Both the position numbers and the translations under genes were made by a program. From an uncultured Glaciecola sp. (GTDB taxonomy: Bacteria; Pseudomonadota; Gammaproteobacteria; Enterobacterales; Alteromonadaceae): 64,000 nt of DNA. This document shows, piece by piece, positions 1 to 64,000 of the stretch. Numbering within the stretch: the first letter of the stretch is position 1; every line of letters begins with the position of its first letter. The notes under the pieces are model-generated. The model saw nothing but the letters and a program-made list of their open reading frames with translations, did not search any database and was not told where the DNA came from. Location: the NCBI GenBank assembly GCA_905479945.1, contig CAJQOP010000059.1:1-64000 (forward strand). Reading direction: 5' to 3'.

Positions 1-222
1 AGGAGCGAATACATGAGGGGCCAGAGTTCGCTACTCAACAAGAGCCCGAATATACGCTTGCAATCTTTTCTAACATTTATTCAAAAAGCACTTGATATGA
101 ATTGGGAGTCCATATACAAGGATGACGGAGGATATTTCAACTGCCGCAATTGCCGTATTCAAGACCGAGTTGATCAGGCAAAAAGTGGCATGATACTGCC
201 GTTGCGGTTTTTACTCATTTAG
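1..222 (+). CDS. Possible 3' end of an upstream gene or small ORF, unrecognised
   Basis: The frame is open from the first base of the window. An ATG at 13 is preceded by AGGAG at 1-5 with good spacing, so it could be a 69-residue ORF, or the tail of a gene that began before the window. The last third (from about 152) runs through a 33-bp repeat found again at 1147-1179, so the C-terminus (CRNCRIQDRVDQAKSG) probably comes from repeat sequence rather than an ancestral protein. I recognise no family. It may be a truncated gene fused to repeat DNA. Confidence 0.25.
   Translation, partial: RSEYMRGQSSLLNKSPNIRLQSFLTFIQKALDMNWESIYKDDGGYFNCRNCRIQDRVDQAKSGMILPLRFLLI
152..184 (+). repeat. 33-bp direct repeat, left copy
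   Basis: This sequence begins GCCGTATTCAAGACCGAG and matches 1147-1179 at 31 of 33 positions in the same orientation. The two copies lie about 1 kb apart and enclose a single antisense gene (305-913). Confidence 0.8.
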
Positions 223-304
223 TTATGCTATATAGCTCAATAGCAACGGAGAAAATTAGGTTTTTGATTAAGCTATCGCTCTTAAGCGCTCGTTTTGTGT
301 CTGC

Positions 305-913
305 TCAGAACAACAACGCTATTACCGTGTCGATATTAGGTATACAAAGTCCTAACACGAAGGCCAACAATAAAGCATTTGACACTCGGTCTTCAACTTT
401 CTGTTGTTCAATTGATGTCATCATTTTATCAACTGAGCTATTTTCCTCGGTTAGTCTATTTAGTTTGAATTTGCTTATACCATTAATAGGTATGCAATAC
501 TTTTTGTGCTTCCTAAAGACTTTCCTTAACGATTGTTGGCTAATGCCCGTCTCTAAAGACAATGTAATAACACCACAACCACTATCGCCATGGGAATCAA
601 GTGCTTCAAAAGTTGCCCTCGTTTTATCTTCTGCTACTTTTACTAAAAATGTTGCTGGGGTAACGTAATTTACCAAAAAACTGAACGCTATAAACACCAA
701 CCAAAAATTAGTCGAGTGCTCTCCCAAACGATCTTGATAAACAAAATTAAACAACAAAATGAAGAAAAATAGAGTAAAACCAGCTTGCCGTCTCTTATTC
801 CACTCCAGGAGAGTCAAACAACTTACGCAACGATAACTATCTCTCCAGCCACTATATAAATACCAACTCGTAGGGATATTTTTCTTGCAATTGGGGCAAC
901 GTCTAATTTTCAT
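305..913 (-). CDS. Zinc-ribbon membrane protein of unknown function
   Basis: About 202 residues. The N-terminus has two CxxC pairs (CPNC and CVSC, about 22 residues apart), a treble-clef or rubredoxin-type zinc ribbon. Two hydrophobic segments follow (about residues 45-60 and 72-90), then a soluble, charged middle part and a hydrophobic C-terminal tail that may be a third membrane segment. I chose the ATG at 911-913, just before the zinc ribbon (MKIRRCPNC), which has a weak GGA about 10 bases upstream. An ATG at 935-937 is possible but has no visible ribosome binding site. The gene is alone, antisense to its surroundings, and bracketed by the 33-bp repeats. The family is not recognised. Zinc-ribbon plus TM architecture is common among bacterial proteins of unknown role, so no function is assigned. 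Confidence 0.6.
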   Translation of the reverse strand: MKIRRCPNCKKNIPTSWYLYSGWRDSYRCVSCLTLLEWNKRRQAGFTLFFFILLFNFVYQDRLGEHSTNFWLVFIAFSFLVNYVTPATFLVKVAEDKTRATFEALDSHGDSGCGVITLSLETGISQQSLRKVFRKHKKYCIPINGISKFKLNRLTEENSSVDKMMTSIEQQKVEDRVSNALLLAFVLGLCIPNIDTVIALLF

Positions 914-1146
914 AATGCAAACATCCGTGGCAACCATAAGCAAATGATACGCCGTTGAAATGAAGTTGATTTTTTCGATTGTGGAGTGTTTGTTGTCATT
1001 GATTAGTCCCGTAGTAACAATCCGTTAAATCCATCGCGTCCTAACGGAGCATGCGCGTAAACCCTTTACTGTAATTGAGTATATGTTACTCCGCCGATTT
1101 TTGAAATAAGTTCACAAATTAGGACCAACTGTATTTCAGTTGTATG

Positions 1147-1179
1147 GCCGTATTTAAGACCGAGTTGACCAGGCAAAAA
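1147..1179 (+). repeat. 33-bp direct repeat, right copy
   Basis: Second copy of the 152-184 repeat with two mismatches. It is preceded by a small palindrome, AACTGTATTTCAGTT, at about 1128-1142, with a degraded counterpart before the left copy. Confidence 0.8.
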
Positions 1180-1220
1180 CTTGCAAATTTCGGGCATAGC
1201 TGTGTTCAGTAAACTAACCT

Positions 1221-1430
1221 TTATTCATCCACTTTGTAACCTAAGATATCCCCAGGTGAACAATCAAGCGCTACGCAAAGTTTGTCCAAGGTTTCAAATC
1301 GAATGGCTTTCGCCCGTCCAGACTTTAAAACAGACAAATTTTGAGGGGTAATGCCAATGAGCTCTGCTAATTCGTTTGAACGCATTTTGCGTTGAGCTAA
1401 CACCACATCTAAATTTACTACAATAGTCAA
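1221..1430 (-). CDS. XRE-family HTH transcriptional regulator (small, DUF2975-associated type)
   Basis: 69 residues, essentially one Cro/CI helix-turn-helix. The recognition region reads NELAELIGITPQNLSVLKSG, followed by LDKLCVALDCSPGDIL, which is diagnostic of the small YozG-like regulators. The start is TTG (1428-1430). A strong GAGGAG lies six bases upstream and supports it, and no ATG lies between. Immediately upstream on the same strand, ending at 1441, is the 3' half of a DUF2975 membrane protein. The pairing of DUF2975 with this HTH is a known arrangement in bacteria. Here the membrane partner has lost its front half, so the regulator may be constitutive or decaying. It probably binds DNA as a dimer. 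Its target is unknown. Confidence 0.85.
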   Translation of the reverse strand: MTIVVNLDVVLAQRKMRSNELAELIGITPQNLSVLKSGRAKAIRFETLDKLCVALDCSPGDILGYKVDE

Positions 1431-1440
1431 AGCGTACTCC

Positions 1441-1737
1441 TCATATCGTCATTTTGTTTTCAGAATATAACGCTCGCCCTACCTGCATGATCCATACAAA
1501 TAACCAGACAACGCCTAATGAAATAAAATTAGTGAAAATATCGTTGATAATTATAGATTTATAGCTATTTGACGTTACTTTAAATACCGTTAATACAATT
1601 ACAAAGAACATGAAGTGAATCGTATAAACAAGCGCTATCTTCTTGATATAGCTAACGGTTAGATTACTAAATACATCGTAAATAATGAAACATTTAGCAA
1701 GTTGTACAGCACAATATAAACCATAAATCGTTAATGG
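1441..1737 (-). pseudogene. 5'-truncated DUF2975 membrane protein remnant
   Basis: Reading the minus strand back from the TGA at 1441-1443 gives 98 uninterrupted codons with no usable start and an in-frame TAA at 1738-1740. The product has an IYGLY segment, then charged residues, two hydrophobic helices (around HFMFFVIVLTVF and NFISLGVVWLFVWIM) and ends GRALYSENKMTI. That is the layout of the C-terminal half of DUF2975 proteins, which typically end in a basic GR.L..E..L.I tail just before a YozG-like HTH gene. The first one or two TM helices are missing. Tandem GTTAATG heptamers (about 1731-1748) lie exactly at the break. Its stop overlaps the ribosome binding site of the HTH gene, as in an operon. 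Confidence 0.65.
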
Positions 1738-1803
1738 TTAATGGTTAAGAAAAGTAATGAAGTGGTCGCTGATTTATAGAGAAATATTTAACCGACCTAT
1801 CAT

Positions 1804-2343
1804 CTAAACCGTTATATATAGGATCATCACAGAGTAGACTGCAAATAAAATAGAAAGTCCTTTGAACCAACGAGGTATGCCTACCACGAGCGCCATTATC
1901 AAAACTCCAAGTAAAGGTATTGCCAATGACAGCCCAGCCGGATGGCCAAACATCGCTATGTTAAAGTAAGGTCCGGTCAAAAAGTAAATCAACATTGCTA
2001 ATGCCGATATGCGTCCCATTCCTTTGCTGTGAGCGAGCATATCAAATTGTCCATCGTCAGGATCAGGTAATGCCATTTCTGCCGCGAAATAGATGCAAAC
2101 TGCGGCAAATATCAAAATCAAGAAATGTTGAAACTGCCACTCAGTAAAATCATGTAGCCCCCAACCTGCCCACCAAATCTGTAGGGTAAAGGTAATAATA
2201 CTCAAACCCCATACGGCAGTGGACCAATGAAATTTGACCTCAGTGTGATGGCGGATTAAATCACCAACCACATGCAGCAAACGGGTAATGGCTAAACCAA
2301 GTATTATCGAGACAGTGACAAATATGTACTCGTGCTGGGTCAT
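1804..2343 (-). CDS. Conserved hypothetical multi-pass membrane protein
   Basis: 179 residues with about five predicted membrane helices and a short charged loop (LPDPDDGQFD) near residue 95. The N-terminal segment YIFVTVSIILGLAITRLLHV recurs in small proteobacterial membrane proteins of unknown function. The ATG at 2341-2343 has GAGG seven bases upstream. There is no partner gene close by: the DUF2975 remnant lies 66 bases downstream on the same strand, and the 480 bases upstream are non-coding. I cannot assign a function. Confidence 0.7.
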   Translation of the reverse strand: MTQHEYIFVTVSIILGLAITRLLHVVGDLIRHHTEVKFHWSTAVWGLSIITFTLQIWWAGWGLHDFTEWQFQHFLILIFAAVCIYFAAEMALPDPDDGQFDMLAHSKGMGRISALAMLIYFLTGPYFNIAMFGHPAGLSLAIPLLGVLIMALVVGIPRWFKGLSILFAVYSVMILYITV

Positions 2344-2781
2344 GGATATACCTCAAGCCTAAATAGGCAAAAACATCTTATCCTATTTACAATTGCGTGC
2401 GTCATTGCTGTTGAACTCCCAAAATCCTATAGCCTGATGTGGCGACTTTCTTGCTCGCTGTGTCATTTTATTTTAAATCAGCATTCATGTGAGTGAGCGA
2501 GAGTATTCCATACAAGTTGTCCCAAACCAAGAGTGTTTTTACATCCAACTCAAATGTAGCTAACGGTCTCGTTGTTCGCCGCTACTGCGCAGTAAGCCCA
2601 GAGACAAAACCTGCCTGTGAGCTAAGATAATGTTTTGCGGATTTTCAGCATCGAAGTTTGATTGAAAAGCGCCAATACCCGTCAGTCAAAAATCCTAAAA
2701 ATCATTTTTTTCGATCCGCCGCTAAGCAACTCGCTATGACCTTACTGGTCTTAGACAAGACAAATAATGTTTTAGGCAAAC
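2344..2781. other. Intergenic region, no gene seen
   Basis: About 440 bases between the membrane protein and the DUF2059 terminator. I found no convincing ORF, RNA gene or operator. The upstream end must hold the promoter of the 1804-2343 gene. Confidence 0.5.
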
Positions 2782-2811
2782 AAAAAGGGGCAGACTTTTA
2801 ATCCGCCCCCT
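2782..2811 (-). terminator. Rho-independent terminator for the DUF2059 gene
   Basis: On the minus strand the stem GGGGCGGA pairs with TCTGCCCC (one G-U pair) across an eight-base loop and is followed by TTTTTG. It begins 15 bases after the DUF2059 stop codon. Confidence 0.85.
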
Positions 2812-2825
2812 CCAATATATAACCC

Positions 2826-3326
2826 TTACTTAGTTCTGCTATCTCGCAGTTCTTGAAGTTCCTCAGCCTTTCGTGCAGAAACTTCCTGAAGTTTGGGCAT
2901 TGCTTTTTGTGCAATTGCCTGACCAATCTGCATAGACTCTTGCATAACAACCGGCATTGTTCGCAAAACCGTTTGGCCTGTAGGCGACTTATAGAATATC
3001 AACATGTCTGCAATTTCATTTTCCGTGAAATTTTGCAGATAAATTTGTCTTAAATCCCCTTTCATAGCTTGCCAACTCATTTCTGTTTTCAAGATATTGG
3101 TTGTCTGCTTTCTATATTTCTCGATGATGGCCATTTCTTCGGATGACATTTCGAGCTCTTCTTCAGCATTAGCATACATAGCGTCCATTTGGTCGTACAT
3201 GGCATTCGCCATAGCGCCCAGGTTCATTAGTTCGAATAACTCATCGAGGCTGTCTTGCTTTTGATTGTCCTGCGCGTGCACTGTGAATGCGAAAAGCAGG
3301 GCGAAGACGACGAACATTGTTTTCAT
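2826..3326 (-). CDS. DUF2059 domain-containing secreted protein
   Basis: 166 residues. A signal peptide (MKTMFVVFALLFAFTVHA, cleavage after about residue 18) directs it to the periplasm. The mature part is acidic and helical. The C-terminal half carries the DUF2059 signature: a helix ending FTENEIADMLIFYKSPTGQ and then LRTMPVVMQES. The biochemical role of DUF2059 is not established. The gene stands alone with its own terminator, and the gene upstream diverges across about 400 bases. Confidence 0.85.
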   Translation of the reverse strand: MKTMFVVFALLFAFTVHAQDNQKQDSLDELFELMNLGAMANAMYDQMDAMYANAEEELEMSSEEMAIIEKYRKQTTNILKTEMSWQAMKGDLRQIYLQNFTENEIADMLIFYKSPTGQTVLRTMPVVMQESMQIGQAIAQKAMPKLQEVSARKAEELQELRDSRTK

Positions 3327-3726
3327 TATTTATATCCTTATAATTATGTTTGACGATGCGTCCAACAGGAAAGTCGGCGCCGGCAACATCCTACCCCGGG
3401 TTACAAACGATAATCAAGCTTAAAAATCATATCGAGTATGACCGTCGATGTCTTAGAAAACTGAAGTGCTTAGTTGGAAAGATCCTTAGGACTATGGTTA
3501 GGGTTAAGGCTAAGAGTATATTGAAGATAAAGCACATCACGGCACCACACAACCGGCATTGATTTTGCTAAATTTAGCGATATATTCGCACCTTTTTTGA
3601 TGATGGCTTAGCAAACATTCATCAGAAACATCCCAAATTGACTAGAGTGTGTATATACTGAATTGTATATTAGATTTACAAAGTAGTTTAATTCCAAACC
3701 TACACCAATCAAGGAACCCAAACGAT
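3327..3726. other. Divergent intergenic region
   Basis: About 400 bases between the divergent DUF2059 and methyltransferase genes. It must contain both promoters. A 70-codon frame inside (3350-3562) has no recognisable protein character. No repeat or operator could be supported. Confidence 0.5.
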
Positions 3727-4581
3727 ATGATAAAGCCACTTATCTTCAGCGCCGCCAGCGCTTTCTTTATGCTCATCGCAACAGCTGCTCAAGCTGGCCA
3801 CCATGAAAAAGGTGACGCCGAGCCCAATATGATTTCCGCCGAGTCCTCTATTGAAAAAGCAGTAAGCGATAATGCATTCCGCTCTGAGCGAGACATGGAA
3901 CGCGATCAGTATCGCAACCCTGCCGCGACACTAAAGTTCTTCGGAGTTCAAGCAAACGCGACGGTGGCAGAGCTTGGTCCATCGAGTGGCTGGTATACTC
4001 GCATCCTAGCGCCTCTTACTGCACAGCACGGCAAATATATTGCATTGAATAACAGCCCAAGTCCCGATCAACGCTACGAGCGCGGGATGCAGTGGCGCGA
4101 AACATTTATTAAGCACGATGGTGGAATGTTTGGACATAATGCTTCAGCACGCTACATTGGACAAACGGTGCCATTTGCCGCGCCAAACAGCGTTGATACC
4201 GTGCTTATCTTTCGCGGAATGCACGGACAAATTGGCCGTGGCGATGTTAAGGGCTTATTGGCGGAAGTGTTAGAAACGTTGAAACCAGGCGGCGTTCTAG
4301 GCATTGTTCAGCATCGCGAGCGTGAAGACTTCGACACCGACCCTAAGAAGACCATGCGCGGGTACGTGAAGCAAAGCTATATTGTCGACTTAGTTAAAAA
4401 AGCTGGCTTTGAGCTAGCCGCAACCAGCGAAATTAATGCCAACGCTAAAGACCCTGCTGATTGGGAAAAGGGCGTTTGGACACTTCAAGCAAGCAAGCCA
4501 ATTGCCGAAAAAGACCCAAAATTCCGTGAAATTGGTGAATCAGATAGAATGACGCTGAAGTTTGTGAAGCCAGCTAAATAA
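3727..4581 (+). CDS. Predicted periplasmic SAM-dependent methyltransferase (COG4798 type)
   Basis: 284 residues from the ATG at 3727, chosen because it gives a clean signal peptide (MIKPLIFSAASAFFMLIATA, cleavage near AQA-GHH) and has AAGGA upstream. An earlier ATG at 3649 only adds non-signal sequence. The mature protein begins RSERDMERDQYRNPAATLKFF, and the SAM-binding strand-loop follows as VAELGPSSGWYTRILAPL. Later come LETLKPGGVLGIVQHR and MRGYVKQSYIVDLVKKAGF, all typical of the exported class I methyltransferases of COG4798. The substrate is unknown. SAM use outside the cytoplasm is a known puzzle for this family. A strong terminator follows at 4611. Confidence 0.85.
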   Translation: MIKPLIFSAASAFFMLIATAAQAGHHEKGDAEPNMISAESSIEKAVSDNAFRSERDMERDQYRNPAATLKFFGVQANATVAELGPSSGWYTRILAPLTAQHGKYIALNNSPSPDQRYERGMQWRETFIKHDGGMFGHNASARYIGQTVPFAAPNSVDTVLIFRGMHGQIGRGDVKGLLAEVLETLKPGGVLGIVQHREREDFDTDPKKTMRGYVKQSYIVDLVKKAGFELAATSEINANAKDPADWEKGVWTLQASKPIAEKDPKFREIGESDRMTLKFVKPAK

Positions 4582-4610
4582 AACTAGCTTCCTCATATTC
4601 TGCTGACGCA

Positions 4611-4651
4611 TATGGCCGCTTCTAGTTATCTAGAAGCGGCCATTTTTTGGG
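4611..4651 (+). terminator. Strong rho-independent terminator
   Basis: A perfect 14-bp stem (ATGGCCGCTTCTAG / CTAGAAGCGGCCAT, 4612-4625 and 4630-4643) with a TTAT loop, followed by a run of T. It lies 30 bases after the methyltransferase stop codon. The next gene is on the same strand and so has its own promoter. Confidence 0.95.
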
Positions 4652-4936
4652 TAAGGTATAACCAGAACTTGTCTTAGACAGCTGAAGGGAATATTCTTAA
4701 TTGCATATTTCAGGAAGCACCGTTAAAGCAAGCGATAAAAACGCTGCAAAGGTTGTTACTTAATGAGCATTAAAAAATAAAGAAAAGTTCTGAATGCCAA
4801 TACCTTGCATGTTCATATAATTGATATCGGTTACCCAAGATGATGAATTTGTAAAACATTTGAAATAGAATTTAGCTTTAGATGGTCTTATTTACACCAA
4901 TCATTCACCAGTTATCATCTGGAAGGAAATATCTTT
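4652..4936. other. Intergenic region upstream of the GltB-like gene
   Basis: AT-rich sequence that must carry the promoter of the FMN glutamate-synthase-like gene. No operator or RNA element was recognised. Confidence 0.4.
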
Positions 4937-6520
4937 ATGACGGTTCGCCAAAGTTTTAGTGTGTTTGCCATTGTTGCACCCATATTAATTTATACTCTTA
5001 GTTTACTCGCACCTAATGCTTTATGGCTCTTTTTAGTGATAGGGCCCATTATTCTTTTAGGTCTATCAGATATGTTACAAACCAAACAAACTCTTAGACG
5101 TTTGTATCCAGTATTAGGCCATTTCCGCTACCTATTAGAATCTTTCCGCCCCGAAATTCAGCAGTATTTCGTAGAATCAGATACCAACGGAACGCCAGTG
5201 CCTAAAGAGTTCCGTTCGTTGATCTATCAGCGTGCTAAAGGTGCCCGAGACACACGTCCATTCGGTACTATTTTCGACGTCAACCGCGCGGGTTATGAAT
5301 GGGTTAATCACTCTTTACAACCAAAGCATTTAACCGATTACAATCCCCGCGTTAAATTTGGCGGTGAAGATTGCACGAAGCCCTATATGGCTTCCCCACT
5401 CAATATTTCAGCTATGAGTTATGGAGCTTTGAGTAAGAATGCCATTATGTCATTGAATAAGGGCGCCAAAATTGGTGACTTTTCTCACAATACTGGTGAA
5501 GGAAGCATGAGCCCTTACCATTTAGAACATGGTGGTGATATCGTCTGGCAGATTGGTACGGGCTATTTCGGCTGTCGCGATGACGAGGGTAATTTCAACC
5601 CTACTACCTTTCAGGAAAACGCCTCTAAAGAGGTAGTAAAAATGATAGAAATAAAACTATCTCAAGGCGCTAAGCCTGGACATGGTGGCATATTGCCAGC
5701 AGCGAAGCTAACGCAAGAAATAGCTAATATTAGACATGTCCCAATGGGACAAGATGTTGTATCCCCTCCTTCTCATTCGTCATTTTCAACGCCAGAAGAG
5801 TTACTTCACTTTGTCAAAAAATTACGGGATCTGTCTGGTGGAAAACCAGTTGGCTTTAAGCTGTGTGTTGGTCGTAAAGATGAATTTTTAGCAATTTGTA
5901 AAGCTATGCTAAAAACGGGTATCAAACCTGACTTTATAACAGTTGATGGCGGTGAAGGTGGCACAGGTGCAGCACCAACCGAAATGACTAATTCAGTGGG
6001 CACTCCAATCAGAGATGCACTGATTTTTGTAAACAGTGCGCTCATTGGGATTGGCTTGAGAGATCAAATTCGCATTATTGCTTCCGGTAAAATGTTTACT
6101 GCCTTTCATGTTCTTCGCGCCATGGCACTAGGTGCAGACACCGTTAACTCTGCACGCGGCATGATGTTTGCGTTGGGTTGTATTCAATCGCGCACTTGTA
6201 ATACCGATCATTGCCCTACTGGTATTGCTACGCAAAATCCATCACGAAATAAAGGGATTGTTGTAACCGACAAAGCACAACGAGTTGCTAACTTTCATAA
6301 TGAAACCATTAAAAATTTGATTGAGCTAATCGGCGCTGCAGGCTTAGATGACGTTAGTCAGCTTCGTCCAGACCACATTAACCGACGGGTGCAGGGAGTA
6401 GAGGTCAAGAACTATGCCCAACTATATCCAGAAGTCCCGTCAGGAAGTCTTCTCAAGGAAAGCACTGTTCATCAAGACTGGAAGTATGACTGGGATAAAG
6501 CACAAGCAAATACTTGGTAA
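4937..6520 (+). CDS. FMN-binding glutamate synthase family protein (GltB central domain-like)
   Basis: 527 residues. Two N-terminal membrane helices (about residues 8-25 and 28-45) anchor a large cytoplasmic domain homologous to the FMN/synthase domain of glutamate synthase. Seen motifs include SPLNISAMSYGALSKNAI, the TGEGSMSPYH flavin loop, GAKPGHGGILP, DFITVDGGEGGTGAAP, and a late cysteine cluster CIQSRTCNTDHCPTG that would bind a 3Fe-4S cluster as in GltB. The amidotransferase and GXGXG domains of true GOGAT are absent, so the enzyme cannot use glutamine on its own. The physiological reaction of these stand-alone proteins is not established. AAGGA precedes the ATG by about ten bases. It forms a single-gene unit. 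Confidence 0.88.
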   Translation: MTVRQSFSVFAIVAPILIYTLSLLAPNALWLFLVIGPIILLGLSDMLQTKQTLRRLYPVLGHFRYLLESFRPEIQQYFVESDTNGTPVPKEFRSLIYQRAKGARDTRPFGTIFDVNRAGYEWVNHSLQPKHLTDYNPRVKFGGEDCTKPYMASPLNISAMSYGALSKNAIMSLNKGAKIGDFSHNTGEGSMSPYHLEHGGDIVWQIGTGYFGCRDDEGNFNPTTFQENASKEVVKMIEIKLSQGAKPGHGGILPAAKLTQEIANIRHVPMGQDVVSPPSHSSFSTPEELLHFVKKLRDLSGGKPVGFKLCVGRKDEFLAICKAMLKTGIKPDFITVDGGEGGTGAAPTEMTNSVGTPIRDALIFVNSALIGIGLRDQIRIIASGKMFTAFHVLRAMALGADTVNSARGMMFALGCIQSRTCNTDHCPTGIATQNPSRNKGIVVTDKAQRVANFHNETIKNLIELIGAAGLDDVSQLRPDHINRRVQGVEVKNYAQLYPEVPSGSLLKESTVHQDWKYDWDKAQANTW

Positions 6521-6867
6521 AGCAGAAAAGCTAGCTAAGGGAATATAGCCAACAAATCTAATTGAATGTTAGTGTCTGGCCGGATGTGGAACAACGTAAC
6601 TACTTTATGAATAGACGACGTTTAGCTGGGTCAGAGAAATCAAAATGTCCGCAGAACAATGTTGATAGTTCTGTATTAGGATCTGAAGTTTGTTGGTGGT
6701 TTTGATAAATTGACGTTATGCCAGTTAAACAGAGTCTGTTAAAGGCTCATAATTGAGGTTGAAAAACTATATTTCGCTCATAGCTAACACCTACCAAGTT
6801 TGCACTAAACCGAATTTAGACGAGCATCGCTCAATTCCTACTTCCAGCCCCCAAATGCAAATAGCCG
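6521..6867. other. Intergenic region between convergent genes
   Basis: About 350 bases between the GltB-like gene and the 3' end of the phosphatase gene. No ORF, terminator hairpin or RNA gene was recognised. Confidence 0.4.
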
Positions 6868-6907
6868 TTTTATGTTTTATGTTTTATGTTTTATGTTTTA
6901 TGTTTTC
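6868..6907. repeat. Heptanucleotide tandem array (TTTTATG, five copies plus partial)
   Basis: Five perfect head-to-tail copies of TTTTATG (6868-6902) and then TTTTC. The array covers the last codons and the stop of the minus-strand phosphatase gene. Because 7 is not a multiple of 3, gain or loss of a copy changes the C-terminal residues and the stop position. Confidence 0.95.
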
Positions 6908-8556
6908 AGATGCTTCAGAAATTAACTTGTAAATATCCTTAATTTCGAGCTTTTGAGAAGAATTAAATTTGCTTTTAATAGGCCCTACGGCACTTACAAT
7001 ACCATTGATGTTGGTATGCTTTGATTGAAATCCATGCACACCTGGCGATACTCTGTTTGGGGTACCTTTCAGCAAAAATTCAGATTCTGTTTTCGAAAGT
7101 TCTGTATCTTTAATATCATCAGGTGAGGAAGCGGATGGATACACAAACATTTCTGTGGGTGGTAGCCTGGGATCAAATCCAAACCCTTGATTAGCAATTG
7201 CTACTAACGCACCACTATTTTGATGGTCTAAATTACTACTTTTAATATTCGACTGATCGTAGATTGAAGCAAACAAATTGCGGCCATTGTATGAAAACGT
7301 CTTCATAGCTACTTTTACTTTTTTTATTAGGTGTTCTTGTCCATCGGCAAAGTATATATGCACTAATGCACCCGAGGTCAGTGCTTTCACTTGCGGTGTT
7401 TTACTCTCAACATCAATACCAATTGATTTTAGAAAGCCATTAAAAAAGACAACGTTCTGAGAGTTAGCTACTCCATGGTCAGAAAAAACTAGCATTGAAT
7501 CACTTTTATCCAACATGCTCGATACAGAGGCCAAATCGTCTGAAATTGCCTGATAACCTTTTATAATAAAGTTATGCATCTCTTTATATTTTGGATGGTC
7601 TTCTCCAACAAACATCTCATGCTGAACTGTATCAATAAAAGCAGTGTAATTAATAATAACGTCGTAAGCATTGGTGCTAATAATGTGTTTAGCTAGAGCT
7701 ATCGAATAATCATGTTGATATTTAGAGATTGCCCAATAACCGGCTAATGAAATCTTACCTTGCCGTGCCGCTGTCGGGTCACTTGCGCCAGGCCAGCAGG
7801 CAAAGTCACTCGCGACCTCTAAAAACTGTGGGTTAGCATTGATTGAATGCGTGGGCCCAACATATAGAACATCATTGCCCTCAACAGTATCTCTATAAAG
7901 TAGTCTGTTTTTTATTTGAGTGTCATCCTTCCAACAAAGGCGCGTTACTTTATTGAGCTCCAGAGAAACGCTAATTGCATTAAATTTCAAAGTTGAAGAT
8001 ACTGTATCGTATTCACTTTTACCCTCTGACAAACAAGAATTCAGGTCGCTCATCCTTGATGGTGATGCTAAGTTGACGCTACAAGACTCGTTTAACCTAC
8101 GCTTAAAGGCAAGATGCAAATCACACCGCGAATTTCGATTGATCGTTGGTGCATTTAGGCAGGCGACTGACTTTCCATCAGCTTTCAATCGATTAACAAT
8201 GTTATTGTGTTTTATAGGGTCAACTTCACCAAAAGCCGATGACGCTGCACCGAAACTAGAGGTGGGCTTTAGAAAGTTGTTGCCAATCCACCCCCCTGCT
8301 CTGGCGTGATCCCAGTAAATGCTGTTGCGTGGCTAGGCCCAGTATTGCCGGTACCATTGACACTTAATTCATAAATATGTTTGTTTTTTTCACCTAAAAA
8401 GCCTTTTGATAACTTACCAGAGCTTTTATACGATTGCAGTAGCTCCCAACTCAAACCATCAACAGACTGAACGAATACAGTTGATGCTCGAGCAGAAGAA
8501 AATACTGCCAATGAAAAAAACAAAAAAGTAACTATAATTGATATTAGATACCTCAT
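6884..8556 (-). pseudogene. Secreted alkaline-phosphatase-superfamily (type I phosphodiesterase-like) protein, frameshifted
   Basis: The ATG at 8554-8556 (AGGAG upstream) opens a frame with a signal peptide and the nucleophile region VDGLSWELLQ / NTGPSHATAFTGITPEQ. It then fails after a six-G run at 8291-8296 and stops at 8269. The downstream frame resumes GGWIGNNFLKP at exactly that point, so one extra G, or two fewer, restores a protein of about 555 residues. The second part holds metal-ligand motifs of the superfamily: FIDTVQHE, FSDHGVANS and a late GVHGF. Its substrate could be a phosphodiester or phosphomonoester; I cannot tell which. The coding frame downstream shows no other damage, so this may be phase-variable rather than dead. 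Heptamer arrays lie just upstream of the ribosome binding site and at the stop codon. Confidence 0.8.
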
Positions 8557-8572
8557 GGCAGTGCTCCTATAA

Positions 8573-8593
8573 GTTAAAAGTTAAAAGTTAAAA
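8573..8593. repeat. Heptanucleotide tandem array (GTTAAAA, three copies)
   Basis: Three perfect GTTAAAA copies lie directly upstream of the phosphatase ribosome binding site (the AGGAG lies between the array and the ATG at 8556). Copy-number change would alter 5'-UTR length or promoter spacing. Confidence 0.9.
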
Positions 8594-8871
8594 GGTCATT
8601 TTAACACTTGTAGAATCAAGCTAATGAACTTTAGTAAGCGATTCAATAAATTCTCTTTTGAAACTGTGCTCACTATCCTATAAATCTAGGTTTGTTATGA
8701 CCTTCGTGGCTATTGTCAACTTATCGAATTTGCGTGACTTTTTGATATGAGTTGCGTAGCGATAACATACGTACATTTTAGGACTTTTCATACGCTAATT
8801 GCCTCACAGCTACTGAGGGACTGCGGCAACTTGACAGTGTCCTTTATCTCGATATTCTTAGCCCTAATCTA
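8594..8871. other. Intergenic region
   Basis: About 280 bases upstream of the phosphatase gene and downstream of the sigma-factor gene. It should hold the phosphatase promoter. No terminator hairpin with a T-run was found after the sigma gene. Confidence 0.4.
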
Positions 8872-10002
8872 TTAAAAGACTAGGCGACCGCTGTTAATTA
8901 AACCAACGATAAGGCCTGCAAAACCAGTTAACATTGCCAATGACATACACAAATAGCTAATTATTTTTTTGTTTCTGTTGGCTTTTTGGCCGACTTTGTT
9001 TGTGCCGTGTAAATGAATAAACCCCATGCTACGAATCATCAGCAAAACTAAGCCGATAGCAAATGCTGTGTATGTCAGCACAGGGCCTATCCATCCGAGG
9101 GTAAACTCATATCCAGCAGTAATAAAAAAGCCCCAAATAATTACCCATGCTATTGTTTCGTTACGATAACGCTTCAGTAATTTTTTATGCGCTTCTTTGT
9201 CCAGGGTTCTTATCGCTATATTGGAGGACCATATTATCGCAAATAACGCTATAAATGCTCCGGCTAGAGAACCTCCAATTACCGCCAAGAATTTCATTAA
9301 AAATCCAGAACCTGCTTTGCTGCTAGCGCTTATACTGGTCGCTACCGTTGCTGCTGCAACGGGCGCCGATGGAACTAGCAAAGCACTTATTACTGCGCTA
9401 AAGCCAAGTGCTGGGGCCGTACCATAAATATAAGCACTTGCATGCTTCAGAATATTGGCTTTTAATGTTTGACGAACCCTCGACAGTTTTTTGCGCACGT
9501 TCGCTTCGCTTATATCAAGCAAGCATGCAACGTGCTTGCTAGATTGTTCTTCTCGGTAATACAGAAGAACAATTTCGCGCTCGTCTTGTGCCAATTCATC
9601 AATAAACTGCCTCAGCATTACTTGGCGACTATCAACATAAAGTTGCTCATCATTTTGTAGTTGCGGGCTGGTAAGACCATGCAAAATGACGTCCGCTTGA
9701 CCAGCTTCAACTTTGCTACCTGCTTTACTATCGCGTAAAAAATTAAAAGCGGTGTACCTTGTACTTTGTCTTACCCAAGGTAAAAAACTGCTAGGGTTCT
9801 TTAACTTGTTGAGATTTTGCCAGATTGAAACAAATACTTGTTGAGCAACTTCTTCACTATCATCAATGTCTTTTACAATCGCCAATGCAATTGAAGTAAC
9901 AGCATTTTGGCAATGTTTTATGAGTCGCTCGTAGGCTTGAATATCACCATTTTGAGCAAGCAAAACATCATTTATTAATGGTGCCTGAGGGTCAATAATC
10001 AT
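8872..10002 (-). CDS. ECF-type sigma factor fused to a C-terminal membrane domain
   Basis: 376 residues. Residues 1-185 are a sigma-70 family protein. Region 2 includes IVKDIDDSEEVAQQVFVSIWQN and FLPWVRQSTRYTAFNFLRD, and region 4 reads LAQDEREIVLLYYREEQSSKHVACLLDIS followed by VRKKLSRVRQTLK. The rest is membranous: two helices near 195-255, a basic loop, then four more helices to the C-terminus. Fusion of an ECF-type factor to a membrane domain suggests tethering at the membrane, or a built-in anti-sigma function; this is inference. It is the second gene of a two-gene operon: the upstream hydrolase stop lies two bases before its ATG, so translational coupling is likely. Confidence 0.85.
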   Translation of the reverse strand: MIIDPQAPLINDVLLAQNGDIQAYERLIKHCQNAVTSIALAIVKDIDDSEEVAQQVFVSIWQNLNKLKNPSSFLPWVRQSTRYTAFNFLRDSKAGSKVEAGQADVILHGLTSPQLQNDEQLYVDSRQVMLRQFIDELAQDEREIVLLYYREEQSSKHVACLLDISEANVRKKLSRVRQTLKANILKHASAYIYGTAPALGFSAVISALLVPSAPVAAATVATSISASSKAGSGFLMKFLAVIGGSLAGAFIALFAIIWSSNIAIRTLDKEAHKKLLKRYRNETIAWVIIWGFFITAGYEFTLGWIGPVLTYTAFAIGLVLLMIRSMGFIHLHGTNKVGQKANRNKKIISYLCMSLAMLTGFAGLIVGLINSGRLVF

Positions 10003-10004
10003 GA

Positions 10005-10904
10005 TTACTTATCCAAGAATCGTGTCACTTGCTGACTGACCCACTGCACATCATCAAAAAACATAAAGTGGCGCGTTTTTGTGTTCATAACGACTTCCGC
10101 ATTCTTAACATTCTCGAACTGTTGCTCGTATAAAGCGCGCACTTGCTCATGCTGCGCTAGCTCGGTAAAACCGCCCGATGCGCCGAGCATTAATATAGTG
10201 GTGCTAGATTTTTTCAGAGGCTCTCGCATATCGCTTGTTAATACATCGTACATTGCTTTGCCTACCGTACTTGGGTCAGATTGACTCGCCATTTCTACTA
10301 CTCTTGCTTGATTTGCCAATGACGTAGCCTGAACATAAACTCCTTGTTGTGTTTGACTTCTTAGTTGTTGCTTAGTCATATTGGTAAACATGGTTTTTAT
10401 ATTTTGTGCCTGAGGTTTCATCATATCAGCCGTCGTTGCGTTGGTACGAGTGAAAATTGGTCCAATAAAAGGTAAGCCATCAATTGAGACTAGTTTACCA
10501 ATTTTGTCTTCATGATAACTCGCCAACATGAATCCTGTTAGACCACCCATGCTATGTCCAATTATGTTTGGATTCTGAAGTTTGTTACTGTCTATGTAAT
10601 GAACAATATCATTGAGTAATTTGTCTAGGCTAAAATCTATAGTTGCTGGTGTGTTTGCAAACCCTTTTACCGACATAAGATGAACCTTATGACGTTTCGA
10701 TAGATCATCAGCTAAGCTTTCAAATACACTAGCGTCGGACATAAGACCTGGAATAAGAATTATCGATGGCCCTTCTCCTTTTACTTCCACCTTAAATGTA
10801 TCTTGTGCAACTGCATACATGTGAGTCAATAATAAGGCCGTAAATACGCTAACTATTAAAGTGAGGGTTCGTGCTTTTTTAAAAATGTGTTTGCGAGTTA
10901 TCAT
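10005..10904 (-). CDS. Alpha/beta hydrolase, exported or membrane-anchored
   Basis: 299 residues. An N-terminal hydrophobic segment (about residues 12-33, ending TALLLTHMYAVAQ) looks like a signal peptide. The fold motifs are IILIPGLMSDASVF (oxyanion strand), the nucleophile elbow GHSMGGLTG, and a late NTKTRHFMFFDD with the catalytic His candidate. The acid is probably in the strand ILMLGASGGFTE, which is atypical. It is the first gene of an operon with the membrane-fused sigma factor (two-base gap), hinting that an extracytoplasmic lipase or esterase and its regulator are co-produced. The substrate is unknown. Confidence 0.85.
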   Translation of the reverse strand: MITRKHIFKKARTLTLIVSVFTALLLTHMYAVAQDTFKVEVKGEGPSIILIPGLMSDASVFESLADDLSKRHKVHLMSVKGFANTPATIDFSLDKLLNDIVHYIDSNKLQNPNIIGHSMGGLTGFMLASYHEDKIGKLVSIDGLPFIGPIFTRTNATTADMMKPQAQNIKTMFTNMTKQQLRSQTQQGVYVQATSLANQARVVEMASQSDPSTVGKAMYDVLTSDMREPLKKSSTTILMLGASGGFTELAQHEQVRALYEQQFENVKNAEVVMNTKTRHFMFFDDVQWVSQQVTRFLDK

Positions 10905-11544
10905 ATTTATTTTCTGCCTTTATTAAAGATTGAGTTCATTAACATTAATGACTTTCATACCTTAGTAACTGCTGCGCAAAAAAGTGTGACAGATTTTTAC
11001 TGAATTTTTGTTGAATCTTTCTTTGTGTACCGCAAAACCCGTTTAAAATTTGGCTTTTCAGGGCTTGAATAGACCAAGGATAGTATTTTCAAGTAAAGTG
11101 TTAAGCCAATAGGCTATGATAAAATCCGAGATTTGCTTGTTCTTCCCTCGATGTTATAGATATCCATCTAGCCGAATAACTGCCCGTCAAACGGAATGCA
11201 ACAACATTTATCTTAATAAATACCTCATCCAAATACCACATATCAACGAATTGACCGCGCTTCGTCCTAATTAGGAGACAATATTACTTACCAAACATAA
11301 GGTGCCAAAATTATTTATCCCTTTGCTATTACTATTCGAATAAACTAGACATCCAAACGAATCAACTGGACAGACAAGGTAAGGTGCTCGTCCAATTCAT
11401 GAGAATAAAGGGGACTCTCAGGATAATTCTATGTTTAAAAAAACCCAACAGTATTAATTTAAGCATACTAAAGCGCACGTAATTAACGTATATTAAAATC
11501 ACAGTAATAAAAAGTTGAATCATAATAATTAGTAGTAAAAAGTA
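10905..11544. other. Long intergenic region with a transposase relic
   Basis: 640 bases between the divergent hydrolase and pseudo-receiver genes. It must contain both promoters. Apart from the IS6-like relic at 11206-11314 (listed separately) I see no coding or RNA feature. Confidence 0.5.
11206..11314 (-). pseudogene. IS6-family transposase relic
   Basis: On the minus strand, 11206-11271 encodes IRTKRGQFVDMWYLDEVFIKIN. This resembles the segment around the first catalytic Asp of IS6/IS240-like DDE transposases (usual form W.LDEVFIKIN). A degraded NFG stretch, also typical of these proteins, lies upstream at about 11304-11312 in another frame. After KIN the similarity is lost. No terminal inverted repeats were found. 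The call rests on one short motif, so it is moderate. Confidence 0.5.
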
Positions 11545-13179
11545 ATGGATTTGGCCGTCATAACAAAAACTCGTATTCTGGTCGTAGATAAGCTTGCGAG
11601 TGCAAAAAAACACCTCACATCACCATTAGAGCAAATTGGCTTTCGTGATATTCAATATCTTGAATCCACTAGCCGCGCACTTCTAGCCATCGAAAAACTG
11701 CCATTCGACCTTATTATTTGTGCGTACAGCATTAAAACTGAACATGATGGTTTGTATTTTTACGAGCAACTACTGCAATCAAAATTATTAAAAAGTAATA
11801 CTGGCTTTATTTTCACAAGCCTTGAAACAAACTTTCCGATTGTTCAGAGTATTGTAGACTTACCTCCTGATGATTTTATTGCAAAGCCGGTAAACGCAGA
11901 AAAGTTAGCAAAGCGCATAAGTCGTCTTGTCAAACGAAAGCAATTGTTAAGTCCAGCCTTGAATTTTATCGAACAAAAAAAATATAACGCAGCGCTAACT
12001 GAAATTGACCAATTACTTTCTTATCAGAGCAATCGAGAATGCTTCCCTATCGCATTAAAAACCAAGGGAGATTTATTGTTATTGGCCAATCAATATCACG
12101 ATGCTAAAGCCTATTTCAGCTCGATGCTTCGAGTGCAACCCCTGAGTTGGGCCGAAACAGGGCTTATTAAGTCTTTAATAGCACTCGATCAAGATGACGA
12201 AGCAGAAAAGAACGCCATCAAATTAGCTTGCAAGCGAGAGAGCAAGACAGTCGCTTATGAATTATTAGCCTTACTGCAAATCAAACATGAAAAATATGAT
12301 GAGGCCTTAGAAAGCACATTAATTGCAGCTGAAATATCTCCTAGAAACATGAAACGCCAAAATACAGCGAGATTATTGGCGAAATTATCGAATGATCATG
12401 AAACAGAGTTTGATATTACCAAACGTATGATCACCTTCGCAAAGAATTCAGTGAAGGAGTCTTCACAACTTTATAAAAATGCAATTCGCGCAGGTATAGA
12501 CTATGCGATGAGCGCCGAACCTATGCATATTCAGGATATAATGAATGCAACAAAACAGTTTTTAACCCAATTAAAGAAGCGGTACCTGTATGAAGACCAC
12601 GCTGAGGAAATAAAAGTAATGCAGGTTCGGCTATTGCATTTGGAAAACGAAAATGAAAAAGCCTTAGAAATCGTTGATCAATTTAGCCGCAACAACGCGA
12701 CAATGACTGATGAAGCTCTGCTTGATAAAGCAAAAGCATTGCATGAAATAGGCTTAAAAAATGATGCAACCACCTTATATAAAGTGCTAGATGAGCGCGC
12801 TCAGGTAATAGTAAATCAGATTGATGAACAATTGTTAGAGGAATCTCTATTTGCTAAACTTGTTAGCAAAGAAAGTAATGAAAAAGAACACATTCAGCTA
12901 AGTTCGAATGAACTTAATAAACAAGGTGTTAGGGCTTTTAATAATAGGGATTTTGGAAAAGCCTTTGAAATTTTCACCCAAGCCTTAGCACTAGCGCCGA
13001 AAAATGCTCCCGTTGCACTTAATTTATTGCACGTTATATCAAAGCTGCAAATGAGCTCTGCTATTTCTGAACTAAGCACTCAAGTGACTCAGTGCGTCAA
13101 CATACTTGAGCAAAAGAAGCTTAGTGCAGAACAATTGAAAAAATATAAAAAATTACGGAATCTGTTGAACGTTCAATAA
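11545..13179 (+). CDS. Pseudo-receiver domain protein with TPR repeats
   Basis: 544 residues. Residues 8-130 have the CheY fold pattern (ILVVDKLASAKKHL, FDLIICAYSIKTEHDG, FIFTS, FIAKPV). However, the phosphoacceptor Asp is Ala60, and the acidic pair is D15-K16, while T91 and K114 remain. It therefore cannot be phosphorylated normally. Residues 140-540 are helical TPR-like repeats (for example FPIALKTKGDLLLLANQYHDAKAYFSSML and GVRAFNNRDFGKAFEIFTQALALAPKNAP). Such proteins are found near chemotaxis and motility genes in vibrios and alteromonads and probably act as scaffolds. No neighbour here points to a partner. No clear ribosome binding site precedes the ATG. Confidence 0.8.
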   Translation: MDLAVITKTRILVVDKLASAKKHLTSPLEQIGFRDIQYLESTSRALLAIEKLPFDLIICAYSIKTEHDGLYFYEQLLQSKLLKSNTGFIFTSLETNFPIVQSIVDLPPDDFIAKPVNAEKLAKRISRLVKRKQLLSPALNFIEQKKYNAALTEIDQLLSYQSNRECFPIALKTKGDLLLLANQYHDAKAYFSSMLRVQPLSWAETGLIKSLIALDQDDEAEKNAIKLACKRESKTVAYELLALLQIKHEKYDEALESTLIAAEISPRNMKRQNTARLLAKLSNDHETEFDITKRMITFAKNSVKESSQLYKNAIRAGIDYAMSAEPMHIQDIMNATKQFLTQLKKRYLYEDHAEEIKVMQVRLLHLENENEKALEIVDQFSRNNATMTDEALLDKAKALHEIGLKNDATTLYKVLDERAQVIVNQIDEQLLEESLFAKLVSKESNEKEHIQLSSNELNKQGVRAFNNRDFGKAFEIFTQALALAPKNAPVALNLLHVISKLQMSSAISELSTQVTQCVNILEQKKLSAEQLKKYKKLRNLLNVQ

Positions 13180-13241
13180 TGAATTCAGTTATTATCATCA
13201 CATCAAAATTTTTCAATGCATACAGGCTAACGGTTAATTAA

Positions 13242-15041
13242 ATGCGCCCTTCTCGCTTTACTCCCCCAGATGATGAGCCCATAAATTGGAAAGTATTTTT
13301 AAAATTATGGCCATACCTAACTGAATTTAAAGGTCGCGTTTGGCTAGCTGTCGGCTGCCTCATAGCAGCTAAAATGGCTAGTATTGGCCTTCCTTTTGTA
13401 TTGAAGCATACAGTCGACAATTTAAATTTAGAAACCACAAAAGAAGTCATGATGGCAGCAACCCTTGGGCTAATTATCGCCTACGGTGTGCTGCGTTTAG
13501 CCAATGTTTTATTTGGTGAAATAAGAGATACCTTGTTCGGACGTGTCACCGAAAGAGCAATGCGGCGACTGGGTTTAACTGTATTTAATCACCTTCACAA
13601 GCTCGATTTAGATTTCCATCTGTCTCGCCAAACGGGCGGCTTGTCCCGTGATATAGAACGCGGTACCTCGGGCGTTAGTTTTCTAATGCGCTTCTTAATA
13701 TTCAACATTGTGCCGACTCTTTTAGAGATTTCTATGGTTGTTGGCTTATTGTTCTATAACTATGGTGTTAGTTTTGCATTTGTCATCTTTGCTTCAGTTG
13801 TTCTCTACGCGTTCTTTTCTATAAAGGCAACTGATTGGCGCACTAAGTATGTCAAGCAGGTTAATCAGGCAGATAATAGTAGTACCTCGCGTGCCATTGA
13901 TAGCCTGCTGAACTTTGAAACAGTGAAGTATTTCAACAATGAGAAGTTTGAAGCCAATCGTTATGACGTCGATCTTGAAAAATGGGAAACAGCTCGGCGC
14001 AACAACCGACTGTCGTTATTTGCTTTAAATGGCGGACAAGCATTTATTATTGCAGGCGCGATGACATCGATGATGGCTCTGGCCGCAATCAATGTAGCCA
14101 ATGGGAATATGACTATTGGTGACTTCGTTTTAGTCAACGCATTCACCATGCAAATATTTATGCCTTTGAATTTTTTAGGCTTTGTATATCGAGAAATTAG
14201 AGGCTCACTAACAAATATTGAGAATCTTTTTAAGCTTCTCGAGAAGAAGCCCGCTATTGTTGATAAACCAGAGGCAAAAGAACTGAAGGTTACAAAAGGT
14301 GAAATTTGCTTCCAAAACGTCAGTTTCGCCTATCATAAAGACCGTCAAATATTACAAAACGTGAGTTTCACTATTAAAGCTGGCAGTAAAGTAGCTGTTG
14401 TTGGCGAAAGCGGCGCGGGCAAATCAACACTCGTTAAATTACTGTTTCGCTTTTACGATCCTACATCCGGAAGTATTACGATTGATGGCCAAGTTGTTGC
14501 CGAACATACGCAAGACTCAGTCAGAGAGCATATCGGTATCGTGCCGCAAGATACGGTTTTGTTTAATGACACCCTTTATGAAAACATCCGCTATGGACGT
14601 CCAGATGCAAGCGAACAAGAGATTGAGGAGGCGATTAAACTCGCCCACCTTGATACGTTTGTTACTCGTTTGCCTGACAGAGGCGACACTCAAGTAGGTG
14701 AGCGTGGTTTAAAACTCAGTGGTGGCGAAAAGCAACGAGTCGCGATAGCCAGAACAATATTAAAACGTCCTCCAATTATGGTGTTCGATGAAGCAACCTC
14801 GTCCCTAGATTCACAGTCTGAACAAGCCATACTTTCTGCATTGCGCGAAATTGCAGAGGGTCATACTAGCTTTATGATTGCGCACAGACTCTCCACTATT
14901 GTCGATGCCGACACTATTATTGTTATGGATAATGGAACGATAGCCGAACAAGGATCGCATGAGGAATTACTCAAACTAAAGGGGCTCTACAGTAAACTCT
15001 GGCAGGCACAGCAAAAGAACAATAGTCAAGATGAAAAGTAA
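13242..15041 (+). CDS. Atm1/HMT1-type ABC exporter (fused permease and ATPase)
   Basis: 599 residues. Six membrane helices (about 35-325) are followed by a nucleotide-binding domain with Walker A GESGAGKST, signature LSGGEKQR, Walker B IMVFDEATSSLD and H-loop IAHRLST. The loop SLLNFETVKYFNNEKFEANRY is characteristic of the Atm1/ABCB6-7/HMT1 branch, which exports glutathione-linked metals or sulfur compounds. It acts as a homodimer in the inner membrane. The short genes at 15047 and 15390 follow within 5 and 10 bases and probably share its mRNA. The start is the ATG at 13242; its ribosome binding site is weak. Confidence 0.9.
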   Translation: MRPSRFTPPDDEPINWKVFLKLWPYLTEFKGRVWLAVGCLIAAKMASIGLPFVLKHTVDNLNLETTKEVMMAATLGLIIAYGVLRLANVLFGEIRDTLFGRVTERAMRRLGLTVFNHLHKLDLDFHLSRQTGGLSRDIERGTSGVSFLMRFLIFNIVPTLLEISMVVGLLFYNYGVSFAFVIFASVVLYAFFSIKATDWRTKYVKQVNQADNSSTSRAIDSLLNFETVKYFNNEKFEANRYDVDLEKWETARRNNRLSLFALNGGQAFIIAGAMTSMMALAAINVANGNMTIGDFVLVNAFTMQIFMPLNFLGFVYREIRGSLTNIENLFKLLEKKPAIVDKPEAKELKVTKGEICFQNVSFAYHKDRQILQNVSFTIKAGSKVAVVGESGAGKSTLVKLLFRFYDPTSGSITIDGQVVAEHTQDSVREHIGIVPQDTVLFNDTLYENIRYGRPDASEQEIEEAIKLAHLDTFVTRLPDRGDTQVGERGLKLSGGEKQRVAIARTILKRPPIMVFDEATSSLDSQSEQAILSALREIAEGHTSFMIAHRLSTIVDADTIIVMDNGTIAEQGSHEELLKLKGLYSKLWQAQQKNNSQDEK

Positions 15042-15046
15042 TAGAC

Positions 15047-15379
15047 ATGAGTAATGATAAGGAACATCAAGAGATTGATTTTGGTAGTCAATCAAAAGAA
15101 GAGTTACTGTTACTTGTAAATACGCAAATGCCCTTCGGTAAATATGCGGGTACTAAATTGCTCAACTTACCTGAACCATATTTAGTTTGGTTTCACAAAA
15201 AGGGATTTCCAAGTGGAAAATTGGGCGAGCAATTAGCGCTTATGTACGAAATTAAACTCAATGGTTTAGAGCCTCTACTTCAACCTTTGCTTTATGAAAA
15301 CCGACAGCAAACTCGAAGAACAATGTCGATACAGGCCGATATTCAGCAAATGAAATCACGCGATAAAAATCGCTATTGA
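15047..15379 (+). CDS. DUF3820 family protein
   Basis: 110 residues. The core MPFGKYAGTKLLNLPEPYLVWF, followed by GFPSGKLGEQLALMYEIKLNGL, is the DUF3820 signature, seen in short gammaproteobacterial cytoplasmic proteins described in databases as putative quorum-sensing-regulated virulence factors. The real role is unclear. The gene lies five bases after the ABC exporter stop and ten before the next gene, so it is probably cotranscribed with both. Confidence 0.85.
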   Translation: MSNDKEHQEIDFGSQSKEELLLLVNTQMPFGKYAGTKLLNLPEPYLVWFHKKGFPSGKLGEQLALMYEIKLNGLEPLLQPLLYENRQQTRRTMSIQADIQQMKSRDKNRY

Positions 15380-15389
15380 GTGTTAAAGA

Positions 15390-15788
15390 ATGAGTTATTC
15401 TTCTTCAGAAGGACGCGCCAAAAGAAAGCGCAAGCCTAAATATGAGAAAGTCCCGATAAAGGATGCCGGCATCGACCATCAGATCCTTTGTCTGCATGAA
15501 GCAATGGCCAACAAATGCCTAGCTGAGCCAATACTCTTTGAACAGGTATCAGCGCGCATAGAAACACGCCACCACGCTAATCAAATGAGTTACGGTTCAT
15601 ATTTAACTTGGCTAGCTATTATTGAATTGAAAGCGACGCCTGAAGAATTTAAGCGAGCGCTTTTAGAGAAGTCTGTCAAAATGCGTAACATGCGCCGAGC
15701 AACTGTGTTTACTCAGGTGTTAACTGAGCAAGAACGAGTTGCTGTGCTTGACGCAATTACTCAAGCAAGGCTTAAAGATGCTCAATAG
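15390..15788 (+). CDS. Conserved hypothetical protein, basic N-terminus
   Basis: 132 residues. It starts with a strongly basic, disordered-looking stretch (EGRAKRKRKPKYEK) and continues as a predominantly helical domain with histidines (RIETRHHANQMSYGSYLTWL). No membrane helix or signal peptide. I do not recognise the family. It is the last gene of the Atm1 exporter/DUF3820 group. The basic tail could bind nucleic acid, which is speculative. Confidence 0.65.
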   Translation: MSYSSSEGRAKRKRKPKYEKVPIKDAGIDHQILCLHEAMANKCLAEPILFEQVSARIETRHHANQMSYGSYLTWLAIIELKATPEEFKRALLEKSVKMRNMRRATVFTQVLTEQERVAVLDAITQARLKDAQ

Positions 15789-15848
15789 TAAGCGCAGCGC
15801 TCATTACTCGAGACTGCGCCAGGCAACAGCGTGTAATTCTCAACAACG

Positions 15849-17198
15849 CTAGCTTTTAGCGTTCTTCAAGTGGTCTGCAACCAAGAACGCCATTTCCAAT
15901 ACTTGGTCAGCATTCAGACGCGGATCACACTGCGTTTGATAAGCTTCTGACAAGTCAGCATCACTTATTTTATAAGCACCACCTGTGCACTCAGTTACAT
16001 GTTGACCGGTCATTTCCAAATGGATGCCGCCAGCATGAGTACCTTCAGATTTGTGGCAGTCAAAAAATTGCTTAATTTCAGTCAAAATTGCATCAAAGTT
16101 ACGTGTTTTGTAACCCGTCGATGAAGTAATGGTATTACCATGCATTGGGTCTGAACTCCACACTACGTTTCGGCCTTCAGCTTTCACTCGACGTAACAGA
16201 CGCGGTAAATTCTTACCTAAGTTATTCGCTCCCATTCGCGTGATTAGAGTCAATCTTCCTGGTGTATTGTTCGGGTTCAAGGCATCAATCAAACGAATAA
16301 GTTCGTCTTCTTGCATACTTGGTCCAATTTTCACGCCTATCGGGTTGTTAATGCCACTAAAAAACTCAATATGAGCATGGTCTAGTTGACGCGTGCGCTC
16401 ACCAATCCATAACATATGTGCGGAGCAGTTATACGGCAAACCGGTTAAGGTATCGGTGCGCGTTAATGCTTGCTCGTAATTCAGCAATAATGCTTCATGC
16501 GAAGTAAACAATGAGGTTTCATGCAAAGAACTGTTGTTTTGAGCATTAATTCCAATCACATCCATAAACGCTAAGGTATCTTGGATACGATCAGACATGT
16601 CCTGATAACGATCTTTCAAGGGGTTATTTTCTAAGAAAGTCATGTTCCAACGATTTACTTGATGTAAATCGGCTAAACCGCCCTGGGCAAATGCACGCAA
16701 TAAATTTAAAGTCGCCGCACTTCTATGATATGCATCTACTAAGCGATTAGGATCAGGTTGACGAGACACTTCCGTAAAATCGAAGCCATTCACAATATCG
16801 CCACGATAACTAGGCAGTGTAATGCCATTTATAGTTTCAAAATCAGAAGAGCGTGGTTTGGCATATTGACCTGCCATGCGCGCAACTTTGGTTACGGGGC
16901 AGCGGCCGGCAAAAGTCAGAACAATGGCCATCTGCAAAATGACTTTAAAAGTATCACGGATTTTAGGGGCGTTAAACTCGTCAAATGACTCTGCACAATC
17001 GCCTCCTTGCAATAAGAAACCTTTACCTTCACACACATCACCCAATTGCTTATACAATTGACGTGTTTCCTCAGCAAATACTAGTGGTGGGTAGCTAGCA
17101 AGCTTAGTTTCTACTTCTTTTAATGCTTGTTGGTCTTGATAAGTGGGTTGTTGAAGTATCGGCTTTGCTCTCCAACTATCTGGTTTCCATTGACTCAC
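15849..17198 (-). CDS. Class II 3-deoxy-7-phosphoheptulonate (DAHP) synthase
   Basis: 449 residues. Condenses phosphoenolpyruvate and erythrose 4-phosphate in the first step of the shikimate pathway. Seen motifs: [72 protein letters not shown] and [18 protein letters not shown], all class II (plant/pseudomonad type) rather than AroFGH. I use the GTG at 17196-17198 because AAGGAA lies five bases before it and [10 protein letters not shown] is the usual beginning; an upstream start would add 17 atypical residues. It appears monocistronic. A 14-bp tandem duplication and a 16-bp triplication lie just upstream. Confidence 0.93.
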
Positions 17199-17248
17199 TG
17201 TGTTTCCTTTTACTCTATTAATAATAATCGTGTTTTGGTCGCTGCGCA

Positions 17249-17276
17249 TTTGATAGCATTACTTTGATAGCATGAC
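17249..17276. repeat. 14-bp tandem duplication upstream of the DAHP synthase gene
   Basis: TTTGATAGCATTAC at 17249-17262 is followed by TTTGATAGCATGAC at 17263-17276 and a partial third unit (TTTAATAGC). It lies about 50 bases upstream of the GTG start. Confidence 0.85.
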
Positions 17277-17401
17277 TTTAATAGCTTTTGCTTTCTTATA
17301 TTTCAATTCACTAAAAATTCGTTAACTCAGGAGCTTGTCTTGAAGAATGTTTCACCTAAAAAAATAAAAGCTAAATGCAGAACCGACAAAAAGATATGCG
17401 T

Positions 17402-17449
17402 TAATTCAAAGCTGCACTAATTCAAAGCTGCGCTAATTCAAAGCTGCGC
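17402..17449. repeat. 16-bp tandem triplication
   Basis: Three consecutive units of TAATTCAAAGCTGCGC, with one A-for-G difference in the first, between the divergently placed 3' end of btuD and the DAHP synthase 5' region. No hairpin with a T-run accompanies it. Confidence 0.95.
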
Positions 17450-17475
17450 TAAGCTAAATAATAACATAGGGGCTT

Positions 17476-18219
17476 TTAAAGTTGAGCTCTAATGAAGATT
17501 TTTTCTGCATTTTGTTCATTTTTTAGTTCGCCAAAAGGGTAATCATACAGCTCAGTTATGTTTTTAGCGTTCATCACATCCTCTGACTTTCCATATTGAT
17601 GATCAGTCTTATTTTTTAGCATCAACACATGGTCACTAAAACGCAAAGATAAATTCACATCATGAATGCTCAACACAACTAAATTTCCAATACCTGCAAA
17701 ATATTTAAACAGCGTCAGTGCGTTTTCTTGATGGGCGACATCTAAACTTTGAATGGGCTCATCTAGTAAAATTATAGCTTCACCGCGCTCAATAGAATGC
17801 CAGACTTGCATTAAGCACCTAGCGATATGCACACGTTGTTGCTCACCGCCACTAAGACTTTGGAGTGAGCGAGACATTAAGGGCGACAGCGATAGCGCTT
17901 TCTCTATGTCAGCTGGGACTTCTTTATGACCAGCATAAAAATCAAGGAGTTCATCAACCTTAAGCGAAAACGACAAGGTATATTTTTGCTGTAAATAGGC
18001 AAGCCTTGATGACAGTTCAGCAATTGATATTGTCGAAATGTTAGTTTCATCGATTTCAATCGAACCGCTATCAATAGTTACGAGGCCTGAAATAGCATCA
18101 AATAGAGAGCTTTTACCAGCTCCATTTTGGCCAAGAACATGCCAACATTCTCCAGCATTCATTTCGAAGCTGATATTATGGAGTCGGTGCTTAAGTGAAA
18201 TTTGAGATACTTTTAGCAT
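17476..18219 (-). CDS. btuD: Vitamin B12 ABC transporter ATP-binding protein BtuD
   Basis: 247 residues, one ABC ATPase domain: Walker A GQNGAGKSS, Q-loop LAYLQQ, signature LSGGEQQR, Walker B IILLDEP, switch His in SIHDVNLSL. The sequence (ISFEMNAGECWHVLGQNGAGKSS, DEPIQSLDVAHQ) fits BtuD of the B12 uptake system better than the FecE or HmuV types. Its permease BtuC is encoded on the same strand but 3.6 kb upstream (21881-22858), with glpD and glpK in between. No periplasmic binding protein gene is in the window. Confidence 0.85.
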   Translation of the reverse strand: MLKVSQISLKHRLHNISFEMNAGECWHVLGQNGAGKSSLFDAISGLVTIDSGSIEIDETNISTISIAELSSRLAYLQQKYTLSFSLKVDELLDFYAGHKEVPADIEKALSLSPLMSRSLQSLSGGEQQRVHIARCLMQVWHSIERGEAIILLDEPIQSLDVAHQENALTLFKYFAGIGNLVVLSIHDVNLSLRFSDHVLMLKNKTDHQYGKSEDVMNAKNITELYDYPFGELKNEQNAEKIFIRAQL

Positions 18220-18359
18220 GTAAAATCATAAGACTAAAGATTAAGAGATAATCACTAGTGTCTCTATTTAAGTCATGTAAAGCAAGCTAATGTAAACCTC
18301 TCACCGACTAAAAACAGGCGGTTTTCGGTAACAATCACATGTCGATTAAAGTTATTAGT

Positions 18360-20018
18360 TTATCCATTTTCTGCCTTAATCGCTGGCTGGGCGACAGGTG
18401 TATTAGGGTAATCTTTCAGCACATTATCAACGTATTCTTTGCGCTTTTGTTCCGCTTGATCACCAAACAAAATCTGGCACGCCTCAATGATACCTGGTGT
18501 ATTTACTATTTCAGTTTTTCGTAAAACCATTTCTATTTTGGAACGTCGGCGTAAAAAATCTTCAAGTTTTGTAATCATTTCTCGTCTAGCAGCATAATGG
18601 ACTTCTGCGCGCAAATACTCAGCGTTTTTCATTAATTGCTCTGCTTGCGCTGGATCACGCTGTATTTCATCTAAAATTTGTAATGCTTGAATATCATACC
18701 GACGCCATAACCTTACCGTTAACTTTTCAGAACTATAGCTAGGTGTCATATCATCTAAGCCCAGCAACTCAGCTCGATATTCGAATTCTTTTTTAATTTC
18801 CTTGGAAGATTCACCATACCAAATCGCATTTTTGTTACGTAACACAATGCCAAGATCCTCAACAATATCAGCTATCTCTTCCCCCACATTGATACAGTCA
18901 GTTAACTTTCCACCAAAAATACTCAGATATTTATCTTCTTTGTTTACATCAACTGCATGTTTGCGCGACAACTGGACCCAGTCTGCAGTGCCGCCAGCAC
19001 CCTTTATTGCCAATGGCCTAACGCCGCAACGTTCAGAAATAATGTCGTCGCGAGTCAAAGGCTTTTCTATATCTAATAAAGCGTTTACATTATCTAGAAT
19101 AAAGTCCCTGTCCTCTTCGGTAACCGAGGTCATAGGGTCTTCAACTTGGTTATCAGTAGTTCCAATACATGTTTTTTGTCCCATTGGGATGACAAAAAAC
19201 AAGCGACCGTCAGATGCGAAAAATGCCAATACTTTGTCAACTTTTGTCAGTTTATTAACAATAAGATGAACGCCTTTAGAAAACAGATGATTGTGCTCAG
19301 TTTGCTGCTTGGTTTCTTCATTATATTTGTCGACCATTGGACCACAAGCATTGACTATAGATTTAGATTTGATTGTGAATTCAAGGCCCGACTCCTGATC
19401 AACCGCTTGTGTATGCCAAACATCGTCTATTCTCTCACTTCCATGAGCACCCACATAATTGGTCACAACGGCGCCATTGTCCATTGCACTGCGAACAAAG
19501 TTAAAAACAAAACGCGCATCATTGTCGTGCAAGAATGCGTCTGAATATTCAAAACCACCTTGCGCGTTAGACACATCAATAGCAGGTTCTGTTTGCTTAA
19601 TCTTTTTGGACGACATAACCGTTGGCATTTGGGTGAAGAAACGCCCCATAAACCAATATAGGCAAGTTCCAATGAACACAAACCATGCTGGAAAACGAAA
19701 ACCTTTTTGTAAGGTTGTTAAAAAGCGTATCTCTTGAACCGTAGACGGATAGCTGCGCATAAGGTGATTGCGGCTTTTACAAAGCTTGTTTACTAGAAAA
19801 TATTCATGATTCTCAAGATACTTAATTCCACCCCACGCTAAATTGGATGAGTTTGATGAGGTATGCCCAGCAAAGTCACCTTTATCAATCATGGCAACGC
19901 TTGCCCCTTTTCTTGATAGTGAGGCTGCAGATACAGCGCCATTAATACCAGCGCCTAAAACGAGTACATCAAATACTTCGTCTGACAGCTTGTGTATGTT
20001 TGTTTCTCTCAAAATCAT
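18360..20018 (-). CDS. glpD: Glycerol-3-phosphate dehydrogenase/oxidase (GlpD family)
   Basis: 552 residues. FAD-dependent oxidation of glycerol 3-phosphate to dihydroxyacetone phosphate at the inner membrane, passing electrons to quinone. Visible are the FAD Rossmann motif VLVLGAGINGAVSA, the GlpD motif TSSNSSNLAWGGIKYLE, the mid-protein SDGRLFFVIPMGQKTCIGTTD, SERCGVRPL and LSIFGGKLTDCINVGEEIA, then the C-terminal helical cap domain. It is divergent from glpK across 369 bases, so the two form a glycerol catabolic pair. No glpF or glpR is in the window. Confidence 0.93.
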   Translation of the reverse strand: MILRETNIHKLSDEVFDVLVLGAGINGAVSAASLSRKGASVAMIDKGDFAGHTSSNSSNLAWGGIKYLENHEYFLVNKLCKSRNHLMRSYPSTVQEIRFLTTLQKGFRFPAWFVFIGTCLYWFMGRFFTQMPTVMSSKKIKQTEPAIDVSNAQGGFEYSDAFLHDNDARFVFNFVRSAMDNGAVVTNYVGAHGSERIDDVWHTQAVDQESGLEFTIKSKSIVNACGPMVDKYNEETKQQTEHNHLFSKGVHLIVNKLTKVDKVLAFFASDGRLFFVIPMGQKTCIGTTDNQVEDPMTSVTEEDRDFILDNVNALLDIEKPLTRDDIISERCGVRPLAIKGAGGTADWVQLSRKHAVDVNKEDKYLSIFGGKLTDCINVGEEIADIVEDLGIVLRNKNAIWYGESSKEIKKEFEYRAELLGLDDMTPSYSSEKLTVRLWRRYDIQALQILDEIQRDPAQAEQLMKNAEYLRAEVHYAARREMITKLEDFLRRRSKIEMVLRKTEIVNTPGIIEACQILFGDQAEQKRKEYVDNVLKDYPNTPVAQPAIKAENG

Positions 20019-20387
20019 AAAAATGAACCTTAGCCGTTTGTTGGTTTTACACCTCGAAACTAATTAATCAAACTCAAATATGATATATATGATTTATTAT
20101 TGTTACAAGGATTGTTATGATTAATTTCTAACAAAATAAAGTACTAGCATCCGTAATATAATGCGAGTAAAAGTAAGCTGTAAACGTATTCATGCTTTAA
20201 TAGATTATAGTTTACCCATTGGTTAATATGAATAGCAGGCAAAAGTGTTGCTTGTACTATATGTCAGCAAATAACTGCCAGCAACTATAGGTCGTTAGCT
20301 ATAGGTCAGCAAGAGCCTCAGCTTGTTCTATGAGTAAGCAATGCTAGGTTTACTCAGGCAATATAAAACAAATAAAGGCGAAACAAG
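20019..20387. other. glpD-glpK divergent promoter region
   Basis: 369 AT-rich bases between divergent glpD and glpK. It should hold both promoters. A near-duplicate CTATAGGTC occurs twice around 20284-20309. I see no match to the enterobacterial GlpR operator, and do not assign a regulator. Confidence 0.5.
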
Positions 20388-21878
20388 ATGTCTACTAAAC
20401 ACGGAATTCTTTCAATCGACCAAGGCACGACTTCCACACGTGCCATTGTGTTTGCTCTCGACGGCACCAAAATATCCAGTGCACAGAAAGAGTTTACGCA
20501 ATTTTATCCCGATAATGGTTGGGTTGAGCATGATCCAGAAGAAATATGGAAGACAACTGTAGAAACCTGCAAGTCAGCTTTGCACGACGCACAACAAAAA
20601 GGGATCGACGTAAAAGGCATCGGCATTACTAATCAACGAGAAACGACGTTGATGTGGAATAAAGAAACCGGAAAACCAATTTATAATGCGATTGTTTGGC
20701 AAGATGGTCGAACGGCTGAATTTTGCAATAGCATTAAACATAAAGAAGAATGGCTTGCAGCAAAAACAGGTTTATTGCTAGACCCTTATTTTTCAGCTTC
20801 GAAAGTTAAGTGGCTACTGGACGAAGTCGATGGCGCAAGACAGTTAGCAAGTGAGGGAAAACTAGCATTTGGTACTATTGATACGTTTTTGATTTGGCGT
20901 TTAACTGGCGGAAAGAGTCATGTTACTGATACAACCAATGCATCTCGAACAAATCTATTTAATATCCATGAATTGAAGTGGGATAGCGCCTTACTCGATT
21001 TATTTGATGTACCAGCATCAGTCTTACCCAAAGTGCTAGAGTGCGCTGACGATTTTGGTCATACCGAGGCCAGCTTATTTGGCAAATCTCTGCCTATTGC
21101 CGGTGTGGCGGGTGACCAACAAGCTGCACTTGTTGGCCAATGCTGTTTTGCTCCGGGCGACTTAAAATCTACGTATGGCACTGGATGTTTTGCCTTACTC
21201 AATACCGGCAGTAAAGCACTTCAATCAAAACATAAATTATTAACCACCATTGGTTACAGCATAAATGGGCAAACAACTTATGCATTAGAAGGATCGATAT
21301 TTACCGCTGGCGCCAATATTCAATGGCTGCGTGATGGCATTGGTGTTATCAATGATGCTCAGGAAAGCCAAGCCCTAGCTGAATCTTTAGATTATGATCA
21401 CGGTGTTGTGCTGGTGCCTGGCTTTGCAGGTTTAGGCGCTCCACATTGGGAACCTGACGCCAGAGCAAGCTTGTATGGAATGACTAGAGGCACCTCGCAA
21501 GCACATTTTGCTAGGGCAGCATTAGAAGCAGTTTGCTATCAAACCTATGATTTACAGCAAGCAATGGCGAGTGATGGCATCGCCTCTTCAAAGGTCTTAG
21601 TTGACGGCGGTATGGTAGCAAATGATTGGTTATGTCAGTTTTTGTCTGACATGTTGCAAGTTGAAATCGAGCGCCCAAAAAATATGGAAACAACAGCCAT
21701 TGGCGCAGCTTATTTGGCAGGGCTTAAGTTAGGTCTATATACAGATTTAGCTGATATTGCATCGCACAAAAAGATTGAGAAAAGGTTTACGCCTAATATT
21801 AATGCCAACACTAGGAAAAAACTGTTAAAACGCTGGCAAAAAGCGGTCGACGCTACTCTCGCCTTTAGCCGTAATTAG
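20388..21878 (+). CDS. glpK: Glycerol kinase
   Basis: 496 residues, the normal length. ATP-dependent phosphorylation of glycerol to sn-glycerol 3-phosphate. FGGY-kinase signatures: N-terminal phosphate loop [57 protein letters not shown], the mid-domain [14 protein letters not shown], and C-terminal [28 protein letters not shown] precedes the ATG. Its stop lies two bases from the stop of the convergent btuC gene, leaving no room for a terminator between them. Confidence 0.96.
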
Positions 21879-21880
21879 AC

Positions 21881-22858
21881 TTAACCCAGTATTTTAGGTT
21901 GTTTGACTAAACTATAAATAAATAATGGGCCGCCGATGGTTGCGGTCAACATTGAAACTGGCACAATCATATCAAATAACCATTCGTTTATTAGTGCAGT
22001 CATAATCAGCAGAACGGCTCCCATGATGGCAGAAACCGGCAGCACAACTCGATTGTCATGACCAATAATTTGTCGAACAAAGTGTGGTATTAAAAGTCCA
22101 ATAAAAGCAATGCTGCCCGCAATTGAAACGGCAGTACCGACCAAAAGTGCCGCCAAAATCAAAACTTTTCTTTCAAACTTAATAGGGTCAATGCCTTTTA
22201 ACTGTGCCGCTGATGCCCCCAAATAAAGCCAATTGAATTTAGTCCCTTGGCATAATAATAAAGTGCCCGAAATCATAATAATAGGCAAAGCAAAAGCCAG
22301 ACTAGTGTAATTAGTATTATGTAGGCTACCCATCAACCAAAAACTCAAGTTTTTAATCGACTGTGGCGGTGCGTAAATAAATAACCAACCAATGATAGCG
22401 CCCGCAATAGTCGAAATACCAATGCCCGCAAGTATTACAGCACTCATAGAAGATCTAAGTCTTCTGGCCAAAGCATATATAACAAAACTGCTCATTAACG
22501 CGCCAACAAAGCAAGCAATAGGTAAAATGTAATACGAGAGCGCTTCCGTTTGTGAACTGGCTAATGTCAAACTTCCTGTTAGCAAAACAATGGCCGCCAT
22601 CAAACTAGCACCGGCGCTAATACCGATGATTCCTGGATCGGCTAATGGATTTCTTAGTAGTACTTGTAACGCGGCTGAACTCAATGCAATAGCACTGCCT
22701 ACGGCAATGGCTGTTAGTAGAACAGGAAGTCGTATATTGAGAATAATATGTCGTTCAATATCGGACGAAAGCCACGTTATGCCTTCAGCAAATATAAATA
22801 ATAAAGCAGAGGATATGAGAAGGAAACTAGCCCAATAAATTGGTTTATTGTTTACCAT
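21881..22858 (-). CDS. btuC: FecCD-family permease, probably vitamin B12 permease BtuC
   Basis: 325 residues with about nine to ten membrane helices. Family motifs: RLPVLLTAIAVGSAIALSSAALQ, NPLADPGIIGISAGA, GSIAFIGLLIPHFVRQIIGHDNR and the C-terminal GGPLFIYSL. It assembles as a dimer with BtuD. The assignment to B12 rests on the BtuD-like ATPase encoded downstream. The start region is a 15-bp triplication: three identical ATG contexts, with the only good ribosome binding site (AAGGTG) next to the outermost copy. The two outer copies open five-codon ORFs that end TAA directly before the next ATG. Confidence 0.87.
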   Translation of the reverse strand: MVNNKPIYWASFLLISSALLFIFAEGITWLSSDIERHIILNIRLPVLLTAIAVGSAIALSSAALQVLLRNPLADPGIIGISAGASLMAAIVLLTGSLTLASSQTEALSYYILPIACFVGALMSSFVIYALARRLRSSMSAVILAGIGISTIAGAIIGWLFIYAPPQSIKNLSFWLMGSLHNTNYTSLAFALPIIMISGTLLLCQGTKFNWLYLGASAAQLKGIDPIKFERKVLILAALLVGTAVSIAGSIAFIGLLIPHFVRQIIGHDNRVVLPVSAIMGAVLLIMTALINEWLFDMIVPVSMLTATIGGPLFIYSLVKQPKILG

Positions 22859-22892
22859 TTACTTGTTTGCCATTTACTTGTTTACCATTTAC
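22848..22892. repeat. 15-bp triplication duplicating the btuC start codon
   Basis: Three tandem units (TTGTTTACCATTTAC on the plus strand, one base different in the middle unit). On the minus strand each unit carries ATG, GTA or GCA, AAC, AAG and TA, so copies one and two read as ATG plus three codons and then TAA, immediately followed by the next ATG. Confidence 0.95.
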
Positions 22893-23006
22893 GTCACCTT
22901 GGTGATCACTTAATACATCCTTAAGCCTAACTTACTAAATCTATTCGTAATAACATGATTTATTTTATCTACTAAGCTGAACCCCGGATAAGAAGCAGCG
23001 TTGAGT

Positions 23007-23468
23007 TTAACTAGTAAGCTTTGTAATTAGGCCATCAGATGCGTCTTCGATTAGGTCTAATACTAGTTCGAAACCTCTTTTACCGCCGTAATATGGATCC
23101 GGAACTTCATTAAATTCAGATACAGAAAAATTGAGAAATAATTGTATTTTATGCTGATAGTCCTCGGGGCATTTACGTTTTAGATCTCGGACGTTAGCCT
23201 CATCCATACCCAAAATAAAATCATAATTGACAAAATCCTGCGCATTCACTTTTCTGCATTTTAATCGTGATAAGTTGTAACCTCGGGCGCTTGCAACATC
23301 TTGAGAACGTTTATCTGGGGCTGCGCCGTCATGATAACCGGCAGTACCAGCAGAATCCGTTTTTAAATTCAGTCCTAGTTTTTTTGCTTTGTGGGCAAAT
23401 ACACCCTCAGCCGTTGGAGAGCGGCAAATATTTCCTAAGCAGACAAATAGTATTGCGGGTGTCGACAT
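23007..23468 (-). CDS. Low-molecular-weight protein-tyrosine phosphatase
   Basis: 153 residues, the family length. The P-loop CLGNICRSPTAEG begins at Cys10, the nucleophile, with Arg16. The general-acid loop is VPDPYYGG near residue 120. It is a cytoplasmic enzyme that removes phosphate from protein tyrosines. In many gammaproteobacteria a relative (Wzb) works with a tyrosine kinase in exopolysaccharide control, but no kinase or capsule gene is nearby here. It looks monocistronic and is divergent from pepE. Confidence 0.93.
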   Translation of the reverse strand: MSTPAILFVCLGNICRSPTAEGVFAHKAKKLGLNLKTDSAGTAGYHDGAAPDKRSQDVASARGYNLSRLKCRKVNAQDFVNYDFILGMDEANVRDLKRKCPEDYQHKIQLFLNFSVSEFNEVPDPYYGGKRGFELVLDLIEDASDGLITKLTS

Positions 23469-23598
23469 TGTTTCCCCTAACTTTATTTATAGACCGAATG
23501 ACCTGTTTATTAAATAAAAACAGTAATTCAAGTTTATAACACTTCGGTCTCTTGTTAACATTAGTTTCTAGATATATTTATACGGACATAATTTTAAT

Positions 23599-24303
23599 AT
23601 GCTTACCCTGCCCAAAGTACTTATGTTAAGTAGTTCTCGCAAAAATGATGAACCTTACTTATTTCATGCAAAATCGATGATCGAAGCGCATTTAGATGGG
23701 ATCACGAATGTCTTATTTATTCCGTTTGCTGGGGTAACAGTATCATGGAGCGAATATACACAAAAAGTAAAGACTGCATTGCCACAACTTTGTATCAGTG
23801 GAATTCATGAGCATCCAAGCGCTCGAGAAGCGATTGAAGGTGCGCAAGCCATTCTAATTGGTGGTGGCAATACATTTAATCTATTGAATGAGTTATATAG
23901 GCAGGATTTGCTTCAGCCTATACAAGAGAAAGTAGATGAAGGTGTGCCATACATAGGATGGAGTGCAGGCTCAAACTTGTGTGGCTTGAGTATAAAAACG
24001 TCTAATGATATGCCGATCATTCAACCTCTTAGCTTCAATACTTTTGGTTTCATTAACGCTCAAATAAACCCCCACTATACCGACTATTTGAACCCTAATC
24101 ATAATGGTGAAACAAGAGAGCAGCGTATTGCCGAATTTTGTACGCTCTACCCAGACACTCCTGTTATTGGCATTCGCGAGGGCTGTGCGCTATTGAGAAA
24201 GGGTGAAACGCTAACACTATTGGGCGACTTAGATGCCGTAGTTTTCAAAGGTGAAAATAAAGAGCACATTTCACCCGGCACTGACCTTTCCGAATATTTA
24301 TAA
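23599..24303 (+). CDS. pepE: Dipeptidase E (alpha-aspartyl dipeptidase)
   Basis: 234 residues. Serine peptidase of family S51 that hydrolyses dipeptides with N-terminal Asp. The segments VLFIPFAGVTVSWSEYT, ILIGGGNTFNLLNELY, the nucleophile YIGWSAGSNL, QINPHYTDY (catalytic His) and NHNGETREQRI all match PepE. It is convergent with bioD, with only 12 bases between stops. Confidence 0.93.
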   Translation: MLTLPKVLMLSSSRKNDEPYLFHAKSMIEAHLDGITNVLFIPFAGVTVSWSEYTQKVKTALPQLCISGIHEHPSAREAIEGAQAILIGGGNTFNLLNELYRQDLLQPIQEKVDEGVPYIGWSAGSNLCGLSIKTSNDMPIIQPLSFNTFGFINAQINPHYTDYLNPNHNGETREQRIAEFCTLYPDTPVIGIREGCALLRKGETLTLLGDLDAVVFKGENKEHISPGTDLSEYL

Positions 24304-24315
24304 ACACTAACTAAA

Positions 24316-25014
24316 CTAACTTGATATTAGTCTGCCCAATACCTCATCGTTAGCATTTAATGTTTGTTGACCATGAGTAACTTCAGCTAACATGGGCGCA
24401 TCTATTAGGGCAGCAAGTGACTTTAAGTTCTCAGCGTAGTTAAGCATATTGGGGTCGATCTGATTAGCTACCCAGCCAACAAGCTGACAACCATCTCTCT
24501 TTATTTGTTCAAAAGTCAAAGCCGCGTGGTTCAAGCATCCTAACTTCATGCCAACAACCAGAACTACTGACATTTTATGTTCCATTACAAACTCAGAGAG
24601 AAATTTGATTCTAGCGCTTTTATCGAGAGCGGGTAAAGCGACCGGCAAGCGCCATCCTCCAGCACCTTCAACTAATAGAAGATCTGCAGTGAAACATTGC
24701 AACTCAGCAAGGGTTTTTGAAACCAGCAACATATCAATTGGCTTGCCTAATTGCGCGGCAGCGATATGCGGGGCAATAGCCTGCTCGAGCGCGATAGGGT
24801 TAGCCAAGTTATAGAGAATTGAAACATTGGCAGCTGCTTGCAACTGCAGTGCATCGTCGTTTTGAAGTCCTTGAACGGTTTGTTCACAACCTGCAGCGAT
24901 AGGCTTGAAAGCTATTGTTTTAAAGCCTTTTTGATTAATCGCTTTTAACAACAGTACGCTAACATAGGTTTTTCCTGCATCGGTATCCGTGCCGGTAATA
25001 AACACTGTTTTCAT
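24316..25014 (-). CDS. bioD: Dethiobiotin synthetase
   Basis: 232 residues. ATP-dependent carboxylation of 7,8-diaminopelargonic acid to dethiobiotin. The unusual P-loop GTDTDAGKT is at residues 7-15. FKPIAAGCEQ and LLVEGAGGWRLPV are further hallmarks. It is last in the bioB-bioF-bioC-bioD operon, 12 bases after bioC. Confidence 0.95.
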   Translation of the reverse strand: MKTVFITGTDTDAGKTYVSVLLLKAINQKGFKTIAFKPIAAGCEQTVQGLQNDDALQLQAAANVSILYNLANPIALEQAIAPHIAAAQLGKPIDMLLVSKTLAELQCFTADLLLVEGAGGWRLPVALPALDKSARIKFLSEFVMEHKMSVVLVVGMKLGCLNHAALTFEQIKRDGCQLVGWVANQIDPNMLNYAENLKSLAALIDAPMLAEVTHGQQTLNANDEVLGRLISS

Positions 25015-25026
25015 TATTTTCCTAAG

Positions 25027-25911
25027 CTAAATTCTGGTTCTTTTAATCGATAAAAATAAGACATCGTAGCTAAGTGGGTAAACTGATTCTTGCTTTGTCA
25101 TTTGCTCATCAACTTGTGTAAGTTCCTGCCTACTGATTGTCGAAGTGGCAGAGCTTGAGCTCAATGAAATAGGTTTAATCGTCCCAATTGCGTGATTGAC
25201 CTGTTTTGTCGCAGCTCCTACCTTTTTCAACGCTCTGAGCATTTGTAAACTGCCTGTATGCCATTCTTGAAAGCGCTGGGTGTGATATTCAAACTCGACT
25301 CGCATATGTCCGTTATCTGCAGATACTGAATGCATTGCATCCATCCATTGTGTTTGACTAAAAAACCGATTCACTCTTGATTCAACACCTATGCTCTGCC
25401 AAGCATCACGCAGTTCATGCATTGAAGAATCTAGCATAATAGCTAATTGTGCCGTTCCATTATGAGCCAACACTCGACTTACTTCAGACAAACATAATGC
25501 AGGAGACGATGACCATTGCAAAGCCATAGAGGAGTGAAAAATATCCACACTTGCTGACAACATCGGCAAAGCATCTGCATCACCCCGACAAAACTGGATA
25601 TTATTTTTTGTTCTAACAAAGCCATCCGCATTAGTTGTGCTACTTGCAGTATTTTTCTCCGCTGTTTTCAGCATGCCGTGCGAAATATCGATGGCAACAC
25701 ATTGATTCGATAATGCCGCAATGTGTTTGGTATGAATACCTGTGCCACAGCCAAGATCAAGCGATATAGCAGCAGGTTGTTTGGCAATTTTTAACAACAA
25801 TTCAATATTCAGCTCGGCAATTTGCTTTTGCACGTTTGCATGGCGATCGTAGTTATTAGCGGCATTCGAAAAATGTTTCGCTATACTTTTTTTATCGAGG
25901 CATTGAGTCAT
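25027..25911 (-). CDS. bioC: Malonyl-ACP O-methyltransferase
   Basis: 294 residues, longer than the roughly 250 of the E. coli protein. It methylates malonyl-ACP to start pimelate synthesis. Motif I is LDLGCGTGIHT, and the N-terminal IAKHFSNAANNYDRHANVQK is typical of BioC. Extra length comes mainly from a Ser/Thr-rich stretch (SLSSSSATSTISRQE) near residue 250. The ATG overlaps the bioF stop by four bases (ATGA), so the pair is translationally coupled. No bioH or bioG gene for demethylation is in the cluster. Confidence 0.93.
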   Translation of the reverse strand: MTQCLDKKSIAKHFSNAANNYDRHANVQKQIAELNIELLLKIAKQPAAISLDLGCGTGIHTKHIAALSNQCVAIDISHGMLKTAEKNTASSTTNADGFVRTKNNIQFCRGDADALPMLSASVDIFHSSMALQWSSSPALCLSEVSRVLAHNGTAQLAIMLDSSMHELRDAWQSIGVESRVNRFFSQTQWMDAMHSVSADNGHMRVEFEYHTQRFQEWHTGSLQMLRALKKVGAATKQVNHAIGTIKPISLSSSSATSTISRQELTQVDEQMTKQESVYPLSYDVLFLSIKRTRI

Positions 25912-27206
25912 CTTTGAATGCTCATACTTAGCGCGTCAACCAATGCTTGAATATCTTGTTTCTGATGCAAAGAACTTAAGGTAATACGCAGACGATCGGA
26001 ATGTTTTGGCACAGTAGGACTTCTAATTGCGTTTACCCAAACACCTAGATTTTTTAGCTCTTGGCTTAACTTGTTTGCCTTCACTGGATCGCCGATTATG
26101 AGAGGCTGAATCGGACCATCAACATTTAGGATAGGTAAGCCTGCCGCCCGAGCAAGTATTTTAAAAGTATCAATATTTTCGAGCAGTGACTGCCTCTCAA
26201 TACCTTTGCGCATTATTTGCATACTAGTTCTAGTCGCTCTAGCTTGCGCAGCGGGAATAGCCGTGCTGTAAATATAATGTTTAGCAAAGTTAACTAGGTA
26301 TTCAATCAATGCTTCAGACCCAGCGATAAAAGCTCCTTGCGTGCCTATTGCTTTGCCAAATGTTCCCATGAGTACATCGATTGTTCTGCCCTGATGCATT
26401 TCACCTACAGAGCTACCCATACCATTTTCACCCACACAACCAATTGCGTGTGCATCATCCACCATCAGCCATGCATTTGGACTAGCATGGCTCATCACCT
26501 CTTGAATACTCGCAATACTGCCTTTGTCGCCATCCATGCTAAAAACACCTTCTGTTACAACTAAGGTGTCGCCGGCATGCACTAGTTTTGACTGTAAATG
26601 CTGCATATCATTATGTTTGAATCTGCTGAATAGTGTTTGCGGAACCGTCTGGCTAGTGCCGCTCAGAGAGTTTTGACTATTAGCAGCAACATTGGGAGAG
26701 GTAGTACTTAGTTGCATCGCGCTATCAACAAATGAAGCATGCATGTATTTGTCTGCAATAATATTACGCTTACATGAAGTCGACTTTTGCTTTGGTTCAG
26801 TTTGACCATTTGCTGATGAGGAAGAATGTATAGCAGCGGGAGTTGCTGCAAAAAGTGCTTGGCATACTGCCTGATTGGCGGCGAAGCCACTTGAAAACAA
26901 GAGAGCGGATTCTTGCTTGGTATGCTCACAGATATCATCTTCTAGCAATCTATGCTCACGAGAATAGCCAGTTACAATAGAAGATGCACTGCTGCTAGCC
27001 CCATATAAACTTAATCCTTCTGCAAAACTTTGCAAAATATCTGGGTGCTGACTCAAACCCAAATAATCGTTACTGGAAAAATTTATGTAATGCTTGCCGT
27101 CAACTTCAATAATCGCTTGAGAGTTACTTGAAATTTCTACTCTTTTTCTCAGCAACGAGTCAACAGCTCGCTGTTTCAGAGCTGTTTGTAAAAAATCAAA
27201 GGCCAT
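25908..27206 (-). CDS. bioF: 8-amino-7-oxononanoate synthase
   Basis: 432 residues against about 385 for typical BioF. PLP-dependent condensation of pimeloyl-ACP with alanine. Seen: YINFSSNDYLGLSQHP, the GASSSASSIVTGYSREHRLLE region, VTEGVFSMDGD, MVDDAHAIGCVGENGMG and the PLP lysine in MGTFGKAIGTQGAF. Two low-complexity Ser/Gln/Asn/Thr-rich insertions (about residues 125-146 and 167-190) flank the NIIADKYMHASFVDSA strand and explain the extra length. They fall in surface loops by comparison with E. coli BioF. The start overlaps the bioB stop by one base (TAATG). Confidence 0.94.
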   Translation of the reverse strand: MAFDFLQTALKQRAVDSLLRKRVEISSNSQAIIEVDGKHYINFSSNDYLGLSQHPDILQSFAEGLSLYGASSSASSIVTGYSREHRLLEDDICEHTKQESALLFSSGFAANQAVCQALFAATPAAIHSSSSANGQTEPKQKSTSCKRNIIADKYMHASFVDSAMQLSTTSPNVAANSQNSLSGTSQTVPQTLFSRFKHNDMQHLQSKLVHAGDTLVVTEGVFSMDGDKGSIASIQEVMSHASPNAWLMVDDAHAIGCVGENGMGSSVGEMHQGRTIDVLMGTFGKAIGTQGAFIAGSEALIEYLVNFAKHYIYSTAIPAAQARATRTSMQIMRKGIERQSLLENIDTFKILARAAGLPILNVDGPIQPLIIGDPVKANKLSQELKNLGVWVNAIRSPTVPKHSDRLRITLSSLHQKQDIQALVDALSMSIQR

Positions 27207-28348
27207 TAGCTAATCGGTTGTTCTGCACTAGTTTTGGTTTTATTTCGAATTGGGCTTTTCGTGCGTTCAGTTGCAGCAGCATCTACATAAAGAGACTCAT
27301 TCTGTTTTTGCGAAATCTCTTCCGTTAACGCAGCCTCAAAAGCTTCATCAGAATAATCTTTTGTTTGCTTTGAATTAATCCCAAGCTTTTTGAACAAGGT
27401 CACGTCTTCATGTGTTTCAGGGTTAGACGTCGTTAATAACTTGCAGCCATAAAATATGCTATTTGCACCAGCCATAAAGCACATCGCTTGCATTTGTTCG
27501 TTCATTGACTCTCTGCCCGCAGACAAACGAACAAATGACTTCGGCATCATAATTCTAGCCACCGCAATAGTGCGAATAAATTCAAACGGTTCGAGGTCCT
27601 TTACTGAATCAAGAGGTGTGCCCTCTACTTTAACCAGCATATTAATCGGAACACTTTCAGGATGGTGATCTAAGTTGGCTAGTTGAACCAGCAAACCCGA
27701 GCGATCATCGCCAGTTTCACCCATTCCTACAATGCCACCCGAACAAACGTGCATGCCAGAATCGCGTACGTTATTAAGCGTATCTAGACGGTCTTGATAT
27801 GTACGAGTGGTAATGACTGTGCCATAAAATTCAGGCGATGTATCAAGGTTATGATTATAATAATCAAGCCCAGCTTGCTGAAGCGCAACAGCCTGGTCAC
27901 GGGATAACATGCCCAATGTCATGCATGTTTCTAAGCCTAACTTCTTTACTTCGCGAACCATATCCGTCACGTATGGCATATCTCTTTCTTTAGGATTACG
28001 CCACGCTGCACCCATACAAAAGCGTGTTGAACCCGCTGCTTTTGCCTCTTTAGCACGTTCAATTACTTTATTAATTTCCATTAACCGTTCTTTTTCAAGG
28101 CCAGTATCATAACGCGCGCTTTGAGGGCAATATTTACAATCCTCAGGACAAGCTCCTGTTTTTATCGATAACAAGGTGCTTACTTGCACATAGTTAGGAT
28201 CAAAATTGGCTCTGTGAACCATTTGTGCCTCAAACATCAGGTCACTGAACGGTAAAGCATACAAAGCGTTTACTTCTGGAACCGTCCAGTTATGTTTGGT
28301 TTCATAATTGGTATTTAGTGACGCACTTGAGCTTGTTGAATTGTTCAT
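27206..28348 (-). CDS. bioB: Biotin synthase
   Basis: 380 residues from the ATG at 28346-28348. Radical-SAM enzyme that inserts sulfur into dethiobiotin. The 4Fe-4S motif is [11 protein letters not shown], followed by [29 protein letters not shown] and [10 protein letters not shown] prefer this start because the frame further upstream runs through a 9-bp tandem repeat, giving an ISGISG stretch unlike any BioB. AAGGGA lies upstream, though rather far. There is a Ser/Thr-rich N-terminus and a tail of about 35 residues beyond the usual end. First gene of bioBFCD. Confidence 0.94.
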
Positions 28349-28372
28349 GACAGATTGTTTTCCCTTGTTCCT

Positions 28373-28396
28373 GCTAATGCCGCTAATGCCGCTAAT
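28373..28396. repeat. 9-bp tandem repeat in the bioB leader
   Basis: GCTAATGCC twice, then GCTAAT, 25 bases upstream of the bioB start in the bioA-bioB divergent promoter region. Confidence 0.9.
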
Positions 28397-28467
28397 CGCT
28401 ACATTAATGTTTACTATTCTTATTATGTCCACTAGTCTATGCGCAGACACAGACTTGTCAACTTTAC

Positions 28468-28500
28468 TAAAACCAAAAACTGTACAGCAGGTTACTTATT
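28468..28500. promoter_or_regulatory. Candidate BirA operator between bioA and bioB
   Basis: AAACC and GGTT half-sites face each other across 15 bases (AAAACC, then 15 bases, then GGTTAC) just in front of bioA. The geometry resembles the gammaproteobacterial BirA site (TTGTAAACC, 14-16 bases, GGTTTACAA), but the outer bases match poorly. The position between the divergent bio genes is right. Weak support overall. Confidence 0.3.
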
Positions 28501-29779
28501 GAACAATATAGAATTTGATAAACGCCATATTTGGCACCCATACACGTCAGCAACCAACCCACTTCCTTGCTACGAAGTAAACGGCGCGAGTGGAGTTGAA
28601 CTCAGCTTAAGCACTGGTGAGAAGCTCATAGATGGCATGTCATCTTGGTGGGCCGCGGTGCATGGTTACAATCATCCTAAGCTGAATAAAGCGGCTCATC
28701 AGCAGATTGATGCTTTTTCACACGTTATGTTTGGGGGAATTACTCACCAACCCGCAATAGACTTATGTCGTAAATTAATTCAGATAACACCTGAAGGGCT
28801 AAATCGTGTATTTTTAGCTGACTCCGGTTCAGTTGCTGTAGAAGTCGCGATCAAAATGGCACTGCAATATTGGGCATGCCAAGGTCGTTCACAAAAATCT
28901 AAGTTAATTGCCCCACGCAACGGCTACCACGGCGATACCTTTGCCGCTATGTCTGTATGCGATCCCGTTAACGGGATGCACAGCCTATTTCAGAAAAGCT
29001 TAATCGAACACTTTTTTGCGCCCGCACCACAAACAAAGTTTGGACAAACGTGGAATGCAGATGACGTGTTACCTATCAGAGATATCCTTGAAAAGCATCA
29101 TCACGAAATTGCAGCGTTAATATTAGAACCTGTAGTGCAAGGTGCAGGAGGCATGCGTTTATATCATCCAGAATATGTTAAGGCATGCCGAAAATTATGC
29201 GATGAATTCAACATACTTTTAATTTGCGATGAAATTGCGACAGGCTTTGGTAGAACAGGAAAACTATTTGCCTGCGAGCACGCAAACATAAGCCCTGACA
29301 TTTTATGTTTAGGCAAAGCGCTTACCGGCGGCTATATGACAATGGCAGCAACGCTATGTACCGATGAAGTTGCTGAAGGAACATGCGTTGGCGAACCTGG
29401 CGTATTCATGCACGGACCAACCTATATGGGGAATCCATTGGCATGCGCTGTGGCAAACGCAAGCATAGATTTGATTATTGCAGGAGATTGGGAGCAGCAA
29501 GTTCCTCGTATTGAGAAACAACTGCAAGACGAGTTGTTTCCATTGACTAAGTTTGACTCTGTTGCGGACGTCAGAGTGCTCGGCGCAATTGGTGTTGTTG
29601 AAATGAAACAGGCGGTTAACGTCGCTGAAATTCAAAAAATATTTGTACATCAAGGTGTATGGATTAGACCTTTTGGTAAGCTTGTTTATATCATGCCGCC
29701 CTATATCATTGAGCCCTCACAACTATCTCAACTTACCTCCGCAATTGAATTTGCAATTAAGAAGCTGTATCCGAACTAA
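28499..29779 (+). CDS. bioA: Adenosylmethionine-8-amino-7-oxononanoate aminotransferase
   Basis: 426 residues from a TTG at 28499-28501, close to the usual BioA length. Converts KAPA to diaminopelargonic acid using SAM as amino donor. Class III aminotransferase motifs: DKRHIWHPYTSATNP, MSSWWAAVHGYNHPKL, FLADSGSVAVEVAIKMA, YHGDTFAAMSVCDP, ICDEIATGFGRTGKLFACEH and the PLP lysine in LCLGKALTGGYM. An ATG at 28439 would add 20 residues unlike BioA, so I prefer the TTG, preceded by AGG at about ten bases. It diverges from bioBFCD. Confidence 0.93.
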   Translation: MNNIEFDKRHIWHPYTSATNPLPCYEVNGASGVELSLSTGEKLIDGMSSWWAAVHGYNHPKLNKAAHQQIDAFSHVMFGGITHQPAIDLCRKLIQITPEGLNRVFLADSGSVAVEVAIKMALQYWACQGRSQKSKLIAPRNGYHGDTFAAMSVCDPVNGMHSLFQKSLIEHFFAPAPQTKFGQTWNADDVLPIRDILEKHHHEIAALILEPVVQGAGGMRLYHPEYVKACRKLCDEFNILLICDEIATGFGRTGKLFACEHANISPDILCLGKALTGGYMTMAATLCTDEVAEGTCVGEPGVFMHGPTYMGNPLACAVANASIDLIIAGDWEQQVPRIEKQLQDELFPLTKFDSVADVRVLGAIGVVEMKQAVNVAEIQKIFVHQGVWIRPFGKLVYIMPPYIIEPSQLSQLTSAIEFAIKKLYPN

Positions 29780-29927
29780 CTCAGCCCCCCTGTTGCATAG
29801 CTCTGGTATTGTGTTTATTCTTTATCGGCGCTTTAGCGCGACCTGATCAATAACAGCGTTCAGGCGCCTGTAATATGGCAACGCCATTCAGTTTATCTTG
29901 GTTAATACTGCAATATAAGGATGTTTT

Positions 29928-31094
29928 ATGCGCTCAACTTCAATTGATGCACTGCGCGGTATCGCTATTTTAGGTATTCTATTTATGAATATCCCTTTTC
30001 ACGCAAATATGTTGCTTGGCTATGTTCCCTTCGAATCTATGCTAAGTAGCGATAAACTGATCACCCTCTTGTACAGCATATTTGCAGATGGTCGATTTAG
30101 AACCCTTTTTTGTTTATTGTTTGGCGCTGGATTGGCAATTCAATATGAATCCTGCATTCGGAAGGGAATCGATACCACGATTTTCTTAAAATCTAGGCTG
30201 AAATGGTTATTACTCTTTGGTTTTATTCATGGCGTATTTATCTTCGGTGGCGACATTCTTATGTTTTATAGCGTAGCGGGTTTCCTTTTGATTAAAGGGC
30301 TGCCCTTGGAAACTGAAGTATTATTACAAAAAGCACGTAAATTTTTACTTATTGGCTGCACAATTATACTGCTAATCGCAATAGGCGCAGTGGCCTTTGC
30401 TGATATGAGTGACCAAGTAGTAAGGGGTTCAGACGAATATATTGAGTCTATTGCGCTTTGGCAGGGTAATTATTGGTTTCAGACTATGGTGAATGCTGGT
30501 TTTTCTATAGGTTTAGTCATTCTTTCTCCTTTGTTTATATTATGGCAAACACTTGGGCTGATGTATTTAGGCAGCTACCTCTACCGAATTGGTTTTTTTA
30601 CACAAGGTTTTAGCCAATCGACGTTCATAAAAATTACTACTTTCGCCATTGTCAGTACCCTCTTATGTATTGCACCTCAACTCTTAATGGAGAATATAGC
30701 TGCCGAAATTATCCCCCTATTCTCAAGTGTTTCTGCCGTTTTTGTTGGCTTAGTTTATGCGCATATTGTGGTTAAACTCTGTCAGTCAAAAAGCGCAGTG
30801 CTTGATATGCTGGCGGCTACTGGTAAAATGGCTTTTAGCTTATACATTTTACAGTCTATCGTTATGGGGCTTATGCTGCGTTGGGGAATACCTGAATTTA
30901 GTTTAAGTGCTACGCATTTTGACTATATGTTAATCGTTGTAGCATATACGCTTATTCAAATACTGATGGCTAATCTCTATTTACGCAAATATGAACAAGG
31001 GCCACTAGAGCTACTATGGCGTAAGCTTTATAACAAAAGCATAAATAAGAAGCTTCAAGCCCAAGTAAAAGCAAAAGAATCTGAAGCCAGCTGA
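29928..31094 (+). CDS. DUF418 (YeiB-like) membrane protein
   Basis: 388 residues with about nine to ten membrane helices. The opening RSTSIDALRGIAILGILFMNIPFH and FRTLFCLLFGAGLAIQYE are characteristic of the DUF418/YeiB family; the C-terminal third is the DUF418 domain (GKMAFSLYILQSIV). Family function is unknown. AAGGA (29914-29918) stands ten bases before the ATG. It is alone between bioA and the convergent chemoreceptor gene. Confidence 0.9.
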   Translation: MRSTSIDALRGIAILGILFMNIPFHANMLLGYVPFESMLSSDKLITLLYSIFADGRFRTLFCLLFGAGLAIQYESCIRKGIDTTIFLKSRLKWLLLFGFIHGVFIFGGDILMFYSVAGFLLIKGLPLETEVLLQKARKFLLIGCTIILLIAIGAVAFADMSDQVVRGSDEYIESIALWQGNYWFQTMVNAGFSIGLVILSPLFILWQTLGLMYLGSYLYRIGFFTQGFSQSTFIKITTFAIVSTLLCIAPQLLMENIAAEIIPLFSSVSAVFVGLVYAHIVVKLCQSKSAVLDMLAATGKMAFSLYILQSIVMGLMLRWGIPEFSLSATHFDYMLIVVAYTLIQILMANLYLRKYEQGPLELLWRKLYNKSINKKLQAQVKAKESEAS

Positions 31095-31163
31095 GCTATC
31101 GAACTTGATGTGCTTTTTAGTATAAATATGAAGCCAATCCTGCCCTTGCTTGCAGTGCTATGA

Positions 31164-33518
31164 TTACTTAAATCTAGATACCATCTGTACCAAGTTGCCC
31201 GCCTGCTGTTGCATGCTCTCCGCTGCTGCTGCAGCTTGTTCCACCAATGCGGCATTCTGTTGGGTAGCATCGTCCATCTGAATCACTGCGTTTGAAACCT
31301 CCGCGATACCATCACTTTGCTCGCGGCTTGCATCAGAAATTTCCGTCACCAATACGGCGACTTGCTTGCAACTAACCACAACTTCATCCATGGCTGTTTC
31401 AGTGGTTTGCACTTGCTGAGCTCCAATGTTGACCTTTGCGACTGACGTTCCGATTAGGTCTTTGATTTCCTTGGCTGCTGATGCGCTGCGCTGCGCCAAG
31501 TTTCTCACTTCTGATGCGACTACGGCAAAACCGCGACCTTCATCGCCAGCGCGTGCTGCTTCTACCGCCGCGTTGAGCGCGAGGATATTGGTCTGGAAAG
31601 CTATACCGTCAATGACGCTGATAATGTCGCTTATCTTCTTCGAGCTGGTCTGTATTTCACCCATGGTTACAGAGACCTGCCCAACGGCATTACCCCCCCT
31701 TGCCACACCAACATCCGAGGAGTTAGCAAGTTGCTTAGCCTTATCAGCACTCATGGCATTCTTATCCACAGTCACTTTGATTTGCTCCATCGCTGCGCTA
31801 GTTTCTTCCAAGTTGGCAGCCTGCTGTTCTGTACGACTGGAGAGCTCCTGATTACCAGTGGCGATTTCCGTGGCTCCAGTTCTAATGGCATCACTGGCCT
31901 GACTAATCTCTGCAATTACCGCTCGCAATTGTTCCACTGTTGTATTCGTGTCCTCTTTCAATTGTAAAAAGGTGCCCTGATAATCACCTTTTATAGTATC
32001 GGTCAGATCACACTTCGCCAGAGCTCTGAGTACTCGCGACACTTCGCCCAGTCCGGTATCACTTGTTTCCATGAGTTGATTCAGCCCCGCGACCATGTCG
32101 TTAAACTCATTTTGGTATTTACTCGTATCGCCGCGTACGGCAAAGTCACCTGCTGCCGCAGCCGTCACCAAGGTCTTAATTTGAGCGACTAATTCACGAA
32201 GTTGCTGCACCGTCGCGTTGCTATCCTCTTTAAGCTGAAGGAAAGTGCCTTGATAGTTCCCTTCAATCGTTTCACTCAAATCTCCCTTAGACATTGCGGT
32301 CAGAACCCGAGATACGTCATTCAAACCGGTATCGCTGGTTTCCATTAATTGATTTAAGCCGACTATCATCTCTCGGAACTCATGCTGGAATTTACTCTGG
32401 TTGCCGCGAGCTGCAAAGTTACCAGCGACTGCCGCATCTACAAGATTTTTAATTTCACCGCTGATGTCTTGAAGACTGGTTTTAATGCCATCGACGGCCT
32501 CAGTAATTTTAGCTCTCTGGCCTGGTAATCGATCCATAGTGCTTGATAAGTCGCCGTCAGCATAACGCTTGGTGACTTCTACCGCTTTCATTGTAATGGC
32601 AATATTTGATGCCACCAGTTCATTGTTGCCTTTCGCTAATTCACCGAAGATGCCAGGAAAACTGGCTTCATTGACGAAATGATCGATAATCCCATCTTCG
32701 TGTTTACTAGCCATCTCTTGTTGTGCGGCACTGAATTCTTGTAAAGTGATGATCATCGCCTGCATCGCAGTCAGCAATTCGGTAGTCTCATCAGAACCTT
32801 TGACCTCAATGCGGGAGTTTAGATCGCCATTAGCAATTGCCTTAGCGGCATCGACGGCTCGCCCAAGAGGACGCGTGATGCTACGAGTAATCAGAAAGGC
32901 GATTATTCCACCTAGGAGCACAGCAATGACTGATACATTTACCAGCAAGCTTAAAGTCATGCGCTCAAGTGAGTCTGACTCTTTCTTTCTTGCCACTAAT
33001 AGGAGTTTTTCCGCGCCTTGAATTTCTCCAATAAGTACGCGCATGGCGTCCATTGCGGTCTTGCCTTTAGCAGCCTGCTCGAACGCGACTACCGCATCCA
33101 TTGTATCAGTGCCGTTGACGACAGCTCGTCGCAGTTCATTGGCAGGATCGATGGCTTGAATCATCCATTGTTGATAGTTAACGTTTAGTTTTTGAAAGCG
33201 CTGCTGTTGCTTTGGGTTATCTGCGGTCAGCGATGTCACTTTTTTTATGTGAGTCTTGAATGCGATGCTCCCGCTATCATAAGGCTCCAAAGAAGCTTCT
33301 ATGCCACTCAATGCAAAACCCCGTTGCCCAGTTTCAATATTGATAAGGCTTTCAAGAATCCCCTGAACCTCTGCTAACACTGCGTGCGTATGCTCATTCC
33401 AGCGATTGGCATCGCTTGCGCGCGAAAAATTCACGTACGTAACAGTAGCCAGAATTAACATCAACGCAATGATGATAGTAAATCCAAGGTATAGTTTCCT
33501 ACCAATTGTTAAGTTCAT
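31164..33518 (-). CDS. Methyl-accepting chemotaxis protein with CHASE3 sensor and repeated HAMP-like domains
   Basis: 784 residues. TM1 about 9-31; a CHASE3-type periplasmic helical bundle ([16 protein letters not shown]) to about 180; TM2 about 187-210; a HAMP domain; then HAMP-like linker units. A repeat of about 90 residues, including [13 protein letters not shown] and [11 protein letters not shown], occurs twice (about 360-450 and 450-540). The C-terminal signalling domain has the tip [23 protein letters not shown], with methylation-helix glutamates on both sides. There is no CheR-binding pentapeptide at the C-terminus. The ligand is unknown and no che gene is nearby. Base composition looks more GC-rich than in its neighbours. 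Confidence 0.94.
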
Positions 33519-33772
33519 TTTCTAGATTCCGTAATACATTTTTGAAAAAGAGGGGCTTTAAAATAGAGCCTGCATAAGCCTTGCAGTCTTTGCGTTCTTT
33601 CTATTTCTTTGATTCTTAAACTAATGTATCGGAAGACTGCTGCCGAGCTTTAATTCTTCTTTGTGGTAAGAGCTCATTGAGATGACGTTTATCGGCCCTT
33701 TTGCGAGCATTACTCTTGAAAATTAGCCGCCATCAACTGGCTTAGCTGTGTTGAATGTGGGTACTCAAACAA

Positions 33773-35323
33773 TCAACCCTGTCTTGTTTTAGTCTCATTG
33801 TGACAGTTGTTAAATGTTTGACCATCAATAACAACTTGCGCATTATTACCTTTAGACCAAAACAACATATCGGTATCCTCATAGCGAACGCCTGAAGCGC
33901 TGATTTTACGCGGCAACGAAAATAATCGCTTACCAATTTGAAGGCTGGCCAAACCGCTGCCTTCCCGCAGGATGAACTGAGCGCTATCGCAAACCCAATT
34001 ACTGGTGCGAATTAATGCAGGTTCCGGGTTATATAGAATCGGTGCAAACGAGGTCAGACTGCCGTCGTTGCTAGCTGGCTCAATTTGCATTAGCTTGGCC
34101 ATTAATGAATAAAGATCAATGCTGCGAACTGTTGGAACTAAGGTTCCAGCTGCAAATGCAGGGCCGTGGGCGATAAAAACACCTTGCATATTATGCCAAG
34201 CAGGGTCCCAGCCATGCATACCTTTCAAAGAGTCTGGGTTCATTTCGGCGTAGTAGGACTTTTCGGAAACCATCCAGCCAAGATCAGCTTCAGCAACAAG
34301 GTCAGCAACTCGCTTGTGATTGCTGAAGCGATATCTGGGCGGTACATCGGCTTTCTTCCAAACCCGCATGTTCGGATGAGCGTCATTTAATTTTTCAAAA
34401 ACTTCGTCAACCGTCAAACCATCTTCTGTTGTCCAAATATGCGCAACAGGACCCCAATCGGATACCTTCACTCTAGTCAGGTCGATAAATTCATCGAGCA
34501 GAACGTAGCGGCCTAAATCAACCTCTTCCATACCGTGGTCGGAGGTGATCAAAATATGCATATTATTGAACAAGCCTCGCTGCTCTATGCCTTCAATAAG
34601 GAGACCAAGGGCTCTATCCACCTCGTGGAGTGCAGCAATAACTTGCGGATGGCCTGGGCCATTATGATGACCGGCGCTATCAACAACGGAAAAATATAGA
34701 CTTAAAAATTCTGGCCGCTCTTCACCGGGCAAATCCAGCCATTCCAGCACCTTATTAATACGTTCATCATGCGGTGTATCTCCGGCAAAGGGCATCCAGA
34801 TAGATGGGCGCATACCGCCGATATCAGCTTCTGATCCCGGCCAAAAATAAGTTGCAGCTTGTTTGCCCGTTTTTTCCAAGGTGTTCCAGATAGGTTCCCC
34901 ATCATACCAATAGCCATCACTAACGGCTTCTCGGTTGCCGAGCGAGAACTCGGAACGACGATCCGGATCCCACATGTTGTTCGATACTACGCCCGTGCTA
35001 TCAGGGTAAAGACCAGTTACCGTCGAGTAATGTGTAACAAAGGTTTTGGTCGGAAAAACGTGCTGCAAAGAATCCGCTCGCAGGCCTCCATTAGCCAGAC
35101 GCGCAAGGCTAGGAAACTCGCTCATTTCTAAGTAGTCATGCCTAACTCCATCAATCGAAATAAGCAGCAACGGAGGGGCTAAGTTTGGTTCAGCAGCAAT
35201 ACTTTGAATAAAGGTGCTGGACTTATCAATGGTGCTGGACTTATCAATGGTGCTGCAGCTAACCAGCACAATGAAAGCGAATGCGACCACAGCAAGCAAG
35301 TAATGAGCTTTGAATTTCAACAT
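33773..35323 (-). CDS. Lipoprotein nucleotide pyrophosphatase/phosphodiesterase (NPP, alkaline phosphatase superfamily)
   Basis: 516 residues. A lipobox (LVSC, Cys23) predicts lipidation. Next comes a duplicated STIDKS linker, from an 18-bp tandem repeat at 35213-35248. The catalytic core has LLLISIDGVRHDYL (metal Asp), the nucleophile FPTKTFVTHYSTVTGLYP (Thr of TKTF), FSVVDSAGHHNGPGHP (Asp/His ligands), ITSDHGMEEV, and a late GMHGWDP His. This is a complete NPP set. It probably hydrolyses nucleotide or phosphodiester bonds in the periplasm. It is the second phosphatase-superfamily gene in the window, and unlike 6884-8556 it is intact. Confidence 0.92.
   Translation of the reverse strand: MLKFKAHYLLAVVAFAFIVLVSCSTIDKSSTIDKSSTFIQSIAAEPNLAPPLLLISIDGVRHDYLEMSEFPSLARLANGGLRADSLQHVFPTKTFVTHYSTVTGLYPDSTGVVSNNMWDPDRRSEFSLGNREAVSDGYWYDGEPIWNTLEKTGKQAATYFWPGSEADIGGMRPSIWMPFAGDTPHDERINKVLEWLDLPGEERPEFLSLYFSVVDSAGHHNGPGHPQVIAALHEVDRALGLLIEGIEQRGLFNNMHILITSDHGMEEVDLGRYVLLDEFIDLTRVKVSDWGPVAHIWTTEDGLTVDEVFEKLNDAHPNMRVWKKADVPPRYRFSNHKRVADLVAEADLGWMVSEKSYYAEMNPDSLKGMHGWDPAWHNMQGVFIAHGPAFAAGTLVPTVRSIDLYSLMAKLMQIEPASNDGSLTSFAPILYNPEPALIRTSNWVCDSAQFILREGSGLASLQIGKRLFSLPRKISASGVRYEDTDMLFWSKGNNAQVVIDGQTFNNCHNETKTRQG
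35213..35248. repeat. 18-bp in-frame tandem duplication in a lipoprotein linker
   Basis: GGTGCTGGACTTATCAAT occurs twice with a partial third copy. It adds six residues per unit right after the lipidated cysteine of the NPP protein, lengthening the linker without shifting frame. Confidence 0.95.
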
Positions 35324-35525
35324 TGGTTCTCAATACCTGTAAAGTTATAGACTAAGGGATGTGCTGCAGGATAGAAGAATAAACCACATGACAAATCTAT
35401 ACAACAGGGATTGATTTCATTGTATTTATAGACATTGAGGGCGCGGGTAAAATCCCTATATTGTCATCAGATATAATGGCGACCTGAATTTGGTGAGCAG
35501 CTAACTGTGCGAAGAATACCGGTTT

Positions 35526-36572
35526 TTAATCATCAGTGCTTATTTTCTTGCGCAGAATCCGGACAATACGGTTGTAAACGACAAGCGCTGTCAACTCTGT
35601 CTCGTCACTGACAGTATTCACAAACTGAATCACGACAGCATCAATGTCAGTGTGGTAACGAGCAATACTCTGGTATCCAAGAACCCAACCCTTATGTTCA
35701 TATACGTAAATAGAAGAATAAATAGCTTGTTCATTTTCATCAAACAATGAGCCATCGTTCAATGCTCTCAAGAATATCCCCACATCCTGAGCTGTTGCTA
35801 ACATTCCGAAATCAATACTCCTAAAATCCTGCTCAATGCCCACGTAATAACCACTCATGACATCGTCAATATCCACTTCTTGAAGTGAACTAAAGGTATT
35901 ATTCAGCCCTAATGGCATCAAAATTTCCTCTTTGATATATTGCTGATGATCATAACCCAAGGTTTTATCGAGGATCTCCGCGATCAAGAAAAAATTCGTA
36001 TTTGAATAACTATATTGCGCATCCGGTTCAAAGTCTGCAGGTAAATCCATAAAAAGCTTAAGCAATTTATCTTTATTTTTCGATGGTTTATCCCACTGAA
36101 AATCAGAATGGTCTGTAAAATTAGGAATACCACTGCGATGTTGCAGCATTAATCTCAAGGTAATTGCTTCTGCATTTTCAATTCTTCCAACAAATTCCGG
36201 CAAAAGGTCTGCCAGCGTATCATCCAGCGACAAACTGTTGTCATTGACCAGCTTGGCGACAGCCGCCGCGACATATAATTTACTAATACTGGCAATTTTG
36301 AATAATGATTGAGGATCTGTTGGTATTTTATTATCTCGGTCTTTCCAGCCAGCAGTATAAAATGCGGGAGCTTGGCCTGCTTCATCCACATACACAATAA
36401 TGCCATCTAAGCCATGTTCAATTGAATCATTCACTTGTTCTTGAACCATATCGGGCAATGGTTTTATCCACGCCCAGATTCCGTTCCACGGCGGGAATAT
36501 AAGAAAAGTGATTATCCCTATGGGAATGAAGATTATTCTAAGTATTTTAACTATGGGTTTCTTTTTTTGCAT
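35526..36572 (-). CDS. Membrane-anchored serine hydrolase (class C beta-lactamase/DD-peptidase fold)
   Basis: 348 residues. One N-terminal membrane segment (about 8-26) puts the enzyme domain in the periplasm. SxxK is SISK in LFKIASISKLYVAAAVAKL. The second motif YSN lies in AQYSYSNTNFFLIAEIL, and LMLQHRSGIPNFTD is the usual strand between them. The third KTG-like box is not clear; HKGWVLGYQSIARYH is the likely site. The role may be D-amino-acid peptidase or esterase rather than antibiotic resistance. Monocistronic, between the NPP and glrR genes on the same strand. Confidence 0.9.
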   Translation of the reverse strand: MQKKKPIVKILRIIFIPIGIITFLIFPPWNGIWAWIKPLPDMVQEQVNDSIEHGLDGIIVYVDEAGQAPAFYTAGWKDRDNKIPTDPQSLFKIASISKLYVAAAVAKLVNDNSLSLDDTLADLLPEFVGRIENAEAITLRLMLQHRSGIPNFTDHSDFQWDKPSKNKDKLLKLFMDLPADFEPDAQYSYSNTNFFLIAEILDKTLGYDHQQYIKEEILMPLGLNNTFSSLQEVDIDDVMSGYYVGIEQDFRSIDFGMLATAQDVGIFLRALNDGSLFDENEQAIYSSIYVYEHKGWVLGYQSIARYHTDIDAVVIQFVNTVSDETELTALVVYNRIVRILRKKISTDD

Positions 36573-36704
36573 TTAAGATTACATTTCCAATGTCTGGTAA
36601 AATCCACTTATAATTTACAAAATTATGTCGGCCGACCGTGAGTGTCGACTTATGATCAATATGAAAGATAGTAACCAATCAATATCAGTAGCTATAAGCT
36701 CGAT

Positions 36705-36742
36705 TTTTATTATCGCTGAAGCCTTTTATTATCGCTGAAGCC
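36705..36742. repeat. 19-bp tandem duplication at the glrR 3' end
   Basis: TTTTATTATCGCTGAAGCC twice in a row, ending four bases before the glrR stop codon complement. No hairpin terminator was recognised there. Confidence 0.95.
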
Positions 36743-36746
36743 TTTT

Positions 36747-38132
36747 CTATTCTTTATTACCGCGGAAATCTGCTGCGTTTAGTCCATGCTTTTTAAGTAA
36801 CTTATGCATATCAGTTCGATTTCTTCCAGCAAGTTCAGATGCGCGAGTAACATTACCGTCAGCTAGTTGCAAAAGGCGACACAAATATTGATATTCAAAT
36901 GAATCACGCGCTTCTGTTAGCGTTGGCCAGTTTTGTGATAATTCAGACAGAGCTTGCTCAACTAAACTAAGCGGAATGACAGGTGCATGAGTAAGGGCAA
37001 CACATTGCTCAACAACATTAACTAATTGTCTCACGTTGCCCGGCCAATCACTTGTTACCAAAAGATTTAGTGCATCAGAAGCAAAACGAGTTACCTTAAC
37101 GCCATGTTTGGCAGCACTTTGTTTTAATAAATAGTCGGTTAATAAAGGAATATCCTCAAACCTTTCTTTTAAAGAAGGTATACGAAGATTAACCACATTT
37201 AAGCGGTAATATAAATCTTCTCGGAAGCGGTTCTCTTCCATCTCCAACTGCAGATCTTTGTGGGTTGCTGAGATAATTCTGACATCAATATCAATGTTAG
37301 TTGCACTGCCCACTGGACGCACAGTACGTTCTTGAATGGCTCGGAGTAATTTCACTTGCAAAGATGTAGGCATATCACCTATTTCATCTAAAAATAAGGT
37401 GCCGCCGTGGGCTTCTCTAAAAAGTCCTGTTGAAGACTGCACCGCGCCAGTGAATGCGCCTTTGGTATGTCCAAACAACTCTGATTCCAACAAGTTTTCA
37501 GGCAAGGCCCCGCAGTTAATAGCCACAAATGGTTTGTTAGCTCGATCACTGGCTTTGTGAATGGCTTTTGCCAATAATTCTTTACCTGTTCCACTCGCGC
37601 CATTTATTAAAACACTCACGTTCTTACCGGCAATGCGATGAGCTTGGTGAAGTAACTTAATCATTTCCGGCGCACGGGTAACTATATCTTTGCACCAATC
37701 GCCAATATCACTTGTTGTATTTTTTTGTGTAGCTCTAGATAAGACTTTGCGTAGTTCATCATGATCGATAGGCTTAGTTAAAAAACCAAATACACCTTTT
37801 TGAGTGGCTGCTACGGCATCTTTTATCGTTCCATGAGCGGTCATCAATACAACGGGCAAGTTGTTATAACGATGTAATATTTCATCAAAGAAGCTCAAAC
37901 CATCTAGTCCCGGCATACGAACATCGCTCAATACAACATCAAACTTGTTATTGAACATTATTCTGAGGGCTTGGGTCGCATTCTCTGAAGACGTTACATC
38001 GTAACCTTCACCCTGCAAACGTATTGTTAGTAAACGAAGCAGGTTTTCATCATCTTCTACTAACAGCAATCGAGGAATATTTTTAGACTTATTTTTCAAG
38101 GTACTTTCAATTTCCGCTGGATTTGTGGTCAC
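36747..38132 (-). CDS. glrR: Sigma-54-dependent response regulator GlrR (QseF)
   Basis: 461 residues. Receiver domain (LLLVEDDENLL, phosphoacceptor in VLSDVRMPGLDG, Lys in LTKPI), AAA+ domain with Walker A GASGTGKE, the sigma-54 contact loop GAFTGA and Walker B GGTLFLDEIGDMP, then a C-terminal Fis-type helix-turn-helix (GNVTRASELAGRNRTDMHKLLKKHGL). Start is GTG (38130-38132), which overlaps the qseG stop as GTGA and has a GGGGGG(A) ribosome binding site. It is the last gene of glrK-qseG-glrR. In enterobacteria GlrR drives the sRNA GlmY and rpoE; the targets here are unknown. Confidence 0.93.
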   Translation of the reverse strand: MTTNPAEIESTLKNKSKNIPRLLLVEDDENLLRLLTIRLQGEGYDVTSSENATQALRIMFNNKFDVVLSDVRMPGLDGLSFFDEILHRYNNLPVVLMTAHGTIKDAVAATQKGVFGFLTKPIDHDELRKVLSRATQKNTTSDIGDWCKDIVTRAPEMIKLLHQAHRIAGKNVSVLINGASGTGKELLAKAIHKASDRANKPFVAINCGALPENLLESELFGHTKGAFTGAVQSSTGLFREAHGGTLFLDEIGDMPTSLQVKLLRAIQERTVRPVGSATNIDIDVRIISATHKDLQLEMEENRFREDLYYRLNVVNLRIPSLKERFEDIPLLTDYLLKQSAAKHGVKVTRFASDALNLLVTSDWPGNVRQLVNVVEQCVALTHAPVIPLSLVEQALSELSQNWPTLTEARDSFEYQYLCRLLQLADGNVTRASELAGRNRTDMHKLLKKHGLNAADFRGNKE

Positions 38133-38737
38133 TTGCTATCCCCCCTGTTTTGATTAACCATTGACGCTTCAATGTCGAGTAGTTGTTCAACTTGTTTCCG
38201 TTGATTCTCGATTTCTTGATTTTTCTCTGCTATTTGAACTTCTTGTGCTATGAGTGTTTTCTCTTGCCGCCCATTTACTTTGCTCAAAATAGTAATAGCC
38301 GACTCAAGCTCAAGCAATTGTTGGCTTGGTTGAAATATTAGAATATCGAGTACTTGAGTCATTTTTTTATCGGTAAGTGTTTGCAACTCTTCAATCCACT
38401 TCTGAGCTCGCAATCGATTGCGATATGGAGTGTCATCACCTTGACTAAGTAGCACTTTTTCAATCAATGATTTAGGGTCCAAAGCCAAGGCGTCGATCAT
38501 CTCGCTTCTTTCTAACCAAGGCGTAGTTGAGGCCACAATGAGTTTTTCTGCCCACCAATCTAACTCGCAGAATTCTTCAAACCGAGTTATTGTTTCTTGG
38601 CTAATACAATATTTTGTCAAGCTTACATCAGCGACTTCAAGAGGTTCAGATGATTCAAGTAATTCAGGTTTAAATGACTTTAAAAGTTCACAGCCGGAAA
38701 GTGACAACATAATAGCGATGACAACTAAAATTTTCAT
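38129..38737 (-). CDS. qseG: QseG-like outer-membrane lipoprotein of the glr operon
   Basis: 202 residues from the ATG at 38735-38737, which overlaps the glrK stop as ATGA. This start also gives a proper lipoprotein signal (MKILVVIAIMLSLSGC). The middle part is helical, with several tryptophans; the C-terminal third is a coiled coil (LIAQEVQIAEKNQEIENQRK). Sequence is weakly conserved, but position between glrK and glrR, lipidation and coiled coil match QseG/YfhG, which interacts with the kinase. The symbol rests mostly on context. Confidence 0.75.
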   Translation of the reverse strand: MKILVVIAIMLSLSGCELLKSFKPELLESSEPLEVADVSLTKYCISQETITRFEEFCELDWWAEKLIVASTTPWLERSEMIDALALDPKSLIEKVLLSQGDDTPYRNRLRAQKWIEELQTLTDKKMTQVLDILIFQPSQQLLELESAITILSKVNGRQEKTLIAQEVQIAEKNQEIENQRKQVEQLLDIEASMVNQNRGDSK

Positions 38738-40179
38738 AATCCGTCTTTCCTTGGTAGTTTGATTCTGAAACAAACTTCAGCATAATTAACATCAACAATG
38801 GTAACACTGCCACCTAGAAGTATTGAACAATCAGAAACGATAGATAAACCCAACCCAGCACCCACTACTTTATCATTGCGCATAAAATCACCTCGTTTAA
38901 AAGGCTCAAATATTGTTTTGCGTGCTTCCGCTGAAATAGGGATGCCATGATTCGCAACATCCAGAATGACATTATTACTGTCAATTATAACACTAATATA
39001 AATATTAGTGCGCTGCGCGCCATGTGCAACTGCATTTGATACAAGGTTATCTAGGATGCGCCTAAACAACTCTGCGTCAGTTGATATTTCATTGGCATTT
39101 TCAAGAATATCAACTTTAACATCGCACCCAGCTTGCTTTATCGCAAGGCCATTTTGCGTTAAACATTCTTGCACTATTGTTGAGCAATTAACTTCCTCAA
39201 TAGAAGGTGCAGCTTGCTGAAGTAAGGCATTGTAATCTAGGAGTTTTTCAATCAATACATTCAGTCTTGTTGTAGACGCTTGCAGCAAAGTTACCACTTC
39301 TTTTTGTTGTGCACTCAATGGACCAACCATTTCTTCTGCCAACAAAGCACAACCCTCTTTAAAACTGGCGAGTGGTGTTTTAAGTTCGTGGGAAGCATGT
39401 CTTAGCAATGCGGTTCTTACTTTTTCAAGTTGCTGAATACGTGTATGTAAAGCATATAAGTCTTTCTCTACCGCTATCAATTCACGCGGGCCTGATGATG
39501 ATTTTGCAGGCAGTTCATTTTGATTTTCTGAAATAGCACCAATAATGTTTTTTAATTTATCAACCGGCTTGATAATAAGTTTAGTCGCAAAGATGATTAG
39601 CGCAAATGAAAGGAAAGTTAAAATTGCTGTCGACCAGGCCTGTTTCTGCTGTAGTTTTGATAGATAGGCTTGCTGCATAGCAACCCTGTCACTTACCATC
39701 GAGCGAACATCTTCACTCAGTGTGTCAATAGAGAGACGAAACGACTGCAAATGAGCATCTAGTACAATTTTATCAGTCATTGTGCCGTAATTGCCCAACT
39801 GAGCCAATTTTCGATGCAGTTGACCGCATGCGTCAGAATATTCGAGTTGTTGACAAAAAGGAGCGAGTCGCTCTTGAAACTGGTTGAGTGAATCATCGTT
39901 GAGTTGCTTAAGCGTGGCATTGGGTAATACGAAGTGTTGGCGCAACAACCTTTCGATATCTAGCGCCATACTCTCTAAGTTTCTGATGGTACCAGCGGTT
40001 TTAACAAAGAATTGCGTTTCCTTCACTGTATCTTCGTTCAATCGGGCAAGATCATTTTGGCTTTGCCACAACAAAGTGAAGAGAGGAACTAGAGCAACAA
40101 TGAAGCTACCTAATATGAGTTGTTTGAGAGATCGTATTTGCACGTGTCGCGATAATTTCAATTGAATTTTGTTAAGCAT
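38734..40179 (-). CDS. glrK: Sensor histidine kinase GlrK (QseE)
   Basis: 481 residues from the ATG at 40177-40179. Chosen because it places the first membrane helix (LKQLILGSFIVALVPLFTLLW) about 15 residues in, as in QseE; a GTG at 40239 would add 20 residues. TM1, a periplasmic helical sensor domain (about 45-175), TM2, then a HAMP-like linker. The H-box is LLRHASHELKTPLASFKEG, followed by N-box LDNLVSNAVAHGA, the G1 box and GAGLGLSIVSDC. First gene of the operon with coupled qseG and glrR. Signal unknown. Confidence 0.92.
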   Translation of the reverse strand: MLNKIQLKLSRHVQIRSLKQLILGSFIVALVPLFTLLWQSQNDLARLNEDTVKETQFFVKTAGTIRNLESMALDIERLLRQHFVLPNATLKQLNDDSLNQFQERLAPFCQQLEYSDACGQLHRKLAQLGNYGTMTDKIVLDAHLQSFRLSIDTLSEDVRSMVSDRVAMQQAYLSKLQQKQAWSTAILTFLSFALIIFATKLIIKPVDKLKNIIGAISENQNELPAKSSSGPRELIAVEKDLYALHTRIQQLEKVRTALLRHASHELKTPLASFKEGCALLAEEMVGPLSAQQKEVVTLLQASTTRLNVLIEKLLDYNALLQQAAPSIEEVNCSTIVQECLTQNGLAIKQAGCDVKVDILENANEISTDAELFRRILDNLVSNAVAHGAQRTNIYISVIIDSNNVILDVANHGIPISAEARKTIFEPFKRGDFMRNDKVVGAGLGLSIVSDCSILLGGSVTIVDVNYAEVCFRIKLPRKDGL

Positions 40180-40290
40180 TACATAGCCAAGCTTTGGCAT
40201 CAATAGTTGTATATCGAACACAAAAATAAAGCGGCCCACTCATCCGTGTATTGAGCCATAAACTTGAAAACAGTAATAACGCAACCGCGA

Positions 40291-40554
40291 CTACCCTCTT
40301 GTAATTTTACTTGCGTCTAATTCATCTAAACTAATGTAACCGTCTTCATTACTATCAATTTTATTGAAATTTTCTAGCAGCGTACGATGACCAGCAGCTT
40401 CCCTTAACGAAATGAGACCGTCTTGATCGTTATCTAGCGTTGTCATTAAGCTTTCTTGCGCATTCGCAGTTGACGATATAAGCAATGCTAGAACTCCTTG
40501 CACAAGCATAATAGTTAAAGCAACCGTCATTAGTTTTTTAAAGTCAGTCATCAT
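40291..40554 (-). CDS. Secreted EF-hand calcium-binding protein
   Basis: 87 residues with a signal peptide ending near residue 32 (TANA-QES). The mature protein is about 55 residues and carries two EF-hand loops, DNDQDGLISLRE and DSNEDGYISLDE, each with Asp/Asn/Asp, Gly and Ile and a final Glu in the right positions. It should bind two Ca2+. The partner is unknown. An alternative Met (second residue) is equally likely as start. A GGAG-like site lies just upstream. It is close to the glrK start but has a separate promoter region. Confidence 0.87.
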   Translation of the reverse strand: MMTDFKKLMTVALTIMLVQGVLALLISSTANAQESLMTTLDNDQDGLISLREAAGHRTLLENFNKIDSNEDGYISLDELDASKITRG

Positions 40555-40965
40555 TTCTCTCCTGAATAGCGCAGTAATTGAGTACTAGCGCCAGGAATAT
40601 TGAAAGTTCGCATCAGACACCATGTATTATGCTAATACAAGATACGAGCCAATATTTTTTATTCAATTATTTCATATGGTTAGATTAGGATGAGGGTAAT
40701 TAGAAGAATAATGTGATGCGGATTTGAAACACTTTACAATGCACTATGTGAATACTATTGAATATGTAACACTAAATACATAGATTACAGTAAGTTAGAG
40801 GTGTTTTTATGGTGTCTCAAAATAGCAACACACTGGCTAAAATAGATCTTATGCCTAAGCGGATGCATTAGCACACATACATTACCAAAATAGAATCTAA
40901 AACATCAGCACAGTGCGGTAATTTCGCGTTATGTTTTGTGCGCTGAGGGCTTTATGAGCTGAGGG
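40555..40965. other. Intergenic region with one small ORF
   Basis: About 410 AT-rich bases between two minus-strand genes. It holds the plus-strand 20-codon ORF at 40809-40871 and a partial 16-bp tandem repeat (GCTGAGGGCTTTATGA, then GCTGAGGGCTATGCG, from about 40942). Otherwise no feature was seen. Confidence 0.5.
40809..40871 (+). CDS. Candidate small ORF, 20 codons
   Basis: ATG at 40809 with AGAGGTG five bases upstream, then 20 codons and TAG. The product MVSQNSNTLAKIDLMPKRMH is polar and basic. There is no plus-strand gene close downstream (both neighbours are on the other strand), so it is not an obvious leader peptide. Support is the ribosome binding site only. Confidence 0.3.
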   Translation: MVSQNSNTLAKIDLMPKRMH

Positions 40966-41388
40966 CTATGCGCTCAAAGAAGTGTAAATTGTAACTAGGC
41001 TAAGCGCAGTAATGACGACTAAAATGAATAGATTCACGCCAAGACTATCTGATTTCCTTCGATTGCGCCGAAAGCGTAAAACCATAGACGTCAAACTCAA
41101 ACCTAAGCAAATTTGAAGTGTTGTTAATAAGCCACTCACATGCTCCTTTGACCAATAAATACGTCCCTCTACGCCCCAAAACTTCTGAACACCACTGATA
41201 AATTCCGGGCGCGCATAGTGAAAAAGAACGAGTGCAGCTAATAGCGAAACCCACGCACATATGTTAAGAATGACCATAACACGAAATAAAGGTTCTTTGC
41301 TTGCTGGCATTTGCCGACGATCGGAAAACCCCAAAGGCTCAGCACCGCCAACTCTCCCTGTCTGATTTTTTTTACGAATATCCTGCAT
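40966..41388 (-). CDS. Hypothetical membrane protein
   Basis: 140 residues. A polar, basic N-terminus of about 33 residues is followed by three predicted membrane helices (about 36-55, 85-102, 116-136) with the loop ISGVQKFWGVEGRIYWSKEH between the first two. The charged stretch RFRRNRRK after helix two suggests that loop is cytoplasmic. Family not recognised; no operon partner. Its upstream region is shared with divergent asnS. Confidence 0.65.
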   Translation of the reverse strand: MQDIRKKNQTGRVGGAEPLGFSDRRQMPASKEPLFRVMVILNICAWVSLLAALVLFHYARPEFISGVQKFWGVEGRIYWSKEHVSGLLTTLQICLGLSLTSMVLRFRRNRRKSDSLGVNLFILVVITALSLVTIYTSLSA

Positions 41389-41617
41389 AATCCAATTTGC
41401 CTACTGTTATCCGTCGCATAGTTAAGTATACTTGCCAGCTACATTTAGAACTAAATAAGAAGCCCCTATTATCACTCAACATCCGTGCATGTATCCTTAC
41501 TTTGACATTTGTGGTTTTTTTATACAAGTATTAGAGCAAAGTTAATATGCGCAATTGTTTACAAAAATAGACAGTTGAGTATTTTAGTGAAATCTAGTCA
41601 TACCCATGGAGAATAAT

Positions 41618-43015
41618 ATGACATATGCACCAGTCGCCGATGTTTTGGCTGGCAAGTATAGTGTCGCCGACACTGTGACAATTAAAGGTTGGGTGAGAAC
41701 CCGTCGTGATTCAAAAGCTGGCCTGTCTTTTATCAACGTTCACGATGGTAGTTGCTTTGATCCTATTCAGGTCATTGCTTTAAACACTCTTGAAAATTAT
41801 GATGAAATTACGCGCCTTACAACAAGTTGCTCTGTCTCAATCGTGGGCACTGTAAAGGCCTCTGTAGGTCAAGGACAAAGTGTTGAAATTGATGCTCAGT
41901 CTGTTGAGGTCTTAGGTTGGGTAGAAAACCCCGATACCTATCCAATGGCGGCAAAGCGCCACAGCATAGAATATTTGAGAGAACACGCACATTTGCGTCC
42001 TCGTACTAACATTATTGGTGCTGTTACTCGCGTAAGAAACTGTTTATCGCAAGCTGTTCATCGATTCTTTCATGAGCAAGGTTACTTTTGGATAAGCACA
42101 CCGATTCTTACCGCCTCTGACACCGAAGGTGCTGGTGAAATGTTCCGAGTTTCTACACTCGATATGATGAACATTCCTCGTGATGACAAAGGCAACGTTG
42201 ACTACAAAGAAGATTTTTTCGGTAAAGAGACTTTTTTAACGGTTTCGGGACAGCTGAATGTTGAAACATATTGCAGTGCGATGTCGAAAGTATATACATT
42301 CGGCCCAACCTTCAGAGCAGAGAATTCGAATACAAGCCGTCACTTAGCTGAGTTCTGGATGATTGAGCCTGAAGTTGCTTTTGCTGATCTTTCTACTGTT
42401 GCGCAACTCGCTGAAGATTTATTGAAATATGTCTTCAAAGCTGTTTTGGAAGAGCGCCCTGACGATATGGCTTTTTTCGCCCAAAGAGTAAATAAAGAAG
42501 CAGTTACGCGATTAGAAAATGTGGTCAATTCGGAATTTGTTCGAATGGACTATACAGATGCTATAGAGATCCTTCAAAAAAGCGGTAAGGAATTTGAATT
42601 CCCGGTTGAATGGGGAGTCGATTTATCATCTGAGCATGAGCGTTATTTAGCTGAAGAGCATGTTGGCGCGCCTATTATCATGCAAAACTACCCGAAAGAT
42701 ATTAAAGCATTTTACATGCGTATTAATGACGACAATAAAACGGTCGCGGCCATGGATGTCCTTGCACCTGGTATTGGTGAAATCATTGGTGGATCGCAAC
42801 GCGAAGAGCGCCTAGATGTATTTGATCGCCGCCTTGCAGAAATGGGATTGAACCAAGAAGATTATAGCTGGTATCGTGATTTACGTCGCTACGGTAGCGT
42901 GCCTCATGCTGGTTTTGGTCTCGGTTTTGAGCGTCTAGTTGCCTATGTTACCGGCATGCAAAATGTTCGTGATGTGATCCCATTCCCAAGAACGCCAGGG
43001 AACGCGCAATACTAA
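41618..43015 (+). CDS. asnS: Asparaginyl-tRNA synthetase
   Basis: 465 residues, the normal length. Charges tRNA-Asn. The OB-fold anticodon-binding domain holds [27 protein letters not shown]. Class II motif 2 is [21 protein letters not shown] and motif 3 is [28 protein letters not shown] is typical of AsnS. I chose the second ATG (41618) because GGAG sits six bases before it; the first ATG at 41606 contains that site. A terminator follows at 43069. Confidence 0.97.
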
Positions 43016-43068
43016 ATATTATGTGAATGTGGAGTTGTTTCGAAGAACACACATTTTACAAATAAACG

Positions 43069-43106
43069 AAAGGATAGCTTTGTTTAACAAGGCTGTCCTT
43101 TTTTAT
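43069..43106 (+). terminator. Rho-independent terminator after asnS
   Basis: AAGGATAGC pairs with GGCTGTCCTT (with G-U pairs) across a loop of about ten bases, followed by TTTTTT. It lies about 55 bases after the asnS stop. Confidence 0.85.
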
Positions 43107-43378
43107 TGATTAAAATCGGACTGATCACTAACATTTATTCTATATTTTTATGAATTTCAGCAACAAAAGTACCCCGTATTGAAAAGAATAGCCAAACGCG
43201 AGCTTTCGCTGTAGATAATTCAAAATGCCCTATTCCTTTGCTTTTCAAGTGAAAATAATGAGTTCTTTATAATAAAATAGATGCCCCTACCGATAACCTT
43301 ACAAATCGTTACATTTGGTACATAAAGCAGACACACTTTTGTATTACCATCACCACAAATATCTTAGGGTCATTATAA
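43107..43378. other. Intergenic region upstream of the RND efflux operon
   Basis: About 270 AT-rich bases with no ORF. It should carry the promoter of the adaptor/permease operon. No regulator gene adjoins it and no operator was recognised. Confidence 0.4.
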
Positions 43379-44533
43379 ATGAACAGCACTTGGTACAAAT
43401 TTTCTATTTTCGTTATTATTCTAATTGTCGGTGTGGCCATTCAGCAGGGCATTCAAGCCTCAGAAAGTGAGCCTCAACAAAAAGAAGAAGTTGATATTAG
43501 ACCAATAGTTAGTGTCGAACTCCTCAATGCTGTCGATCACCAAGTATCGATATCCAGTTTTGGCGAAGTGCAAGCTTTGGAAAAAACAATCCTAGCAGCT
43601 CAAGTATCGGGTGAAGTCACCACGTGGCATCCAAATTTTGTGGCTGGCGGGTTAGTGAAGCGCGGTGATATTCTTTTTAGCATTGAAAAAGATGCTTATG
43701 AAGCCGCCTTACTTCAAGCAGAAGCAAAAATTTCTTTAGCTCAGGCAACGCTTATTGAAGAGCAAGCCAGACAGCAAGTTGCTATGAGAGAATCTCGGAG
43801 CCTGCCTGCCAGTAAAGTCAGCGATTTATATTTACGTAAGCCACAAGTACTGAGTGCTAAAGCACAATTGAAATCAGCACAAGCTGCTTATCGTATCGCT
43901 CAACGTGACTTAGATAATTGTGACATTAAAGCCCCTTACGATGCTTTGGTGATTTCTCGCGAGATAGGTTCTGGTCAGTTCATTAATATAGGTATGAAAG
44001 TAGCGGAAATTAATAACATCGAAGTAGCTGAAATTATCTTTCCGGTAGCCGGCTTTGACAGTCAATTTTTACCTAATACGATTGACAACAACTTCGCGCT
44101 TATCACAACAAAAGAGTTTGTTAGTGTATCCAGAAAAGGCTATTTACAGCGCGATTTAGGTATTGTTGACCAAACTACAAGAATGAGTCACTTGGTCATT
44201 CGTGTTGACGACCCATACAGCCTAAACTCTAATCTTCCACGTTTGAAATTTGGCACTTATGTAGAAGTTAGTTTCGAAGGAATAGAACTTAAGAACGTAT
44301 ATAAAATCCCACAAACTTTGGTCAACAACAGAAAAGTATGGCTATTAGACGAGAACGAACAGCTTCAATCTCACGCTGTTGAAGTGATCCGTGAAGAAGG
44401 CTCTTATTTCTATGTTTCGAGTGGCGTAAATGAAAACGACAAACTCGTCATGACATTGCCTGAATACCCACAAAACGGCATGGCAGCAAAAGTGTTAGAT
44501 AAAGCCACTCCGCTTGCTTCAGCTAAAATATAG
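43379..44533 (+). CDS. RND efflux periplasmic adaptor subunit (HlyD/membrane-fusion family)
   Basis: 384 residues. An N-terminal anchor or signal (about 7-25) precedes a lipoyl half (VSGEVTTWHPNFVAGGLVKRGDILFSIE), a helical hairpin (about 100-170), the second lipoyl half (NCDIKAPYDALVISREIGSGQFINIG) and beta-barrel and membrane-proximal domains. It bridges the inner-membrane pump to an outer-membrane channel. The permease gene follows nine bases later. No TolC-like gene is adjacent, so a channel encoded elsewhere is inferred. Confidence 0.92.
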   Translation: MNSTWYKFSIFVIILIVGVAIQQGIQASESEPQQKEEVDIRPIVSVELLNAVDHQVSISSFGEVQALEKTILAAQVSGEVTTWHPNFVAGGLVKRGDILFSIEKDAYEAALLQAEAKISLAQATLIEEQARQQVAMRESRSLPASKVSDLYLRKPQVLSAKAQLKSAQAAYRIAQRDLDNCDIKAPYDALVISREIGSGQFINIGMKVAEINNIEVAEIIFPVAGFDSQFLPNTIDNNFALITTKEFVSVSRKGYLQRDLGIVDQTTRMSHLVIRVDDPYSLNSNLPRLKFGTYVEVSFEGIELKNVYKIPQTLVNNRKVWLLDENEQLQSHAVEVIREEGSYFYVSSGVNENDKLVMTLPEYPQNGMAAKVLDKATPLASAKI

Positions 44534-44542
44534 AGACCTCAA

Positions 44543-47500
44543 ATGACTGACTCTAATAAGCCTGAATCACCTGCTCCAAAGCAAGAAAAGCAAACAGGCT
44601 TGATCGCTTATTTTGCTAATAATGTTGTCGCTGCAAACTTACTTATGTTCTTTATTATTGTTATGGGAATAGCCAGTTACGCGACAATACAGCGTCAAAT
44701 GTTTCCAAACTTAGAAATTAATTTCATTAATATTTCAGTGCAATACCCAGGCGCTTCTCCACGCGAGATTGAAGAAAATATTGTCCTGAAAATCGAAGAG
44801 CAGCTCAACGATGTTACCGAAATAAAGAAAAGTGTCGGGCGTTCATGGCGCGGTGGCGGTCGTATCTCATTGGAAATTCATCCAGATGAAGAACTTAATG
44901 ATGTATTGGATAAGGTCAAAGCTCGTGTAGACAGCATAGGAACCTTTCCTGCAGCCATGGAGCCGGTGAACATTTCTCAAGCCGAGTTTAGACAGGAAGT
45001 TATGGAGTTGTCGATTGTAGGTGACCTATCGCTAGCCGATTTAAAACCCATTGCAGAACAAATTGAAGATGAAATTCTGCAACTGAAAAACGTACAAATT
45101 GCTAACGCTCGCTCTCCAGATGACGAAATAGCAATCGAAATAAAACCTGAAGTGCTGCGCAAATATAACTTAACTATTTCTGACATTACGCGAGCAATAC
45201 AGCGCTATTCTGCTAACTTTAGCGCAGGGCAAATTAGGACCGAATCAGGCATGATAGCTGTGCGTGTTGAAAATCAGTTCTATAATGGCGAAGAGTTTCG
45301 CGATATACCTGTCAAAATTGGTGCGGGCGGCTCCAAGGTTTTTCTAAAAGATGTTGCTACTATCAAAGATGGGTTTACTGAAGGTGAACGCTACTTAAAA
45401 TACAACGGCAAAAATGCAATATCTCTGCAAGTTAGCGCAACCAAGTCTCAAAGTATCATTCCGGTTGCCGAGTCAGTGAAAGCCTACATTGAAGCGCGTA
45501 ATAAAACGCTGCCTCAATCGGTTGAAATAAAAACTCTTGTTGATATGACCTACTATTTGAATGGTCGTCTCGACATGATGCTAAAAAACTTGGCTCAAGG
45601 TGCGGTGCTTGTGTTTCTGATGTTGGCGCTATTCTTGCGTTTTAAACTTGCTTTTTGGGTCATGATTGGACTACCCGTCTGCTTCTTAGGCGCAATGATG
45701 TTGATGTCCGTGTTTGGTGTCACAATTAATATTTTGTCGCTGTTCGCATTCATCATGGTGTTGGGGATTGTTGTTGATGATGCCATTGTTATTGGCGAAA
45801 GTGCCTATACCGAAATTGAAGCCCACGGTGGTGGCGTAGAGAGCGTTGTCCGAGGCGCCAAACGTGTAGCAACGCCAGCCACATTTGGTGTATTAACCAC
45901 TATCGCCGTATTCGCTCCATTTACCATGGGCGAAGGCCCGCAGGGTGGCTTTTTCTTCAACATTGCTATTGTGGTTATTTTCTGTCTAATTTTCAGCTTG
46001 ATTGAGTCAAAGTTAATATTACCGGCGCATATTGCGAATACAAAATTCAAGCCACTGAAGAAAGATAGCTGGCGTCAAAAGTTTAATGAAGCTTATTTTG
46101 GTTTTGTAAACAACTCATATCGACGTTTTATAATAAAATGCACGGAATGGCGTTGGCCTGTGTTAGGTTTTTTCGTTGCCATGTTGTTGATAAGTTTTGC
46201 CTTAATTAACGCTAATTATGTGCGTATGGTTCCTAATCCTAAAGTACCGCATGACTTTCCTAGTATTCGCATTGAAATGGCCGAAACGGTGAGCGATACA
46301 ACGACGATTAACGCACTAAAAATAATCGAGAAAGTTATTCAAGACGTTGATAAAGAAATAATCAACGAATACGGCAGCGGCATGGTGCAGGATATCATGG
46401 TGTTTAACAATGGTCGCACTGGAGGCGAAGTTTTGGTGCCCTTAGTGGCGGAAGATGATCGCCCCTTTGATACCTTTGAATTAGCTCGAAGATGGCGAGA
46501 AGCCGTTCCGAACATTGCTGGGATGAAGTCTTTCACTGTAAGGGATGATGTGAATGGCAGCGGTGATGGTGGTGAGTTTGGATACCTACTATTTGGGTCT
46601 GATATTGCCACTTTAAATGAAGCTGGTCGTTACTTAATTAGCCTACTGCAAGAAGAAAAAGGTTTGTTTGACGTAAGTTCAACGATTGATCCTGAAAGCA
46701 AAGAAGTGCAAATGGCATTGAAGCCTGTTGCTTATGATCTTGGATTAGACCTAACCATTATTGCTTCGCAGGTAGGCGCGAGCTTTTTCGGTGGCGAGGC
46801 ACAGCGAGTATTGCGCAATGGTGAAGAAGTTCGAGTGATGGTGCGCTACCCGAAATTCACTCGCGAACGTTTTGCTGAACTGAAGTATGCCGTGATTAAA
46901 ACACCGTCTGGGCAAGAAGTTTTGCTAGGTGACGTTGTTGAACTTTCAGAAACCCCAGGGATTAGCTATATTCGCCGTGAAGGAGGCTTCCGCAGTGTCT
47001 ATGTTTGGGGATCTATTGATGAACAACAGATCGAACCCAGTGAAGTATCCGAAACTATAAAAGAAAGTTTACTGCCGCAAATGAAAGAGCGTTTCCCTTC
47101 GGTTAAAACCGAGCTAGGCGGTGATATAAAAGAACAACAAGAACAAGAGTCAGAGCAAATAATGTTCTTTATTGCTGGGATGCTCATGGTATATATACTA
47201 TTAGCAGTGCCGCTGAAAAGTTATACACAACCATTAATAGTTATGTCAGTTATCCCGTTCAGTCTAACAGGTGCCATTTGGGGTCACTTCATGCTCGGGC
47301 TCGATATGAGTATGTTTAGTACTTTTGGCCTAATTGCTGCAGCGGGTGTTGTCATTAATGATAGCTTAGTAATGACCGACTTTGTAAATCAGCGCAGAAA
47401 ACAGGGCTACTCAATAAAAGAAGCCGTTATTGACGCTGGTTGTGCAAGATTCAGAGCAATTACTCTTACATCGATAACCACCTTTGCTGGCGTGCTGCCT

Positions 47501-47713
47501 ATTATGTTTGAAACCAGCCTGCAAGCAGCCTTTGTTATTCCAATGGCTGTAGCGCTTGGTTTTGCGGTAATGTACGCAACCTTGGTTACGCTTATTCTAG
47601 TGCCTTGCTTATATCTAATTTTGTTAGATTTAGGCCGTCCGTATAATGCTATAAAGCGCCGCTTTTTCGGCGCTGGTATTTCAGTAAAAACTAATCAAAA
47701 AGTAAGCGATTAG
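44543..47713 (+). CDS. RND efflux permease (AcrB/MexF-like family)
   Basis: 1056 residues with the 12-helix RND layout: TM1 near 32, large periplasmic loop, TM2-6 (about 345-500), TM7 near 550, second periplasmic loop, TM8-12 (about 875-1030). Motif VLGIVVDDAIVIGESAYTEIEAHG carries the TM4 Asp pair for proton translocation, and FPNLEINFINISVQYPGASPREIEE opens the porter domain. It works as a trimer with the upstream adaptor. Substrate cannot be deduced. It is of the shorter-loop type common in marine bacteria rather than close to AcrB itself. Confidence 0.94.
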   Translation: MTDSNKPESPAPKQEKQTGLIAYFANNVVAANLLMFFIIVMGIASYATIQRQMFPNLEINFINISVQYPGASPREIEENIVLKIEEQLNDVTEIKKSVGRSWRGGGRISLEIHPDEELNDVLDKVKARVDSIGTFPAAMEPVNISQAEFRQEVMELSIVGDLSLADLKPIAEQIEDEILQLKNVQIANARSPDDEIAIEIKPEVLRKYNLTISDITRAIQRYSANFSAGQIRTESGMIAVRVENQFYNGEEFRDIPVKIGAGGSKVFLKDVATIKDGFTEGERYLKYNGKNAISLQVSATKSQSIIPVAESVKAYIEARNKTLPQSVEIKTLVDMTYYLNGRLDMMLKNLAQGAVLVFLMLALFLRFKLAFWVMIGLPVCFLGAMMLMSVFGVTINILSLFAFIMVLGIVVDDAIVIGESAYTEIEAHGGGVESVVRGAKRVATPATFGVLTTIAVFAPFTMGEGPQGGFFFNIAIVVIFCLIFSLIESKLILPAHIANTKFKPLKKDSWRQKFNEAYFGFVNNSYRRFIIKCTEWRWPVLGFFVAMLLISFALINANYVRMVPNPKVPHDFPSIRIEMAETVSDTTTINALKIIEKVIQDVDKEIINEYGSGMVQDIMVFNNGRTGGEVLVPLVAEDDRPFDTFELARRWREAVPNIAGMKSFTVRDDVNGSGDGGEFGYLLFGSDIATLNEAGRYLISLLQEEKGLFDVSSTIDPESKEVQMALKPVAYDLGLDLTIIASQVGASFFGGEAQRVLRNGEEVRVMVRYPKFTRERFAELKYAVIKTPSGQEVLLGDVVELSETPGISYIRREGGFRSVYVWGSIDEQQIEPSEVSETIKESLLPQMKERFPSVKTELGGDIKEQQEQESEQIMFFIAGMLMVYILLAVPLKSYTQPLIVMSVIPFSLTGAIWGHFMLGLDMSMFSTFGLIAAAGVVINDSLVMTDFVNQRRKQGYSIKEAVIDAGCARFRAITLTSITTFAGVLPIMFETSLQAAFVIPMAVALGFAVMYATLVTLILVPCLYLILLDLGRPYNAIKRRFFGAGISVKTNQKVSD

Positions 47714-47855
47714 AAAATACAAGTAAGCATAGTCTGCAAAATTTTGTGGGCTATTTTAACGACAAAATTGAATGCACTTTTTGCATTTGAAAGTTTGTAA
47801 GGAGGGTTTACACTCCCTATTGAGTCAAGTGAAAACGTAGAGCAAAATAAATAAT

Positions 47856-47898
47856 AATGCATATGCAAATGAGATTGACTCTCATTTGCATATGCATT
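47856..47898. promoter_or_regulatory. Perfect 19-bp-arm palindrome containing a Fur-box-like site
   Basis: Arms 47856-47874 and 47880-47898 are perfect inverted repeats (arm AATGCATATGCAAATGAGA, five-base centre TTGAC). The core TGAGATT-G-ACTCTCA fits the 7-1-7 Fur pattern (TGATAAT-N-ATTATCA) at most positions. It lies 37-79 bases before the TonB-receptor ATG, as expected for an iron-repressed promoter. Confidence 0.75.
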
Positions 47899-47934
47899 AA
47901 ACTAAGCTCAAGTTAATCAAATGAGCTATATATC

Positions 47935-50055
47935 ATGTTTAAACCGTTTCTTCTCAGCGCTGCAGTTGCTGTGGCCTTATCTTCTCTATCTTCGCAAGCC
48001 GCTGAGTCAGCAGAAACAGCAAATACCACCACAAATGAAATCGAGCGTATTACTGTTCGCGGTGCCTATTTTGGAAAGCAAAATGCTGACTCTCTTAAAA
48101 CGCCCACTTTATTAGTTGATGTACCACAATCTTTGTCAGTAGTTACTAATGAACAAATTGAAGAACAAGGTTTTCTTTCTCTAGCTGACATTCTGCAGTA
48201 CACGCCAGGCGCATCGATTGGTCAAGGTGAGGGTCACAGAGATCAAATGACTATTCGTGGTCAAAGCACCACCGCAGACTTTTTTATCGACGGTTTACGA
48301 GATGATGTTCAATACTTTCGTCCCCTTTATAACTTAGAGCGCGTAGAGATTTTACGTGGCGCTAACGCACTGCTTTTTGGTCGCGGTGGCGGTGGCGGCA
48401 TTGTAAACCGTGTAACAAAAACGGCATCAACTGCAGAAGCATTTACCAAATTGAATGCTAATATCGATACTTTCGCCAATACAGTTGTTGGAATCGATCA
48501 CAACGCCGTTGTGAATGATGATCAAGCGTTTCGCATTAACGGCTTTTATGAACAACTTAATAATCATCGTGATGAATACGATGGAGAAAGGTTTGCGGTA
48601 AACCCAACCTATACAGCAGATCTCAGTGATGTAAGCCAATTGATATTGTCGTATGAATATATTGATGATGACCGAGTTGTTGATCGCGGCGTTCCGTCAT
48701 CAAATGGTGCGCCACTTGAAGGCGTAGATGAGACATTCTTTGGCTCTAGTGATCTCAACGTTACCACTTTGCAAGCGCATGTAATGAGTGCAAGATTGAG
48801 TCACCAGTTAACCGATATTTGGTCAATCAACACAACTTTACAATATGCTGATTACGACAAGTTATACCAAAACATATACCCTGCTGGTTTCAATGCCGCA
48901 GAAAACACGGTTAAATTGGACGGATACAAAGACCAAACTGAACGTGAAAACCTTATTCTTCAGTTTAATGCTGTTGGTCAATTTGAAACTGGCGACATTG
49001 AGCACACCTTATTGTTGGGTGCTGAATACGGTAATCAGGACACCAATAACAGTCGTCGTGACACATTATTTGACGATAGTAACGACGATCAAATAACCTT
49101 TCCATTTTCAGATCCTTTAATCATTCCAAGTGTTGGTTTTACAGACTTTGTCCGCGATAGACAGTCCGAGGTTACTTTTAGTTCGCTATTTGTCCAAGAC
49201 GAAATAAAACTAACTGAACAGTTCATTATTGTTGCTGGTTTACGCTATGACAGCTTCGATATCGATGTTGTTGATGCCATTGAAGCAGCTAATGGACCAA
49301 CGGACGGCAACGACGGTTTTCTTGGCCGCAAAGATACTGAAACCTCGCCTCGTTTGGGTGCGATATATAAACCCAACGACGATTTGTCATTTTACGTTAG
49401 TTTGAGTAAATCCTTTTTGCCACGTTCAGGTGACCAATTCTTATCGCTATCAATAAGTTCTCAAGCACTTGCACCTGAAGAGTTTGAAAATAAAGAACTT
49501 GGTGTGAAATGGAATATCACTGATAACTTGAGTTTTACCACAGCTATTTTTGAGGTTTTAAGAGAAAACGGCACAGTGACAGATCCTAACAATCCAGAAA
49601 ATTCGATTATAACGGGTACCGAAACCAAAGGTTTTGAAATACAGTTGGTGGGTTATCTGAGCGAAGAGTGGCAAATTAACGCAGGTTATAGCAATTTAGA
49701 CGCTGATGAAACAGGCAGAGTTGTTGATGGCAATATCGCAAACAGAATTTTGTCACAGGTCCCTGAAAACATGTTTACCGTTTGGAACCATTATCAAATG
49801 GATGACAAGTGGGCCTTTGGATTAGGTTTAATACATCAGTCTGAGCAGTATACATCTTTGAGTAATAACGTTGAAATACCAGATTTTACTCGCGTAGACG
49901 CGGCTATTTACTATGATATTTCAGAAAATACGAAGGTCCAGTTGAACATCGAAAACTTGTTTGACGAAGACTATTTCCCATCTGCTCATAACGACAATAA
50001 CATTAGTATTGGTGAGCCTATTAATGCCAGGTTGAGTATTTCATATACCTTCTAA
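47935..50055 (+). CDS. TonB-dependent siderophore receptor
   Basis: 706 residues. Signal peptide (about 1-23, cleavage near SSQA-AES), a TonB box in IERITVRGAYF, a plug domain (SLSVVTNEQIEEQGFLSLADIL to about 165, with RGQSTTADFFIDGLRDD and EILRGANALLFGRGGGGG), then a 22-strand barrel ending in the outer-membrane signature ARLSISYTF. FhuE/Fiu-like, so a ferric siderophore is the likely ligand. Iron control through Fur is inferred from the palindrome upstream. It is a single gene with a terminator; no biosynthesis genes are nearby. Confidence 0.94.
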   Translation: MFKPFLLSAAVAVALSSLSSQAAESAETANTTTNEIERITVRGAYFGKQNADSLKTPTLLVDVPQSLSVVTNEQIEEQGFLSLADILQYTPGASIGQGEGHRDQMTIRGQSTTADFFIDGLRDDVQYFRPLYNLERVEILRGANALLFGRGGGGGIVNRVTKTASTAEAFTKLNANIDTFANTVVGIDHNAVVNDDQAFRINGFYEQLNNHRDEYDGERFAVNPTYTADLSDVSQLILSYEYIDDDRVVDRGVPSSNGAPLEGVDETFFGSSDLNVTTLQAHVMSARLSHQLTDIWSINTTLQYADYDKLYQNIYPAGFNAAENTVKLDGYKDQTERENLILQFNAVGQFETGDIEHTLLLGAEYGNQDTNNSRRDTLFDDSNDDQITFPFSDPLIIPSVGFTDFVRDRQSEVTFSSLFVQDEIKLTEQFIIVAGLRYDSFDIDVVDAIEAANGPTDGNDGFLGRKDTETSPRLGAIYKPNDDLSFYVSLSKSFLPRSGDQFLSLSISSQALAPEEFENKELGVKWNITDNLSFTTAIFEVLRENGTVTDPNNPENSIITGTETKGFEIQLVGYLSEEWQINAGYSNLDADETGRVVDGNIANRILSQVPENMFTVWNHYQMDDKWAFGLGLIHQSEQYTSLSNNVEIPDFTRVDAAIYYDISENTKVQLNIENLFDEDYFPSAHNDNNISIGEPINARLSISYTF

Positions 50056-50084
50056 TTTTAGAGCAAATTAATAAAACTTCCCCT

Positions 50085-50120
50085 AGAGGCTATTTGGTTT
50101 TCACCGATAGCCTCTTTTTT
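50085..50120 (+). terminator. Rho-independent terminator after the TonB receptor
   Basis: Stem GAGGCTAT / ATAGCCTC (8 bp) with a 13-base loop, then TTTTTT. It lies 30 bases past the stop codon. Confidence 0.93.
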
Positions 50121-50270
50121 ATGCTCAATTAATTTGGTAACTTAAATTACATATGCGCATATCGTTAATAAATTGTAATCATGTCTGTGGAATAATAGTA
50201 ATGCACTGTATCACTTTTATAAAAGACTAACTGCCAAAGCAACTAAATTTAAATTAAAGAGACTATAGAG

Positions 50271-51371
50271 ATGCTTAACCGTTTTAAGAAGGCATTTGCA
50301 AAATACCTTCAAATTGGCACCAGCGAAGACAAAAGTTATGATGCTAATCGACTATTCTTTGTCTCTAATTTATTTTCGCTAATTGGCTATTCAATTACGT
50401 TTATGATGGCCGTCAATGCTGCAGTCAATAGCAATAAAGTACTCGCCATATCATTATTTTCCGCCAGCGCTATCTTCTTCTTTTGTCATCATGTACATCG
50501 TTTCACATCACTAGGTAACACAATCGAAATTTCAACACGCATTATCTTTGCCTGTTTGATGACGCTGATGCTTTACCTCGTCTACTCCGGAGGCGCCTCA
50601 AACACAGGCCCTCTTTGGATATATATCGTACCGCCCGTAGCGTTCTTTTTTAGCGGCTTAAAAAGAGGACTCAAATACATTAGTATATTCATTATTATCA
50701 TCAGTTTAATGCTGTTCTATCCTAATGACGCTTTGTTAGATACTCAGTATCTCTTTGAGTTTAAAATACGTCTACTTCTTTCATTTTTAACCGTCACACT
50801 TCTATTTGGATTTTATGAATACTCTCGACAAAGTTCATATAATTATAGCCAGAAGTTAAGCCAAACGTATGAAAAACAGGCCATGCAAGACACTCTCACC
50901 AAGCTCCCAAACAGACGCGCCATGTGGTCTCACTTGCATCATGAATATAATCGTTCAGTGCGCAGTAATGTCCCATTTTCAATATTGATTTGTGACATTG
51001 ATCATTTTAAGAAAATAAATGACCAGTATATGCATGATGGTGGTGACTTCGCGCTGGAAGCATTGTCCCAGTTTTTTACGCAAAATATCAGGCAGCAGGA
51101 TATTGTTGCTCGTTGGGGTGGAGAAGAGTTTATATTTCTACTGCCAGAAACCAAAGCTGATGATGCTTTTATACTTGCTGAAAAATTGAGAAAAAACATT
51201 GAAGACCACATTATTCAATGCAATCAAAGCGAGATTAAATTAACGCTAAGTATAGGGTTAAATGAGGTAAGTTCGAACCTTAGTATTGAACGGGCAATAA
51301 ATTTGGCAGACCATTACCTTTATGAAGCAAAGAAAAATGGTCGTAACCAGACAAAACGTCGACTCATATAA
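50271..51371 (+). CDS. Membrane-bound diguanylate cyclase (GGDEF)
   Basis: 366 residues. About six membrane helices (30-190) form the input domain. The GGDEF domain (from DTLTKLPNRRAMW, with ICDIDHFKKINDQYMHDGGD) has active-site GGEEF in ARWGGEEFIFLLPE. The RxxD product-inhibition site appears absent, since IRQQDIVARWGG has only part of it. It makes c-di-GMP. Monocistronic; the 3' side has a degenerate tandem repeat. Confidence 0.92.
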   Translation: MLNRFKKAFAKYLQIGTSEDKSYDANRLFFVSNLFSLIGYSITFMMAVNAAVNSNKVLAISLFSASAIFFFCHHVHRFTSLGNTIEISTRIIFACLMTLMLYLVYSGGASNTGPLWIYIVPPVAFFFSGLKRGLKYISIFIIIISLMLFYPNDALLDTQYLFEFKIRLLLSFLTVTLLFGFYEYSRQSSYNYSQKLSQTYEKQAMQDTLTKLPNRRAMWSHLHHEYNRSVRSNVPFSILICDIDHFKKINDQYMHDGGDFALEALSQFFTQNIRQQDIVARWGGEEFIFLLPETKADDAFILAEKLRKNIEDHIIQCNQSEIKLTLSIGLNEVSSNLSIERAINLADHYLYEAKKNGRNQTKRRLI

Positions 51372-51410
51372 CAAACTACTTTCCCGGGCTATTTATCTCT
51401 GCGCACAGTC

Positions 51411-51457
51411 AAATTGCCCCGCTGGCAAATTACCCGCTGGTAAATTGCCCCGCTGGT
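51411..51457. repeat. Degenerate 15-16-bp tandem triplication
   Basis: Units AAATTGCCCCGCTGGC, AAATTACCCGCTGGT and AAATTGCCCCGCTGGT, then AAATAGC. Located between the convergent ends of the GGDEF and cysteine-synthase-like genes. Confidence 0.9.
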
Positions 51458-51511
51458 AAATAGCGGAAGTAATAAATAGCTTAGCAGGTAATTCGCTTAG
51501 CCCATAAAGAC

Positions 51512-52495
51512 TTAACTAATAAATAACTCAGTACTGTAGTATCGCTCAGCTGTATCAGCCAATATCACCACTATATTTTTATCCTTATTTTCTGGCATCA
51601 ACGATAATCTTAGAGCCGCAGTTACAGTCGCTCCGGAGGAAATCCCAACCGGCATACCCTCTACTTTAGCAAGTTCACGCGCCATATTTATCGCATCTTC
51701 GTCGCTAACTGTTTGAATATCATCAATCACAGATTGATCAAGAATATCCGGAATATGACCTGAGCTTAAACCTTGAATCGCATGCACTCCTTTAATCCCC
51801 TGACTAAGAATTGGACAACCTTGAGGCTCAACCGCGACAACTTTAATGCTGCTATTAAAGTCTTTCAATGCGCCACCAATACCGCTAATACTGCCTCCAG
51901 TGCCAACACCAGCTACGAATATATCAACTTCGCCTGCACTATCTCTTAAAATTTCCATTGCGGTTGAGGCTGCATGGGCATCTGGGTTTGACTGGTTGCC
52001 AAATTGATCAAGGCTGATGGCATTGGGTTCATTTTCCACCAACTCTCTTGCCATATCGATTGCACCTTTCGTACCTAATTGTTTTGCTGTTGTAATTATT
52101 TTCGCGCCAAAATGTTTGATCATTTTTTGACGTTCAATAGACATGTGTTCAGGAATAACAATAGTCAAAGGAATTTTATACATTGCGCATATCCAAGCAC
52201 ACGACACACCATTATTTCCGGAAGTTGCTTCAATGACTTGAGTGTCAGCGTTGAACTCATCTGATGCCATTAAAGCCTCAATCATAGCGAAAGCAGGCCT
52301 GTCTTTGGTCGAGCTCATCGGGTTAAAATATTCAAGCTTTGCCAGGATACTTGCGCTTGAATGGTACTTTTTCATCAGCCGATTCATCTTAACTAATGGG
52401 GTATTGCCAATGGTTTGTAAAACACTGTCATAGATATTTTTCGTTGGTAAATTATCTATACTCATTTTCACGTTCTTTTGCTTAGCAATGCCCAT
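51512..52495 (-). CDS. Cysteine synthase/cystathionine beta-synthase family PLP enzyme
   Basis: 327 residues. Fold type II: IGNTPLVKMNRL, PLP lysine in NPMSSTKDRPA, substrate loop EATSGNNGVSCAW, phosphate loop GVGTGGSISGIG, C-terminal GISSGAT. In CysK/CysM the asparagine loop is normally TSGNTG; here it is TSGNNG. Start 52495 has AGGA eight bases upstream. It is divergent from a DecR-like regulator, and DecR controls cysteine detoxification in E. coli. A catabolic role (cysteine desulfhydration) is therefore as plausible as O-acetylserine sulfhydrylation; this is inference. Confidence 0.85.
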   Translation of the reverse strand: MGIAKQKNVKMSIDNLPTKNIYDSVLQTIGNTPLVKMNRLMKKYHSSASILAKLEYFNPMSSTKDRPAFAMIEALMASDEFNADTQVIEATSGNNGVSCAWICAMYKIPLTIVIPEHMSIERQKMIKHFGAKIITTAKQLGTKGAIDMARELVENEPNAISLDQFGNQSNPDAHAASTAMEILRDSAGEVDIFVAGVGTGGSISGIGGALKDFNSSIKVVAVEPQGCPILSQGIKGVHAIQGLSSGHIPDILDQSVIDDIQTVSDEDAINMARELAKVEGMPVGISSGATVTAALRLSLMPENKDKNIVVILADTAERYYSTELFIS

Positions 52496-52646
52496 TAATT
52501 CGTCCTATCACGATACTTATTTGTATCTTTTGTATTAAGTGAGGCTAGGATGTCATAGATAATTGAGTATAGATTACTAAACATCTCTTTCTAGTGCGCA
52601 TTATTTAGCATAAAATACTAATATAGATAAAATTAAGAGAATAAAT

Positions 52647-53114
52647 ATGATACCAATAGATAAAACAGACAAAAACATTCTAAAAATCATTCAAGAAGAC
52701 GCTACATTGACTACTGCAGAAATAGCAGAGCAAGTAGGCTTAACTACAACTCCTTGTTGGAGAAGAATACAGCGTCTGCAAGAGTCAGGTATTGTGATCA
52801 AGAAAGTGACATTACTGCAACCCGAAAAGCTCAACTTGGGATTGACAGTTTTTGTCAATGTAAAGGTAGCAAAACACGATTCAAGCTGGCTTAAAAAATT
52901 CGCTGAGCACACAAGTGCCTTCGAAGATGTGGTTGAGTTCTATCGTTTAAGCGGAGAGTATGATTATATGCTCAAAGTACTAGTCTCAGACATGCAGGGA
53001 TATGATCATTTTTATAAGCGATTTATTGCCGGCATTGAACTTCGAGAAGTGACTTCTAGTTTTGCCATGGAGAAAATAAAAAACAAAACAACTATTCCCT
53101 TGAGCCACCTTTAG
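52647..53114 (+). CDS. Lrp/AsnC-family regulator, DecR-like
   Basis: 155 residues. Helix-turn-helix at the N-terminus (TTAEIAEQVGLTTTPCWRRIQRLQESGI), then the ligand-binding RAM domain with VVEFYRLSGEYDYMLKVLVSDMQGYDHFY. The TTTPCW recognition helix and the ending EVTSSFAMEKIK closely resemble DecR/YbaO, the cysteine-responsive activator. It diverges from the cysteine-synthase-like gene across 151 AT-rich bases, which very likely contain its operator. Octamer or dimer state unknown. Confidence 0.9.
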   Translation: MIPIDKTDKNILKIIQEDATLTTAEIAEQVGLTTTPCWRRIQRLQESGIVIKKVTLLQPEKLNLGLTVFVNVKVAKHDSSWLKKFAEHTSAFEDVVEFYRLSGEYDYMLKVLVSDMQGYDHFYKRFIAGIELREVTSSFAMEKIKNKTTIPLSHL

Positions 53115-53134
53115 CATTCGTAGCAAAGGCAGAG

Positions 53135-54829
53135 TTAGCCCTTTAATATTGTGGCAATAAAAACATCACTCTTGACTGGTCGACTAAACAAGTAACCTTG
53201 AAACTGAGAACAACCGAGACCAATCAACTCATCTCGTTCTTCGGAGGTTTCTACGCCTTCCGCAATAACTTCCATATGCAGGTTTTTCGACATATTGATG
53301 AGGGTATCGACCAACTTACGATTCACCATGCTGCTATCAAGGTTCTCAACAAAACTGCGATCAATCTTCAGTTTATCGATAGGTAAGTTAGCCAAATAAG
53401 ACAATGATGAATAGCCCGTTCCGAAATCATCTATGGCAATACTCATTCCTAACTGCTGAAGCTTTAGCATAGACCGAACCGCAACGTCTTTATCTTCGAT
53501 AAATAAGCTTTCAGTTATTTCAATTTGTACATTGTTTGCATTTAAACCGCGCGACTCTATTGCCGATTTAAATTCCGACACAACCGAGCTACTGCGAAAC
53601 TGAACACTACTAACGTTAACTGCGAGCTTAAACTCTTCGCTTAACGCAATATGTTGATTCCAATCGAGCAGCGCATCAAGAGCAGTATTAAACACCCACT
53701 GCCCCAACGAATGAATTAAGCCTGTTTGTTCTGCGATAGAAATGAACTCGTCAGGCGGAACAAAACCCAACTCTTCGCTTTGCCAGCGCAATAAAGCTTC
53801 AGCCCCGATAAGTTCCGACGCCTCATTATATTGTGGCTGATATACCAAGTGAAATTCATTATTCGCGATGGCGTGATGCATGCATCGTTGCATAGCGTTT
53901 TTACGTTCTGCTTGTTCGCGCATCTCGTCATTATAGAATTGATAATTATTTCTGCCATTCTCTTTCGCAAAATACATGGCTATATCAGCCTCCCTGAAAC
54001 CTTGACTATGGTTTAAGTGGCCATTTTGAATGAATGCTATGCCAATGCTTGCGCTAACATTTAAGATATGACTATCAATAATAAAAGACTCAACGAGGGT
54101 ATCGACAATTTGCTGTGCAAAATCAGCCATTATCAACTTATATTCAGATTCAGTAACTAAAGGTACAAATATACTAAACTCATCACCACCTAAGCGGGCA
54201 ACGAGACCTTTTTCATCAGGAATAATTGCGTTAATACGTTCTGCTACTTGCTGAAGTAAAGCATCACCAACAGAATGTCCGAGTGAATCGTTCACGACTT
54301 TAAAGTAGTCGAGGTCGATGAATAGTAATCCGGCACATTCACCATTAAAGCTAGTAATGCAGTTTTGTAAATGACGTCTGTTGGAAAGTTGGGTAAGTGA
54401 ATCAATTAATGCTTGTTGCTCAATTTCCTCGCGATATTTAACTTGTTCGGTAATATCTTCATAAGTACCTAGTAAACCAATAACTTGGCCACCTTTGTCT
54501 GTTAAAGGTACCTTGTTTGTTCTCAACCATCGGGTTTCTGCGCCATTAACGCTTTGCGGCTCCTCAATACCAATTTTGGCTAGACCGCTGTGCATAACCT
54601 CTTGATCGTCTTTGATAAAATGTTCACATTCCTGAGTATCAGCAATAAAATCATAGTCCGACTTACCAACAAGTCCATCTAAGGTTTTAATACCCAAATC
54701 TTCAAGAAAGATCTGATTGGAGCCTACAAATTTTGAATGGGTATCTTTCAAAAATACGCGCATAGGGATATTATTGAGCACGATCTGAAGGAATTGCTCT
54801 ATCTCAACTTTACTCTTTTGTTTACTCAT
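53135..54829 (-). CDS. PAS-GGDEF-EAL cyclic-di-GMP enzyme
   Basis: 564 residues from the ATG at 54827-54829. A start six codons further up (54847) lacks any ribosome binding site; this one has GGA at ten bases. PAS domain (about 15-140, IPMRVFLKDTHSKFVGSN to DITEQ), GGDEF domain with intact LARLGGDEF-type core (VARLGGDEFSIF), EAL domain with EALLRW, TESLFIED, DDFGTGYSS and AEGVET. Both catalytic motifs look intact, so it could be bifunctional; the RxxD I-site is missing. No membrane helix. A cytoplasmic signal sensed by PAS is likely. Confidence 0.92.
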   Translation of the reverse strand: MSKQKSKVEIEQFLQIVLNNIPMRVFLKDTHSKFVGSNQIFLEDLGIKTLDGLVGKSDYDFIADTQECEHFIKDDQEVMHSGLAKIGIEEPQSVNGAETRWLRTNKVPLTDKGGQVIGLLGTYEDITEQVKYREEIEQQALIDSLTQLSNRRHLQNCITSFNGECAGLLFIDLDYFKVVNDSLGHSVGDALLQQVAERINAIIPDEKGLVARLGGDEFSIFVPLVTESEYKLIMADFAQQIVDTLVESFIIDSHILNVSASIGIAFIQNGHLNHSQGFREADIAMYFAKENGRNNYQFYNDEMREQAERKNAMQRCMHHAIANNEFHLVYQPQYNEASELIGAEALLRWQSEELGFVPPDEFISIAEQTGLIHSLGQWVFNTALDALLDWNQHIALSEEFKLAVNVSSVQFRSSSVVSEFKSAIESRGLNANNVQIEITESLFIEDKDVAVRSMLKLQQLGMSIAIDDFGTGYSSLSYLANLPIDKLKIDRSFVENLDSSMVNRKLVDTLINMSKNLHMEVIAEGVETSEERDELIGLGCSQFQGYLFSRPVKSDVFIATILKG

Positions 54830-55030
54830 TAATGTTTGTCCAAACATATCAAAAATCGACCAATTTTGAGTGCAGCAGCCAAATAGGAAAAGTGTTCCAT
54901 AATTTCTATTTTTTACGCGAGTGCTTAATAAGTAAACGCTTGACTTACTTAGAGTAGAGTTATGTTACAACTACGTAAACCCCTACTTTAGTTTAGTTTT
55001 CAAGCACACTCGATGCACCAGCTTTTCTGC

Positions 55031-56470
55031 TTATCGTTTCTCCGGCGCGGGTCTTGGATCGAAGTCTGACATCGCCATATAAGCAGTAATCATAGCCCAA
55101 ACCGTTTGATTTTGTTGGATATCTTCAGGTTTTATTTTATCCAAGGTATCGTTTGCCGTGTGATGGTAATCAAAATAGTAAGTCCCATCTTGTTTCAATG
55201 CAATGACAGGTACACCGTAATTTGGAAGCATTGAAACATCAGGACCGCCATTAGTGGTGTTATTTCCAAGCTCAATGCCCATCGCCCCGAGCGCAGCATA
55301 TAAATCAGCAGGGTCATTCCTTACGGCTTCTGCGAAGCGAGTATCGAGTTGGTAAATTTTGCCGGCGCCAAAGTCAGATTCGGCCGCAAAAATAATATTA
55401 TCCAATGAATCTTTGTTTGTTCGAACATATTGGTATGCGCCTACCAAACCAATTTCTTCAGCGGCATACAAAATAACACGAATAGTGCGTCTAGGTTGAC
55501 CTATAGTCTCTTTAACTAGCTTTGCAGCGGCGGTTACAATACCTACGCCTGCACCATCATCTAATGCTCCAGTGCCTTCATCCCAGGAATCAAGATGCGC
55601 AGAAATTAAAATAATTTCATCCGGCTTCTCAGACCCCGTAAATTCACCAATAACGTTATAAGATGTTTGCCAACCTGCATCCTTTGCTTGCATATTAATA
55701 TTCAGAATAATGTCTTCCTGGCTACTAGCAAACATTGCTTCCAAATTGTCGGCATCAGCTGTTGAAATGGCTCCTGCAGGTATTTTTTCTACATCATCGT
55801 CGTAACGCATCACTCCAGTGTGAGCAAAACGCGAATTGTCTGTACCAACCGAACGAATAATTACTGCTTTTGCACCTTGCTTAGCTGCCGCCACTGCCCC
55901 GCCAACTCTGTTTGGCACTACTTTTCCATAAAACCTCCCGGCTCTATCACGCTGCATTCTAGTATTCAAAAATACTATATTACCTTCGACTTCTGTTTTC
56001 TCGGCTTTGGATAAAGCATCAATCGAGTCAAACATCACCACTTTGGTCTCTAGTCCAGACTCAGGTGTTGCAATTGAGCCGCCTAATGCACTGATAACCA
56101 ATGCCTGCGGGAATGGCGCAACCACGTTTGCATCAGCAAAACCACGTTCCCAATTTCTTACGCGCACAGGCTGCTTGTAAACTTTATCAAAACCAAGTTG
56201 ATTGAATTTCGCTTCCGCCCATGCTACTGCGCGCTTGTCGCCTTTTGAGCCTGGTATTCTAGGGCCAACCTCAACAGTTAATGACTTAACTATTTCGTAA
56301 GCCAATCCGCTTTTCTCACTGTTCGTCTTAACATTCAACGCGTGAGTTAGCGCCGGCGATGCAATAATCCCTTCTTTTTCATCTGCAACATTTAAAGGCG
56401 TTTTAGCACAGCTCATCAAAAATATAGATAAGCCTATTGAGATACTTAATTTTACGAACTTCTGATGCAT
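55031..56470 (-). CDS. M28-family zinc aminopeptidase, lipoprotein
   Basis: 479 residues from the ATG at 56468-56470, which gives a lipoprotein signal (SISIGLSIFLMSC) and has GGA at eight bases; an upstream start adds 13 polar residues. A PA-type insert (about 140-270) precedes the peptidase domain. Zinc ligands and catalytic acids seen: SAHLDSWDEGTGALDDGAG, AAEEIGLVGA, AESDFGAG and a late DYHHTANDT His. All five ligands are present, so it is an active di-zinc aminopeptidase or carboxypeptidase Q-like enzyme in the envelope. Monocistronic. Confidence 0.93.
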   Translation of the reverse strand: MHQKFVKLSISIGLSIFLMSCAKTPLNVADEKEGIIASPALTHALNVKTNSEKSGLAYEIVKSLTVEVGPRIPGSKGDKRAVAWAEAKFNQLGFDKVYKQPVRVRNWERGFADANVVAPFPQALVISALGGSIATPESGLETKVVMFDSIDALSKAEKTEVEGNIVFLNTRMQRDRAGRFYGKVVPNRVGGAVAAAKQGAKAVIIRSVGTDNSRFAHTGVMRYDDDVEKIPAGAISTADADNLEAMFASSQEDIILNINMQAKDAGWQTSYNVIGEFTGSEKPDEIILISAHLDSWDEGTGALDDGAGVGIVTAAAKLVKETIGQPRRTIRVILYAAEEIGLVGAYQYVRTNKDSLDNIIFAAESDFGAGKIYQLDTRFAEAVRNDPADLYAALGAMGIELGNNTTNGGPDVSMLPNYGVPVIALKQDGTYYFDYHHTANDTLDKIKPEDIQQNQTVWAMITAYMAMSDFDPRPAPEKR

Positions 56471-56644
56471 TTGTTTTCCGTTTTTAATTCTAATTTTAAT
56501 TTCATGCATAAAACTTAACAGGAATGCCGCGATTGTCTACGTCATACTTAAATTTTATTCGTATAATGTTAATTAAAACGTAAACTATGTCGAATATCAC
56601 ACGTATGCACCGCAAAAAAACCAACTATAAAAATAAGGAATGCC

Positions 56645-57082
56645 ATGTTTTCGATCTCGGTTGAGCGCAAAATTGATAAGCCCATTGAGGAAGTCTTTAA
56701 AATGTTAAGCGACCATGCTAATTACTCGCAGTTCAAAGGCGTTGAAAAATCGAGTTTAATCAAGAATGGCAATGAGGATATAAACGGCTTAGGTGCCGTG
56801 CGAGAAATAGTGGCTGGCGGCGGAACCTTGCATGAAGAAATCGTTGCGTTTGACCCTCCTTACGTACTTGGATATAAAATTATTTATTCAAAACCTCTGC
56901 CTTATGACCATCAACTTGGAGAAGTTAGATTGACTAAAGTTGACGGGCAAACTCATGTTCATTGGCGCTCTAAAGGCCACATTCAGATCCCTTTACTCGG
57001 GAAATGGTACTTTGACAAGAAAGTTGAGAGCGGCGGACAGAGAGCGTTTGGCAGTATTTTGAAGTTTATTGCTAATAACTAG
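56645..57082 (+). CDS. SRPBCC family protein (polyketide cyclase/dehydrase-like)
   Basis: 145 residues. A START/SRPBCC fold: MFSISVERKIDKPIEEVFKML at the N-terminus, the mid DPPYVLGYKIIYSKPLP strands, and the C-terminal amphipathic helix KKVESGGQRAFGSILKFIANN. It would bind a hydrophobic ligand in the cytoplasm; no catalytic residues are evident. The following SDR gene starts ten bases after its stop, so they are likely an operon. Confidence 0.85.
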   Translation: MFSISVERKIDKPIEEVFKMLSDHANYSQFKGVEKSSLIKNGNEDINGLGAVREIVAGGGTLHEEIVAFDPPYVLGYKIIYSKPLPYDHQLGEVRLTKVDGQTHVHWRSKGHIQIPLLGKWYFDKKVESGGQRAFGSILKFIANN

Positions 57083-57092
57083 AGTATCGAAA

Positions 57093-57974
57093 ATGCCTTC
57101 ATTACAAGATTTTTTCACCAACAAAGTTGTCGTCATTTCTGGCGCTGCATCTGGAATTGGCGCTGGTTTAGCGCATTGCTTTGCTAGCTTAGGCTGCAAT
57201 TTAGCACTATGTGATATCGATACAGAAGCCTTAGCGGAAGTTGCAGATACCATCACAAAACAGCATCCAACAACACAATTACATATTGAAACTATAGATG
57301 TGTCTCGCAAAGCCGCATGGCAATCGTTTTTATGCAATGCCGCTAGCCAATTGAACCATATTGATATTATGATTAATAACGCAGGCATTGAAGGCTCATG
57401 CCAGCCTGTTTGGGCGACCGACGATGATGTTTTACATAAAGTCATGGATGTCAATTTTTACGGTATGGTTTATGGCAGTAAAGTCGCCTTACCATATTTA
57501 GTTAAGCGCCCGTGGGCTGCATTGGTCAATGTTTCCAGTATATTTGGTTTACTTGCTCCGCCTAACACAGCTGATTATTGCGCAAGCAAATTTGCCATTC
57601 GAGGATATACAGAGTCCCTACGCGCGGAATTGGCTCAAATTCACCCGCAGGTTCAAGTTCAGCTTGTTCATCCTGGCGGCATCAACACTAATATTACACG
57701 CTTACCGCAAAGCCAAAAATTCAAAGAGCGTTTTCTAACCGAAGAACCTAGCGCTATTGCATTGCATATTGCTAAATCAATTATGCATAATAAAGCGCGT
57801 ATTATTTTTGGTAACCAAGCGGGTCGAACAAGCCTTGCCTCAAGGATATTGCCGTTAAAATGGTTGAGTAAGCTTCTTGCCAAAGAAATCGATGGGCTAG
57901 ATATGAAAGAAGATTACACAGTTGATCATGATGGCTTTTCGCTACCAAAAGACAGTGACAAAAAGACCGACTAG
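57093..57974 (+). CDS. Short-chain dehydrogenase/reductase
   Basis: 293 residues from the ATG at 57093. Cofactor loop SGAASGIG (Ser in place of the usual Thr), NNAGIEG, catalytic Ser in NVSSIFGLLAPP, and YCASK (Tyr and Lys). The sequence SSIFGLLAPPNTADYCASKFAIRGYTESLR resembles SDRs used for hydrophobic alcohols or acyl substrates. The upstream SRPBCC gene may deliver a ligand. Substrate unknown. The same NVSSIFGLLA motif recurs in the SDR remnant at 62262. Confidence 0.9.
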   Translation: MPSLQDFFTNKVVVISGAASGIGAGLAHCFASLGCNLALCDIDTEALAEVADTITKQHPTTQLHIETIDVSRKAAWQSFLCNAASQLNHIDIMINNAGIEGSCQPVWATDDDVLHKVMDVNFYGMVYGSKVALPYLVKRPWAALVNVSSIFGLLAPPNTADYCASKFAIRGYTESLRAELAQIHPQVQVQLVHPGGINTNITRLPQSQKFKERFLTEEPSAIALHIAKSIMHNKARIIFGNQAGRTSLASRILPLKWLSKLLAKEIDGLDMKEDYTVDHDGFSLPKDSDKKTD

Positions 57975-58012
57975 AACTGACCGAGCACACTCATTATGGC
58001 TTAATGCTTTTC

Positions 58013-58045
58013 CACACTAGTCTGGTGATAACACACTAGTCTGGT
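58013..58045. repeat. Tandem ACACTAGTCTGGTGA duplication
   Basis: ACACTAGTCTGGTGATA is followed after one to two bases by ACACTAGTCTGGTGACA, in the region between the SDR and ECF genes. Confidence 0.85.
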
Positions 58046-58162
58046 GACAAATAGCTACTAAGTGCTTACAACTTCAATTAATTTCAATTAAAAATGTAAT
58101 AAACTCACCACAGACTAGACTATGTAAGATATAGGCAACAAGCTAATAATAGTGAAGGCACT

Positions 58163-58188
58163 TTGAGTAATAAATTTGAGTAATAAAT
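58163..58188. repeat. 13-bp tandem duplication of the ECF start region
   Basis: TTGAGTAATAAAT occurs twice. The first copy, next to AAGG, reads TTG plus five codons then TAA. The second copy is the start of the sigma gene and has no Shine-Dalgarno of its own. Confidence 0.95.
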
Positions 58189-58718
58189 TTGAACAAGTGA
58201 TTAAGGATTACGGTGGCTTATTATCAAGAGTTGCTAGCACCTATGAAGCAAACGACAGCGTAAAACAAGAGCTGTATCAAGAAATCTGTGTGGCAGTATG
58301 GCAAGGCTTACTCAACTTTAAAGAACAAGCTAGCCTAAAAACCTACATATTGAGAATTGCACATAACCGATGTGTTACTCATGTCACCAAAGAATCAAAA
58401 CTACCGAAAGGCGCCTCGTTTGATGATGCTGATAATTGCACCATGGACGAAGCTGATCTGGCGGCAGCAAACAGTATTGCTAATTTTGACACTGCCTCAT
58501 CTATTGAAGCTAGCTTAATACAGTCACAAAAGTTAAATAAGCTGTTAACGGCAGTGCGAAAACTGAAACTTCCTGCTCGGCAAATTATTACACTTTCAAT
58601 GGAAGGATTAAGCTACCAAGAAATAGCTGAAGTTACAGGTTTAACAGTGACAAACATTGGTGTATCGATTACTCGGATTAAGAAAGAATTACAGAGGCAA
58701 TTGCAAGATGAAAAATAA
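58176..58718 (+). CDS. ECF RNA polymerase sigma factor
   Basis: 180 residues. Region 2 (VKQELYQEICVAVWQGLLNFKEQASLKTYILRIAHNR) and region 4 (LKLPARQIITLSMEGLSYQEIAEVTGLTVTNIGVSITRIKKEL) are complete. The TTG at 58176 gives MSNKFEQ; an in-frame GTG at 58197 is an alternative. The 13-bp duplication puts the ribosome binding site next to a decoy copy instead. The next gene overlaps by 11 bases and encodes a four-helix membrane protein, a likely anti-sigma partner. Signal unknown. Confidence 0.87.
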   Translation: MSNKFEQVIKDYGGLLSRVASTYEANDSVKQELYQEICVAVWQGLLNFKEQASLKTYILRIAHNRCVTHVTKESKLPKGASFDDADNCTMDEADLAAANSIANFDTASSIEASLIQSQKLNKLLTAVRKLKLPARQIITLSMEGLSYQEIAEVTGLTVTNIGVSITRIKKELQRQLQDEK

Positions 58719-59295
58719 TCAATCAGAAAATAACGACCACGACGAGCTTGGCTCGCTATGGCAGGAGCAAACTGAAATGAATTTAAACCTGAGCGAAATT
58801 AAAAAACTGGCCGATTCACAACGCTGGAAACAACGCTTTTATATGTTTATGGATTTACTTAGCCTTACGCCATTTTTGCTGATTTTATTTTTGAAAATCG
58901 AGCTTTCCTTGACGCTACAAGTCTTTATTGCATTGTGTTTTGTCTCATCAATAATCATGATAATTTACTTTGTAAAGCTAAGATGGGCAAGCGCATTTAG
59001 TCATCAAAAAAACACCGAAGACTTTACTCAGAATCTGTTAGTGCAACTACACAACAACGCACGGATCGCATATATTAATAAACATTCAGCATGGATAATG
59101 ACAATTGCAGTGCTTATTTTTATCAGCTTTAATGCATGGCTTATGGGCTGGGATGGTGACAAAGCTTTCAGCAGTCTCTTAGCTGCCTCATTGTTATCTA
59201 TATTACTGTTTGTGCCTTGGTATATCTGGGCAAAAAAACGACAAATTAGATTTGAGAGAGAAGCGCAAAGTATAAAAGACCTACTATCTGAGTAA
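58708..59295 (+). CDS. Membrane protein, candidate anti-sigma partner
   Basis: 195 residues from the ATG at 58708, overlapping the sigma-factor stop by 11 bases. GAGG (58692-58695) lies about 12 bases before it. N-terminal 45 residues are acidic and soluble (NNDHDELGSLWQEQ), followed by four membrane helices in two pairs (about 50-90 and 132-175) and a basic tail. No zinc motif HxxxCxxC is present, so it is not a ZAS anti-sigma. The operon arrangement and overlap make a regulatory partner likely, but the family is not recognised. Confidence 0.7.
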   Translation: MKNNQSENNDHDELGSLWQEQTEMNLNLSEIKKLADSQRWKQRFYMFMDLLSLTPFLLILFLKIELSLTLQVFIALCFVSSIIMIIYFVKLRWASAFSHQKNTEDFTQNLLVQLHNNARIAYINKHSAWIMTIAVLIFISFNAWLMGWDGDKAFSSLLAASLLSILLFVPWYIWAKKRQIRFEREAQSIKDLLSE

Positions 59296-59340
59296 ACTGC
59301 TAATAGAAATGTTGTTCAGAAATAAAAAATGTAATAAAAC

Positions 59341-59364
59341 TAAAAATGCAGAACAGCCTTCTGC
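59341..59364 (-). terminator. Weak terminator for the thioesterase gene
   Basis: On the minus strand GCAGAA-GGCTG-TTCTGC followed by ATTTTTAG. The six-bp stem is short. Confidence 0.5.
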
Positions 59365-59420
59365 GGACAATCAATAGGCAAATCTTACTATCCCAAGAAG
59401 GCCTGCTTGCGAGCGTAAAT

Positions 59421-59852
59421 TTATTGCGCTTTCATAGCCCCCTGCATTACCTTGCGAATTGCTTGTGGAATAGGAGTAGGAACTGATGTTTGGCGGTCGA
59501 CAAAAACATGCGTCAGGACGCCTATCGCCGAAGCTGTTTCTTCACTTCCTTTAAAAATACCTACTGCGTATTCAACAGAACTGTTACCAATCCGGTTTAC
59601 TCGAAAAGCACCAATTAATTTATCAGGGTAAGACAAGGCTTGCATATATCGGCAGCTAGATTCGATCATTAAACCAATAACGGGACTTTCATGCGGATTG
59701 TATTTTGCCTCTTCTATTAGAAATTGATTGAGTACGGTGTCAAAAAAAGAGTAATAATTAACGTTATTAATATGCCCAAACATATCGTTATCCATCCAAC
59801 GAGTTGTAATTTCGTATGAGAATGAGAAATCGGATTTGCTATCGGTACTCAT
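59421..59852 (-). CDS. Acyl-CoA thioesterase, hotdog fold (4HBT type)
   Basis: 143 residues. The hotdog signature RWMDNDMFGHINNVNYYSFFD carries the active-site Asp (RWxDxDxxGHxNN). Hydrolyses acyl-CoA thioesters; chain length cannot be judged. Cytoplasmic tetramer expected from the family. The gene is alone, with a weak terminator downstream. Confidence 0.92.
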   Translation of the reverse strand: MSTDSKSDFSFSYEITTRWMDNDMFGHINNVNYYSFFDTVLNQFLIEEAKYNPHESPVIGLMIESSCRYMQALSYPDKLIGAFRVNRIGNSSVEYAVGIFKGSEETASAIGVLTHVFVDRQTSVPTPIPQAIRKVMQGAMKAQ

Positions 59853-60138
59853 TAAATTATTTCCTTAATGCTTGCTTCTTAGTGACTTATGGACAAATCG
59901 TAGTTTACTAAGGTTAGCAAATATACTGGACCGTCGCAGCAGCAATGAAAAGAAAATTTGTTATATTGACTGTTAAGCACATTTATTAAGAGTGACTTGT
60001 TGCTCGGCAGCGACTAATCACTTGGCCTGTTTTGATTTAAACACATGTCATTGTGACCCAATAAGCTGTAATGAAAGATTGTTGTCCTAATCCCTGTCTA
60101 TTACAACAATCGCATTGACACTATATTAATGAGCTTTT

Positions 60139-60687
60139 ATGAAACTTTCCTTTTTTGCTTTATTTTTCACCTTAATATTCGCTTTATTATTATCGACTAA
60201 CAGCTTTGCTCAAGAGAAAGTTGAAGAAAAACAAGCGCCACCGGCGAACCCAATTGCGCCTGATTGGGAGTTAGCCACTCAAGATGGCAAGCTCGTCAGT
60301 TATGATGATTATAAAGGAAAGCCTCTTGTACTACACTTCTGGGGAACATGGTGCCCATACTGTAAGAAGCTTCACCCTGCTTTAGAACGGATTCGAGCCA
60401 AATACGAAGATCAAGGATTAGCCGTGGTCGGTATAACTGTAAATGAACCAGAGGGATCTAATCCCCAGAAAGTATTGAAAGACCGTGGTATTAACTTTCT
60501 TACACTGGTGGAAGGTGACGATGTGGCAGAAAACAAGTTCCAAGTGTTTGGCACACCCACTACTTTATTTATTTCTCCTGATGGCAAAATCCTAGGATCA
60601 ACTATGGAGTCTAACCCAAATGATCCGAAATTTGACCAAGTGGCTGCTTACTTGGTTAACCTGCCTCGCCCTTCAACCGCGAAGTAG
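60139..60687 (+). CDS. TlpA/ResA-like thioredoxin-family protein, exported
   Basis: 182 residues. Signal peptide of about 24 residues (ending NSFA-QEK). Thioredoxin fold with redox centre WGTWCPYCKKLHP (CPYC) and cis-Pro loop FGTPTTLF. CPYC suggests an oxidising or disulfide-isomerising potential, though TlpA-like proteins commonly act as reductants in the periplasm. The Hsp70-like gene follows 73 bases later on the same strand. Substrate unknown. Confidence 0.92.
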   Translation: MKLSFFALFFTLIFALLLSTNSFAQEKVEEKQAPPANPIAPDWELATQDGKLVSYDDYKGKPLVLHFWGTWCPYCKKLHPALERIRAKYEDQGLAVVGITVNEPEGSNPQKVLKDRGINFLTLVEGDDVAENKFQVFGTPTTLFISPDGKILGSTMESNPNDPKFDQVAAYLVNLPRPSTAK

Positions 60688-60760
60688 CAAGATAAGGTAG
60701 AAGTGCGCTGGCTTTTCCCTTACAATCGCCGCCTTAATTTTTCAATACCGCAGGGCATCG

Positions 60761-62260
60761 ATGGCAGCAATAGGTATAGATTACGGAACTTCAAATTCGG
60801 AAGTTGTGTATTTTGACGGTCAACAACATCATTTCATTAAATTGGACCCGAGCATTGACGCGTCAAATAAAATTCGTTCGTCTGTATTTGTTTATTACAA
60901 AGACGAATTACCATTGCCGCATGCCTCTGCTATAGAAGCGAAAGTGTCTCAAATTCAGCGGGCTATTAGCGCTCAAATCGACAAAGCTAAGGAAAGCTAT
61001 TACGACGCACAAGACCCGCGAGAAGAGCGCGTTTTTGGCGACAAAATAGACGACCTGCGAGCAGAGTTTCATAATCGCCCAGCTCTACAGCGCCGTGCTA
61101 TCCAAATGCTGCTGAAGTATATGACAGTGCAAGACTTGTCCTTACATCAACTTGTTGAAACTGGCGAGTTTGCTTTTGGTGAAGATGGCTTTAAACGCTA
61201 TTTAAAAACACCTGAAAAAGGTCGTTTAATTTATTCTCCAAAAAACTTCTTAGGCGCTAATTTAGTTGCGGGTCAACAAAGTGCTTTTATTGGGATGATT
61301 GCCAAACAGCTTGAATTTTTTCGATTGAGTGCTGAGAAGCAACTTCAAAAAAAGGTCGACACTGCTGTTATCGGCCGCCCTGTAAAATTTCATGGCACAC
61401 GTGGCGAAGAAGGTAATTCTCAAGCGATTGATATCATGCGAAAAGCTGCTGAAAAAGCGGGCTTTACTACCGTCGAGTTTCTTGAAGAACCAATAGCCGC
61501 AGCCTATAAAATTGAGCGTAAGCTTAGCAAACCAACTAATGTATTAGTGGTCGATATTGGTGGTGGTACAACCGATGTATGTTGTATCAAACTGTCGCCA
61601 GAAAAATTAACCAATTTGAATCGTCAGCAAGATGCGCTTTCTGTTACTGGCGCTCGTTTGGGCGGTATGGAATGCGATAAGAATCTTATCATTAAATCTA
61701 TTGCGCCAACCATGGGACAGGACTTGCGAATGCAGGGTGGCTTGCCAGTGCCTCCTACCTACTTTTCCGACATGTGCGCAGTAGATGACATTCCTAAACT
61801 CAATCACTTCTTTTCAGACGATTATGGCTTAGAGATCGCGCAGACGATGTCTATCGTAAAAGAACCAAAATTACTGAACCGCTTACTTATTGTTCAAGAA
61901 GAAAAGCTCTCTGCACGCTTAGTGAATTCATCACGTTTAGCGAAAGAACTGCTTTCATCGAAAAACGAAATTACCCTGCCCTTGCACTATATAGAGCCTG
62001 ACTACGACGTCGATTTAACTATCGATGATTTGAATCGTTCAATGCTGCCATGGCTAAGCCGTGTTAAACGCTTAGTTTCAGAGTGCTTGGAAAAAAGCTC
62101 AGAGCCACCGGAGTTATTGTTCATTACAGGTGGAATGAGTTTATCGCCAATTGTTAGGCAACAATTGCAAGAAGTCATGTTGCCCGACTTACCTGTTATT
62201 GAGGGCGATGCATTTAATTCAGTGTGTGAAGGTTTAGCTATTCAAGCTGCCAAACTTTGA
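60761..62260 (+). CDS. yegD: Hsp70-family protein of the YegD type
   Basis: 499 residues. Actin-like ATPase: phosphate 1 loop GIDYGTSNSEVVYF, phosphate 2 loop VVDIGGGTTDV, adenosine loop LFITGGMSLSPIV. KSPKNFLGA-like segment and AVIGRPVKFHG match YegD. It lacks the Hsp70 substrate-binding domain, as YegD does, and no DnaJ or GrpE gene is adjacent. Role of YegD is not defined. The start MAAIGIDYGTSN is the only sensible one. Confidence 0.93.
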   Translation: MAAIGIDYGTSNSEVVYFDGQQHHFIKLDPSIDASNKIRSSVFVYYKDELPLPHASAIEAKVSQIQRAISAQIDKAKESYYDAQDPREERVFGDKIDDLRAEFHNRPALQRRAIQMLLKYMTVQDLSLHQLVETGEFAFGEDGFKRYLKTPEKGRLIYSPKNFLGANLVAGQQSAFIGMIAKQLEFFRLSAEKQLQKKVDTAVIGRPVKFHGTRGEEGNSQAIDIMRKAAEKAGFTTVEFLEEPIAAAYKIERKLSKPTNVLVVDIGGGTTDVCCIKLSPEKLTNLNRQQDALSVTGARLGGMECDKNLIIKSIAPTMGQDLRMQGGLPVPPTYFSDMCAVDDIPKLNHFFSDDYGLEIAQTMSIVKEPKLLNRLLIVQEEKLSARLVNSSRLAKELLSSKNEITLPLHYIEPDYDVDLTIDDLNRSMLPWLSRVKRLVSECLEKSSEPPELLFITGGMSLSPIVRQQLQEVMLPDLPVIEGDAFNSVCEGLAIQAAKL

Positions 62261-62261
62261 A

Positions 62262-62416
62262 TTAAGCCAGGCAACGAAGAATAAAATGCAGAGCTAGGTT
62301 ACTGCCGGCCAGCAAACCAAATAAACTAGAAATATTGACAATATGCCCGCTAGGGTTTTACCAATGCCTGAAGCGGCCCCGGTAACAACTGCAACAGTCT
62401 CATTGTATTGCTTCAT
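62262..62416 (-). pseudogene. Internally deleted short-chain dehydrogenase remnant
   Basis: ATG at 62414-62416 overlaps the hydrolase stop as ATGA. The N-terminus MKQYNETVAVVTGAASGIGK is a perfect SDR cofactor loop. After about 24 codons the frame turns to nonsense and stops (40 codons in all, TAG at 62294). In another frame of the same bases (from about 62344) HIVNISSLFGLLA is read, the SDR catalytic-Ser segment that normally lies about 110 residues further on. So the middle was lost by deletion, and the 3' part is gone too. Third gene of an ADH-hydrolase-SDR operon. Confidence 0.8.
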
Positions 62417-63333
62417 GCTCTCTCCCCTAAATTGGTATTTACATGGGCAACAATGTCGTCGACTATGTTGGGTATCAATTCAACTGGGAAATCATGCCCC
62501 ATTCCTGAGTAAATTTTGAGTTTTGCATCGGGTATAGCTTCTGCTGTTGCTTTACCACCTGCAACGTTAACCAGTCCATCACGGTCACCGTGGATAACTA
62601 AGCTTGGGATCGTCAATCTTGCTAGCGCATCCTGCCTACTTTCTGCCAGCATTATTGCTAGAAATTGACGCATTGTGCCTTTAGCTGTAATACCGCGCTG
62701 CAACATACTGTCGACATATTCACTTAAATAAGTATCAGAAGATGGGTAGTCTGGGCTACCAATGACCTTCCATTTTTTTATGTGGTAATCCATCCGGCCC
62801 TGGTAATCCGCTGAAGCTGGTTTTTGCATTAGCGTTTCGCGGATGTCTTTTTCAATCGACGGTAACTTTTTATATCCAGTTGTAGACATGATAGAGGTTA
62901 ACGACCTCACTCTTTGCGGATGATGGATTGCCAGCAATTGCGCTATCATCCCCCCCATCGATGCGCCAACCACATGCACTTCGCTTAGTTCGAGGGCATC
63001 CAATAGAGAAACCACATCTTGCATCATATCTTCAAGCTGATAGGGAGGTTTTATTGAGCGCCCCATCTTTAATTTAAGCATTACCCAGGGCACACTTGGA
63101 ATTGGCAGATCGTCTAGTTGCTCAGAGCGCCCAACATCACGGTTATCTAATAGTAAAACCTGATAGCCGGATGCAACGAACTGCTGAATCATTGCGCTAG
63201 GCCATCCAGTTAAAGGGGTACTTAAACCGTGAATAAGCAGTAAAGTTGGGTGCAAAGGATTACCATGAAGTTGGTAGGCAATATCGACACCATTTACATT
63301 AATACTGTCATCCAGCTTAGTGCCGCTATTCAT
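62413..63333 (-). CDS. Alpha/beta hydrolase
   Basis: 306 residues. LLLIHGLSTPLTGWP (oxyanion), nucleophile elbow VGASMGGMIAQ, catalytic acid in VIHGDRDGLV, catalytic His in GMGHDFP: a complete triad. No signal peptide. Its ATG follows the alcohol dehydrogenase stop directly (TAA then ATG), and its stop overlaps the start of the SDR remnant, so this is a tight operon. Such ADH/hydrolase/SDR sets often process esters or alcohols; the substrate is unknown. Confidence 0.92.
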   Translation of the reverse strand: MNSGTKLDDSINVNGVDIAYQLHGNPLHPTLLLIHGLSTPLTGWPSAMIQQFVASGYQVLLLDNRDVGRSEQLDDLPIPSVPWVMLKLKMGRSIKPPYQLEDMMQDVVSLLDALELSEVHVVGASMGGMIAQLLAIHHPQRVRSLTSIMSTTGYKKLPSIEKDIRETLMQKPASADYQGRMDYHIKKWKVIGSPDYPSSDTYLSEYVDSMLQRGITAKGTMRQFLAIMLAESRQDALARLTIPSLVIHGDRDGLVNVAGGKATAEAIPDAKLKIYSGMGHDFPVELIPNIVDDIVAHVNTNLGERA

Positions 63334-64000
63334 TTAATCAATCCCTTCATGTGCTTGCCTATAGATTTGCTTTACGTCTTCTAAAGTCACTGGTTTTGGG
63401 TTATTTACCAGTAAACGTGTTTGTAACATAGCGTCTTTAGCTAGAGTATCAATGTCACTCTCTTGAATACCTAAAGCAGCTAATGTAACGGGCAGTTGCA
63501 ATTGCTTGATCAAACCCGCTATAAAATCAATCAGAGCCTGTGCAATCTGTACATTACTGCCATCAAGATTGATGGAATCACTAATACTCGGCGCAAGTTC
63601 AGCGTATAAATTCGCACTGTGACTTAAGTTGAAATTCATCACGTGAACAAGCACCAAGGCGTTACTCAATCCATGGGGGATATGAAAATGCCCTCCCAAT
63701 GGATAAGCCAAGGCATGTACAGCCGCGACAGGCGCGTTTGCAAATGCTTGACCCGCTAAACACGCACCTAGCAACATCGCTTGACGAGCTTCAACATTGC
63801 TTCCATAAAAGGTGGCTTCAACGATATTATTTGATAACAAAGTCAGCGCTTGTTTAGCCAATAAATCAGAGTATGGATTTTTCTTAATCGCACTGGTATA
63901 GGCTTCAATGGCATGTACCATCGCATCAATTCCTGTTGCTGCGGTCACATGGGAAGGCAATCCTAGGGTTAAACTGGCATCTAGCAATGCTATATCGGGT
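63334..64000 (-). CDS. Iron-containing (type III) alcohol dehydrogenase, partial
   Basis: The frame is open to the window edge, so the 5' end lies outside. About 222 residues of the C-terminal part are visible, beginning PDIALLDASLTLGLP. Metal-ligand histidines are in GIDAMVHAIEAY and in AAVHALAYPLGGHFHIPHGLSNAL. The protein would oxidise an alcohol with NAD(P). First visible gene of the operon with the alpha/beta hydrolase, directly abutting it. Confidence 0.92.
   Translation of the reverse strand, partial: PDIALLDASLTLGLPSHVTAATGIDAMVHAIEAYTSAIKKNPYSDLLAKQALTLLSNNIVEATFYGSNVEARQAMLLGACLAGQAFANAPVAAVHALAYPLGGHFHIPHGLSNALVLVHVMNFNLSHSANLYAELAPSISDSINLDGSNVQIAQALIDFIAGLIKQLQLPVTLAALGIQESDIDTLAKDAMLQTRLLVNNPKPVTLEDVKQIYRQAHEGID

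Follow-up and report, generated by a model that had tools for sequence, protein, structure and literature searches.

A tandem duplication across the start of an ECF sigma factor gene in Glaciecola is probably a tolerated, lineage-specific by-product of slippage

Contingency loci can undergo phase variation through a tandem repeat that lies across the initiation region. Coupling of a start codon to a preceding stop has been described as termination-reinitiation, for gene pairs whose stop and start lie within a window of -8 to +6 nt; an overlap of -8 is common among such pairs, after -4 and -1, and reinitiates less well than shorter overlaps (PMC10666635). In the leader of iraD, the stop of a short upstream frame, ORF27, overlaps the start of the regulator gene; this frame encodes 27 aa, is controlled by CsrA and was tested by mutation (PMC5574718). 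In the Streptomyces SigR-RsrA pair, a GTC start codon of the sigma gene keeps the anti-sigma factor in excess, and UUG is named as one of three start codons accepted by IF3 (PMC5472188). With regard to the duplications themselves, the topA R168C mutator of E. coli yields tandem duplications of 2-19 bp in galK, independent of existing repeats (PMC6954433).

Here we analysed the start of an ECF sigma factor gene in a 64,000-nucleotide stretch of DNA from an uncultured Glaciecola sp. (the window), where a 13-bp tandem duplication leaves two TTG codons in different frames. The features referred to in the text, including a comparable one at btuC, are as follows.

58095-58100, forward strand: putative ECF-type -35 element TGTAAT (family motif)
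58117-58122, forward strand: putative ECF-type -10 element AGACTA (family motif), with an overlapping AGACTA 5 bp upstream (AGACTAGACTA)
58155-58158, forward strand: AAGG, weak Shine-Dalgarno-like site 4 nt before TTG1 (anti-Shine-Dalgarno duplex about -3.9 kcal/mol)
58162-58174, forward strand: duplication copy 1 (direct reading and TRF)
58163-58183, forward strand: decoy mini-ORF opened by TTG1 (six codons, then TAA), sharing 8 nt with the sigma ORF
58175-58187, forward strand: duplication copy 2 (direct reading and TRF)
58176-58718, forward strand: ECF sigma factor of 180 aa, start TTG2 (Pfam Sigma70_r2 and Sigma70_r4_2 and TIGR02937, all over cut-off)
58188-58192, forward strand: partial third copy TTTGA, the microhomology (TRF; TTGA 13 nt apart in the KUL10 ortholog)
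58197-58199, forward strand: alternative in-frame GTG, no Shine-Dalgarno in front (about -2.2 kcal/mol), judged an unlikely start
58708-59295, forward strand: putative anti-sigma factor, probably a membrane protein (hydrophobic stretches by eye), with an 11-nt overlap of its ATG and the sigma stop
22844-22892, reverse strand: 15-bp repeat at the btuC start, with two mini-ORFs before the working ATG 22858

The 13-bp unit TTTGAGTAATAAA stands in two perfect tandem copies (58162-58187), followed by TTTGA (58188-58192); TRF reports a period of 13, 2.4 copies and a 100% match. The first-pass annotation had described a duplication that sets AAGG beside a first TTG whose frame soon stops, and direct reading bears out this geometry. 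AAGG adjoins TTG1 (58163-58165) with a spacer of 4 nt, itself short; the frame from TTG1 reads TTG AGT AAT AAA TTT GAG TAA and ends after six codons at the stop 58181-58183; and the duplication is exact. The working start, TTG2 (58176-58178), lies 13 nt past TTG1 in a different frame from the mini-ORF and, as the same annotation had it, lacks a usable ribosome binding site: no Shine-Dalgarno stands at normal distance, and the spacing from AAGG is 17 nt. The sigma frame is closed upstream of TTG2 by an in-frame TGA at 58164-58166. Together, the mini-ORF stop and TTG2 form TTGAGTAA, an overlap of -8 nt that falls inside the -8 to +6 reinitiation window.

This junction resembles those of termination-reinitiation pairs (PMC10666635) in that stop and start overlap as NTGNNTRA within the window; unlike the pairs described in that report, the upstream frame is no longer than six codons, the downstream frame opens with TTG, the arrangement arose by a duplication in one lineage, and reinitiation is predicted. 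The likeness to iraD (PMC5574718) lies in a regulator gene whose start is overlapped by the stop of a short ORF in the leader. The sigma mini-ORF differs from ORF27 in having six codons rather than 27 aa, and ORF27 is CsrA-controlled and mutation-tested.

Slippage at the 5-bp microhomology TTTGA is the probable origin of the duplication. At the homologous place in Glaciecola sp. KUL10, which carries a single copy, AAGG is followed after 6 nt by TTG AGT CTA CAT TTT GAA, with TTGA repeats 13 nt apart; these provide a microhomology from which slippage would yield such a duplication. The slippage invoked in the first-pass annotation thus stands as a probable origin; as a means of translation control, discussed below, it is not supported. 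A fifth-order Markov model built from the window and eight other stretches gave 1.0 Mb of sequence with one perfect tandem of at least 10 bp, so the sigma-start duplication is no chance match; with 57 perfect tandems of that size in a 1.14-Mb sample of the genome, it is also unexceptional for this genome.

The encoded protein has sigma regions 2 and 4 and no other Pfam family listed, as expected of an ECF sigma factor, in which region 3 is absent. Matches at E 1e-20 occur in 106 of the 246 genomes of the family, at 30 loci at least; the orthologs were drawn from among the matches listed, which cover a minority of these genomes. Forty-eight sources entered the set (the window, L002-L013, L031-L042 and L194-L216); merging ten identical rows and leaving out the distant L009-L013 (<38% identity) gave 33 distinct orthologs including the window, and the distant loci L014-L030 and L043-L060 lay outside the set. 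The 32 relatives are 43-57% identical to the window sigma factor, the nearest named ones belonging to Glaciecola sp. KUL10 (57%), Glaciecola sp. MH2013 (55%) and Agaribacter marinus (54%). The 13-bp duplication is absent from every relative read (0/32). Position 5 of the protein is F in 29/33 orthologs, window included, and copy 2 preserves both the sigma frame and this conserved F5.

Across the 33 orthologs the sigma start codon is TTG in 21, GTG in five, CTG in two and ATG in five, making 28/33 non-ATG, with the start set by hand in eight (L005, L006, L008, L038, L040, L041, L042 and L194) and ambiguous in L210, which has in-frame ATGs upstream. Background usage of ATG is 83% (727/871) in our sample of this genome, by a crude start predictor. 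Because the sigma relatives are not independent samples, these start counts, like the promoter and overlap counts that follow, overstate significance. The TTG starts of relatives (20/32) often, though not always, stand behind an AGGA- or GGA-like site. Given the general selection against UUG starts reported in PMC5622118, a sigma family that keeps UUG starts is notable, and our literature search returned no match joining 'ECF sigma factor' with 'UUG start codon'. The Bowmanella orthologs L040 and L042 have apparent CTG sigma starts behind AAGG or AGGA.

Upstream of the gene, GTAA followed by GACT 21-23 nt on was found in 27/33 ortholog upstream regions, window included (26 at exactly 22 nt), whereas mononucleotide shuffles average 0.2. 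We take this motif to be of ECF type, and its place before the gene's own start suggests auto-activation by the sigma factor. The longer form TGTAATN{15,17}AGACTA has only one other match in this genome. Downstream, the sigma stop of every relative (32/32) is overlapped by an ORF 188-206 codons long. Its start, as chosen by the script, is ATG in 32/33 and GTG in 1/33; in the window it settled on an ATG that lies 58 nt beyond the sigma stop, and 58708 was adopted from the family pattern. The downstream protein matched no Pfam family over the cut-off, no NCBIfam model at E 0.001 and no anti-sigma domain; it is a putative anti-sigma factor.

The family as computed thus pairs a non-ATG sigma gene (28/33) with an ATG next gene (32/33). 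With SigR-RsrA (PMC5472188) it shares a poor sigma start codon, conserved in the family, and an overlapping next gene; unlike in that system, the sigma codon is mostly UUG, which IF3 accepts according to that paper, and the partner, probably a membrane protein, has no known anti-sigma domain. Taken together, non-ATG sigma start, ATG partner and promoter motif point to a sigma factor that regulates its own gene and is weakly translated, in the manner of SigR-RsrA. An ECF family with a sigma start held weak would broaden the idea, drawn from SigR-RsrA, that a sigma factor has to be translated below its partner.

The sigma-start duplication belongs to a large class in this genome. We surveyed 1,140,381 bases, or 28% of the genome (the window, L068-L087 and L128-L167), a sample that is not random: some contigs contributed whole stretches, others their first 20 kb. 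Perfect tandem duplications with a unit of at least 10 bp number 57 in this sample and ten in 1,200,000 bases of 12 congeners, an excess of about sixfold (binomial p 8e-10). With imperfect arrays included, the counts are 183 and 89, and units of 8-9 bp are not clearly in excess (34 in 1.14 Mb vs 29 in 1.2 Mb). The four best-sampled congeners, at 200 kb each, have one, two, zero and zero perfect tandems. Three others indicate that this genome may not be alone in its excess: G002, with four perfect tandems in 60 kb (67 per Mb), equals it in density, and G008 has two in 60 kb and G005 one in 40 kb. In the literature found on Glaciecola tandem repeats and genomes, no title or abstract opening dealt with such an excess. 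Unit length is a multiple of 3 in 22 of the 23 fully coding duplications and in 15 of the 33 intergenic ones; the coding duplications have thus come through selection in living cells and are not, as a class, assembly errors. In 38/57 the repeat runs on past its second copy for 4 bp or more, as slippage at a microhomology (or a third partial copy) predicts.

We consider it probable that the 13-bp duplication is a lineage-specific by-product of slippage, and that the sigma factor is still made, at a reduced level that the cell tolerates. Slippage between two pre-existing TTTGA sequences 13 nt apart would have created the duplication, as one among many short tandem duplications accumulating in the genome. 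The sigma start would thereby have shifted 13 nt off its Shine-Dalgarno, with the old start left behind as the six-codon mini-ORF. Part of the sigma output would come from ribosomes that terminate at the TAA at 58181-58183 and reinitiate at TTG2, the remainder from weak direct initiation at TTG2. As a -8 overlap reinitiates less well than shorter ones (PMC10666635), we expect, as the likeliest outcome, that sigma is translated at a reduced level and in part by coupling. A point against this reading is that reinitiation across such an overlap, at a UUG without a Shine-Dalgarno, could be so poor that the sigma gene is nearly silent. The loss would be tolerated because sigma translation appears to be held low in this ECF family in any case, mostly weak sigma starts (UUG, GUG and CUG) being set against the ATG of an overlapping putative anti-sigma gene under a putatively auto-activating promoter. 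The sequences themselves show the duplication, its absence from the relatives read, the excess in the genome sample, the conserved weak start and the promoter motif; from these we infer reinitiation, reduced output, anti-sigma function, auto-activation and tolerance. If so, one random short duplication can produce a mini-ORF and an overlapping start in a single step, a plausible route for the birth of upstream ORFs. A leader structure that hides the start was also considered and rejected, the folding energies of the duplicated and single-copy leaders being similar (about -13.2 and -12.3 kcal/mol).

A harsher reading, which we regard as unlikely, holds that the duplication crippled sigma translation and that the gene is decaying. 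The 17-nt spacing between the Shine-Dalgarno and TTG2 and the weakness of TTG as a codon speak for it. Yet there is no damage to the ORF, to either sigma domain, to the downstream gene or to the promoter motif, and copy 2 keeps the frame and F5.

The first-pass annotation had gone further and, taking the sigma gene together with btuC, suggested that slippage controls translation initiation in this genome. Applied to the sigma gene, the 13-bp copy number would vary in the population and set sigma output: one copy would give direct initiation from the Shine-Dalgarno at TTG1, and two or more would leave only the decoy plus reinitiation. A perfect repeat with a 5-bp microhomology can indeed contract or expand, and btuC does share this kind of start structure: its two mini-ORFs, MVNK* and MANK*, precede ATG 22858, each stop directly adjoining the next ATG. 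(The btuC repeat is imperfect and was therefore missed by the perfect-repeat count.) A further start repeat occurs in the ortholog L209, as an independent 7-bp triplicate AAGTGAA across a GTG start, where a decoy GTG mini-ORF overlaps by 4 nt. Start-spanning repeats are thus present in 2/33 members of the sigma family (the window and L209), and the L209 repeat is a point in favour of the control idea.

Against this stand the shortness of the array, at two 13-bp copies, and its distribution. Relatives carry a single copy, the case in which the annotation had allowed that its idea would fall: the 13-bp unit is found in 0/32 and the 15-bp btuC unit in 0/11 relatives read, the btuC start being extrapolated in 8/11 (alignment from residue 19-35). 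The sigma repeat is like a contingency locus in spanning the initiation region, and unlike one in having only 2.4 copies and in not being conserved, the 7-bp start repeat of L209 being unrelated to it. The mini-ORF geometry shows no enrichment either: mini-ORFs ending -8 to +6 nt from the start occur in 12/33 orthologs, where shuffled leaders average 11.95, and we rejected the decoy mini-ORF as a conserved feature of the sigma family.

Nor do duplications concentrate in initiation regions, as they would at contingency loci. The crude start predictor, run on the genome sample, gave 871 starts; among all 57 duplications, one overlaps a predicted start and five lie within 20 nt of one. For the 34 that touch non-coding sequence, none overlaps a predicted start (one if TTG2 is the start), compared with 1.8 at random, and three lie within 20 nt, compared with 3.8 under random placement. 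Duplications that are genome-wide, in frame inside genes and no commoner at predicted starts than random give no support to a control system, and slippage-tuned control of sigma output is in our view quite improbable. More speculative still, and very improbable, is that start micro-duplications serve a duplication-prone lineage as a heritable rheostat, through the copies of the 13-bp sigma unit and likewise of the 15-bp btuC unit. If this were true, each extra 13-bp copy would add a further decoy start and move the UUG further from the Shine-Dalgarno, and slippage would step sigma output down or back up. The sigma and btuC start duplications look like by-products.

It is highly unlikely that translation begins at GTG 58197 and that the duplication is an irrelevant part of the 5' leader. 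This GTG, which the annotation had named as a start whose use would speak against its proposal, is in the sigma frame and was picked over TTG2 by the crude predictor. It has no Shine-Dalgarno in front, and we judge it the wrong start because the conserved F5 would be lost. An assembly or sequencing artefact is barely credible, for although the window lies on contig C59 of a draft of 132 contigs that is 90.5% complete, the copies are perfect and the coding duplications of this genome, unlike artefacts, keep frame.

The survey also points to a natural bacterial lineage in which short tandem duplications are in excess and in which their cause can be sought. The duplications resemble those of the topA R168C mutator (PMC6954433) in being short and head-to-tail, the perfect units counted here measuring 10-36 bp. 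They differ in that most extend beyond two copies, which does not fit independence of existing repeats, and in that TopA of this genome looks complete, its HMM match being full. Loss of ExoI, of the DHHA1 (RecJ-type) family or of TopA was discarded as a cause, with matches to each present in this genome. Loss of the PolA 5'-exonuclease was likewise set aside, the N-terminal domain being present in 13/13 genomes and its aspartate-containing motifs reading, by eye, the same in this genome as in two relatives (the alignment used this genome and these two; the other three of its six rows, in a wrong frame or orientation, were ignored). MutS matches in overlapping pieces, at C7:102488-103927 (model 2-435, one TAG) and C61:25028-26962 (model 235-840). 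All 12 congeners have one near-full-model match with no stops. The split in this genome may be an assembly break.

Further repeats came to light in the course of the survey. In PolA (L191), the linker after the exonuclease domain carries a protein-level tandem repeat, VSLSPVSLSP, that is absent from the two aligned relatives. Two tandem repeats (17249-17285 and 17397-17452) lie in the leader of the gene for a class II DAHP synthase, and the likely start of that gene is, by eye, GTG 17198 behind AAAGGA rather than ATG 17249.
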